From Gallionella sp. (GTDB lineage: Bacteria > Pseudomonadota > Gammaproteobacteria > Burkholderiales > Gallionellaceae): a DNA stretch of 41,875 nucleotides. How positions within the stretch are numbered: the stretch's first letter is position 1; each line of letters begins with the position of its first letter. The notes beneath the pieces were generated by a model that saw nothing but the letters and a program-made list of their open reading frames with translations, had not been told where the DNA came from and did not search any database. Below are positions 1 through 41,875 of the stretch, in pieces. The DNA lies in NCBI GenBank assembly GCA_030653355.1, contig JAURZN010000158.1, positions 1 to 41,875 on the forward strand, in the 5' to 3' direction. The position numbers and the translations under genes were made by a program.

Positions 1-19
1 TTTCATTTCACCACAATGC

Positions 20-50
20 AAAAAGGCTCACCTATTTCGGCAAGCCTTTT
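20..50 (-). terminator. Rho-independent terminator downstream of tRNA-Phe
   Basis: An 8-bp perfect stem (AAAAGGCT at 21-28 with AGCCTTTT at 43-50) encloses a 14-nt loop. On the minus strand it ends in a short T run (complement of 20-24). It starts 11 bases past the CCA end of tRNA-Phe, where an intrinsic terminator is expected. Confidence 0.75.
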
Positions 51-60
51 CAATATAATT

Positions 61-136
61 TGGTGGCCCGGGGCGGAATCGAACCACCGACACAAGGATT
101 TTCAATCCTCTGCTCTACCGACTGAGCTACCAGGCC
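61..136 (-). tRNA. tRNA-Phe (GAA)
   Basis: Read on the minus strand this 76-base segment folds as a complete cloverleaf. The 7-bp acceptor stem pairs GGCCTGG with CCGGGCC (one G-U). The D arm carries AGCTCAGTCGGTAGAGCA, the anticodon loop is TTGAAAA (anticodon GAA, phenylalanine) and the T loop is TTCGATTC. The 3' CCA is encoded (61-63). It closely resembles bacterial tRNA-Phe. It has its own promoter at 192-219 and a terminator at 20-50, so it is probably transcribed separately from groEL upstream. Confidence 0.97.
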
Positions 137-191
137 ATTTATAACACTCTGCGAAGACTGGCAGTAACGCTTCCAACCTTGAGAGCGGCGC

Positions 192-219
192 ATTATACCT
201 GTATCCATAAAAACAGCAA
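192..219 (-). promoter_or_regulatory. Sigma-70 promoter of tRNA-Phe
   Basis: On the minus strand TTGCTG (complement of 214-219) is followed after 16 bases by a perfect TATAAT (complement of 192-197). A G/C-rich stretch follows the -10, as in discriminators of stringently controlled stable-RNA promoters. The tRNA begins about 55 bases downstream, leaving a 5' leader for RNase P removal. Confidence 0.7.
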
Positions 220-227
220 CACCAATG

Positions 228-313
228 GCAAACCCCGCCGAATAACCAGCGACTCAGCCGCAGTTGTTTAGCGGCCTAGTCGAATGGCTAGTAGTTTCAT
301 CAGCGGGGTTTGC
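228..313 (-). terminator. Long nested inverted repeat downstream of groEL
   Basis: An 11-bp perfect inverted repeat (228-238 with 303-313) encloses a second stem: GACT (251-254) with AGTC (278-281), and GCCGC (257-261) with GCGGC (271-275). The structure lies about 30 bases past the groEL stop codon. Its minus-strand 3' side is followed by T-rich sequence that overlaps the tRNA-Phe promoter. It probably ends or protects the groESL transcript; the long loop is atypical for a simple terminator. Confidence 0.5.
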
Positions 314-342
314 ACAATTACCTGATTACCAGCGTAATCAAC

Positions 343-2132
<1,790 letters not shown>

Positions 2133-2133
2133 A

Positions 2134-2424
2134 TTAGGCTTCGACTACGCCGATGATGTCATCTTCGCGCATCGTCATATATTCTTGACCGTCCATCTTG
2201 AATGCCTGACCGGCATATTTGCCGAACAATACGCGGTCGCCCACTTTAACGGTCATTGCCTGCAATTTGCCGTCATCGCCCACTTTTCCATTGCCCACGG
2301 CGATAATTTCGCCCTGATCCGGCTTTTCAGTAGCCGCATCGGGAATGACGATACCAGAAGCGGTTTTACGCTCTTCTTCCATACGCTTGACGATGACACG
2401 ATCGTTCAAAGGACGAATTTTCAT
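2134..2424 (-). CDS. groES: Co-chaperonin GroES (Hsp10)
   Basis: This 96-residue protein forms the heptameric lid of the GroEL chamber. The start ([14 protein letters not shown]), the mobile-loop region with [19 protein letters not shown], and the C-terminal [12 protein letters not shown] match the family, as does the length. An AGGAG ribosome binding site lies just upstream of the ATG (GGAGATATAAGT before it). It is the first gene of the groESL operon. The leader between the promoter and the start codon can form a small hairpin around GGCG...CGCC. Confidence 0.98.
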
Positions 2425-2493
2425 ACTTATATCTCCTGACTCAAATGGGTTGAATTAAATGCAGAGGCGAAACACTCCGCCTGCAAGCGCTAA

Positions 2494-2522
2494 CAATGGG
2501 GATAGCGGCTTGCAATTTCAAG
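2494..2522 (-). promoter_or_regulatory. Sigma-32 (heat-shock) promoter of groESL
   Basis: On the minus strand CTTGAAA (complement of 2516-2522) is followed after exactly 14 bases by CCCCATTG (complement of 2494-2501). This matches the RpoH consensus CTTGAAA-N11-16-CCCCATnT almost perfectly. It lies 70 bases upstream of groES, as expected for a proteobacterial groE operon. Confidence 0.88.
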
Positions 2523-2536
2523 GGCGTAGATAAAAT

Positions 2537-3787
2537 TTATTTTATGACCGGCAGGGCGACTTTGTTATCTTTGCTGAACTGGTAGTCATGAAAGACGTGT
2601 TCGGCGGACAAAACCTGATAGGTACCGTCTTCGTTGCGATGTGTCGTGTCCTTGAGACGATAAGTGTAATGCCCGCAAGTCCAGAGATCATAGTTGCGCA
2701 TATGCGTGCACAGACAGGTCTTGTCCGGCACAGAATACTTCTTGTTATCAGGATTGGCCGCCACCACCCGGTTATAGGCATCGATATAGGCACACCCCCC
2801 GTTACCGTCGAGCAAATAGCCATAGGCTTCGCAATTCGGGCGTATGCCCGAACCGATTGCCGGACAGCCTTTGATCATGCGCATCGGATAGCCGGTGGGC
2901 GAAATCATATTGACTTCGATATCGTCTTCGCTGGCCTTGAAGTATTCCTGCTGTACCTTTTTGGGAATGCCGCATTCGTCGGCAACGGTGAAACGCGTCG
3001 CCACCTGCACCGCAGCCGATCCCGTCTCCAGATAACTTACCGCATCGCTGCCGGTAAAAATCCCGCCTGCCGGAATAACCGGAATATCCAGCTGTTCTTT
3101 TTTCAAAAAATCCTGTATCTCGATGACGATGGTGCGCAGATCATACTGCGCCCAGTCCATGCCAAAACCCAGATGACCGCCGGCCAGCGGTCCTTCCACC
3201 ACGACATAGTCAGGCAGGCGGCCTACCTTGGCATTCTTGCGCAGGAATAATTGCAATGCGCGTACCGAGGAAACGATAATACCCAGCTTCGCATCGTGAA
3301 AACGCGGGTGATCCTGCATCATCGCAAAGGAACCCAGGTGCAATCCGGCCGCCAGCGTAATCCCATCTATCCCCTCGTCCAGCGCGGCCAGCATGCGCGT
3401 ACGCAGCGTTTCGCGCGGCGCGTTCATGGTGAGTTTTTCCATGCAGTTGACGAAGATCATGCCATCGCCGCGTTTGGCTTCCATGGTGCTGCGCACATGC
3501 AAACGCGTCGCTTCGGCGACTTGCGCCAGATCGAACTGCACGATGGATTTATCCACCTGCATGATGTTCAATTTATATTGCTTCTGCTTTTCACTGACAA
3601 ATTTAGTCTTGTAGCGACGATCAGTCACGGTCGGCAGCATCGCATCGGAAATATGCCCGACACCGCCCAGACGCGCTGCTTCCAGAGCCAATTCCGCGGT
3701 GGAAATATCCACTCCCATACCGCCTATCATAATCGGCACCAATTCGCGCTTACCCAAGCGCAGGCGAAAATCATCTACACATTTCAT
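2537..3787 (-). CDS. NPD/nitronate monooxygenase-like FMN protein with Cys-rich C-terminus
   Basis: The first ~300 residues look like the FMN TIM barrel of the 2-nitropropane dioxygenase/nitronate monooxygenase family: IMIGGMGVDIS near the N-terminus, VEGPLAGGHLGFG with the histidine that is catalytic in true members, and IPAGGIFTGSDAV for phosphate binding. The last ~110 residues form an extension with six cysteines (311, 322, 335, 361, 363 and 374 counted from the upstream ATG), suggesting metal or Fe-S binding. I chose the ATG at 3787 because a GGAGG lies 9 bases before it; the alternative ATG at 3796 abuts that site. The substrate is unknown: nitronate oxidation is only the family default. 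It faces away from bioA across a 280-base gene-free gap. Confidence 0.75.
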   Translation of the reverse strand: MKCVDDFRLRLGKRELVPIMIGGMGVDISTAELALEAARLGGVGHISDAMLPTVTDRRYKTKFVSEKQKQYKLNIMQVDKSIVQFDLAQVAEATRLHVRSTMEAKRGDGMIFVNCMEKLTMNAPRETLRTRMLAALDEGIDGITLAAGLHLGSFAMMQDHPRFHDAKLGIIVSSVRALQLFLRKNAKVGRLPDYVVVEGPLAGGHLGFGMDWAQYDLRTIVIEIQDFLKKEQLDIPVIPAGGIFTGSDAVSYLETGSAAVQVATRFTVADECGIPKKVQQEYFKASEDDIEVNMISPTGYPMRMIKGCPAIGSGIRPNCEAYGYLLDGNGGCAYIDAYNRVVAANPDNKKYSVPDKTCLCTHMRNYDLWTCGHYTYRLKDTTHRNEDGTYQVLSAEHVFHDYQFSKDNKVALPVIK

Positions 3788-4064
3788 TGCTGCCATCCTC
3801 CCGCTACCGCCCCTGATTCAAAAACCGGGACGTTATAAATAATTGTATTTTGTACATATAAGACGCGAAGTCTGCCACAGATGGAGCAATACTGAAAGCA
3901 AAGCAATCATTGCCGTATACGTATTGCCGAATATCCTGTCTATTCAATAACTCATGCACCGCTTACGGCAACACCACACTTCGTTGCCGCAAAAAATACT
4001 GACGCAGGTGCGCGATTTATCCCACCGCACAAACTTAGTGCTGCGCGCAAATCACAAAATTCGT

Positions 4065-4070
4065 TATGAT
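4065..4070 (+). promoter_or_regulatory. Candidate -10 element directly before bioA
   Basis: TATGAT lies only 6 bases upstream of the preferred bioA ATG at 4077, and no Shine-Dalgarno sequence is visible. If this is the real -10, the mRNA would start at or very near the ATG (leaderless). No convincing -35 hexamer is present at the right distance, so the call is tentative. Confidence 0.35.
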
Positions 4071-4076
4071 TCGCCG

Positions 4077-5405
4077 ATGCAAGAACATACTTTAACCAAC
4101 GCCGATCTGATCAGTCGCAGCCTGGCTGCCGTCTGGCATCCGTGCTCGCAGATGAAACACTACGAAACTTTTCCGCTGATGCCAATCGCGCGCGGCCAAG
4201 GTGTATGGCTTTATGACTTTGACGGCAAGCGCTATCTGGACAGCGTCAGCTCATGGTGGGTGAATCTGTTCGGTCACAGCAACCCGCGCATCAATGCCGC
4301 GCTGCGCGACCAACTGGAAAAACTTGAGCATGTGATGCTGGCGGGCTTCACCCATGAACCCGTGGTCGAATTATCCGAACGATTGCGGGAACTCGCGCCT
4401 GAAGGACTGGGACATTGTTTCTACGGCTCGGACGGCGCATCGGCCACCGAAATTGCGCTCAAGATGAGCGCGCATTACTGGCGCAACAGCGGCCACCCGG
4501 ACAAGACACAGTTCATCAGCCTGCAAAACAGCTACCACGGCGAGACTCTGGGGGCGCTGTCGGTCACCGATGTCGCCTTGTTTCGCGACGCCTATGGCGC
4601 GCTAATCCGGCAACATGCGACCGTCATCAGCCCCGACTGGCGCAATGCCGAAGGCGGAGAAACTGCCGAAGCGTATGCGCTGCGCTGCGCCGAGGCACTA
4701 AAAACCCATCTGTACCACCATCATCACCAGCTTGCCGCCTTCATCATCGAACCGCTGGCACAAGGCGCAGCGGGCATGGCGATGTACCACCCGGCTTATT
4801 TGCGTCGCGCCCGCGAGCTATGCGATGAATATGGCGTACACCTGATCGCCGACGAAATCGCGGTCGGCATGGGCAGGACGGGGACGATGTTTGCCTGCGA
4901 GCAGAGCGGCATCAGCCCCGATTTTCTACTCATCTCAAAAGGCATCACCGGCGGCTATCTACCGCTATCCATCGTGATGACACGCGACAACATCTACCAG
5001 GCCTTCTACGCCGACGAGACGGCGCGCGGTTTTTTGCATTCGCATTCCTATACCGGCAACCCGCTGGCCTGCCGCGCCGCGCTGGCCACGCTGGATATCT
5101 TTGCGCAGGATGACGTACTGAACGCCAACCGCGCCAAAACCACCCTTTTCAACGACATCTTCCAGCCATTGCGCGAACACCCGGCAGTGTATAACTGGCG
5201 CAACACCGGCATGATCTGGGCGTTTGAAGTAGCGACACCCCACGGCGATTTCGCCCAGCGTTGCTTCACGCTGGGCTTACAGCACGAACTGCTGCTGCGT
5301 CCAATGGGCAACACCGTCTATTTCATGCCACCCTATGTGATCAACGAAGACGAGATACAACTGCTTACCACCCGCACCCTGACCATCCTGGCGGCACTCA
5401 CATGA
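4077..5405 (+). CDS. bioA: Adenosylmethionine-8-amino-7-oxononanoate aminotransferase BioA
   Basis: BioA is a PLP enzyme that converts KAPA to 7,8-diaminopelargonic acid using SAM as amino donor, the antepenultimate step of biotin synthesis. The 442-residue form matches the family: VWHPCSQMKHYE near the N-terminus, YLDSVSSWWVNLFGHSNP, the YHGETLGALSV substrate loop, DEIAVGMGRTG, the PLP lysine in LLISKGITGGYLPLS, and HSHSYTGNPLACRAAL. The frame is open back to 3954, but residues before MQEHTLTNADL have no family counterpart, so I start at 4077. Its TGA overlaps the dacB ATG. No other biotin gene is nearby. Confidence 0.95.
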   Translation: MQEHTLTNADLISRSLAAVWHPCSQMKHYETFPLMPIARGQGVWLYDFDGKRYLDSVSSWWVNLFGHSNPRINAALRDQLEKLEHVMLAGFTHEPVVELSERLRELAPEGLGHCFYGSDGASATEIALKMSAHYWRNSGHPDKTQFISLQNSYHGETLGALSVTDVALFRDAYGALIRQHATVISPDWRNAEGGETAEAYALRCAEALKTHLYHHHHQLAAFIIEPLAQGAAGMAMYHPAYLRRARELCDEYGVHLIADEIAVGMGRTGTMFACEQSGISPDFLLISKGITGGYLPLSIVMTRDNIYQAFYADETARGFLHSHSYTGNPLACRAALATLDIFAQDDVLNANRAKTTLFNDIFQPLREHPAVYNWRNTGMIWAFEVATPHGDFAQRCFTLGLQHELLLRPMGNTVYFMPPYVINEDEIQLLTTRTLTILAALT

Positions 5406-6856
5406 GACGCCTCGCACCCGCACTATTCGCCCTCTGCCTCGCCGCAGGCGCGCTGGCCACCCCCCTGCCCGCGACCGTCCGGCAAGAACTGAAAACAGCG
5501 GGCATCCCGCAATCCGGTGTTGCCATCGTGGTGCAGGAAGTCGGCAAGCACAGACCGCTGCTGCGCCTCAACGCCGCACAGGCTATGAATCCGGCTTCGA
5601 CCATGAAGCTGCTCACCACTTTTGCAGCACTTGACATGCTCGGCCCCGCCTATACCTGGAAGACCGAGGCGTATCTGGACGGCACGCTGGATAACGGTGT
5701 GCTGGATGGCGACCTGATCATCAAGGGCTATGGCGACCCCAAGTTCACCATCGAACAATTCTGGCTGTGGCTCGCCGAGCTGCGTTCGCGTGGATTACGC
5801 GAAATACGCGGCGATCTGGTGCTGGATCGCAGCTACTTCGACCTGCCGCCCTTTGATTCTGGCGCTTTCGACAACGACCCGGTACGCGCCTACAACGTAG
5901 GCCCGGACGCACTGCTGCTCAATTTCAACACCTTGCGGCTGCGCTACCTGCCAAACGGCAAGGCGCTCAACGTTGTTACCGAACCTCTTCTGGACGGAGT
6001 TACGCTGGACAACCAGCTCGCACCGCAACCGTCCGGCAGCTGCCGCAACTGGGACGACGGCATCCTCGTCGAGACTGGTGACAGCATCGTATTTCAGGGC
6101 GGTTATCCGGCCGAATGCGGAGAACGTGCGCACAACCTCAGCCTGATGCCGCACACCCGCTATACCGAGACCATATTCCGCGCACTGTGGAAGCAGCTGG
6201 GCGGCACGCTGCAAGGCGAACAGCGCGCAGGCATCGTTAGCACTGGCGCACAATTGTTCTCCACGCATCGTTCCGAACCGCTCGGCTCCACAATCCGTGA
6301 TATCAACAAATACAGCAACAACGTCATGGCGCGGCAAGTATTTCTGAGTCTGGGCGCCACCCCGCCCTTCACACCCCCTGCGAATATGGAGAATGAGGCG
6401 GTATCGGACCGCACGCCCGTCCTCACCGGCGAGCGACTATCCCTAGCACGCAGCATACAGACCGTACATGACTGGCTGAGCCGGCAACAACTGGATTACC
6501 CTGAACTGGTGCTGGAAAATGGCTCCGGGCTGTCGCGCATCGAACGCATCAGCGCTGCCCATCTGGCAACCTTGCTGCAACGCGCAGCCGTTCATCCGCT
6601 AAGCGCCGAATTTCAAGCCTCACTGCCAATACTGAGCGTGGATGGCACGATGCGCAAACGACTAAATGGGAGTTCGGCTTCCAGCCACGCACACCTTAAA
6701 ACCGGATCACTCGAAGGCGTCAAGACGCTGGCGGGCTATGTCCGCTCAAAATCAGGCAGGGAATGGGTGGTGGTGTTTTTTATCAGTCACCCGAACGCAA
6801 AATACGGCAAGGACGCGCAGGACGCGCTGATCGAGTGGGTGCAAATACGGCATTAA
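5402..6856 (+). CDS. dacB: D-alanyl-D-alanine carboxypeptidase/endopeptidase (PBP4, peptidase S13)
   Basis: A 484-residue periplasmic class C penicillin-binding protein that trims or cleaves D-Ala-containing peptide links in peptidoglycan. A signal peptide is evident (MRRLAPALFALCLAAGALA). The three active-site motifs are present: SxxK as S66-T-M-K69, SxN as SNN in the NKYSNNVMARQ segment, and KTG in HLKTGSLEG. The long insert between the first two motifs is typical of the S13 family. The frame is open upstream from 5261, but the signal peptide fixes the start at 5402, giving an ATGA overlap with bioA and likely translational coupling. Confidence 0.93.
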   Translation: MRRLAPALFALCLAAGALATPLPATVRQELKTAGIPQSGVAIVVQEVGKHRPLLRLNAAQAMNPASTMKLLTTFAALDMLGPAYTWKTEAYLDGTLDNGVLDGDLIIKGYGDPKFTIEQFWLWLAELRSRGLREIRGDLVLDRSYFDLPPFDSGAFDNDPVRAYNVGPDALLLNFNTLRLRYLPNGKALNVVTEPLLDGVTLDNQLAPQPSGSCRNWDDGILVETGDSIVFQGGYPAECGERAHNLSLMPHTRYTETIFRALWKQLGGTLQGEQRAGIVSTGAQLFSTHRSEPLGSTIRDINKYSNNVMARQVFLSLGATPPFTPPANMENEAVSDRTPVLTGERLSLARSIQTVHDWLSRQQLDYPELVLENGSGLSRIERISAAHLATLLQRAAVHPLSAEFQASLPILSVDGTMRKRLNGSSASSHAHLKTGSLEGVKTLAGYVRSKSGREWVVVFFISHPNAKYGKDAQDALIEWVQIRH

Positions 6857-6882
6857 AACGGTAAAAGCCACGCCGCTCGTCG

Positions 6883-6900
6883 ACGGGAGCTCGCTCCCCT
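6883..6900 (+). repeat. Short hairpin (GGGAGC/GCTCCC) after dacB
   Basis: GGGAGC (6885-6890) and GCTCCC (6893-6898) form a tight inverted repeat 28 bases past the dacB stop. No T run follows, so this is not a standard terminator. It looks like one of the small dispersed hairpin repeats found throughout this window. The rest of 6857-6967 shows nothing gene-like. Confidence 0.45.
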
Positions 6901-6967
6901 GGCACTTACATAAATCCAACGACATCAGTTAAAATCGTGTCACAAACCCGGTATCGGTCATCTCAAA

Positions 6968-8053
6968 TTAAAACAGATCTATGCTCCCCGATGCGACCTC
7001 TTTCAACACCCCTTCCTTGACCAGCGTATCGTAGTGACAGACGCGATTGCGGCCTGCATTCTTTGCTGCGTACAGTGAACTATCTGCACGGCTGATCACC
7101 TCCTGAGGGAGCACGCTTGGATCTGCGCCGCTGAAACCGATACTGATGGTGACATGACCCACCTGCGGGAACTCGAATTGTGCCAAGGTGTCCCGTGCGC
7201 GATCGAAAGCCCGCGTGGCCGCATCAAGGTCATTGGCTGCGATAATGGCAATGAACTCTTCACCGCCGTAGCGATAGAGCAAATCAGACTGTCGAAATGA
7301 CCTCTCAAGCAAACGTGAAACCATTATCAGCACTTCATCGCCGATGATATGCCCATAGGTGTCGTTAATTTTCTTGAAATGATCAACATCTATTACGCCC
7401 AGCCAGAAGGTATGCGGTATTTCGGTACGCTGCGAATCTTCATGGTTAGAGGCTTTTTCACGCATCTGTGCCGACAACAGGTTCCATAATCGGTCGAGAT
7501 TGATTTCAAGCGAGTAGCGGTTAAACAGGCCCGTGAGTTGATCGCGCTGACTGGTATCGAGCAACTCATAATAATTTGAAAAAACGTCGAGCGTGCCGTT
7601 GATAATGGAATCTTCGACGGGCGTCGTTCCACAGTCACGCTGGAAGACAAAGAACCCCCGCAATACGCCACCGCCACGCAGGGGATAACAGATGAGCCAA
7701 TCGTTCCCGACTTTGCGGCTGCTTGGCTTGCCTAGCATACGCACGCTATCTAGCAACTCCATGACGTCTTTGGGAATATTCCTGTCATTGGTCACTTCCT
7801 CGACGCGCTCTTTGACGCGATGCGTTCCGCTCCCTTCCGTTACCACCATACGGCTATAATTCAGCGAACGTAAAATCCCGCCATTGTCGTCAACCCGATA
7901 AAGAGAGGTCTCCAGCACGCCGAGGAGCGGACCCAGTGTGCGCAGCAGGCTCTGCTCCACCAGATAAGTATCGCGAATCGCGGTCATCGTCCCGAGCGTT
8001 TTTAATACGCCCTGCAACCCGGAGGTAGTAGTTTGCTTTCTTAAATCGGTCAT
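6968..8053 (-). CDS. Diguanylate cyclase (GGDEF) with N-terminal GAF-like sensor
   Basis: A 361-residue protein predicted to make cyclic-di-GMP from two GTP. Residues ~20-160 look like a degenerate GAF-type sensory domain, with no membrane segments, so it is cytoplasmic. The catalytic domain starts at DQLTGLFNRYS. It carries the metal site IDVDHFKKIND (~221-231), the active-site GGEEF at 263-267 and an intact inhibitory I-site RQSD (254-257) five residues before it, so product inhibition is expected. The C-terminus has ADSSLYAAKNAGRN, as in active cyclases. The input signal is unknown. The gene stands alone on the minus strand; the 148 bases to ubiD hold no gene. Confidence 0.92.
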   Translation of the reverse strand: MTDLRKQTTTSGLQGVLKTLGTMTAIRDTYLVEQSLLRTLGPLLGVLETSLYRVDDNGGILRSLNYSRMVVTEGSGTHRVKERVEEVTNDRNIPKDVMELLDSVRMLGKPSSRKVGNDWLICYPLRGGGVLRGFFVFQRDCGTTPVEDSIINGTLDVFSNYYELLDTSQRDQLTGLFNRYSLEINLDRLWNLLSAQMREKASNHEDSQRTEIPHTFWLGVIDVDHFKKINDTYGHIIGDEVLIMVSRLLERSFRQSDLLYRYGGEEFIAIIAANDLDAATRAFDRARDTLAQFEFPQVGHVTISIGFSGADPSVLPQEVISRADSSLYAAKNAGRNRVCHYDTLVKEGVLKEVASGSIDLF

Positions 8054-8201
8054 TTTTATCGTCCGTTGTTCGCGTTCTGTAAATAATTATTTTGAGTATG
8101 GTCGCGAGTTTAACACCCCCCCACGCAGTCAACAGATAAAGAGTAATAAGCAATGGCGCGGTCGCTTTGATCTGCTTTAATCACGGCAGGCACGCTACAA
8201 T

Positions 8202-9665
8202 TTACAGACCCAATTCGCTCCACATCGCATCCACCCTAGCCTTCACCGCTTCATCCATCACTATGGTCGTACCCCATTCGCGCTGTGTCTCGCCCGGCCA
8301 TTTGTTAGTCGCATCCAGCCCCATCTTGCCGCCCAAACCTGATACCGGGCTGGCAAAATCGAGATAATCGATCGGTGTGTTCTCGACCAGCAGGGTGTCG
8401 CGCACCGGATCCATGCGGGTGGTGATCGCCCAGATCACCTCCTGCCAGTTGCGGATATCGATGTCTTCATCCACCACCACGATGAACTTGGTGTACATGA
8501 ACTGCCGCAGATAAGACCAGATGCCGAACATCACGCGCTTGGCATGCCCGGCATATTGCTTCTTGATGCTGACGATGGCCATGCGATAACTACAGCCTTC
8601 CGGCGGCAGATAAAAATCTTCTATCTCAGGAAACTGCTTCTGCAGCAGCGGCACGAACACTTCGTTGAGCGCCACGCCGAGCATCGCCGGTTCATCCGGC
8701 GGCTTACCGGTATAGGTGGAATGGTAAATCGGGTCGCGACGCATCGTGATGCGTTCTATGGTAAACACCGGAAATTTATCCTGCTCGTTGTAATAGCCGG
8801 TATGGTCGCCGTATGGCCCTTCCATCGCCATTTCACCAAGATGAATCACGCCTTCCAGCACGATTTCAGCTGAGGCGGGAACTTGCAAATCGCTGCCCAG
8901 ACATTTCACCAGCTCCGTCTTGCTGCCGCGCAACAATCCCGCGAACTGATATTCAGACAGACTGTCCGGCACAGGCGTGACCGCACCCAATATGGTCGCC
9001 GGGTCAGCACCGATCACCACGGCGACCGGAAACGGCACACCGGGGTTTGCCTGACAATGATCGCGAAAATCCAGCGCCCCGCCGCGATGCGCGAGCCAAC
9101 GCATGATGACCTTATTCGGCGCTATGACCTGCTGGCGATAGATGCCGAGATTCTGACGCGATTTAGCAGGGCCTCTGGTCACTACCAACCCCCAGGTAAT
9201 CAGCGGCGCGACATCGCCCGGCCAGCAGTGCTGGATGGGCAGCCTGGACAAGTCCACCTCAGCACCTTCCCAGACCACATCCTGACAGGGCGCAGCAGAC
9301 ACCACTCTGGGCGACATGCTCAACACCTGCTTGAGCACCGGCCATTTATCCCATGCATCTTTCAGACCTTTAGGCGGCTCAGGTTCTTTCAGATAGGCCA
9401 GCAACTTACCCACCTCGCGCAATGCTCCGGTAGTTTCCTCTCCCATACCCAGCGCCACGCGGCGCGGGGTGCCAAACAGATTGGCAAGCACAGGCATCGT
9501 GTGCCCGGCCACATTCTCGAACAATATCGCCGGACCTTGCGCGCGCAACACCCGGTCGCATATCTCGGTCATTTCCAGATGCGTGGAGACCGGCGCGGTC
9601 ACGCGCTTCAATTCGCCAATTTTCTCCAGCTGCGCGATAAAATCACGCAAATCACGGTATTTCAT
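8202..9665 (-). CDS. ubiD: 4-hydroxy-3-polyprenylbenzoate decarboxylase UbiD
   Basis: UbiD removes the carboxyl group of 3-polyprenyl-4-hydroxybenzoate in ubiquinone synthesis, using the prenylated FMN made by UbiX. The 487-residue protein matches the family throughout: [22 protein letters not shown] at the N-terminus, [28 protein letters not shown], the [21 protein letters not shown] segment, and [17 protein letters not shown]. The frame continues to 9710, but those 15 codons lie in intergenic repeat DNA. I start at 9665, where AGGGAG precedes the ATG by 5 bases. Other ubiquinone genes (ubiC, ubiA, a UbiH-type hydroxylase) lie elsewhere in this window. Confidence 0.96.
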
Positions 9666-9683
9666 AACAACTCCCTGGCTTTT

Positions 9684-9737
9684 AGCTTGTAGCTCGTAGC
9701 TGGTAGCCAACCCCGGTTTTGCTACCCGCTACAAGCT
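9684..9737. repeat. Nested inverted repeat between ubiD and the acyltransferases
   Basis: Three nested complementary pairs occupy this gap: AGCTTGTAGC (9684-9693) with GCTACAAGCT (9728-9737), GGTAGC (9702-9707) with GCTACC (9721-9726), and AACC (9709-9712) with GGTT (9715-9718). The 5' arm also holds three GTAGC-type direct repeats. It would form an RNA hairpin between the acyltransferase and ubiD coding regions, and it supplies the spurious upstream codons of the ubiD frame. Confidence 0.6.
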
Positions 9738-9750
9738 ACTGACTACCCGC

Positions 9751-10620
9751 TTAATAAAACTTCTTCTCGCCTTCCGGCCTGGTCTTGAAGCGCTTATGCA
9801 GCCAGAAATACTGTTCCGGCATTTCCAGTATGCGTTGCTCGATGAATTCGTTCATGCTGCGCGCATCGGCGACGGCATCGCCGCTCGGGTAATTCTCCCA
9901 CGCGGGATAAAAGGTCAGCACATACCCCTCGCCGCCCGGCAATATCCGCGTGACGCTGGGCACGACTTTCGCGTCAGCCATCTGCGCGATGCGTGACACC
10001 GAGGTCATGGTCGCTGCAGGCACACCGAAGAAGGGAATAAACACGCCATCCTTGACCCCCTGATCCTGATCGGGCGGATAGATGAACGGCATGCCCGCGC
10101 GCATACCCTTGAGTATGGGACGCAGCCCCTGCTGACGCGAATAGAGGTGCTGTTTGCGGAACCGGGCGCGCTTCCTTAACAGCAGGTCGGTCAAATAAAG
10201 GTTCTTCTGGTTGGCATACATACACACCGTGTCGGCATGCTGTGCGACCCATTGTCCGCCCGCATCCATGCCGATGAAATGCGGCGTGAGCAATATCGCC
10301 GATTTGTCTCTAATAGCCTCAAAATGCTCGACACCCTCGACGCGTATCAGGCTGCGGATGCGTTCGGCGCTCGACCACCACAAAATGCTGCGCTCAATAA
10401 TGCCGCGACCAAACATCTTGAAATGATCGCGCATCAGTTTCTTGCGCGCTTGATCGCTCATATCGGGAAAACACAGCTTCAAATTAATTTCACCCACGCG
10501 ACGGCGCTCCGCAGCCAGCAGGAAAAGCAGCATCCCGACACCCTTGCCGATGGCGACGATGAGGCGAAACGGCAGCCAGTGTATCAACCACAAAATAAAA
10601 ACACCCAGCCTCACCAGCAT
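9751..10620 (-). CDS. LpxL/HtrB-type lipid A acyltransferase
   Basis: A 289-residue inner-membrane enzyme of the lauroyl/myristoyl acyltransferase family, which adds secondary acyl chains to lipid A. An N-terminal hydrophobic segment (LGVFILWLIHWLPFRLIVAIG) anchors it. The HX4D motif is in TPHFIGMDAGG, and the acceptor-side segment PPDQDQGVKDGVFIPFFG is typical. The C-terminus ends PEQYFWLHKRFKTRPEGE as in LpxL proteins. The ATG at 10620 overlaps the TGA of the upstream paralogue by one base and has GGGAG in front; a GTG directly before it is an alternative. Which acyl chain or position it serves cannot be told from sequence alone. Confidence 0.9.
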   Translation of the reverse strand: MLVRLGVFILWLIHWLPFRLIVAIGKGVGMLLFLLAAERRRVGEINLKLCFPDMSDQARKKLMRDHFKMFGRGIIERSILWWSSAERIRSLIRVEGVEHFEAIRDKSAILLTPHFIGMDAGGQWVAQHADTVCMYANQKNLYLTDLLLRKRARFRKQHLYSRQQGLRPILKGMRAGMPFIYPPDQDQGVKDGVFIPFFGVPAATMTSVSRIAQMADAKVVPSVTRILPGGEGYVLTFYPAWENYPSGDAVADARSMNEFIEQRILEMPEQYFWLHKRFKTRPEGEKKFY

Positions 10621-11474
10621 CACGACTCCCTGAGCGCCTGCGTTACTCCGGCAGGCACTTTATAACGGTTATAGCTCCATAGATATTGCGCGGGAAACTG
10701 ACGAATCAGACACTCCAGCGCACTGTTGATTTGCTGCGGAACCGGCAGGGAGAAGTCCAGCATCATCGGCTCGATACGGATAAGATAACCGCGCGTCTGC
10801 CGTTCGGCACTGGCCAGCAACACCGATGCACCACTGGCTTGCGCCAGCCTGCCAACCAGCGTCATGGTATAGGCGGGACGACCAAAAAAATCCGCCCACT
10901 CGCCTTCTCCCACGCTGGGCACCTGATCCGGCAGCAAGCCTATAGCCTCACCGCGCCTGAGCGCCTTGTACAACAGCCGAACGCCGCTTACATCCGCTTT
11001 GGCCAGCCTGACCTGTCCGCGCTCACGACCACCGCGCATTACGCCTTCCAGCCAGCCCAGTCTGGGTGGGCGGTAGAGCACGGTAATCGGCAAGTGTTGC
11101 GCCATATACAGCGAGGCAATTTCGAAACAACCCAGATGCGGCGTCAGGAAGATGATGCCCTTGCCTCGCGCCCGTGCGGCTTCGACATGTTCCATTCCCC
11201 GGCACTCCGACACGTTGCTTACCACGGCATCGTAGGGCCTGCACCATATCCAGGGCAATTCGACCAGGCTTTTGCCCGCTTCTGCGATACTCGCAGACAG
11301 CAGGCTGTCGTCCAGAGAAAAACCTGCCTGTTGTAAGTTCTCCCGCATGCGTGCTGCATACTGCCCTGACATCGTATAGGTCAGCCGACCAAGCAGTGCA
11401 CCCAGGCGATGCACAACGCTCAGTGACAGTAAAGATAACAAGCGAAATATAATTTTTAAGAAAAGATGGGTCAT
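10620..11474 (-). CDS. Second LpxL/HtrB-type acyltransferase
   Basis: A 284-residue paralogue of the downstream gene, with the same architecture: a hydrophobic N-terminus, HX4E in TPHLGCFEIASL, LPDQVPSVGEGEWADFFGRPA, and a C-terminal QFPAQYLWSYNRYK. Two acyltransferases in tandem could add the two secondary acyl chains of a hexa-acyl lipid A; that division of labour is inference. The start is uncertain: ATG at 11474 begins the conserved part, while a TTG at 11492 adds six residues. No strong Shine-Dalgarno is seen for either. It is divergent from metK with an ~80-base shared upstream region. Confidence 0.88.
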   Translation of the reverse strand: MTHLFLKIIFRLLSLLSLSVVHRLGALLGRLTYTMSGQYAARMRENLQQAGFSLDDSLLSASIAEAGKSLVELPWIWCRPYDAVVSNVSECRGMEHVEAARARGKGIIFLTPHLGCFEIASLYMAQHLPITVLYRPPRLGWLEGVMRGGRERGQVRLAKADVSGVRLLYKALRRGEAIGLLPDQVPSVGEGEWADFFGRPAYTMTLVGRLAQASGASVLLASAERQTRGYLIRIEPMMLDFSLPVPQQINSALECLIRQFPAQYLWSYNRYKVPAGVTQALRES

Positions 11475-11553
11475 GTGTGGCAATGCTACCAAGTTTTATG
11501 CAATTTGATAGAATGCTGTTCTTTTAAATTATTCGATAATTGAGCGAGGGGCC

Positions 11554-12717
11554 ATGAGCGAATTTCTATTTACGTCCGAATCTGTATCCGAAGGCCATCC
11601 TGACAAAGTTTCAGATCAAATCTCTGATGCCATTCTGGATGCGATTCTAGCGCAAGACCCGTATGCGCGGGTAGCGGCTGAAACACTGACCAATACCGGC
11701 CTGGTGGTTCTGGCTGGCGAAATCACCACCACCGCCAATGTCGATTACATCCAGGTCGCGCGCAACACCATCAAGCGCATCGGCTACGACAACACCGAAT
11801 ACGGCATCGACTACAAGGGTTGTGCGGTATTGGTAGCCTATGACAAGCAGAGCCCGGACATCGCGCAGGGCGTGGATCGCGCCTCCGACGACTATCTGAA
11901 TCAGGGCGCGGGCGATCAGGGACTGATGTTCGGTTACGCCTGTGACGAAACGCCGACGCTGATGCCACTGGCGATTTATCTGGCCCATCAGGCGGTACAG
12001 CGTCAGGCGCAATTGCGTCACGACGGCCGCCTGCCATGGCTGCGTCCGGATGCCAAATCGCAAGTTACGATTCGTTACGTCGATGGCAAGCCGCATTCCA
12101 TCGACACCGTGGTGCTTTCGACGCAACACGCGCCGGAAATGACACTGGAACAGATCCGCGAAGCCGCCATCGAAGAAATTATCAAGCCGATACTGCCTAA
12201 GGAATTGATCAAGGGCAACATCAACTTCCTGGTCAATCCGACCGGTCGCTTCGTCATCGGCGGCCCGCAAGGCGATTGCGGCTTGACCGGCCGCAAGATC
12301 ATCGTGGACACCTACGGCGGCGCAGCTCCGCATGGCGGCGGCGCGTTCTCCGGCAAGGATCCTTCCAAAGTAGACCGTTCCGCTGCGTACGCAGGTCGCT
12401 ATGTCGCCAAGAATATCGTCGCCGCAGGTCTGGCCAGCAAGTGCCTGGTGCAGGTTTCCTATGCGATCGGCGTGGCCAAGCCGACCAGCGTAATGGTGGA
12501 CAGCTACGGCACGGGCAAAATCTCCGACGACAAGCTGACCGAACTGGTGCTGCGTCATTTCGACCTGCGCCCGAAAGGCATCGTCAACATGCTCAACCTG
12601 CTGCGCCCGATCTACGAGAAGACCGCTGCGTACGGCCACTTCGGCCGCGAAGAACCGGAATTCACCTGGGAAAACACAGATAAGGCAGCCGCGCTCCGCG
12701 CGGATGCAGGTCTGTAA
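11554..12717 (+). CDS. metK: S-adenosylmethionine synthase MetK
   Basis: MetK makes SAM from methionine and ATP. The 387-residue protein has all family signatures: [20 protein letters not shown] with the ATP/metal site at the N-terminus, the [15 protein letters not shown] hexapeptide region, the [17 protein letters not shown] segment, and the glycine-rich [19 protein letters not shown] loop. The length is normal. A GAGGGG ribosome binding site precedes the ATG. It opens the methyl-cycle cluster (metK, ahcY, metF), although an HD-GYP gene separates it from ahcY. Its last ~45 bases take part in an unusual structure with downstream DNA, followed by a strong terminator. Confidence 0.98.
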
Positions 12718-12747
12718 GACCGGAGGCGTAGCGCCTTATCTGTGTTT
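12672..12747 (+). repeat. Inverted repeat joining the metK 3' end to downstream DNA
   Basis: AAACACAGATAAGGC inside metK (12672-12686) is perfectly complementary to GCCTTATCTGTGTTT past its stop (12733-12747). The enclosed 46 bases form two further hairpins: CCGCG-ctccg-CGCGG, and GGTCT-gta-AGACC, the latter containing the TAA stop codon. The RNA could fold as a branched structure closed by a 15-bp stem across the end of the reading frame. Confidence 0.6.
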
Positions 12748-12793
12748 CGAGGAGGCGTCAGCCGACTCAAAATATTGATAAACGTCAGACAAA

Positions 12794-12838
12794 AATAAGG
12801 CCACATCCATAATGAACATGGATGTGGCCTTATTGTTT
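12794..12838 (+). terminator. Strong Rho-independent terminator of metK
   Basis: A perfect 17-bp stem (12794-12810 with 12818-12834) has a 7-base loop and is followed by GTTTT. The opposite strand also ends in an A/T run (AAAAA at 12791-12795), so it may work in both directions. It separates metK from the HD-GYP gene. Confidence 0.93.
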
Positions 12839-12877
12839 TAAAATCGACCTTGGCACAAATCAACCATCGAGCGAGCC

Positions 12878-14176
12878 ATGCTAAAAAAAATTCCGGTCAA
12901 ACAACTGCGCTTGGGCATGTACATACATGAGCTAGGCTGCTCGTGGATGGAGCATCCGTTCTGGAGCAAAACTTTCCTGCTGGATGACCCCAAAGACCTT
13001 AGCACTCTTCTCTCCACACAAATCAAAATAGTCCATATAGACACATCAAAAGGCCTTGATGTTGAAATTCAGGAGAGAAGCACTAGCAGTTGCACTGACG
13101 ATTCATGCACACCAAGCGACACGGACAATTGCAAAAAATGCTGGCGATTAAACCCTGAGCAGGCATACAAAACCGAACCCGCAGTGGAAATAAGCCCGCC
13201 CCCTGTTGCTACCGTGCCACGAGTCAGCACCGCTCAAGAAGTGGATCGCGCCGCTCTCATTTGCGCACAATCAAAACAAGCCGTCGCCTCAATGTTTCAA
13301 GAATCGCGCATGGGACACGCTTTAAATACAGAGGAAGCGTTAAGCGTTGTCGATGAAATATCCAACTCCGTATTGCGCAATTCGGGCGCGCTGATCAGCC
13401 TGGCTCGCCTGAAGAACAAAGACGACTACACCTACATGCACTCAGTGGCCGTTTGCGCACTGATGGTTTCACTTGCGAAACAACTCAAACTAGACAGCGA
13501 ACAAATCCGTCAGGCTGGGCTGGCCGGACTGTTGCATGACATCGGCAAGATGATGATTCCGCCCGAAATACTCAACAAACCCGGAAAATTGACTGATGCA
13601 GAGTTTCTCAGCGTAAAAAATCATCCGAGCGAAGGACACAAGATGCTGCTGGAAAGCGGAGTGACAAGTGACATGACGCTGGATGTCTGCCTGCATCACC
13701 ACGAGAAGACGGATGGCAGCGGCTATCCCGAACACCTTGCCGATGAACAAATCAGTCTTTATGCCAAGATGGGCGCAGTATGCGATGTGTATGACGCGAT
13801 CACATCCAACCGTCCCTACAAAAACGGCTGGGAACCCGCCGATTCGCTACGCAAGATGGCGGAGTGGAGCAATGGCCATTTTGACCAGCGCATTTTCGAA
13901 GCATTTGTACACAGCATCGGCATTTATCCGATCAGCTCGCTGGTACAGTTGGGATCAGGCCGTCTGGGGGTCGTCATTGAACAATCTGAGAAATCACTGC
14001 TGACACCCATCGTGAAGGTGTTTTTCTCCATAAAATCAAATTGCCGAATCCAGCCTGAGATCATGGATTTGTCTCTGGCTGGCTGCAAAGACAAGATCAC
14101 TTCCTTCGAAGATCCCGCAAAATGGAACATCCCCGACATCCATGAATTGTGGAGCGGCATAGTAGCCACCCACTGA
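12878..14176 (+). CDS. HD-GYP cyclic-di-GMP phosphodiesterase with DUF3391 N-terminus
   Basis: A 432-residue protein predicted to hydrolyse cyclic-di-GMP. Residues 1-65 resemble DUF3391 (KKIPVKQLRLGMYIHELGCSW...), common in front of HD-GYP domains. The HD-GYP domain (~185-350) is complete: HDIGK at 220-224, a downstream HHHEKTDGSGYP (273-284), DVYDAITSNRPYKNGW, and IYPISSLVQLGSGRLGVV. The linker (~66-125) contains four cysteines at 72, 77, 85 and 88 (CX4CX7CX2C), possibly a small metal site. No membrane segment is seen. It lies between metK and the ahcY riboswitch but has its own upstream region after the metK terminator. Confidence 0.93.
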   Translation: MLKKIPVKQLRLGMYIHELGCSWMEHPFWSKTFLLDDPKDLSTLLSTQIKIVHIDTSKGLDVEIQERSTSSCTDDSCTPSDTDNCKKCWRLNPEQAYKTEPAVEISPPPVATVPRVSTAQEVDRAALICAQSKQAVASMFQESRMGHALNTEEALSVVDEISNSVLRNSGALISLARLKNKDDYTYMHSVAVCALMVSLAKQLKLDSEQIRQAGLAGLLHDIGKMMIPPEILNKPGKLTDAEFLSVKNHPSEGHKMLLESGVTSDMTLDVCLHHHEKTDGSGYPEHLADEQISLYAKMGAVCDVYDAITSNRPYKNGWEPADSLRKMAEWSNGHFDQRIFEAFVHSIGIYPISSLVQLGSGRLGVVIEQSEKSLLTPIVKVFFSIKSNCRIQPEIMDLSLAGCKDKITSFEDPAKWNIPDIHELWSGIVATH

Positions 14177-14188
14177 AAAACCACCCTC

Positions 14189-14218
14189 TTAGCAAAAAAT
14201 TCTTTTTACGTTTATAAT
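14189..14218 (+). promoter_or_regulatory. Promoter of the ahcY riboswitch transcript
   Basis: A perfect -10 TATAAT (14213-14218) follows a partial -35 TTAGCA (14189-14194) with an 18-base spacer. The start site would fall just before the SAH aptamer at 14226. Confidence 0.65.
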
Positions 14219-14225
14219 CCGCATC

Positions 14226-14298
14226 CTCCGAGAGGTGCTGCAGCGGGTTTGAACGCCCCCGTCAGGCTCGGGAAGTGATTCTGTATCAACGGCACCTA
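14226..14298 (+). promoter_or_regulatory. S-adenosylhomocysteine (SAH) riboswitch
   Basis: The leader of ahcY carries the SAH aptamer pattern: P1 CCGAG (14228-14232) with CTCGG (14267-14271), the conserved GGTGCTGCA and CAGGCTCGG blocks, and a pseudoknot between GGTGC (14234-14238) and GCACC (14292-14296). In the known class, SAH binding turns on ahcY so that the toxic product of methylation is cleared. The pseudoknot ends about 34 bases before the preferred ATG, and no intrinsic terminator is seen in between, so control of translation is likely. Confidence 0.9.
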
Positions 14299-14329
14299 TT
14301 CATTAACCAATACAATGAATGGAGTTTTT

Positions 14330-15775
14330 ATGAACGCTGTTGCAAACGGATTCACCGACTATATCGTCGCCGACATGTCACTGGCCGCATGGGGCCGCAA
14401 AGAACTGGCAATCGCCGAGATCGAAATGCCCGGCCTGATGGCCATCCGCAACGAATACGCAGCCAGCCAGCCGCTCAAGGGCGCACGCATCACCGGCTCC
14501 TTGCACATGACCATCCAGACCGGCGTGTTGATCGAGACACTGACCGCACTGGGCGCAGAAGTGCGCTGGGCTTCTTGCAATATCTATTCCACACAGGATC
14601 ACGCGGCTGCCGCCATCGTTGCGACCGGCGTGCCGGTATTCGCAGTTAAAGGCGAATCCCTGACCGACTACTGGGATTACACTCACCGCATCTTCGAGTG
14701 GCCAAATGCTGCGAATGGCGAAAAAGTCCTGTCCAACATGATTCTGGACGACGGCGGCGACGCAACTCTGTTGCTGCATCTGGGCGCACGCGCCGAGAAA
14801 GACGCATCGCTGCTGAACAATCCGGGCTCCGAAGAAGAAATCTGCCTGTTCAATTCAATCAAGGCCAAGCTGGCTGTTGACGGCACATGGTATTCGACAC
14901 GTCTGGCCGCAATCATGGGCGTGACCGAAGAAACCACTACCGGCGTACATCGTCTGTACCAGATGCATGAGCGCGGCGAACTGAAATTCTCTGCGATCAA
15001 CGTCAACGACTCCGTTACCAAGTCCAAATTCGACAACCTGTACGGTTGCCGCGAATCGCTGGTTGATGCAATCAAGCGGGCAACCGACGTGATGATCGCG
15101 GGCAAAATCGCGGTTATCGTCGGTTACGGCGATGTGGGCAAGGGTTCGGCACAGGCGATGCGCGCGCTGTCCGCGCAAGTCTGGGTTACAGAAATTGACC
15201 CTATCTGCGCCCTGCAGGCGGCGATGGAAGGCTACCGCGTAGTGACCATGGATTACGCCTGTGAGCATGGCGATATCTTCGTCACCACTACCGGCAACTA
15301 CCATGTCATCACCCATGATCATATGGCGAAGATGAAAAACAACGCCATCGTTTCCAACATCGGTCACTTCGACAACGAGATCGATGTCGCTTCCCTGAAG
15401 AAATACCAGTGGGAAAACATCAAGCCGCAAGTCGATCACGTAATCTTCCCCCCTAGCGAGGACAAGCCGGACGGAAAACGCATTCTGTTGCTGGCCGAAG
15501 GTCGTCTGGTCAACCTGGGTTGCGGTACCGGCCATCCGTCCTACGTGATGTCGTCTTCGTTTGCCAACCAGACCATCGCGCAGATCGAACTGTTTACCCG
15601 CCTCGACCAGTACCCTGTCGGCGTTTACACACTCCCCAAGCATCTGGATGAGAAAGTTGCACGTTTGCAACTGACTACGCTGAATGCGCAACTGAGCGAA
15701 TTGACCGACCAGCAGGCCGCTTACATCGGCGTACCCAAGAACGGCCCTTACAAGGCTGATCACTACCGCTACTAA
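14330..15775 (+). CDS. ahcY: S-adenosylhomocysteine hydrolase (adenosylhomocysteinase)
   Basis: AhcY splits SAH into adenosine and homocysteine with bound NAD, closing the activated methyl cycle with MetK and MetF. The 481-residue form shows [19 protein letters not shown] near the N-terminus, [22 protein letters not shown], the NAD-binding [28 protein letters not shown] fold, [31 protein letters not shown], and the C-terminal [10 protein letters not shown]. An in-frame ATG at 14315 also exists, but GGAG lies at 14321-14324, properly spaced only for the ATG at 14330. Expression is predicted to respond to SAH through the upstream riboswitch. Confidence 0.98.
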
Positions 15776-15782
15776 AAACAGG

Positions 15783-15893
15783 GCTGAGGGCTAAGGATTG
15801 AGGATTGAGTTAAAAGCGAAGCAACTGGCTTTCCTCAATCCTCGATCCAATATCCTGAATTTCCAATCCTCGCTCCTCAATCCTGATTAAGGA
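15783..15893. repeat. AGGATTGAGG-type repeat between ahcY and the membrane gene
   Basis: The gap holds GGATTGAGGATTGAG on one side and CTCAATCCTCGATCC on the other, an imperfect inverted repeat, followed by further CAATCCTCG/CTCAATCCTG copies. The same CTCAATCCTC words recur before metF (~16340) and between ubiC and ubiA (~26440). The last bases, TTAAGGAGT, are the ribosome binding site of the next gene. Confidence 0.5.
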
Positions 15894-15900
15894 GTCCTAC

Positions 15901-16251
15901 TTGAAACTCATCCTGATCTGGATACTGAATGCGCTGGCGCTGATTGCCGTCGCCAATTTTGTGCCCGGCATCCATGTAGGCGGATTCACTGCCGCGCTGG
16001 TCGCTGCACTCCTGCTTGGTCTGGTCAACACACTGATCCGCCCCTTGCTGTTATTGCTCACCTTGCCGGTGACCCTGCTAACGCTTGGGTTATTTATCTT
16101 TGCAATCAATGGATTGCTATTCTGGTTTGTCGGCTCCATACTGCGCGACTTTAGCGTCGACAGTTTCTGGCATGGCATACTGGGCGCCTTGCTGTACAGC
16201 CTGTTTACCTGGGCGATGACATCTGCAGCCGCACAATTGATGAGAAAATAA
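15901..16251 (+). CDS. Small 4-TM membrane protein, phage-holin-4-2/YvlD-like
   Basis: A 116-residue, very hydrophobic protein with about four membrane helices (LIWILNALALIAVANFV; FTAALVAALLLGLVNTLI; LLLLLTLPVTLLTLGLFIFAI; GILGALLYSLFTWAMTSAAA). The NTLIRPLLLLLTLPVTLLTLGLF stretch is characteristic of the PF04020 family, often labelled mycobacterial 4-TM phage holin. The label is historical: there is no phage context here and the function is unknown. The start is TTG at 15901, supported by AAGGAGT 8 bases upstream. Its place between ahcY and metF is, to my recollection, shared by many betaproteobacteria. Confidence 0.85.
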   Translation: MKLILIWILNALALIAVANFVPGIHVGGFTAALVAALLLGLVNTLIRPLLLLLTLPVTLLTLGLFIFAINGLLFWFVGSILRDFSVDSFWHGILGALLYSLFTWAMTSAAAQLMRK

Positions 16252-16289
16252 TGCAAATACATTTTTCGGGCAAATCTACCCGCAAGGAG

Positions 16290-16475
16290 CAGGCCGGGGG
16301 TGCCCCGATGCTTCCGCATCGACCCTTCCGCTCGCGGTGTCGCGTGCTCGCTCAATCCTCGCCTATCTTGGCGATATGTGGCTACGTATTATGTATGCTT
16401 TCAAGTCTTCGCCGAAACTTGCATTTTCTCGTCTTTCGTTGCGCGGCTCCTTGCGCTTCATCCCGAAATTCTGAA
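16290..16475 (+). repeat. Structured repeat-like leader before metF
   Basis: This 241-base gap (16252-16492) contains several short hairpins: GGGG-t-GCCCC, GATGC-ttcc-GCATC, and CGCC-tatctt-GGCG, plus a CTCAATCCTC word shared with other gaps in the window. Two overlapping open frames of 80 codons exist here, but their codons are repeat sequence and neither has a convincing start or family match. I read it as repeat DNA, possibly with a role in the metF leader. Confidence 0.4.
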
Positions 16476-16492
16476 TTTATTGAGGTTTATTA

Positions 16493-17323
16493 ATGAATCA
16501 CTCACCTATCAGTTTCGAATTTTTCCCGCCTCAAACCAATGAAGGCGTGGAAAAACTCACCCTCGCACGCGGCAAACTCGCCGCGCTCAATCCCGAATTC
16601 TTTTCTGTGACCTTCGGCGCGGGCGGCTCCACCCGCGATCGCACGCTGGAGACCGTCACGCAAATCAAGGCCGAAGGTTTTGATGCCGCACCGCACCTTT
16701 CCTGCGTCGGCTCCACCCGCGAAAACATTCGCGCGATTCTAAAAACCTACCAGGATGCCGGAATCCGCCGCATCGTCGCATTGCGCGGCGATCTGCCGTC
16801 CGGCATGGCCACAGCCGGTGAATTCCAGTATGCCAACGAACTGGTGGAATTCATCCGCGCCGAAACCGGTGATCATTTCCATCTTGAAGTCGCGGCCTAC
16901 CCAGAATTTCACCCGCAAGCGAAATCGGCGCATGACGATATTCTCAACTTCAAGCGCAAGATCGATGCGGGTGCGAATTCTGCCATCACGCAGTATTTCT
17001 ACAACGCAGACAGCTATTTCCACTTCGTGGACGAATGTCAGAAACTGGGCATCACCGCCCCCATCGTGCCGGGCATCATGCCCATCGTGCGTTTCTCGCA
17101 GCTGGCGCGTTTTTCGGATGCCTGCGGTGCGGAAATTCCGCGCTGGATGCGCAAGACAATGGAAGGCTTCGGTGACGACAACGAATCAGTACAGGCCTTT
17201 GGCCGCGACATCGTGAACCGCATGTGCGAAAGACTACTGGCGGGCGGCGCACCTGGACTGCATTTCTATACGCTTAACCAATCTGCGCCCTGCATCAGAA
17301 TTATAGAAGGACTATCCTTGTGA
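16493..17323 (+). CDS. metF: Methylenetetrahydrofolate reductase MetF
   Basis: MetF reduces 5,10-methylene-THF to 5-methyl-THF with FADH2, supplying the methyl group for methionine. The 276-residue TIM-barrel protein shows SFEFFPPQTNEGVEKL at the N-terminus, FFSVTFGAGGSTRDRT, HLSCVGSTRENI, RIVALRGDLPSG and the VPGIMPIVRFSQLARFSD segment, all typical. It is slightly shorter than the ~296-residue E. coli enzyme, mainly at the ends. Its TGA overlaps the GTG start of trhP by 4 bases. With metK and ahcY in the same region it completes three steps of the methyl cycle; methionine synthase is not in the window. Confidence 0.97.
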   Translation: MNHSPISFEFFPPQTNEGVEKLTLARGKLAALNPEFFSVTFGAGGSTRDRTLETVTQIKAEGFDAAPHLSCVGSTRENIRAILKTYQDAGIRRIVALRGDLPSGMATAGEFQYANELVEFIRAETGDHFHLEVAAYPEFHPQAKSAHDDILNFKRKIDAGANSAITQYFYNADSYFHFVDECQKLGITAPIVPGIMPIVRFSQLARFSDACGAEIPRWMRKTMEGFGDDNESVQAFGRDIVNRMCERLLAGGAPGLHFYTLNQSAPCIRIIEGLSL

Positions 17324-18666
17324 GTCAGTTACGCGCACCAGAGCTATTATTGCCCGCAGGAACTTTGGACAAGATGCGCGCCGCCTACGCCTTTGGCGCA
17401 GATGCCGTATATGCCGGGCAACCGCGCTACAGCTTGCGGGCGCGCAACAACGAATTCAAGATGGAAGAGTTACAGATCGGCATTGTCGAGGCGCATGCGC
17501 TGGGTAAGAAGCTGTTCGTCGCCAGCAACCTGATGCCGCACAATGCCAAGGTAAAAACCTATATGGCTGACATGGCACCGGTCATCGCGATGAAACCGGA
17601 CGCACTCATCATGGCCGACCCGGGGCTGATCGCGATGGTGAGGGAGCGCTGGCCGGAAGTGCCGGTACATCTGTCGGTGCAGGCCAACACCGTCAATTAC
17701 GCGGCGGTAAAATTCTGGAAGTCGCTGGGGCTGACCCGCGTGATACTGTCGCGCGAGTTGTCGCTAGATGAGATAAAGGAAATACGTCAGGAATGCCCGG
17801 ACATGGAACTGGAAGTGTTCGTGCACGGCGCGTTGTGCATCGCCTACTCGGGGCGCTGTCTGCTGTCAGGCTATTTCAACCATCGCGATGCCAATCAGGG
17901 CACCTGCACCAATTCCTGCCGCTGGGATTACAAGATGGACAATGCCGAGGAAAACGGCACAGGCGACATTGAAAAAATCGACTTCGATTTCGACAAGGCG
18001 CTGAGCAATTCCGCGCTGTCCGATTGCGGCGAACAAAAACGTCACCCGATGGCCGACCGTGTCTATGTCATCTCACGGCAGGATCACCCGGGTGAACTGA
18101 TGCCGGTGATGGAAGACGAGCACGGCACCTATATCATGAATTCCAAGGATCTGCGCGCGGTGGAGCATGTCGAAAGACTGGCCAAAATCGGTATCGATTC
18201 GCTGAAAGTCGAGGGTCGCACCAAGTCCATCTACTACGTCGCGCGCACCGCGCAGGTCTATCGTCAGGCCATCGACGATGCGGTTGCCGGTCGTCCGTTC
18301 AACTACGGCCTGCTGGGCGCGCTGGATGCGCTGGCCAATCGCGGCTATACCGATGGTTTTTACGAGCGTCACCATACCCACGAACAGCAGAACTACATGC
18401 GCGGCCATTCGGAGAGCACACGCCAGCAGTATGTCGGCGACATCGTGTCCTGTGCGGGAGGTTATGCAGAGATCGACGTCAAGAACCGCTTCAGCGTCGG
18501 AGACCGGCTGGAAATTATCCACCCCAACGGCAATCAGATCATCGAATTAACCGAGATGCGCGACAAGAAGGGCGAACCGATCACTGTCGCCCCCGGCAGC
18601 GGCCATCGCGTGCAGATACCAATGCAAGGCGATATGACGAAGGGGATGATTGCGAGATTTTTGTAA
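17320..18666 (+). CDS. trhP: tRNA 5-hydroxyuridine modification protein TrhP (YegQ, U32 family)
   Basis: A 448-residue U32-family protein matching E. coli YegQ/TrhP, which with prephenate-derived chemistry makes 5-hydroxyuridine at tRNA position 34. The N-terminus PELLLPAGTLDKMRAAYAFGADAVYAG and the U32 signature around ELEVFVHGALCIAYSGRCLLS are clear. Following cysteines in GTCTNSCRW and DCGEQ suit an Fe-S site known in this family. The C-terminal ~100 residues form the small beta-barrel domain. It starts with GTG at 17320 inside the metF stop (GTGA overlap) behind GAAGGA, so it is probably co-translated with metF. The older label 'peptidase' is unlikely to be its role. Confidence 0.9.
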   Translation: MSQLRAPELLLPAGTLDKMRAAYAFGADAVYAGQPRYSLRARNNEFKMEELQIGIVEAHALGKKLFVASNLMPHNAKVKTYMADMAPVIAMKPDALIMADPGLIAMVRERWPEVPVHLSVQANTVNYAAVKFWKSLGLTRVILSRELSLDEIKEIRQECPDMELEVFVHGALCIAYSGRCLLSGYFNHRDANQGTCTNSCRWDYKMDNAEENGTGDIEKIDFDFDKALSNSALSDCGEQKRHPMADRVYVISRQDHPGELMPVMEDEHGTYIMNSKDLRAVEHVERLAKIGIDSLKVEGRTKSIYYVARTAQVYRQAIDDAVAGRPFNYGLLGALDALANRGYTDGFYERHHTHEQQNYMRGHSESTRQQYVGDIVSCAGGYAEIDVKNRFSVGDRLEIIHPNGNQIIELTEMRDKKGEPITVAPGSGHRVQIPMQGDMTKGMIARFL

Positions 18667-18736
18667 TCGTACAATTCCAACGTCCCGCGACCGCAGCAAC
18701 GCGGCGAAGGACGCCACGTAATTAGGAAGAAACAAC

Positions 18737-19192
18737 ATGATCTTTTCCAATCTCTCTCAACACGCCCGCTACGAAGAACTGCATCCGCTGTTTGCGCGCG
18801 CATTCAAATACATGCGGGACAACGACCTGTATGCGTTCGCACCGGGGCGTTACCACATTGAGGGAGACGATCTGATCGCCATCGTCGAACATGTGTCGGG
18901 ACGCACGCGCGAGATGGCGCGTCTGGAGGCACACCGGCATTACATAGACATTCAGCTGCTGCTGGACGGCGATGAGACGATGGGCTGGAAACCGCTGGCG
19001 GATTGCTATAACCCGGTGGGCGAGCACAGTATCGAACGCGACATTCTATTCTTTCTCGATGCGCCCGCCTCGTGGATTCCCGTGCCACCCGATCATTTCT
19101 GCATCTTTTTCCCCGAAGATACGCATGCGCCGCTGGTGGGAGATGGCCCGATCCGCAAGGTGATTTTCAAGATTGCCGTCCAGGACGAATGA
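18737..19192 (+). CDS. YhcH/YjgK/YiaL family protein
   Basis: A 151-residue protein of the DUF386 cupin-like family: FKYMRDNDLYAFAPGRYHIEGDDLIAIVEH, then the signature LEAHRHYIDIQLLLDGDETMGW, and FFPEDTHAPLVGDGPIRKVIFKI at the end. The conserved histidines and glutamates suggest a metal-binding barrel. Some members sit in sialic-acid or sugar-acid operons, but no such genes lie here, so its substrate is unknown. AGGAAG upstream of the ATG is the likely ribosome binding site. It converges with the next gene, stops 1 base apart. Confidence 0.85.
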   Translation: MIFSNLSQHARYEELHPLFARAFKYMRDNDLYAFAPGRYHIEGDDLIAIVEHVSGRTREMARLEAHRHYIDIQLLLDGDETMGWKPLADCYNPVGEHSIERDILFFLDAPASWIPVPPDHFCIFFPEDTHAPLVGDGPIRKVIFKIAVQDE

Positions 19193-19193
19193 C

Positions 19194-20012
19194 TTACTGA
19201 GCCAGGCCGGGAAAGATACCGTACTCCGAAGTGCAGGTGCAGCCACTGCCGACAGGCAGCGCAATCATCATCGGACAGGAACCATACTGCGTCACACACT
19301 CGCTCGCGATAGTCTGCTGAGGCAGCGACCCTGATCGCTGTGCCGGCGCACTCATCTGCTTTTCCGGAACGGCAGGCGGATACTGCAAAACATCGGGTTG
19401 CGGCTCGGTTTGCGTTTCCGTGTTCACCGGAGCAGGACTGTCATGAGCTGCATTCGGCTCAGCGTCCTGGCTCATCCCGCCCAGCGAGGCCAGTATCATC
19501 AGCACAGAGAACGCCGATGCGACGACTGCCCAGCCCCGGCCTCTGGCCGCGCCATGCAAGGTATCATTCAGGGCGGAGTAACCTAGCAGCAGTGCCGGAA
19601 TGCCCAGAACGACGATCGCCCCCAGATGCGCGTCTTTATCCAGCGCCCCGCCAAACGCCAGAACATTAATCGCAATCAGGATCAGGCTTGCAATCGCCTT
19701 ACGGCTGAAATGCACGTCAGACACCTCGTCTGCCTTTTTGACCAAAGTAACCGGCTTTGCCACACCCCCGCCCTGCTGTTTCCTGAACTCAAAAAAGAAC
19801 TGCAATCCGCACAGCACCGCCTCCAGAACAAGCAAGCCATAAATGAGTGGCTTTAACTCCCTGATTGTGTCGACATCCGCTCCCGCCAGAAAAGCGAACA
19901 TGAGCAGCATCAATAACACTGCCATCAGCAAAAATGGGTAATTTTTCAGGTAGCCAACAATCTGGGCTATGATTTTTGCATTCGAATCGACGTCCGTTTG
20001 TTTGTTTTCCAT
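19194..20012 (-). CDS. Unrecognised multi-TM protein with Cys-containing C-terminal tail
   Basis: I do not recognise this 272-residue protein. It has a short polar N-terminus, then about five predicted membrane helices (~26-44, 52-72, 106-122, 128-145, 160-178). A Pro/Thr/Gln-rich, probably disordered segment (~180-232) follows. It ends in a compact tail with four cysteines at 239, 246, 258 and 260 (CX6CX11CXC) and the motif GSGCTCTSEYGIFPG. The tail may be a disulfide or metal micro-domain outside the membrane. The start ATG has a weak upstream site. Nothing in the context suggests a pathway. Confidence 0.75.
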   Translation of the reverse strand: MENKQTDVDSNAKIIAQIVGYLKNYPFLLMAVLLMLLMFAFLAGADVDTIRELKPLIYGLLVLEAVLCGLQFFFEFRKQQGGGVAKPVTLVKKADEVSDVHFSRKAIASLILIAINVLAFGGALDKDAHLGAIVVLGIPALLLGYSALNDTLHGAARGRGWAVVASAFSVLMILASLGGMSQDAEPNAAHDSPAPVNTETQTEPQPDVLQYPPAVPEKQMSAPAQRSGSLPQQTIASECVTQYGSCPMMIALPVGSGCTCTSEYGIFPGLAQ

Positions 20013-20194
20013 TTCATTTCACCCGTGATGATATGTTCATGAACTGCCGCAGGCGGGCAGCACTACAGAACCGGCATAGCGGACGAAATACTAACGCGAG
20101 GGCATAGTCACCCGCGGGTTTATCGGTGTAAAAATTCTTTACACTGTCCATTCGAAATCACTCCGCAGCGGCGCTTAAATACATCCGGCAAGGT

Positions 20195-20200
20195 TATAAT
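20195..20200 (+). promoter_or_regulatory. Candidate -10 element for ridA
   Basis: A perfect TATAAT lies 48 bases upstream of ridA in a 235-base gene-free stretch. No good -35 hexamer is present at 16-18 bases, so the call rests on the -10 alone. Confidence 0.4.
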
Positions 20201-20247
20201 CCACACCTGCGATCAATCATTCCTTAACGTCAGACAGGATTCCAGCC

Positions 20248-20631
20248 ATGGCAAACAAACAATTCATTCAGACCCCTGACGCACCCGCTGCGATCGGCAC
20301 CTATTCACAGGCAATACGCGTGAATGACACCGTGTATCTGTCTGGCCAGATCGGCCTCGACCCCGCCACCATGCAGATGGTGGAAAGCATAGATGAGCAG
20401 ATACACCGCGTATTCCAGAATCTGCGCGCCGTGGCTAATGCAGCCAACAGTGATCTCAACGATCTGGTCAAACTGAACGTGTATCTCATCGACTTGAAAA
20501 ACTTCGCCAAGGTCAATGAAATCATGGCGGGCTATTTCCAGCAGCCCTATCCGGCGCGTGCCGCCGTAGGCGTATCCGCCCTGCCGCGCGGCGCACTGGT
20601 CGAAATGGACGGTATTTTAGTTATTGGCTAA
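20248..20631 (+). CDS. ridA: RidA family enamine/imine deaminase
   Basis: A 127-residue RidA (YjgF/YER057c/UK114) protein, which hydrolyses reactive 2-aminoacrylate and related imines released by PLP enzymes. The family marks are present: [19 protein letters not shown] with the active-site tyrosine region, [33 protein letters not shown], and the C-terminal [22 protein letters not shown] containing the key arginine. The length is exact for the family. It immediately precedes the toxin-antitoxin/methyltransferase insertion; I would expect recG as its next neighbour in related genomes. Confidence 0.96.
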
Positions 20632-20689
20632 GCTAGCCAAGCTGGTATAAACTTCACCTATCTTTCCCATCCTGCCAAGGAGTCATGCC

Positions 20690-20935
20690 ATGCAATGCAA
20701 CATACTCGAGGCCAAGAACCAACTCTCCCGATTGGTGCAGGCCGCATTGGCAGGAGAAGATGTCGTCATCGCAAACAATGGCGTACCTGTCGTCAGACTG
20801 GTTAAAGTGGCTACACAAGAATTCACTCGCAAACCAGGGGCGTGGTCTGCGCTACCCAAGCCAGAAGCGGATTGGGACTCACCCTCTACCAATGCGTCTG
20901 TTGCTGATGCCCTTGCTGCGGAAAATTTACTTTGA
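20690..20935 (+). CDS. Phd/YefM-family antitoxin
   Basis: An 81-residue protein with the N-terminal Phd/YefM DNA-binding fold: MQCNILEAKNQLSRLV, AALAGEDVVIANNGVPVVRLVKV. The remainder is a Trp/Pro-containing, Asp/Ala-rich tail that would wrap the toxin. Such antitoxins repress their own promoter and neutralise the partner toxin. AAGGAG lies 7 bases before the ATG. Its TGA overlaps the TTG start of the PIN toxin by 4 bases, as expected for a type II pair. The promoter should lie in the 58-base gap after ridA, but no clear elements are visible. Confidence 0.88.
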   Translation: MQCNILEAKNQLSRLVQAALAGEDVVIANNGVPVVRLVKVATQEFTRKPGAWSALPKPEADWDSPSTNASVADALAAENLL

Positions 20936-21312
20936 AACGCTACCTGCTCGACACTCACCTGATTTATTGGTGGATGACAGCAGATGCACTTTTAGGCAAG
21001 CCCGCGCAGCGCATCATCACCGAATCGGAAATTGTTGTGAGTGTTGCCAGCGTGTGGGAAATGGTACTGAAAAATTCCAGGGGGAAATTGCCCTTGCCGC
21101 AAGGCTCAATCACTGAACAACTCGAATTACAGGGATTCAACATGCTGCCCATCTTGCCGCGCCATGTCGAAGCCATGCGTTTGTTGCATTGCGCCCACAA
21201 TGACCCCTTCGACTTGTTACTCATCGCGCAAGCGCAAGACGAAAGAATCACTTTGCTGACGCGAGATAGCGTGATACTCAGAATGAAATTGGATGGGGTG
21301 GAAGAGGCATGA
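20932..21312 (+). CDS. PIN-domain toxin (VapC-like ribonuclease)
   Basis: A 126-residue PIN protein of the type paired with Phd-like antitoxins. It shows the opening RYLLDTHLIYWW with catalytic D7, the ASVWEMVLKN segment with E43, HNDPFDLLLIAQAQDE with D91/D94, and the closing ITLLTRDSVI with D112. These acidic residues would bind Mg/Mn for RNA cleavage. The start is TTG within the antitoxin stop (TTGA). Its own stop overlaps the ATG of the nuclease/methyltransferase gene (ATGA), so three genes appear translationally coupled. RNA targets are unknown. Confidence 0.88.
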   Translation: MKRYLLDTHLIYWWMTADALLGKPAQRIITESEIVVSVASVWEMVLKNSRGKLPLPQGSITEQLELQGFNMLPILPRHVEAMRLLHCAHNDPFDLLLIAQAQDERITLLTRDSVILRMKLDGVEEA

Positions 21313-23681
21313 GCTTATACAGCCAACTCCAGCAAGCCCGCAGCGAAGAAGACGTTAAAGACGCTTATATCAAAGCGCTTGGCCTGAAGAGTTTTACCAA
21401 GGGTTTGATTGATATTCGCACCAGGGAAATCTGGTTTGAAGCCAAGGACACCGGTAAAAATTCCAGTTATGCGATGTTCACGCAGTTGCTGCATTACGTT
21501 CAGGACGCGTTGAACAAAGGCGAAGAAATACCGCCATTGCTGGCGGTGATCGACACTGAAAAAGCCGCACTGATGAAGAGCGCTGATGTATTGCCTTTCC
21601 TGAAAAAGAAAACGGTGGTGTGGGGCAAGTCCGCCAGCCAATATACGCAAGAGGCGCTGGCGGAAATTTCCGCCTACATCGGCACGCATTTCGTCTCGTT
21701 CAAAATCGCCACCCACGAAGACGAATTCATCAGCACCGTCAAAGCCGCGATTAAATCCGGCGACATCATCCGTACCCAAATCACGCCGGATAACTTGAAG
21801 CAAGTATTTGATAAATGGGTGGAAATGATCGGTCGTGAGATTGTTGGTGTCACGGATGAAAATTACGCGCTGCTGTTTTTTGCCGACATCATGCACGACG
21901 GCACGGTCTCCACCCATGCCAATCTACCTGCCGAATTACTGCATAAAAACGGCGCGCCGGTGTTTAGCTTGGCGGGCAAAAATTATGAATTGGGCAACAA
22001 GGAAGGCTACCGCCGTTTCTGGGCGATCTACCACAAGCCGCCCAAAGCCGAATATCGCGACTACCTGCTGGAACGCCGCGACAGCCTGATTCCACTGGAT
22101 GAACGCAGCTTCAAGGGCGCGTACTACACGCCGCTGGCGGTGGTGGATAAAGCCTACGACAAGCTGACTGAGACGCTGGGTAAGAACTGGCAAAGGGAAT
22201 ATATCGTTTGGGACATGTGCTGCGGCGTGGGCAACCTCGAAGTCAAGCATAGCAACCCGCGCAACATCTACATGTCCACACTGGATCAGGCCGACGTGGA
22301 TGTGATGAAAGCCACCAAAACCTGCGTCGCTGCGCAGCGTTTTCAATACGATTATCTGAACGATGACATCCGCGATGACGGGAAAATTGATTACACCCTG
22401 ACCGATAAAGTGCCGGAAGGATTGCGCAAAGCCATTGCCGAAGATAAGAAGATTTTAGTGCTGATTAACCCGCCGTATGCGGAGGCCGCAAACTCGGCAG
22501 GCAGTGAGGGTAAAACCGATGTTGCAAATACGAGAATGGCAAATTGCATGGATGAGTATGGCTATGCCTCTCGCGAGTTGTTTACGCAATTCCTAGTTCG
22601 TATTTCAGAAGAGTTACCCAAGGCAACGGTCGCAATTTTCAGCAAATTGAAATACATCAGCGCGCCAAACTTTGAAAAGTTTCGGGAATCTTGGCACGCA
22701 AAATACTTGGGGGGATTTGTTGTTCACAGCAAAGCCTTCGACGGTCTGGAAGGAAATTTCCCGATTGGCTTTTTAGTGTGGCGCACTGATCAGCATGCAA
22801 AAACAAAATATACCATCACCGAAATTACTGCGGAAGCGTTGGATAAGAATGCTCAGCCAATTGGAGAGAAATCTTTTTACAATCTGCCCAAAAATACACA
22901 CCTGAATGAATGGATGTCCAGGCTAAAAACAAATGGAATAAATATTCCACTGAAAAATGCCATTCACCCACAAACTGGAAAGGTAAAGGTTTCATCCTGG
23001 ATTGATAACGCAATTGGCTATATGTACTGCAACAGTAATGACCTGCAACACGCTGGTCAGCAGACAGCGTTGTTTTCTTCTGTTTATAACGGCGGTAATG
23101 GTTTTTACGTTGTTCCCGATAATCTTTGGCAAATCGCTGTGGTGTTTTCTGTGCGCCGCTTAATTAAAGGCACATGGCTCAACGACCGCGACCATTTTCT
23201 GCAACCCACCGTACCGCTCTCCGACGAATTCAAAAGCGACTGCCTGATCTGGATGTTATTCAACGGCAGCAATGTATCCGCTGGCGCAAACGACCTCGAA
23301 TGGAACGACAAAAAATGGGCGCTGGTGAATCATTTTATTCCGTTTACCGAAGCCGAAGTCGGCGCGCCGGACCGCTTCGAATCCGATTTCATGGTGCAGT
23401 ATCTTTCCGACAAGAGACTGTCCGCTGAAGCCATCGCGGTGTTGGATGCCGGGCGCGTATTGTGGCAAGCCTATTTTGCCCATACCGATGTGCGCACCGT
23501 GCGCGACGAGCTGAAGCTGAACCGCCCCGACGTCGGCTGGTATCAAATCCGCAACGCGCTGAAAGCACGCAACAGCAGCGGTGACACGACGCCGATAGAC
23601 TTCACCCCGTTTGAAACCGCCTACAAAACCCTGAGCGAAAAGCTGCACCCGCAAGTTTTTGAGCTGGGGTTCTTACGCTAA
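21309..23681 (+). CDS. Fused PD-(D/E)XK nuclease - adenine DNA methyltransferase (type IIG/ISP-like)
   Basis: A 790-residue single-chain restriction-modification candidate. Residues ~1-110 fit a PD-(D/E)XK nuclease: an early E13/E14 helix, D35, and E44-A-K46 in WFEAKDTG. A helical linker follows. The N6-adenine methyltransferase core has motif I DMCCGVG (302-308) and catalytic motif IV NPPY (387-390), then DEYGYASRELFTQFL and YISAPNFEKFRESW. Residues ~460-790 have no motif I recognise and would hold target recognition. It is shorter than most type IIG enzymes and lacks helicase motifs. Codons ~395-620 are AT-rich (near 35-43% GC) while both ends are near 55-63%, implying a recombined centre. 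It overlaps the PIN toxin gene. Confidence 0.82.
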   Translation: MSLYSQLQQARSEEDVKDAYIKALGLKSFTKGLIDIRTREIWFEAKDTGKNSSYAMFTQLLHYVQDALNKGEEIPPLLAVIDTEKAALMKSADVLPFLKKKTVVWGKSASQYTQEALAEISAYIGTHFVSFKIATHEDEFISTVKAAIKSGDIIRTQITPDNLKQVFDKWVEMIGREIVGVTDENYALLFFADIMHDGTVSTHANLPAELLHKNGAPVFSLAGKNYELGNKEGYRRFWAIYHKPPKAEYRDYLLERRDSLIPLDERSFKGAYYTPLAVVDKAYDKLTETLGKNWQREYIVWDMCCGVGNLEVKHSNPRNIYMSTLDQADVDVMKATKTCVAAQRFQYDYLNDDIRDDGKIDYTLTDKVPEGLRKAIAEDKKILVLINPPYAEAANSAGSEGKTDVANTRMANCMDEYGYASRELFTQFLVRISEELPKATVAIFSKLKYISAPNFEKFRESWHAKYLGGFVVHSKAFDGLEGNFPIGFLVWRTDQHAKTKYTITEITAEALDKNAQPIGEKSFYNLPKNTHLNEWMSRLKTNGINIPLKNAIHPQTGKVKVSSWIDNAIGYMYCNSNDLQHAGQQTALFSSVYNGGNGFYVVPDNLWQIAVVFSVRRLIKGTWLNDRDHFLQPTVPLSDEFKSDCLIWMLFNGSNVSAGANDLEWNDKKWALVNHFIPFTEAEVGAPDRFESDFMVQYLSDKRLSAEAIAVLDAGRVLWQAYFAHTDVRTVRDELKLNRPDVGWYQIRNALKARNSSGDTTPIDFTPFETAYKTLSEKLHPQVFELGFLR

Positions 23682-23718
23682 TGCTTCGTCGTTTAACCCT
23701 CACCCACCGCTATGCTCC

Positions 23719-23744
23719 CCCCTCTCCCGCTTGCGGGAGAGGGG
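23719..23744. repeat. CCCCTCTCCCGC hairpin repeat before recG
   Basis: CCCCTCTCCCGC (23719-23730) and GCGGGAGAGGGG (23733-23744) form a near-perfect hairpin. A purine-rich run, GGAAGGGGAGAGGGGG, follows and reaches the recG start. A degenerate copy of the same element lies inside the UbiH-family gene at 40301-40324. Similar elements are common between genes in proteobacterial genomes. Confidence 0.75.
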
Positions 23745-23760
23745 AAGGGGAGAGGGGGAC

Positions 23761-25812
23761 TTGACGCTACCCGCAAAAATATCTCCGGCCACATTGGCGA
23801 AGCTCGCCAAACTCGGCATCCATCACCGCACCGACCTGCTGCTGCATCTGCCGTTGCGCTACGAGGACGAGACGCATCTCGCACCGATAGAAACGGTACA
23901 GCCCGGCGAGACTGTGCAGGTACAGGGCACCATCACGCACAGTGAAATCACCTTTCGCCCCCGCCGCACGCTGGTCTGCCGTTTGCAGGACGCGGGCGGG
24001 GAATTGTATCTGCGCTTCCTGAACTTCTATCCCAGCCAGCAGAAACAACTCGCGGCAGATCGCCAGATACGCGCCATCGGCGAGGTACGCATGGGCTATT
24101 ACGGGCTGGAAATGGTGCATCCGAAATGCCGCGCGGTGGATGATGAGACGCCACTGCAAACCAGCCTGACCCCGGTTTATCCGACAACGGCGGGGCTGTC
24201 CCAAGTCGCGTTACGCAAGCTGATCGCCAACGCGCTGGAGGCATTACCCATACCCGAGCACTTGCCAAAACTCGTGCTCGAACGCCTTAATCTGGCCGGT
24301 TTTGCGGAAAGTCTGCACCTGCTGCACAGCCCCACAGCAGATACTTCCTCACACAGCCTGGAAACGCGCAGCCATCCCGCATGGCGACGCATCAAGTTCG
24401 ATGAATTGCTGGCACAGCAACTTTCGATGCGCGTACACCACAGGGAACGCAGCCAGCGCAGCGCGCCCGCACTGCCGCCCAGAAAACATCACACAGACGC
24501 GCTGTTGAAAAACCTGCCGTTCACATTGACGCAAGCACAGCAAAAGGTCTACGGTGAAATCAGCGCCGACCTGACAAAACCCCATCCGATGCAACGTCTT
24601 TTGCTGGGCGATGTCGGCAGCGGAAAAACCGTCATCGCCGCGCTCGCCGCCTTGCAGGCGATCGAGAACGGCTATCAGACAGCCCTGATGGCACCCACCG
24701 AGATACTGGCCGAACAGCATTTCCTGAAGCTCTCCGACTGGCTCTCCCCGCTAGGCATTACCCCCGTCTGGCTGTCCGGCAGCCTGAAGAAAAAAGACAA
24801 GCAACTGGCCGCCGAAAAGATTGCATCGGGCGAAACGCTGCTCGCCATCGGCACGCACGCACTGTTTCAGGAGCAGATCAATTTTCACAGACTGGGACTG
24901 GCCATCGTCGACGAACAGCACAAGTTCGGCGTTCAGCAACGTCTGGCGCTGCATGCCAAAGGAAAAAATAACGCTACAGAAAAAATTTCCGAACCGCACC
25001 AGTTGATGATGAGTGCGACACCGATTCCACGCACGCTGGCGATGAGTTACTACGCCGATCTGGACGTATCGGTGATAGACGAATTGCCGCCCGGCAGAAC
25101 GCCGGTGATCACCAAACTGGTCAGCGATGCCCGCCGTGACGAGGTGTTCGAACGGGTGCGCGCCGGCTGCATGACCGGACAGCAGGCCTACTGGGTGTGC
25201 CCGCTGATCGACGAATCAGAAGTGCTGCAATTGCAGAACGCGCTAGAAACGCACCAGTTATTGACCGACACTTTTCCGGAACTGCGTATCGGTCTGGTGC
25301 ACGGCAAGATGGACAGCGCCGAGAAGGTCCGTGTCATGGCGGAATTCAAGACCGGAGAACTGCAACTGCTGGTCGCGACCACGGTGATCGAAGTCGGCGT
25401 AGATGTGCCCAATGCCAGCCTGATGGTAATCGATCACGCCGAGCGCATGGGGCTGGCGCAGCTGCACCAACTGCGCGGACGGGTGGGGCGCGGCTCTGCG
25501 CAAAGCCTGTGCATCCTGCTGTATCAAAAACCGCTCTCAGAGCTGGCTCGAACGCGATTAAAAGTGATCTTCGAAAACACCGACGGCTTCGCAATCGCTC
25601 AGGAAGACTTACAATTGCGCGGCCCGGGTGAATTGCTCGGCGCACGGCAGAGCGGCGTAGCGATGTTGCGCTACGCCGACATTGATGCAGACGAGGATTT
25701 ACTGGACCAGGCGCGCCTGGTCGCCGACGAATTACTGCGCGACTACCCGGATGCGGCACGCAGCTATTTGCAACGCTGGATGGCCAGAAAACATGACTAT
25801 TTGCACGTATAG
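23761..25812 (+). CDS. recG: ATP-dependent DNA helicase RecG
   Basis: RecG is a branched-DNA helicase that remodels stalled forks and Holliday junctions. The 683-residue form begins TLPAKISPATLAKLAKLGI, runs through LLLHLPLRYEDETHLAPI and the wedge/OB domain, then the helicase motor: Walker A GDVGSGKT (283-290), DEQH box (384-387), SATPIPRTLAMSYY, TTVIEVGVDVPNAS and the QLRGRVGRG motif VI. The frame is open back to 23659, but those codons are repeat DNA. I chose TTG at 23761, preceded by a GGGGAGAGGGGG stretch that belongs to the repeat. It heads the recG-ubiC-ubiA series. Confidence 0.95.
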   Translation: MTLPAKISPATLAKLAKLGIHHRTDLLLHLPLRYEDETHLAPIETVQPGETVQVQGTITHSEITFRPRRTLVCRLQDAGGELYLRFLNFYPSQQKQLAADRQIRAIGEVRMGYYGLEMVHPKCRAVDDETPLQTSLTPVYPTTAGLSQVALRKLIANALEALPIPEHLPKLVLERLNLAGFAESLHLLHSPTADTSSHSLETRSHPAWRRIKFDELLAQQLSMRVHHRERSQRSAPALPPRKHHTDALLKNLPFTLTQAQQKVYGEISADLTKPHPMQRLLLGDVGSGKTVIAALAALQAIENGYQTALMAPTEILAEQHFLKLSDWLSPLGITPVWLSGSLKKKDKQLAAEKIASGETLLAIGTHALFQEQINFHRLGLAIVDEQHKFGVQQRLALHAKGKNNATEKISEPHQLMMSATPIPRTLAMSYYADLDVSVIDELPPGRTPVITKLVSDARRDEVFERVRAGCMTGQQAYWVCPLIDESEVLQLQNALETHQLLTDTFPELRIGLVHGKMDSAEKVRVMAEFKTGELQLLVATTVIEVGVDVPNASLMVIDHAERMGLAQLHQLRGRVGRGSAQSLCILLYQKPLSELARTRLKVIFENTDGFAIAQEDLQLRGPGELLGARQSGVAMLRYADIDADEDLLDQARLVADELLRDYPDAARSYLQRWMARKHDYLHV

Positions 25813-25813
25813 C

Positions 25814-25855
25814 GTGCATGGCAGAAAGCACACGATGATAAAAAATACCATGCAC
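25814..25855 (+). repeat. Inverted repeat between recG and ubiC
   Basis: GTGCATGG (25814-25821) pairs perfectly with CCATGCAC (25848-25855) around a 26-base loop, starting one base after the recG stop. There is no terminal T run. An 11-codon frame starting ATG at 25834 ends in a TGA that overlaps the ubiC GTG, but it has only a weak ribosome binding site. Confidence 0.4.
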
Positions 25856-25866
25856 TTTCCCATTTC

Positions 25867-26469
25867 GTGAACGACACCTACTGGAATAGCGCGGCGCTGG
25901 GCGCCGGAACCGATTTATCACCCTGGCTGCGCGACCACGGCTCGCTGACGCAGCGCATCCAGCAGCGCTGCGGCCATTTTTCCGTGCGCAATCTGTACAG
26001 TGGTCTGGCACGCATCGCACTGGACGAATCCGCACTGCTGGGCATTGCACCGCATCAGCTCGCCTGGTCGCGCGAAGTCTTCCTGTATGCAGACAACCAG
26101 CCCGTGATATTTGCCCACAGTACCTGTGCCGCAGGCCACCTGCGCGGCGCATGGCAGGCAGTGCGCGGACTGGGCAACAGGCCGCTGGGCGCGGTGCTGT
26201 TCTCGCATCCGCAGGTGGTGCGCCAACCCCTGCATTACAAGGCATTGCACTCCCATCACCCGCTATACCGGCGGGCCGCGGCCATCTTGCCTGACGCCCC
26301 AGGCATGTTATGGGCGCGCAGATCCCTGTTTTATTTACACAAGGAACCTCTGCTGGTGACAGAAGTGTTTTTACCTGAAATACTTTCATTAGGATGGAGG
26401 AGCGAGGAGCGAGGCAGAACTGATGCACATTCTTGCATTCAATCCTCAGTCCTCAATCCTCAGTCCTGA
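25867..26469 (+). CDS. ubiC: Chorismate lyase UbiC with repeat-encoded C-terminal tail
   Basis: UbiC cleaves chorismate to 4-hydroxybenzoate and pyruvate, the first committed step of ubiquinone synthesis. The segments [65 protein letters not shown] and [24 protein letters not shown] match the family. Typical UbiC ends near the last of these (~165-170 residues). Here about 28 more codons run into CAATCCTCAGTCC repeat DNA before a stop. The start is GTG at 25867 without a clear Shine-Dalgarno. ubiA follows 2 bases after the stop, so the pair is probably co-expressed. Confidence 0.88.
26395..26468 (+). repeat. CTCAATCCTCAGTCC repeat overlapping the ubiC 3' end
   Basis: The last ~75 bases of the ubiC frame consist of GGAGGAGCGAGGAGCGAGG on the left and two direct copies of TCAATCCTCAGTCC on the right, partly complementary to the left part. 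It shares words with the repeats at 15783-15893 and ~16340. It lies immediately before the ubiA start. Confidence 0.55.
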
Positions 26470-26471
26470 AT

Positions 26472-27338
26472 ATGACTTTCTCTGAACGCCTCTCGCTGTA
26501 CTTCCAGCTTACCCGCCTGAATCGCCCCATCGGCATACTGCTGCTGTTATGGCCGACGCTCTGGGGCGTGTGGATCGCGGGCGAGGGCCATCCGGCCTGG
26601 CACATCGTGCTGATTTTCACGCTGGGCACCATACTGATGCGTTCCGCCGGTTGTGCAATCAACGATTTTGCCGACCGCCACATAGATAAACACGTCAAAC
26701 GCACCGAGACGCGCCCCGTCACAAGCGGGCGCATCAAGCCACATGAGGCCGTCTGGCTGGCCGCAGCACTCGCCGCTATCTCCTTTTTGCTGATTCTGCC
26801 GCTCAACACCCTGACCAAACTGATGTCGATTCCCGCGGTGTTTCTGGCCGCCAGCTATCCGTTCACCAAACGCTTTTTCGTCATTCCGCAAGCCTATCTG
26901 GGCATCGCGTTCGGCTTCGGCATTCCGATGGCATTTGCCGCGCAACTGAACTACGTTCCGCCAGTGGCATGGATCCTGTTATGCGCGAACACCTTCTGGG
27001 CAATCGCCTACGATACCGAATATGCGATGGTGGACAGGGACGACGACATCCACCTCGGCATACACTCATCCGCCCTGTGGTTTGGGAAATACGATGTCGC
27101 GGCGGTGATGGCCTGCTACGCCCTCACACTGGCCTTGCTCGCAGTAGCGGGACAAATGACCGGGATGGGCATAGCGTATTACCTGGGGCTGCTGGCCGCC
27201 GCAGGCATCGCGCTGCATCACTACCGTCTCATCAGAAACCGTCAGCGCGATGCATGCTTCAAGGCATTCCTGCACAACAACTGGTTCGGCGCTGCGGTAT
27301 TCTCCGGCATCGTCCTGGATTTTCTCATCCCGCGCTGA
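26472..27338 (+). CDS. ubiA: 4-hydroxybenzoate polyprenyltransferase UbiA
   Basis: UbiA attaches the polyprenyl tail to 4-hydroxybenzoate in the inner membrane. The 288-residue protein has about eight membrane helices. Both Asp-rich prenyl-diphosphate motifs are present: [19 protein letters not shown] and [12 protein letters not shown]. The N-terminus [22 protein letters not shown] and the conserved [25 protein letters not shown] are also clear. The frame is open 13 codons further upstream, but that stretch is repeat DNA shared with the ubiC tail; [19 protein letters not shown] at 26472 is the family start. No clear Shine-Dalgarno is visible, suggesting coupling to ubiC translation. Confidence 0.95.
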
Positions 27339-27510
27339 ATTCTCGGTCTGCTTCAATGATGCAAAAAAGCTCCTGCGCTTTCTTGCACCTGACAATCCCA
27401 TCTGCCGTGTGCCGTGCGCAAAGCAAGCAGATATTTGCTGGTGCTCTGCCTCTGATTTTGGATCCTCGTCACTTTCTGGACGAATCTGCAAAAGTTCATC
27501 TTCCCATCTT

Positions 27511-28506
27511 CTAAAGAAGCGATTTCTTTGATTTTTTAAATTGATACATCATTGAGTCACCGTCTGCCAACAGCGCCTCAAGCGTGACATGCATATCAGA
27601 TCGATATTCCACAATGCCGTACGAAAACGAAATATCGTATCCGCGACAGGCATTTTGATTGTATTTTTTCAGTGATTGTCGGAATTTTTCAACGATACTT
27701 TCTGTTTGCTTCTTTGAGGTATTCGTGAGCAATGCAACGAATTCATCACCCCCCAACCGCGCGAAGATATCTGAATCCCGAAATGTGTGCTTCATCTGCT
27801 CTGCAAATAAAATCAGCGCACGGTCCCCTTCCGCATGTCCAAAGCTATCATTTATTGGCTTAAAGCTGTCTAAGTCCATAAAAACCAGTGATGCTGGAAT
27901 CTTCTGCCGTTCACAGAGATGCAGACTGTGTTTGGCAATCATCATAAAGCCGCGCCGATTTGATATATTGGTAAGTACATCCAGCGTCGCAAGCTGGATA
28001 GCCTCAAGTTCTAGCTCTGCCATTGAGGCTAAATCTTCCAAGGCTTCGACGTCTTCTTCCCCGAAATTTCTTGGCTCTCGATCAATAATGCACAGCGTCC
28101 CCACTTTTTGACCATTCGGGGCTCTCAGTGGATATCCGGCATAAAAACGAAAATACGGATCATTCAAAACCAGCGGGTTATCCGAAAAACGTTCATCCTC
28201 AATTGCATTGGGAATAATAAACACGCCATCCCCGAGGATCGCATGCCCACAAAAGGAAATATCGCGCGAGGTTTCACTGGTAACGAGACCTACACAGGAC
28301 TTAAACCACTGACGGTTCTCATCCACGAGGCTGACAAGTACGATAGGTACACCAAACAGGCGTTTTGCCATGCGTGTCAGGCGATCAAAGCGCTCCTCCG
28401 GCAGCGTATCCAAAATACTGAGTGAGCGTAGCGTTTCAATTCTGACATGCTCATCTTGCGGCAGAGCGGGTATTTTCAAGGCAATTTCCTTTGTGCGGAC
28501 TGGCAA
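27511..28506 (-). CDS. GAF-GGDEF diguanylate cyclase
   Basis: A 331-residue cytoplasmic protein with a GAF domain (~38-172: FDRLTRMAKRLFGVPIVLVSLVDENRQWFKS, ISFCGHAIL, YAGYPLRAPNGQKVGTLCIID) and a GGDEF domain (~173-331). GGDEF is at 252-256, the I-site RDSD at 243-246 and the metal site MDLDSFKPIND at ~210-220, so activity with product inhibition is predicted. The GAF type with CGHAI and PNGQKVGTLC occurs in many free-living sensor cyclases; the signal is unknown. The protein ends shortly after ADGDSMMYQFKKSKKS, a normal GGDEF end. The 172 bases separating it from the ubiA end hold no gene I can support. Confidence 0.92.
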   Translation of the reverse strand: MPVRTKEIALKIPALPQDEHVRIETLRSLSILDTLPEERFDRLTRMAKRLFGVPIVLVSLVDENRQWFKSCVGLVTSETSRDISFCGHAILGDGVFIIPNAIEDERFSDNPLVLNDPYFRFYAGYPLRAPNGQKVGTLCIIDREPRNFGEEDVEALEDLASMAELELEAIQLATLDVLTNISNRRGFMMIAKHSLHLCERQKIPASLVFMDLDSFKPINDSFGHAEGDRALILFAEQMKHTFRDSDIFARLGGDEFVALLTNTSKKQTESIVEKFRQSLKKYNQNACRGYDISFSYGIVEYRSDMHVTLEALLADGDSMMYQFKKSKKSLL

Positions 28507-28668
28507 CTAACCCATGTTTGAATGCGCCGGATCTGCACAAAAACTTATAGCTATCCGCCGCAATGACCAGTTAGCGCCACTCATTAACAGAGCATTTTAT
28601 CGGTGCGTCACACTATATATATTTCAAGCCGTTGTCTACCCAACCACCTGCTACGATCTCAATGTGTG

Positions 28669-29805
28669 CTAAATATTAATCTTTTTGGCCATCTCATTTC
28701 GCTCGCCGGCATATACACCCGTGAGTACGAATCCGGTCATCCTGTCTTGCGGGTCGAAAAACCCCATGCTGATGCCGTCCCCCGTCGCCAGCGTCCGCCA
28801 TGCACCCGGCGCATCACGCGCCACCGGCGACACAGCGACGGGATGGGCAGGCGTCTTTACGACCACCGGCATCGCCGGAAAATCAACCTGCGCGTCTTCG
28901 CCATTCAATACCTTCGCCAGCGCACGCCCGGCATGCATGATAGGCAGTACAAATGGCAGTACGCGCCCCTCGATTTCGGCACAATCGCCCAGCGCAAAGA
29001 TGGCTTCGTCCGAGCTTCGCAAACATTCGTTCACCACGATACCGCGATTCACCTCCAGCCCGGCCTCGCGCGCCAGCTGAATGCGCGGGCGCAGGCCGAT
29101 TGCAGATAACACCAGGTCGGCGTGTATCACCGCGCCATCGGTGAGCGTGAGCGCGTAACCGGATAGCGCTTTATCTACACGCTGCACCGCCGTGCCGAAG
29201 CGCCATGCCACGCCGAGATCAGCCAAGGGTTTCAGCAACTGACCGCCCGCCTGCTCTGGCATCAAAGAGGCAAGCGGATAAGGCCCAGGGTCGATTACAC
29301 TGACTGTATAGCCCTCCACCGCGAGGTCATTGGCGAATTCGCAACCTATCAACCCGGCTCCCATGATGACGACGGACTTTGCCGTAGCCAGACGCTCGCG
29401 AAGCTGCGCGTAATCGGACAGGTCGTTCACCGACAACACCGCATCAGCCGCATCGCCTGGCAGCGGAATGCGTATCGGATCTGCACCCAATGCCAGCACC
29501 AACCTGTCGTACTCAACAATCCCCGCCGTGGTATCCAGTGTTTTGTTGGTGCGATCGATTGCACTCACTTCGCACTTCGCCAGCAGGGTGATGCCCAGCT
29601 TTGCTGCCATCTCGGCGGCAGTGGTCAAAACCAGACTCGCCGCATCCTTGCCCTGCGCAAACGCATTCGACAGCATCGGCTTGGAGTAATAATCACCGCT
29701 GTCGCGCGAGATCAACGTAATGGGTATCTCGCGATTAAGTTTGCGCAACTCGCGCACCAGCGTGTATCCCGCCAGCCCGCTGCCCAGCACAACAATTGGT
29801 TTCAT
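28669..29805 (-). CDS. NAD(P)H:rubredoxin reductase-like FAD protein
   Basis: A 378-residue two-dinucleotide-binding-domain flavoprotein. It has the FAD motif VVLGSGLAGYTLVRELRKLN, the YYSKPMLSNAFAQGK segment typical of rubredoxin-NAD reductases, the NAD(P)H motif VVIMGAGLIGCEFANDLA, and the second FAD motif AIFALGDCAEI. No redox-active CXXC is present, consistent with an electron-transfer reductase and not a disulfide reductase. It is the last gene of the rubrerythrin-rubredoxin-catalase set, 95 bases after katA, with AGGA before the ATG. The context makes rubredoxin the likely partner; this is inference. Confidence 0.85.
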   Translation of the reverse strand: MKPIVVLGSGLAGYTLVRELRKLNREIPITLISRDSGDYYSKPMLSNAFAQGKDAASLVLTTAAEMAAKLGITLLAKCEVSAIDRTNKTLDTTAGIVEYDRLVLALGADPIRIPLPGDAADAVLSVNDLSDYAQLRERLATAKSVVIMGAGLIGCEFANDLAVEGYTVSVIDPGPYPLASLMPEQAGGQLLKPLADLGVAWRFGTAVQRVDKALSGYALTLTDGAVIHADLVLSAIGLRPRIQLAREAGLEVNRGIVVNECLRSSDEAIFALGDCAEIEGRVLPFVLPIMHAGRALAKVLNGEDAQVDFPAMPVVVKTPAHPVAVSPVARDAPGAWRTLATGDGISMGFFDPQDRMTGFVLTGVYAGERNEMAKKINI

Positions 29806-29900
29806 AAAGCATTCCTAATCTTCCAGAATTCTGGCATTTTGTTCATGTGCCGTCATGCCACTCAGGATTGCCCCGGGTTGAAGACGCAACCTTGTGATGG

Positions 29901-31355
29901 TTAAATCACTTCCTTCATGTCGATTCCCAATCCGCTCGCCACACCCTGACCATAAGCCGGATCAGCCTGATAAAAGTGTTGCAGTTGGCGCAGCTGAATA
30001 AACTTCGGCACGTCTTTCATCGCACCAACCAGGTTATCAGTCAATTGACGTTTCTGCTCCGCGTTCATCAAACGATACAGATTACCCGCCTGCGTATAGT
30101 CATCATTGCCATCGCGGTGGTTATAGCGATCCGCGTCACCGGAAATTTTCAGCGGCGGTTCCTGATATTTCGCCGCATCAACCGGGCCGTCAAAACTATT
30201 CGGCTGGTAATTCACCCCGCTGCCGAAATTGCCGTCGAAGCGCGTCTGTCCGTCGCGGTGATAGTGATGCACCGGACAATGCGGTTTATTTACTTCCAGC
30301 GCGGCATAGTTCACGCCGATACGGTAGCGATGTGCGTCCGGGTAAGACAGAATTCGCGCCTGCAACATCTTGTCCGGTGAGGCTCCCATGCCACGCGGCA
30401 AGTTGCCCGGTTCAAAAGCAGCCTGTTCAACTTCGGCAAAATAATTCTGCGGGTTACGATTCAGTTCCAGCACGCCTACTTCCACCAGAGGGTAGTCTTT
30501 ATGAGGCCAGACCTTGGTCACATCGAAAGGATGAATGGCATAACGCTCGGCTTCCTGCTCCGGCATAATTTGCAGCATCACGCGCCATTTGGGGAAATCG
30601 CCTTTTTCAATTGAGGAGAACAAATCCCGGCGGTGATAATCGAGATCCTCACCGGCGATCTTGTTAGCTTCCGCCTGTGTCAGCGTCTGGATACCTTGCA
30701 AAGTTTTGAAATGCCATTTCACCCAATAACGCTCGCCCTTGTCGTTCCACAGACTATACGTATGCGAGCCGTAACCGTTCATATTGCGCAACGTGGCGGG
30801 AATACCGCGATCGGAGAACAGCGTGGTGATTTGATGCATGGATTCCGGCGACAAACTCCAGAAATCCCATTGCATGGTGTTATCCCGCATCCCAGTTTGC
30901 GGATCGCGTTTTTGCGAGTGAATAAAATCGGAAAACTTGAGCGGATCGCGGATGAAGAACACTGGCGTATTGTTGCCTACCATGTCCCAATTGCCGTCTT
31001 CGGTATAAAACTTCACGGCAAAACCGCGCGGGTCGCGCGCCGTGTCCGGCGACCCCAACTCGCCCGCCACGGTGGAAAAGCGCACAAAAGTCTCACAACT
31101 ATTGCCTACTGCAGAGAAAAGTCCGGCACAAGTGTATTTTGAAATATCACCCGTGACGGTAAATTTGCCATAAGCGCCCGCCCCCTTGGCATGCACCACC
31201 CGCTCCGGTACACGTTCGCGATTGAAATGCGCCATCTTTTCCATCAGTTGATAATCGGCCATTAACACAGGGCCACGCGGACCGGCGGTAAGGCTGTTCT
31301 GATTGTCGCCAATTCCGTTCCCGGCAGCAGTCGTCATTACGGGGCAGTTGCTCAT
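29901..31355 (-). CDS. katA: Monofunctional haem catalase (small subunit, KatA type)
   Basis: A 484-residue catalase that dismutates hydrogen peroxide. The catalytic residues are present: H55 in [17 protein letters not shown]128 in [14 protein letters not shown], and the proximal haem ligand Y338 in [12 protein letters not shown]. The length and lack of a C-terminal flavodoxin-like domain place it with small-subunit catalases. AAGGAG precedes the ATG. It starts 18 bases after the rubredoxin stop, so it is probably in one operon with rubrerythrin and rubredoxin under the divergent OxyR. No signal peptide is seen; it is cytoplasmic. Confidence 0.96.
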
Positions 31356-31373
31356 GATTTTCTCCTTAGTTAG

Positions 31374-31538
31374 TTATATCTCCACCATCTCAAAATCCGC
31401 TTTTGCTACACCACAGTCCGGGCATGCCCAGTCAGCAGGGATATCCGCCCATGCCGTGCCAGGGCTGATGCCTTCCTCCGGCAAACCTGCCACTTCGTTG
31501 TAAATGAATCCACACACCACACATTGCCATACTTTCAT
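31374..31538 (-). CDS. Rubredoxin (54 residues)
   Basis: A very short gene on the minus strand. The product contains both CXXC iron-ligand pairs of rubredoxin: CVVC (6-9) near the N-terminus and CPDC (39-42), with the usual [21 protein letters not shown] and DWACPDCG context. It binds one Fe(Cys)4 centre and carries single electrons. GGAGAG lies before the ATG. It sits 9 bases after the rubrerythrin gene and 18 bases before katA. The upstream rubrerythrin lacks its own rubredoxin domain, so this protein probably supplies it with electrons from the downstream reductase. Confidence 0.95.
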
Positions 31539-31547
31539 GTTGCTCTC

Positions 31548-32021
31548 CTATGCAGATACTTTGGCCAATACGGCACGATACTGGTTGGCATGACGCTCTT
31601 CCACCCTGGCCAATGCGGCAAAACGCTTGGCTGCCTTTTCCAGCGTAACCTTGAACAGTTCGGCATGCTCCTTCGATTCGCTAATCTGTTCGCTTATTTC
31701 CGATGCGGCAGCCGCATTACCCTCAGCCTGAGCCGTTTTGAGAAAACCCGGATACATCTCGGTGTATTCATAAGTCTCGCCCTCGATGGCCATCTGCAGA
31801 CAGCGTTGCGTGGTCAGCGATGCCTTGGGGTAGAGCAGATCAAGATGTCCCAGCGCGTGCTGCACTTCCTGATTGGCGGTTTCCTCGAACACTTTAGCCG
31901 TTTCTTCGTCGCCTGCCGCACGTGCAATTTTGGCAAAGTAGCGATACTTGATATGTGCCATCGATTCCCCGGCAAATGCCGCTTCAAGATTGGCAATGGT
32001 CTTGATTTCTGGTCTTGCCAT
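31548..32021 (-). CDS. Rubrerythrin (di-iron peroxidase) without rubredoxin domain
   Basis: A 157-residue ferritin-like four-helix protein. The di-iron helices show FAGESMAHIKYRYFAKIA, VFEETANQEVQHALGHL, EGETYEYTEMYPGFLKTA and SEQISESKEHAELF, ending EERHANQYRAVL. Rubrerythrins reduce hydrogen peroxide to water at the di-iron site. Classical ones (~190 residues) carry a C-terminal rubredoxin domain with four cysteines; this one ends before it, and a free rubredoxin is encoded 9 bases downstream. AGGAG precedes the ATG. It is the first gene of the operon facing oxyR. Peroxidase function is by family; activity is not shown by sequence. Confidence 0.92.
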   Translation of the reverse strand: MARPEIKTIANLEAAFAGESMAHIKYRYFAKIARAAGDEETAKVFEETANQEVQHALGHLDLLYPKASLTTQRCLQMAIEGETYEYTEMYPGFLKTAQAEGNAAAASEISEQISESKEHAELFKVTLEKAAKRFAALARVEERHANQYRAVLAKVSA

Positions 32022-32072
32022 GATGTTCTCCTGTTCAGTAAGTTAATGAGGTGTTTTGCTTGCGACGACCCC

Positions 32073-32102
32073 ACTATAGGCAAAGCTGACCGATATATCT
32101 AA
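32073..32102 (-). promoter_or_regulatory. Candidate promoter of the rubrerythrin operon
   Basis: On the minus strand TTAGAT (complement of 32097-32102) and TATAGT (complement of 32073-32078) are 18 bases apart. The -10 is good and the -35 poor, as often found where an activator such as OxyR recruits polymerase. It would start transcription ~45-50 bases before rubrerythrin. Confidence 0.45.
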
Positions 32103-32132
32103 TTGATTGTTTAAACTATCATGATTTATAAT
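32103..32132 (+). promoter_or_regulatory. oxyR promoter with overlapping palindromic operator
   Basis: A -35 TTGATT (32103-32108) and a perfect -10 TATAAT (32127-32132) are 18 bases apart upstream of oxyR. A near-perfect 16-bp palindrome, GATTGTTTAAACTATC (32105-32120, one mismatched pair), overlaps the -35 and spacer. Its position suits LysR-type autorepression with activation of the divergent operon. It does not match the full four-box OxyR consensus. Confidence 0.6.
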
Positions 32133-32153
32133 ACAAATCAACAGGAGCGCGAT

Positions 32154-33056
32154 ATGACCCTCAACGAACTACGCTACATCGTCGCCGTCGCGCAGGAACT
32201 CAACTTCCGGCGCGCCGCAGAAAAGGCTTACATCAGTCAGCCCGCCTTATCTCTGGCGATACAAAAGCTGGAACAGGAACTGGCTGTCCAAATATTCGAG
32301 CGTGGCAAAAACAGCATCAGCGTCACGCCGACAGGACAGGCCATTATCGAACAAGCGCAGCGCGTCCTGGAGGAAGCCGAGCGCATACGCGAAATTGCCC
32401 TGCTGGGGCAGAGTCAACTCGATTCACCGTTGCGCATTGGAGTCATACACAGCGTCGGTCCTTACCTGCTGCCCGACCTGATCCCGGCGCTCAAGTCGAT
32501 TGCACCGCACATGCCGCTGGAAGTAAAAGAAAACATTACCGAAAATCTTGAAAGCCGACTGCGTAACGGCAAACTGGATGTCATCATCATCGCCTTGCCG
32601 TTTGGCGATGCCAGCATCCTGACACGCCCGCTGTACGACGAGCCATTTTCAGTGGTCGTCAATATCGAGCACCACTGGTTTGCGCGTCGCAGCATCCACG
32701 CACAGGAACTGACCGGGGAAAAAGTATTGCTGCTCGACAACGGACACTGTTTCAGCAATCAGGTGGTCGAGGCCTGCCCGGAACTTAACCGCAAGGGCGT
32801 CGAAATCCAGCAAGGAACCTCGCTGGAAACCATACGCAACATGGTGGCTTCGGGACTGGGCATCACCGTGCTGCCCGCATCGGCAAACAGTGCACGCTAT
32901 CGCAGCCCGTTGTTGAAGACCATCCCGTTTGCCAGGCCTGCGCCTTCGCGGCGGGTGGCCCTGGCATGGCGCAAGAGTTTTGCCCGGACTCAGGTCATTG
33001 ATGCGCTGACGCAGGCCATCGCGGAAACCAAACTCACAGGAGTGACGCTACTTTGA
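32154..33056 (+). CDS. oxyR: Peroxide-sensing LysR-family regulator OxyR
   Basis: A 300-residue LysR-type regulator with an N-terminal winged helix (MTLNELRYIVAVAQELNFRRAAEKAYISQPALS) and an effector domain. C199 and C208 in DNGHCFSNQVVEACPE match in number and spacing the two cysteines of E. coli OxyR that form the peroxide-sensing disulfide, so the OxyR call is strong. The frame opens at 32121, but AGGAG at 32142-32146 and the family N-terminus place the start at 32154. It is divergent from rubrerythrin-rubredoxin-katA-reductase, its likely target. Its TGA overlaps the TTG start of the next gene. Confidence 0.94.
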   Translation: MTLNELRYIVAVAQELNFRRAAEKAYISQPALSLAIQKLEQELAVQIFERGKNSISVTPTGQAIIEQAQRVLEEAERIREIALLGQSQLDSPLRIGVIHSVGPYLLPDLIPALKSIAPHMPLEVKENITENLESRLRNGKLDVIIIALPFGDASILTRPLYDEPFSVVVNIEHHWFARRSIHAQELTGEKVLLLDNGHCFSNQVVEACPELNRKGVEIQQGTSLETIRNMVASGLGITVLPASANSARYRSPLLKTIPFARPAPSRRVALAWRKSFARTQVIDALTQAIAETKLTGVTLL

Positions 33057-33703
33057 AAAAATCAACCGACTATCGCAGCAATCCGCTCTTGCGCATCAGC
33101 TATAGCCTGATTGCGCCGTTTTACGATCTGGTCATCGAACGTCCGATGCGCGCTGCACGCAGGCAATCGCTCAGCGCCCTGCCCGGCGATACGGCTGAAA
33201 AAATTTTACTAAGCGGCCTCGGCACCGGACTGGATCTGCCTTTGCTACCCGCCCTGCATCACTACACTGGACTTGATTTCAATCCCGGCATGCTCACCCG
33301 CGCCAGGTCGCGCGGCGCAAATTTACAGGTGGACTGGATATTGGGCGACAGCATGGCGCTGCCGTTTCCCGACGCGTATTTCGATCATGTCGTGCTGCAC
33401 CTGATCACCGCCGTCGTGCCTGAGCCGCGATACTGCCTCGCGGAAGCCGCGCGCGTACTGAAACCCGGCGGGTCGGTGATCCTGCTAGACAAATTTCTGC
33501 AACCACAGCAACGCGCACCGCTGCGACGCCTGCTCACGCCGCTATCGCGCCGCATTGCAACGCGTATGGATGTGGTGTTCGAGGAAGTATTGCTCGCTGC
33601 ACCCGAACTGGAAATAGTCAGCGATGTGCCACTGCTCGCGGGCGGGTGGTTCCGCAGCATCCTGTTGCGAAAACTCAGGAACGCCGACAGTAGCAATAGA
33701 TGA
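33053..33703 (+). CDS. SAM-dependent methyltransferase, UbiE/COQ5-like fold
   Basis: A 216-residue class I methyltransferase. The glycine-rich SAM loop reads KILLSGLGTGLDLPLL, followed by the acidic-end strand TGLDFNPGMLTRA, ILGDSMALPFPDAYFDHVVLHLITAV and the post-motif EAARVLKPGGSVILLD. The substrate cannot be deduced; related proteins are often labelled phospholipid or quinone methyltransferases. The start is TTG at 33053, in a 4-base overlap with the oxyR stop and with AGGAG upstream, so it is probably co-translated with oxyR. Its 3' end overlaps the convergent methyltransferase gene by 29 bases. Confidence 0.82.
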   Translation: MKKSTDYRSNPLLRISYSLIAPFYDLVIERPMRAARRQSLSALPGDTAEKILLSGLGTGLDLPLLPALHHYTGLDFNPGMLTRARSRGANLQVDWILGDSMALPFPDAYFDHVVLHLITAVVPEPRYCLAEAARVLKPGGSVILLDKFLQPQQRAPLRRLLTPLSRRIATRMDVVFEEVLLAAPELEIVSDVPLLAGGWFRSILLRKLRNADSSNR

Positions 33704-34289
33704 ACTGCTGCATCGTACCGGACGGCGTGGAATGTACTTCTTTCTGGTGTTTCAGCAACGTGAATGCTTCACCGAACTGGTCGTGCAACTCACCCGGGCG
33801 ATAACGCATCACAGGCAAGCCACTGCATTGCAGCGGCCCGTCTTCGGCAAACGTGGCGACGATAACATGGCCGCCCGGCTTCACCGAACGCAACACCGTC
33901 TGCACGTAAGCGGCACGATCAGCCGGGTCGGTGAGAAAATGAAACACGGCGCGGTCATGCCAGATGTCGTAACGCTGCTCACCGAGTTCCACCTTGGTGA
34001 TATCGGCCACTATCCATTCCACCCGATCAGCCTGCGACCCCAGTCGTTTACGCGCCGCATCCAGCGCAGCCGCTGACAGATCAAGCACTGCAAGATCGGT
34101 GTAACCATCGGCAATGAGGTCATCCACCAGCGTAGATGCACCGCCGCCCACATCGATGATGCCCGCTTCACGGTCCACGCCGGTCGCCTTGATGAGATCA
34201 AGCGAAAGATCGGCGTGCGGCTGGAACCAGCTCACCGCATCCGTTTGCCTAGTCGAATAAACGTTTTCCCAGTGATCTTTTGCCTGCAT
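33675..34289 (-). CDS. Class I SAM-dependent methyltransferase
   Basis: A 204-residue methyltransferase starting MQAKDHWENVYSTRQTDAVSWFQPHADLSL, then the SAM loop GIIDVGGGASTLVDDLI, LAVLDLSAAALDAARKRLG, VADITKVELGEQRYDIWHDRAVFHFLTD and RSVKPGGHVIVATF. The WFQP and HDRAVFHFL features occur in a widespread small-molecule methyltransferase group; the substrate is unknown. The frame is open to 34406, but GGGAGG sits 3 bases before the ATG at 34289 and the family N-terminus begins there. It is the last gene of the hemF strand series, 40 bases after hemF, and converges with the oxyR-linked methyltransferase. Confidence 0.84.
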   Translation of the reverse strand: MQAKDHWENVYSTRQTDAVSWFQPHADLSLDLIKATGVDREAGIIDVGGGASTLVDDLIADGYTDLAVLDLSAAALDAARKRLGSQADRVEWIVADITKVELGEQRYDIWHDRAVFHFLTDPADRAAYVQTVLRSVKPGGHVIVATFAEDGPLQCSGLPVMRYRPGELHDQFGEAFTLLKHQKEVHSTPSGTMQQFIYCYCRRS

Positions 34290-34329
34290 ATTCCCTCCCG
34301 CCTGCAACAGTGATGACCCGATAGCGGGA

Positions 34330-35250
<921 letters not shown>

Positions 35251-35307
35251 GTTCTCTCCAGTTTTGCCTTCATTCCCACAGCAGCAGGAATACAGCTTAT
35301 TAAAATA

Positions 35308-35865
35308 TTAATTGCGCACGATTCTACCATCACGCCACGCGAGTATCCGCGAAGGCTGTTTGCGTTTCCCCACCAAACCCGGTAAGACCCAGACTTTTTT
35401 GCCGAACTGACGCTGGCATTCCGCATAGGTCTTAATCGATTGCTGACCGCTGCGATTGGCGCTGGTGGAGACCAGCGCGCTATGCACGCCCCGGCATAAT
35501 TGTCTGGCAAACGAGTGGGCAGTCAGGCGCACCGCCAGCGTGTCATGCGCACCGCGCAACCAGCGTGGCGCAGCAGCGCGTGTCGGCATCAGATAGGTAA
35601 TCGCCTGTGCTCCCGCCTCGCGTAGCGTGTGTTGCTGCGCTGGCGTCAGCGGCTGCAAATAACGCGCCACCTGTCCAAAGGACGATGCAATCAGAATCAG
35701 CCCCTTGTGTTGCGGGCGTTGCTTGAGCCTGAGCAGACGCTGCACGGCGGTGCGATTCGCCGGATCGCACCCCAAACCGTAACAGGATTCGGTGGGATAG
35801 GCGATCAGCCCGCCGCGCTTCAGATGAGCGGCGATGCGGCGATACGCTACGCGTGCGCGAGACAA
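35308..35865 (-). CDS. tsaC: L-threonylcarbamoyladenylate synthase TsaC (Sua5/YrdC family)
   Basis: A 185-residue single-domain YrdC protein that makes threonylcarbamoyl-AMP for the t6A37 modification of ANN-decoding tRNAs. It has GGLIAYPTESCYGLGCDP, the conserved K48-x-R50 in LLRLKQRP, KGLILIA, and the STSAN (133-137) nucleotide-binding motif. Its length suits TsaC (~190) rather than Sua5 (~340), which has an extra domain. The start is TTG at 35865, directly abutting the purD stop codon, so translation is probably coupled to purD. It precedes hemF on the same strand. Confidence 0.93.
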   Translation of the reverse strand: MSRARVAYRRIAAHLKRGGLIAYPTESCYGLGCDPANRTAVQRLLRLKQRPQHKGLILIASSFGQVARYLQPLTPAQQHTLREAGAQAITYLMPTRAAAPRWLRGAHDTLAVRLTAHSFARQLCRGVHSALVSTSANRSGQQSIKTYAECQRQFGKKVWVLPGLVGKRKQPSRILAWRDGRIVRN

Positions 35866-37143
35866 TTATTTTCTGGGAGCGATCGCACGATAGCCGATGT
35901 CGCGACGCATCTGACTACCGTCAAAATGAATCTCATCCGCCACCTGATACGCGCGGCGCTGCGCCATGCGCACGCTGTCGCCCAGCGCAGTCACACAGAG
36001 CACTCGCCCGCCGCTAGTCACTACACTGCCATCCCTGAGTGCCGTTCCGGCATGGAACACATGCGCGTCTTCCTCGCCCCTGTCCGGCAAACCGCTGATC
36101 ACATCACCCGCGCGCGGTGTATCGGGATAATGGGCGGCCGCCATCACCACGCCCAAGGCCGTGCGCCTGTCCCACTCCACCTCAACGCTATCCAGCGTGC
36201 CGTTCACCCCGTGCTCCATCAGCTTGAGCAGATCGCTCTTCAGACGCAACATGATGGGCTGTGTTTCCGGATCACCCAGACGGCAATTGAACTCCAGCAC
36301 CTTGATGCTGCCATCCGGCGAAATCATCAGCCCGGCATACAGGAAACCCGTGTACGTGTGGCCTTCCTTTTCCATGCCCTGCACGGTCGGCATGATGACT
36401 TCGCGCAGCGCACGCGCATACACCTCAGGCGTAACCACCGGCGCCGGAGAATACGCGCCCATGCCGCCGGTGTTAGGCCCCATATCGCCATCCTGCAGAC
36501 GTTTGTGATCCTGACTGGTCGCCAGCGGCAACACGTTTTTACCATCCACCATCACGATGAAGCTCGCCTCTTCTCCCGCCAGAAATTCCTCAATAACCAC
36601 GCGCGCACCGGCATCGCCCAGCTTGTTATCGGAGAGCATCATATCCACGGCCTGATGCGCCTCATCGGACGTCATCGCCACCACTACGCCCTTGCCTGCC
36701 GCCAGACCATCCGCCTTGATGACGATAGGTGCGCCATGTTTATTCACATAGGCATGCGCAGCCGCAACATCGCTGAACGTCTCGTAAAAGGCGGTAGGAA
36801 TGTTGTGCCGCACCATGAACGCCTTGGCAAAATCCTTGGAAGATTCCAGCTGCGCCGCCGCTTTGGTCGGGCCGAAAATCTTCAGGCCGGCCTTGCGGAA
36901 CGCATCGACAACCCCCTTGGCCAGCGGCGCTTCCGGCCCCACCACGGTAAGATAAATACTTTCGCGGATCGCAAATGCCAGCAGCTCGTCAACGTCGCTG
37001 AGCGCGACATTCTCCAGCCCTTTTTCCAATGCAGTTCCGGCATTGCCGGGCGCCACATAGACCTTCTGCACTTTAGCCGCCTGCGCCAACCGCCACGCCA
37101 TCGCATGTTCGCGACCACCGGAACCGATTACCAGAATTTTCAT
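35866..37143 (-). CDS. purD: Phosphoribosylamine-glycine ligase PurD
   Basis: PurD joins phosphoribosylamine and glycine with ATP (second step of purine synthesis). The 425-residue ATP-grasp protein begins MKILVIGSGGREHAMAWRL and has VGPEAPLAKGVVDAFR, IVIKADGLAAGKGVVVA, the FLAGEEASFIVMVDG segment, DGDMGPNTGGMGAYSPAP, and FNCRLGDPETQPIMLRL, all family signatures. It follows purH by 76 bases containing two hairpins, so the genes are probably co-transcribed as purH-purD. The tsaC start abuts its stop. Confidence 0.97.
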   Translation of the reverse strand: MKILVIGSGGREHAMAWRLAQAAKVQKVYVAPGNAGTALEKGLENVALSDVDELLAFAIRESIYLTVVGPEAPLAKGVVDAFRKAGLKIFGPTKAAAQLESSKDFAKAFMVRHNIPTAFYETFSDVAAAHAYVNKHGAPIVIKADGLAAGKGVVVAMTSDEAHQAVDMMLSDNKLGDAGARVVIEEFLAGEEASFIVMVDGKNVLPLATSQDHKRLQDGDMGPNTGGMGAYSPAPVVTPEVYARALREVIMPTVQGMEKEGHTYTGFLYAGLMISPDGSIKVLEFNCRLGDPETQPIMLRLKSDLLKLMEHGVNGTLDSVEVEWDRRTALGVVMAAAHYPDTPRAGDVISGLPDRGEEDAHVFHAGTALRDGSVVTSGGRVLCVTALGDSVRMAQRRAYQVADEIHFDGSQMRRDIGYRAIAPRK

Positions 37144-37160
37144 GCTTACCTCAACGTAGT

Positions 37161-37210
37161 GTGGGCAGTTTGCCCACCATTGTTATATCTCGCGTGGGCA
37201 GCTTGCCCAC
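37161..37210. repeat. Two GTGGGCA hairpins between purH and purD
   Basis: GTGGGCA-gtt-TGCCCAC (37161-37177) and GTGGGCA-gct-TGCCCAC (37194-37210) are two near-identical 7-bp hairpins 16 bases apart. They fill the spacer between purH and purD. No T run follows on the minus strand, so they are not standard terminators. Confidence 0.75.
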
Positions 37211-37219
37211 CCTACATTG

Positions 37220-38782
37220 CTAATGACGGAAATGACGGTAGCCGGTATAAACCATCGCGATGCCGTGCTCATCTGCTGCGGCGATGACTTCCGCATCACG
37301 CATCGAACCGCCTGGCTGAATCACCGCTTTGGCACCCGCTGCGGCCAGCACATCCAGGCCGTCGCGGAACGGGAAGAAGGCATCCGATGCGACCACCGAC
37401 CCCGCCAGACTCAGCCCCGCGTTTTGCGCCTTGATGGCAGCAATGCGCGTGCTGTCCACACGGCTCATCTGACCTGCACCAACGCCCAGCGTCTGACCGT
37501 TGTTACAGAACACAATCGCATTGGATTTAACATATTTCGCGACGCGCCAGGCGAACAACAGATTCTGCATCTGCGCGGCATCAGGCTGTACTTTTGTGAC
37601 CACCTTCAATTGCGCAAGCTGCACGTTGAGAATATCAGGGGTCTGCACCAGCAGACCACCACCGACGCGCTTGATATCGTATTGATTGTGCGCATTGGAC
37701 AGCGGCACGATCAGCACACGCACATTCGGCTTGGCGGCAAACACCTGCAAGGCCGCCTCACTATATTCGGGCGCAATCACCACCTCAACGAACTGCTGCG
37801 CGACGGCTTCGGCCGCGGCCGCATCCACGGTGCGGTTGAAAGCGATGATGCCGCCAAACGCGGAAGTCGGATCGGTAGCGAACGCCAGCTTGTAGGCGGA
37901 CAGTGCCGTATCGGCGATGGCTACGCCGCAGGGATTGGCGTGCTTGACGATCACGCAGGCGCATTGCTCGAAAGTTTTCACCAGCTCCCAGGTCGCATCC
38001 GCATCGCCGATGTTATTGTAAGAAAGCTCCTTACCCTGCACCTGTGTGTAATTGGCGATACTACCAGCAACTGTCGTCAATTCACGATAAAAGGCCGCAT
38101 TCTGGTGCGGATTCTCACCGTAACGCATATCCTGCACCTTGGCGAAATTAAAGTTGATCTGCGCCGGAAACTCGCTGCGCGCACCATCGCTGCCGACCGT
38201 GGTCAGGTAGTTGCTGATGGCGGAATCATAGGCTGCCGTGTGTGAAAACGCCTTCTTCGCCAGATCGAAACGGGTCGCATCGGATACCGCACCGTTATTG
38301 GTCTGCATTTCGGCCAGCACAGAGCTGTAATCTTCCGGATCGGTGACAATCGCAACATGACCGTGATTCTTGGCCGCCGCGCGCACCATAGTCGGCCCGC
38401 CGATGTCGATATTTTCAATGGCATCTTCCAGACTGCAATTCGGCTTGGCAATGGTCGCCGCAAACGGATACAGGTTCACCACCACAAGGTCGATGGTGGG
38501 AATGCCATGTTGCGCCAGAGTGGCGACATGTTCCGGCAGATCGCGGCGCGCCAGAATGCCGGCATGCACTTTGGGTTGCAAAGTTTTGACGCGGCCATCC
38601 AGCATTTCCGGGAAGCCGGTGTAATCAGCCACTTCAGTGCATGGAATACCGTTGTCAGTGAACAGCTTGGCCGTGCCGCCGGTAGAGAGGATTTTTACGC
38701 CGAGGTTATTTAAGCCGCGCGCCAATTCGAGTACGCCGGATTTGTCCGAGACGCTGATAAGTGCCTGTTTAATCGTTGCCAT
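37220..38782 (-). CDS. purH: Bifunctional AICAR formyltransferase/IMP cyclohydrolase PurH
   Basis: PurH carries out the last two steps of IMP synthesis. The 520-residue protein starts with the cyclohydrolase (MGS-like) domain: [57 protein letters not shown] and [18 protein letters not shown]. The formyltransferase domain follows: [43 protein letters not shown], the [11 protein letters not shown] region and [13 protein letters not shown]. It lies 53 bases after fis with a hairpin between, a dusB-fis-purH-purD order I regard as common in betaproteobacteria. The ribosome binding site is weak (GGAA). Confidence 0.97.
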
Positions 38783-38817
38783 ATTGATTCCAGTTTTGAA
38801 ATTAGTCGTTAGTTGGT

Positions 38818-38837
38818 GGTCGGGCTACGCCCGGCTT
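38818..38837. repeat. CGGGC-TAC-GCCCG hairpin between fis and purH
   Basis: CGGGC (38821-38825) and GCCCG (38829-38833) enclose a 3-base loop, with the stem extended by weaker pairs. It abuts the fis stop codon. A different sequence family from the GTGGGCA hairpins downstream. Confidence 0.5.
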
Positions 38838-39087
38838 ATTCAATTCCGTGCAGCAGCATTTTCTTGCGCAGGGTATTGCGATTGATGCCCAGCATGGCTG
38901 CGGCGCGCGACTGATTGCCGCCTACCTGCGACAACACCATCTCGACCAGCGGCTTTTCGACACAATTTATAACCATGTCGTACAAGCCGCTGCACGGTTC
39001 TTCACCGTCGAGATCGCAGAAGTATTCACTGAGTGAGAGTCGCACGTAACGTGCCATCTCGTTTTCATCTATCGCGCAATCGCTCAT
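38836..39087 (-). CDS. fis: Nucleoid protein Fis
   Basis: An 83-residue Fis-family protein. The C-terminal helix-turn-helix is clear (LVEMVLSQVGGNQSRAAAMLGINRNTLRKKMLLHGI), and the preceding helical dimer region contains LYDMVINCVEKPL. It is shorter than the 98-residue E. coli Fis because the N-terminal arm differs, as is usual in betaproteobacteria. Fis bends DNA and modulates rRNA/tRNA and other promoters. Its ATG overlaps the dusB stop by 4 bases (ATGA), the classic dusB-fis operon, so its expression depends on dusB transcription and translation. Confidence 0.94.
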   Translation of the reverse strand: MSDCAIDENEMARYVRLSLSEYFCDLDGEEPCSGLYDMVINCVEKPLVEMVLSQVGGNQSRAAAMLGINRNTLRKKMLLHGIE

Positions 39088-40106
39088 GCCGCCGCTTCCT
39101 CTCGCACCAGGTCATCAAGATAGCGCAACTGCACTCCACGCTGCGCTTGTTCTGCAAAAAATTCATTCACCGCCGCCAACTGTTCTTCGGGACTCTCCAG
39201 CCGGTTCATCTGATGACGAAAGTGCGCCGAACCGACCAGCCCCTTCGTATACCACGAGATATGTTTGCGCGCTACGCGCAGCCCGGTGTGTTCGCCATAA
39301 AATGCATACAATTCATTCACATGACCGAGCAAGACGCGGTGAATTTCATCCACCTCCGGCGCAGGCAAATGTTCCCCTGTTTTCAGGAAGTATTCGATTT
39401 CGCGGAACAGCCAGGGGCGTCCCTGCGCCGCGCGGCCTATCATCACCGCATCCGCGCCGGAATACTGCAACACATAACGGGCTTTTTCCGGTGTAGTGAT
39501 GTCGCCGTTGGCGATGATGGGAATGTTTACGGCGTCTTTCACGGCGGCGATCGTATCGTACTCGGCATCGCCGGTGTAGGCACAGGCGCGGGTGCGGCCA
39601 TGAATCGCCAGTGCCTGTATGCCGGACGCTTCCGCAATCTGCGCGATGCGAACCGCATTGCGATTGTGCGTGTCCCAACCTGTGCGTATCTTCAGCGTTA
39701 CCGGCGCATTCACCGCACCGACCACCGCCTCAAGCAGCGTTGCAACCAGTGGTTCATTTTGCAGCAAAGCCGAACCCGCCATCACGTTGCAGATTTTCTT
39801 TGCCGGACAGCCCATATTGATATCGATAATTTGCGCGCCGTTATCCACATTGTATTTCGCGGCTTCTGCCAGCATCTTCGGGTCTGCGCCGACGATTTGC
39901 ACCGAAATGGGGTCGACCTCTCCCTCATGATTGGCGCGGCGTTTGGTTTTTTCCGAGCCATACAGCAGCGAATTGGACGCAACCATTTCGCTCACCGCCA
40001 TGCCTGCCCCCATGCGTTTGCACAACATGCGGAAAGGCCGATCGGTTACTCCGGCCATAGGAGCAACGATGAGATTGTTTTTCAGTTGATAAGGGCCGAT
40101 GCGCAT
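39084..40106 (-). CDS. dusB: tRNA-dihydrouridine synthase DusB
   Basis: A 340-residue FMN enzyme that reduces specific uridines to dihydrouridine in tRNA. It begins MRIGPYQLKNNLIVAPMAGVTDRPFR, has the Dus signature DINMGCPAKKICNVMAGSALL with the catalytic cysteine, VTLKIRTGWD, ALAIHGRTRACAYTG, IPIIANGDITT and VMIGRAAQGRPWLF. The C-terminal helical tRNA-binding domain follows. It heads the dusB-fis-purH-purD-tsaC-hemF strand series. A 75-base gap separates it from the divergent UbiH-family gene and should hold both promoters. Confidence 0.96.
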   Translation of the reverse strand: MRIGPYQLKNNLIVAPMAGVTDRPFRMLCKRMGAGMAVSEMVASNSLLYGSEKTKRRANHEGEVDPISVQIVGADPKMLAEAAKYNVDNGAQIIDINMGCPAKKICNVMAGSALLQNEPLVATLLEAVVGAVNAPVTLKIRTGWDTHNRNAVRIAQIAEASGIQALAIHGRTRACAYTGDAEYDTIAAVKDAVNIPIIANGDITTPEKARYVLQYSGADAVMIGRAAQGRPWLFREIEYFLKTGEHLPAPEVDEIHRVLLGHVNELYAFYGEHTGLRVARKHISWYTKGLVGSAHFRHQMNRLESPEEQLAAVNEFFAEQAQRGVQLRYLDDLVREEAAA

Positions 40107-40181
40107 TGCTAACTTTCAGATAGGGTTGCGGATTATAAAGCATGCGGACAGGCATGGAAAATATCGCTATGATTAAGCCCT

Positions 40182-41393
40182 ATGAAAACCTCGATGCAAT
40201 ACGACGTTGTGATTATCGGCGGAGGTCTGGTGGGTGCCAGTCTGGCCGCCGCACTGAAAGACAGCGGGCTGACGCTGGCACTGGTGGAAGCCGGTCCAAA
40301 CCCTCTCCCGCCTGCGGGCGAGGGGGCAAACGAATCGCTGCGCGATGCTCTCCTTGACGACTGGGACAGCCGCATTTATGCGATCAGCCCCGGCAGCCGC
40401 CGCTTTCTCGAACAATCCGGTGCATGGGCAAAACTTGACCCTACACGCGTTGCGCCTGTGGAAGAAATGCGCGTGTTCGGCGACACCCTCTCAAAACTGG
40501 AGTTTTCCGCCTATCAGATGGGTGTATCAGAACTGGCCTGCATACTGGAAAATCGCGCGCTGCAACACGCGCTGTGGCAGGTGTTGCAGCATCAGGACAA
40601 TCTGGCATTTTTCCATCCAGCTCGCTGCAAGGCGCTGTCAATAGGTGAAGCATCCACCGAACTCACGTTGGAAGACGGCCAGACCTTGAGCGCAAGACTG
40701 ATCGTCGGCGCCGATGGGCGCAACTCCTGGGTGCGCAATCAGGCAGGCATCTCTGCCGCGCCGGTGGACTACCACCAACACGGCGTGGTTGCCAATTTCA
40801 ACTGCGAACAGCCGCATCGCGGCATCGCCCACCAGTGGTTCCAGGAGGATGGCATTCTTGCCCTGCTGCCGCTGCCCGGCCTGCGCGTCTCCATGGTGTG
40901 GTCGGTCAGTCCTGAGAAATCTGCCGCGTTGCTGGCACTGTCGCCTGAAGAACTCTGCTCGCAGGTCGCTGCCGCATCACACAACACGCTGGGTAATCTG
41001 CAGCTCATCACAGCGCCTGCCGCGTTTCCGCTACGCCTGCTCACCCTGCCGCAAATCAGCGCGCCGCGCGTGGCCTTGATAGGCGATGCCGCGCACAACA
41101 TGCACCCGCTGGCCGGACAAGGCGTGAACACCGGATTCCGCGATGCGCGCCAACTGGCGGAATTGCTGACGTATCGCGGCGGATGCAGCGATTGCGGCGA
41201 TGCGCAACTGCTGCGCCGCTATGACCGTAAACGCCGCGAAGATATTCACACCATGCAGGCCACCACCTATGGCCTGAAGCAACTGTTCTGCAACGACGAC
41301 CCGGTGTTGCGTACCCTGCGCAATCTCGGTCTGGATGCCACGAATCACATTGTCCCACTGAAAAAACGACTCATGCAACACGCCCTCAACTAA
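40182..41393 (+). CDS. UbiH/UbiF/COQ6-family FAD monooxygenase
   Basis: A 403-residue aromatic hydroxylase of the ubiquinone pathway family. The FAD motif is VVIIGGGLVGASLAAALK, followed by the NAD(P)H/FAD DG motif LIVGADGRNSWVRNQAGI and the GD motif ALIGDAAHNMHPLAGQGVNTGFRDA. Which ring position it hydroxylates (UbiH, UbiI or UbiF role) cannot be fixed from sequence. Between the second beta-strand (LALVEAG) and the family-typical WDSRIYAISPGSR lies the segment NPLPPAGEGANESL, encoded by an intergenic-type hairpin repeat. ATG at 40182 or 40197 may be the start. DsbC follows 13 bases later. Confidence 0.9.
   Translation: MKTSMQYDVVIIGGGLVGASLAAALKDSGLTLALVEAGPNPLPPAGEGANESLRDALLDDWDSRIYAISPGSRRFLEQSGAWAKLDPTRVAPVEEMRVFGDTLSKLEFSAYQMGVSELACILENRALQHALWQVLQHQDNLAFFHPARCKALSIGEASTELTLEDGQTLSARLIVGADGRNSWVRNQAGISAAPVDYHQHGVVANFNCEQPHRGIAHQWFQEDGILALLPLPGLRVSMVWSVSPEKSAALLALSPEELCSQVAAASHNTLGNLQLITAPAAFPLRLLTLPQISAPRVALIGDAAHNMHPLAGQGVNTGFRDARQLAELLTYRGGCSDCGDAQLLRRYDRKRREDIHTMQATTYGLKQLFCNDDPVLRTLRNLGLDATNHIVPLKKRLMQHALN
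40301..40324. repeat. Hairpin repeat inside the UbiH-family coding sequence
   Basis: CCCTCTCCCGC (40301-40311) and GCGGGCGAGGG (40314-40324) form an inverted repeat with one mismatch. It is a degenerate copy of the element before recG (23719-23744). Read in frame it gives roughly PLPPAGEG, keeping the host gene open. Confidence 0.7.
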
Positions 41394-41406
41394 CCGCCGC
41401 AATACC

Positions 41407-41875
41407 ATGAAAGCGAATGAAATGACTTTTGCCAAAAAAATTATCGCCCTGTTTCTGTTCCTCGGCTTCACCACCGCCCATGCAGGAGAGGCTGAAATCC
41501 GCCAGTCCCTGCAAAGCAAATTTCCCGGCATCGGCAAACTTGAACATATCGTCAAAACGCCTTACTCAGGGCTTTATGAAGTCGTGATTGGCGAACAGTT
41601 GCTATACACCGATGAACAAGGGCTATACCTGTTCGATGGCAGCATCGTAGAAATCAAGAGCCGCACCGACCTCACCGAACAACGCCGCAATAAATTATTT
41701 GCCATCGAGTTCAACAAACTGCCACTGGAACTTGCCATCAAAAAAGTAAAGGGCAACGGGCAGCGCAAAATGGCCTATTTCACCGACCCCAATTGCGGCT
41801 ACTGCAAAAAACTGGAAAAGGAAGTTGCCAAAATCAACAATGTCACGCTGTATATGTTTATGTACCCTATTTTTC
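41407..41875 (+). CDS. dsbC: DsbC-type thiol:disulfide isomerase, 3' end beyond window
   Basis: The first 156 residues of a periplasmic disulfide isomerase. A signal peptide (KKIIALFLFLGFTTAHA) is followed by the N-terminal dimerisation domain with SLQSKFPGIGKLEHIVKTPYSGLYEVVI and YLFDGSIVEIKSRTDLTE. The thioredoxin-fold domain then begins, with the active-site CGYC at 130-133 (TDPNCGYCKKLEKEV). The window ends inside the gene. ATG at 41407 is used; a second ATG at 41422 is possible. It follows the UbiH-family gene by 13 bases and is probably co-transcribed with it. DsbC needs DsbD, which is not in the window. Confidence 0.93.
   Translation, partial: MKANEMTFAKKIIALFLFLGFTTAHAGEAEIRQSLQSKFPGIGKLEHIVKTPYSGLYEVVIGEQLLYTDEQGLYLFDGSIVEIKSRTDLTEQRRNKLFAIEFNKLPLELAIKKVKGNGQRKMAYFTDPNCGYCKKLEKEVAKINNVTLYMFMYPIF

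Follow-up and report, generated by a model that had tools for sequence, protein, structure and literature searches.

The UbiH locus and its repeat copy

The window analyzed here is a stretch of 41,875 nucleotides from Gallionella sp., contig 10 of a 2.6-Mb genome that comprises 224 contigs and is 89% complete. The following features of the window are relevant to this study:

39084..40106, minus strand: dusB, divergent neighbour, given for context (TIGR00737, 423 bits)
40182..41393, plus strand: gene of a UbiH/UbiF-family FAD-dependent hydroxylase, 403 aa (open reading frame, NF005788, AlphaFold model)
40296..40348, plus strand: repeat-derived insert consisting of hairpin and tail, in-frame reading (P)NPLPPAGEGANESLRD (genome matches; copies side by side; absent in G003 and G011)
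40301..40311, plus strand: left arm of the palindrome, CCCTCTCCCGC (pattern search)
40314..40324, plus strand: right arm of the palindrome, GCGGGCGAGGG, with one internal mismatch to the left arm (pattern search)
40326..40345, plus strand: conserved tail, GCAAACGAATCGCTGCGCGA (copies side by side; genus survey)
23719..23744, no strand assigned: tail-less copy of the palindrome directly before recG (perfect arms)

The 403-aa protein was matched over its full length above the curated cut-offs of NF005788 (UbiH/UbiF hydroxylase; 602 bits, cut-off 478, residues 5-403) and TIGR01988 (415 bits, cut-off 224.65, residues 8-402). Its AlphaFold model has a mean pLDDT of 90.2 and E. coli UbiI (4k22) as best fold match (Z 43.2, rmsd 1.8, 343 aligned). 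By full-length match and by fold, it is a hydroxylase of the UbiH/UbiF/VisC/COQ6 family.

The unit of the repeat family is a palindrome with arms of 11 bp, followed by the tail. With at most one mismatch, the left arm was detected five times in the window, where 0.70 matches were expected and none of 100 shuffles reached five. In longer copies, within and outside genes, both sides are extended and the ends are roughly inverted (TGAAACTCGC in L003, GCGAATTTCA in L005). A sequence-only reading of this DNA had placed an inverted repeat within the coding sequence of a UbiH-family enzyme and had called it nearly identical in type to one before recG. The first statement is borne out, as both arms lie inside 40182-41393; the second holds for the palindrome, which both copies have in common, but not for the tail (GCAAACGAATCGCT..), which the recG copy lacks. 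That the reading frame survives was also correct, since it is open throughout the insert. The proposed gain of about 14 residues has to be revised: the repeat-derived stretch encodes approximately 17-19 residues (PNPLPPAGEGANESLRDA), and compared with the near homologue of G003 (394 aa) the net gain is nine. When the homologues were aligned, the segment was absent in G003 and G011. The repeat-derived stretch seems to stand partly in place of native loop sequence, in a loop of UbiH that varies anyway.

In the model, the insert is located between the second Rossmann strand (residues 32-35) and the WDSR motif (residues 61-64), which is invariant in 37 aligned sequences. Residues 41-60, which form the insert loop, have a mean pLDDT of only 53. 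Given this position and the low-confidence segment, the insert is a loop within the FAD-binding domain; it had been described as lying next to this domain but is found inside it, after the second strand. The acid and the arginine neighbouring the insert presumably contact FAD, as in p-hydroxybenzoate hydroxylase. Because the conserved motifs are intact and the loop is modelled with low confidence, the insert probably has little effect on catalysis.

Copies of the repeat in the own genome and in the genus

When the own genome was searched with the window copy, 26 matches at E <= 1e-3 were obtained (40 of 44 candidates scored), which correspond to 25 distinct copies because one match is the reverse reading of the palindrome. 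These 25 were found with a coding copy as query and may favour its type; with another copy as query, at least two further own-genome matches (C42, C108) were detected. Over 50 nt, tail included, the window copy matches other full-length genomic copies at 84-94%, with E-values down to 1e-15.

Seventeen of the 25 copies lie in frame within open reading frames, namely those of UbiH, ThiO, FadE, MutM, RnfC, HsdR (two), ABC-F, HsdM, GatB, CysS (two), PurL (two contigs), a MAD2-like methylase (L053), L046 and L049, where the names HsdR, HsdM and MAD2 denote best matches below curated cut-offs. The inserts of FadE and the second one of HsdR are situated just past the matched part of the family model. 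The other eight copies lie outside genes, several of them directly upstream of genes such as ftsW, thrB, apaG, murU and trkH. Present in many copies, intergenic ones included, the window repeat is a REP-like dispersed palindromic repeat. The claim that a repetitive element contributes protein sequence to UbiH is thereby upheld as far as sequence goes: the family is repeated in the own genome, and the insert is predicted to be translated in frame. In the two purL contigs (L050, L052) the repeat has the same position but differs in version, which may reflect strain mixing within the assembly.

Of the 37 genomes of the genus, 32 gave matches to a longer copy used as query, as did two of the 24 genomes of other families (G050 with 15, G052 with two); in these many-genome searches about 14 candidates per genome were scored, so that copy numbers are lower bounds. 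A 20-mer spanning the junction of palindrome and tail (40320-40339, one free base) occurred 110 times, in 32/61 genomes of the genus, and its reversed control did not occur in the 61 genomes. The window insert is one case of a genus-wide pattern.

Sites without the repeat in relatives

Twelve repeat-bearing genes of the own genome were compared with two to six relatives each, which represent a part of the orthologue matches found. In-frame insertion in unrelated genes together with absence in relatives, as in Rickettsia palindromic elements (RPE), was observed in eight of the 12. The repeat was cleanly missing from at least one relative in seven of them (ThiO, FadE, MutM, ABC-F, L049, GatB and PurL; for ThiO, L049 and MutM this rests on protein alignments, the DNA alignments being partly misaligned), and in CysS the relative without repeat has a shorter, different loop. 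The ABC-F insert (72 nt, 24 residues) was absent in six of six relatives, and a target-site duplication was not seen at this clean empty site. In ThiO, the insert was present in G000 and G015 and absent in G011, G028, G001 and G010. In MutM, the version of the insert differs between G000/G015, G011 and G010, whereas G003 and G001 are without it. The FadE insert was found at the same base in G000, G011, G028 and G010 and was absent in G015 and G003. In RnfC, HsdM and the L046 gene a clean empty site was not obtained because the native loop differs, and in HsdR because neither of the two relatives found is free of the insert; the MAD2-like gene (L053) gave weak orthologue matches. Such differences between relatives suggest that the repeat has been mobile.

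At the FadE sites without insert (L194 and L195 in G015 and G003, compared with L188, L173 and L183) the frame was either precisely restored or never interrupted.

The same loop in UbiH homologues

A protein search of 61 genomes, largely metagenomic assemblies, gave a match in 52 and none in nine; in G008, G013 and G017 the match covers about the repeat segment only. The homologue set (n=52) consisted of the window, 50 of 80 loci (30 were left out) and L016. The repeat was present in this loop in nine of the 52 (window, L057, L059, L060, L063, L075, L097, L098 and L016), or in eight of 51 without L016, which had been included for carrying it. Outside the window's own lineage, its two nearest relatives are G003 (91% identical) and G011 (92%); both lack the insert. 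The sister genome G015 (L057) carries it in a version 12 nt longer than that of the window; the two versions differ between a pair of CCCTCTCC direct repeats.

The spacing from the strand acid to WD amounts to 24-41 residues in the nine repeat-bearing sequences (24 in the window) versus a median of 14 and a range of 10-28 without repeat (42 of 43 sequences; L093 was not parsed). At the DNA level, all nine carriers match the element consensus (E 8e-19 to 9e-7), and the other 43 sequences match it no better than E 0.3. Among the carriers, L059 and L016 show just 74-76% identity to the consensus, and L098 is read in a different frame. A segment present with varied codons in most homologues would have spoken against a recent insertion; what was found is a segment in only nine of 52, scattered on the tree, matching repeat DNA in every case.

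These data bear on the possibility that the segment is just a common loop of variable length whose likeness to the repeat arose by chance or through low-complexity drift. The native loop does vary in length, as the range in homologues without repeat demonstrates. However, the 50-nt matches to genomic copies, the 110 junction occurrences against none for the reversed control in 61 genomes, and the DNA matches in nine of nine carriers refute this explanation as far as sequence allows, and we assign it next to no probability.

On a quick tree calculated without the loop columns, the presence of the repeat requires seven changes, at least five of which are forced by starred branches; 17 of 49 inner branches are open, and the change count is blind to gain versus loss. 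With shuffled labels a mean of 8.4 changes was obtained, and 66 of 500 shuffles did as well as the real seven, therefore the trait is barely clustered.

A single ancestral insertion into UbiH, followed by several losses through deletion or replacement by recombination, would also produce a patchy distribution. In its favour, the inserts of the window's wider clade have GANESLRDALLDD or similar in common, those of L059 and L016 resemble each other, the FadE distribution given above looks like loss or allele exchange, and the tree counts do not separate gain from loss. On the other hand, L063, L075, L097 and L098 are carriers elsewhere in the tree with differing flanks, L098 in another frame as well, and the shared GANESLRDA is found in FadE as well, so that it comes from the element. 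We therefore consider one ancestral insertion unlikely.

The insert might also be adaptive in UbiH beyond mere tolerance, for example by tuning cofactor access. The same loop has been hit repeatedly, and the equivalent region of p-hydroxybenzoate hydroxylase contacts NADPH and FAD; the titles of the fold matches include p-hydroxybenzoate hydroxylase mutants of residues 34, 38, 42 and 44. Against this stand the 43 of 52 homologues that do without the insert and the occurrence of the same peptide in unrelated enzymes, as tolerance predicts, which make an adaptive role improbable.

A second loop of the enzyme, after MRVFGD, contains a different in-frame palindromic insert in G011 and G010 (L012, L018). 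This insert is similar to the repeat CTTCGACAAGCTCAGGACAGG without being identical. Among 61 genomes, CTTCGACAAGCTCAGGACAGG was detected in 27, with 91 occurrences in all, and the window's own genome has none.

Reading-frame bias of copies in coding sequences

The surroundings of all 110 exact junction copies were fetched and classified by the codon usage of both flanks, with the repeat and its edges excluded and the 26 open reading frames of the window as training set. Thirty-six copies were assigned to in-frame coding, 18 to different-frame and eight to same-frame-with-stop (one-strand coding flanks), nine had flanks on opposite strands and 39 were left unclassified. The 36 are a lower bound, because the classifier missed the UbiH copy of the window and its kin L234 and L290, probably as the left flank extends beyond the start of the gene. 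Clustering by flank similarity reduced the 36 copies to 27 sites, two of them in one hsdR gene.

At 25 of the 27 sites the repeat is read in frame +0 (GEGANES), at two in +1 and at none in the other four frames (binomial p 9e-18 versus 1/6 and 3e-6 versus 1/2). The peptide encoded in the favoured frame is ..PNPLPxxGEGANESLR... Representatives of 20 of the 27 sites were scanned, and for 18 a known family was matched with an E-value of 1e-15 or lower; these are gene-level matches, which may leave the insert uncovered. MurG, TilS (N-terminal model), FPP synthase, Tgt, RsmB, GcvPA and PabB were above the curated cut-off; others, such as MoeA and Mfd, were below it, some being cut by the 1.6-kb stretch.

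Among the 110 copies the core of the repeat is open in 105 (+0), 93 (+1), 107 (+2), 63 (-0), 83 (-1) and 79 (-2) cases, and the longer stretch from -55 to +34 in 90, 75, 57, 50, 66 and 26, respectively. A filter by stop codons as sole cause of the bias was rejected, since the core is open in +2 in 107 of 110 copies, yet no in-CDS site uses this frame. Over the longer stretch +0 is the frame most often open and +2 is open in just 57, therefore stops contribute. For the remainder of the bias, selection on the encoded peptide is indicated; spread among coding sites by in-frame conversion may be an alternative source.

The copies also bear on whether the insert is translated at all. Were it skipped by ribosome bypass or removed by RNA splicing, stops and frame would be irrelevant. 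The insert is indeed a hairpin within a gene, and harmless inserts that are spliced exist in other bacteria, as described for IStrons in the part of PMC4227781 used here. However, in-gene copies hold the frame and favour one, and the ratio of eight same-frame-with-stop to 18 different-frame copies is near the 1:2 that plain intergenic sites should give, without an excess of interrupted genes. This ratio speaks against an insert that is not translated, and we regard bypass or splicing as extremely improbable.

A repeat that lies in frame in UbiH, is missing from close relatives, recurs in many unrelated genes and strongly prefers one frame among its classified in-gene copies is, in our view, very probably a copy of a REP-like, non-autonomous palindromic element in a variable UbiH/UbiF loop, translated as a flexible hydrophilic loop and tolerated. 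In the proposed mechanism, a short palindromic repeat dispersed in the genomes of the genus would have moved into the UbiH loop as DNA. Insertion would be roughly random, and purifying selection on the protein would leave mainly those copies that keep the frame, are free of stops and lie in surface loops, read as PNPLPxxGEGANESLR.

A further step, doubtful but conceivable, would be that the selfish repeat is itself shaped at the protein level: it would keep one frame encoding a benign hydrophilic loop of proline and glycine and spread in this form through coding DNA, essential genes included, in addition to intergenic DNA. If so, the 25/27 single-frame bias would reflect the make-up of the element in addition to a host-gene filter.

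Relation to known palindromic elements

Short palindromes in frame in many unrelated genes, each encoding an extra peptide, are known from the RPE, which are about 150 bp long according to the passages of PMC10969869 considered here. The Gallionella repeat corresponds to them, so far as described there, in these respects. It differs in sequence, length (about 50-95 nt) and bacterial group, and in repeatedly hitting one loop of one enzyme, as seen across species.

GTAG- and CGTC-tagged REPs have been located inside coding sequences of several species, Thauera included, with double insertions in one gene (Di Nocera 2013, PMC3733652). In the portion of this survey drawn on here, different REPs are also reported at about the same recB site in two Xanthomonas species, which is a partial precedent for a shared site, and most REPs lie between genes. 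The Gallionella palindromes resemble these intragenic REPs in their position inside coding sequences, but, unlike the mostly intergenic REPs as portrayed in that portion, 17 of 25 own-genome copies are intragenic. Neither tag is found next to the stem in the consensus of the 110 copies; GTAG is present on the reverse strand of some tails only (CTACGCGA), about 13 nt from the stem. Judged by its tags, the repeat falls outside the GTAG and CGTC super-families. A one-frame bias is not described for intragenic REPs in the same portion of PMC3733652.

In the literature searched, mostly outside subscription journals, an account of this repeat family or its frame bias was not found. The kind of element is thus already known from the RPE and intragenic REPs; new are the family, the genus-wide pattern, the one-frame bias and the repeated use of one loop. 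In-frame palindromic insertions can now be followed in an iron-oxidising genus for which many species have been sequenced, some with and some without a given insert. Comparing them amounts to a natural experiment: it can reveal which loops of a protein tolerate foreign sequence, and whether selection favours selfish DNA that does no harm when translated. For annotation, NPLPxxGEGANESLR segments in Gallionella proteins should be treated as repeat-derived and not as domains.

RAYT genes and further palindromic elements

As in REP/RAYT (TnpA-REP) systems, a RAYT gene was detected in the own genome (NF047646, 200 bits), one flank of which is missing because the gene lies at a contig end. Strong RAYTs (E < 1e-30) were commoner in repeat-rich genomes of the genus (19 of 26) than in its other genomes (two of 11; Fisher p 0.003, uncorrected for relatedness). 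Unlike in these systems, the hairpins near RAYT genes are mostly others: among 20 RAYT loci scanned, a part of the RAYT matches, 16 have other hairpins nearby and four have none. The present repeat was strongly matched near a RAYT at one locus (L142, belonging to another family, at a distance of 167 nt) and marginally at L138, more than 1 kb away. A RAYT is therefore a candidate and not a proven mover, and the own-genome RAYT and the 20 loci did not reveal the transposase that mobilises the repeat.

An unusually stable mRNA hairpin was likewise rejected for the insert (z -0.03), as 93 of 200 shuffles fold as well.

In several copies (L041, L042, L187 and other places) a second palindromic element, CTAGCCATTCGACTAAG-N-AAGTCGCTGGTTAT, is nested in the first. 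It was detected in 61 copies in nine of nine genomes searched. Its arms are constant, as set by the search pattern, and its inner stem varies yet stays complementary: an inner stem of at least 5 bp was present in 32 of 43 distinct copies versus a mean of 7.2 (maximum 14 in 500 re-deals) when the halves were re-dealt. Near a RAYT gene at L056 (approximately 1800-1994), an open reading frame, whose product is probably FadB/FadJ-like, reads TPQG-SYSPCAALPLASDGKGVRG-YQPRSTL and seems to contain another palindromic insert in frame.
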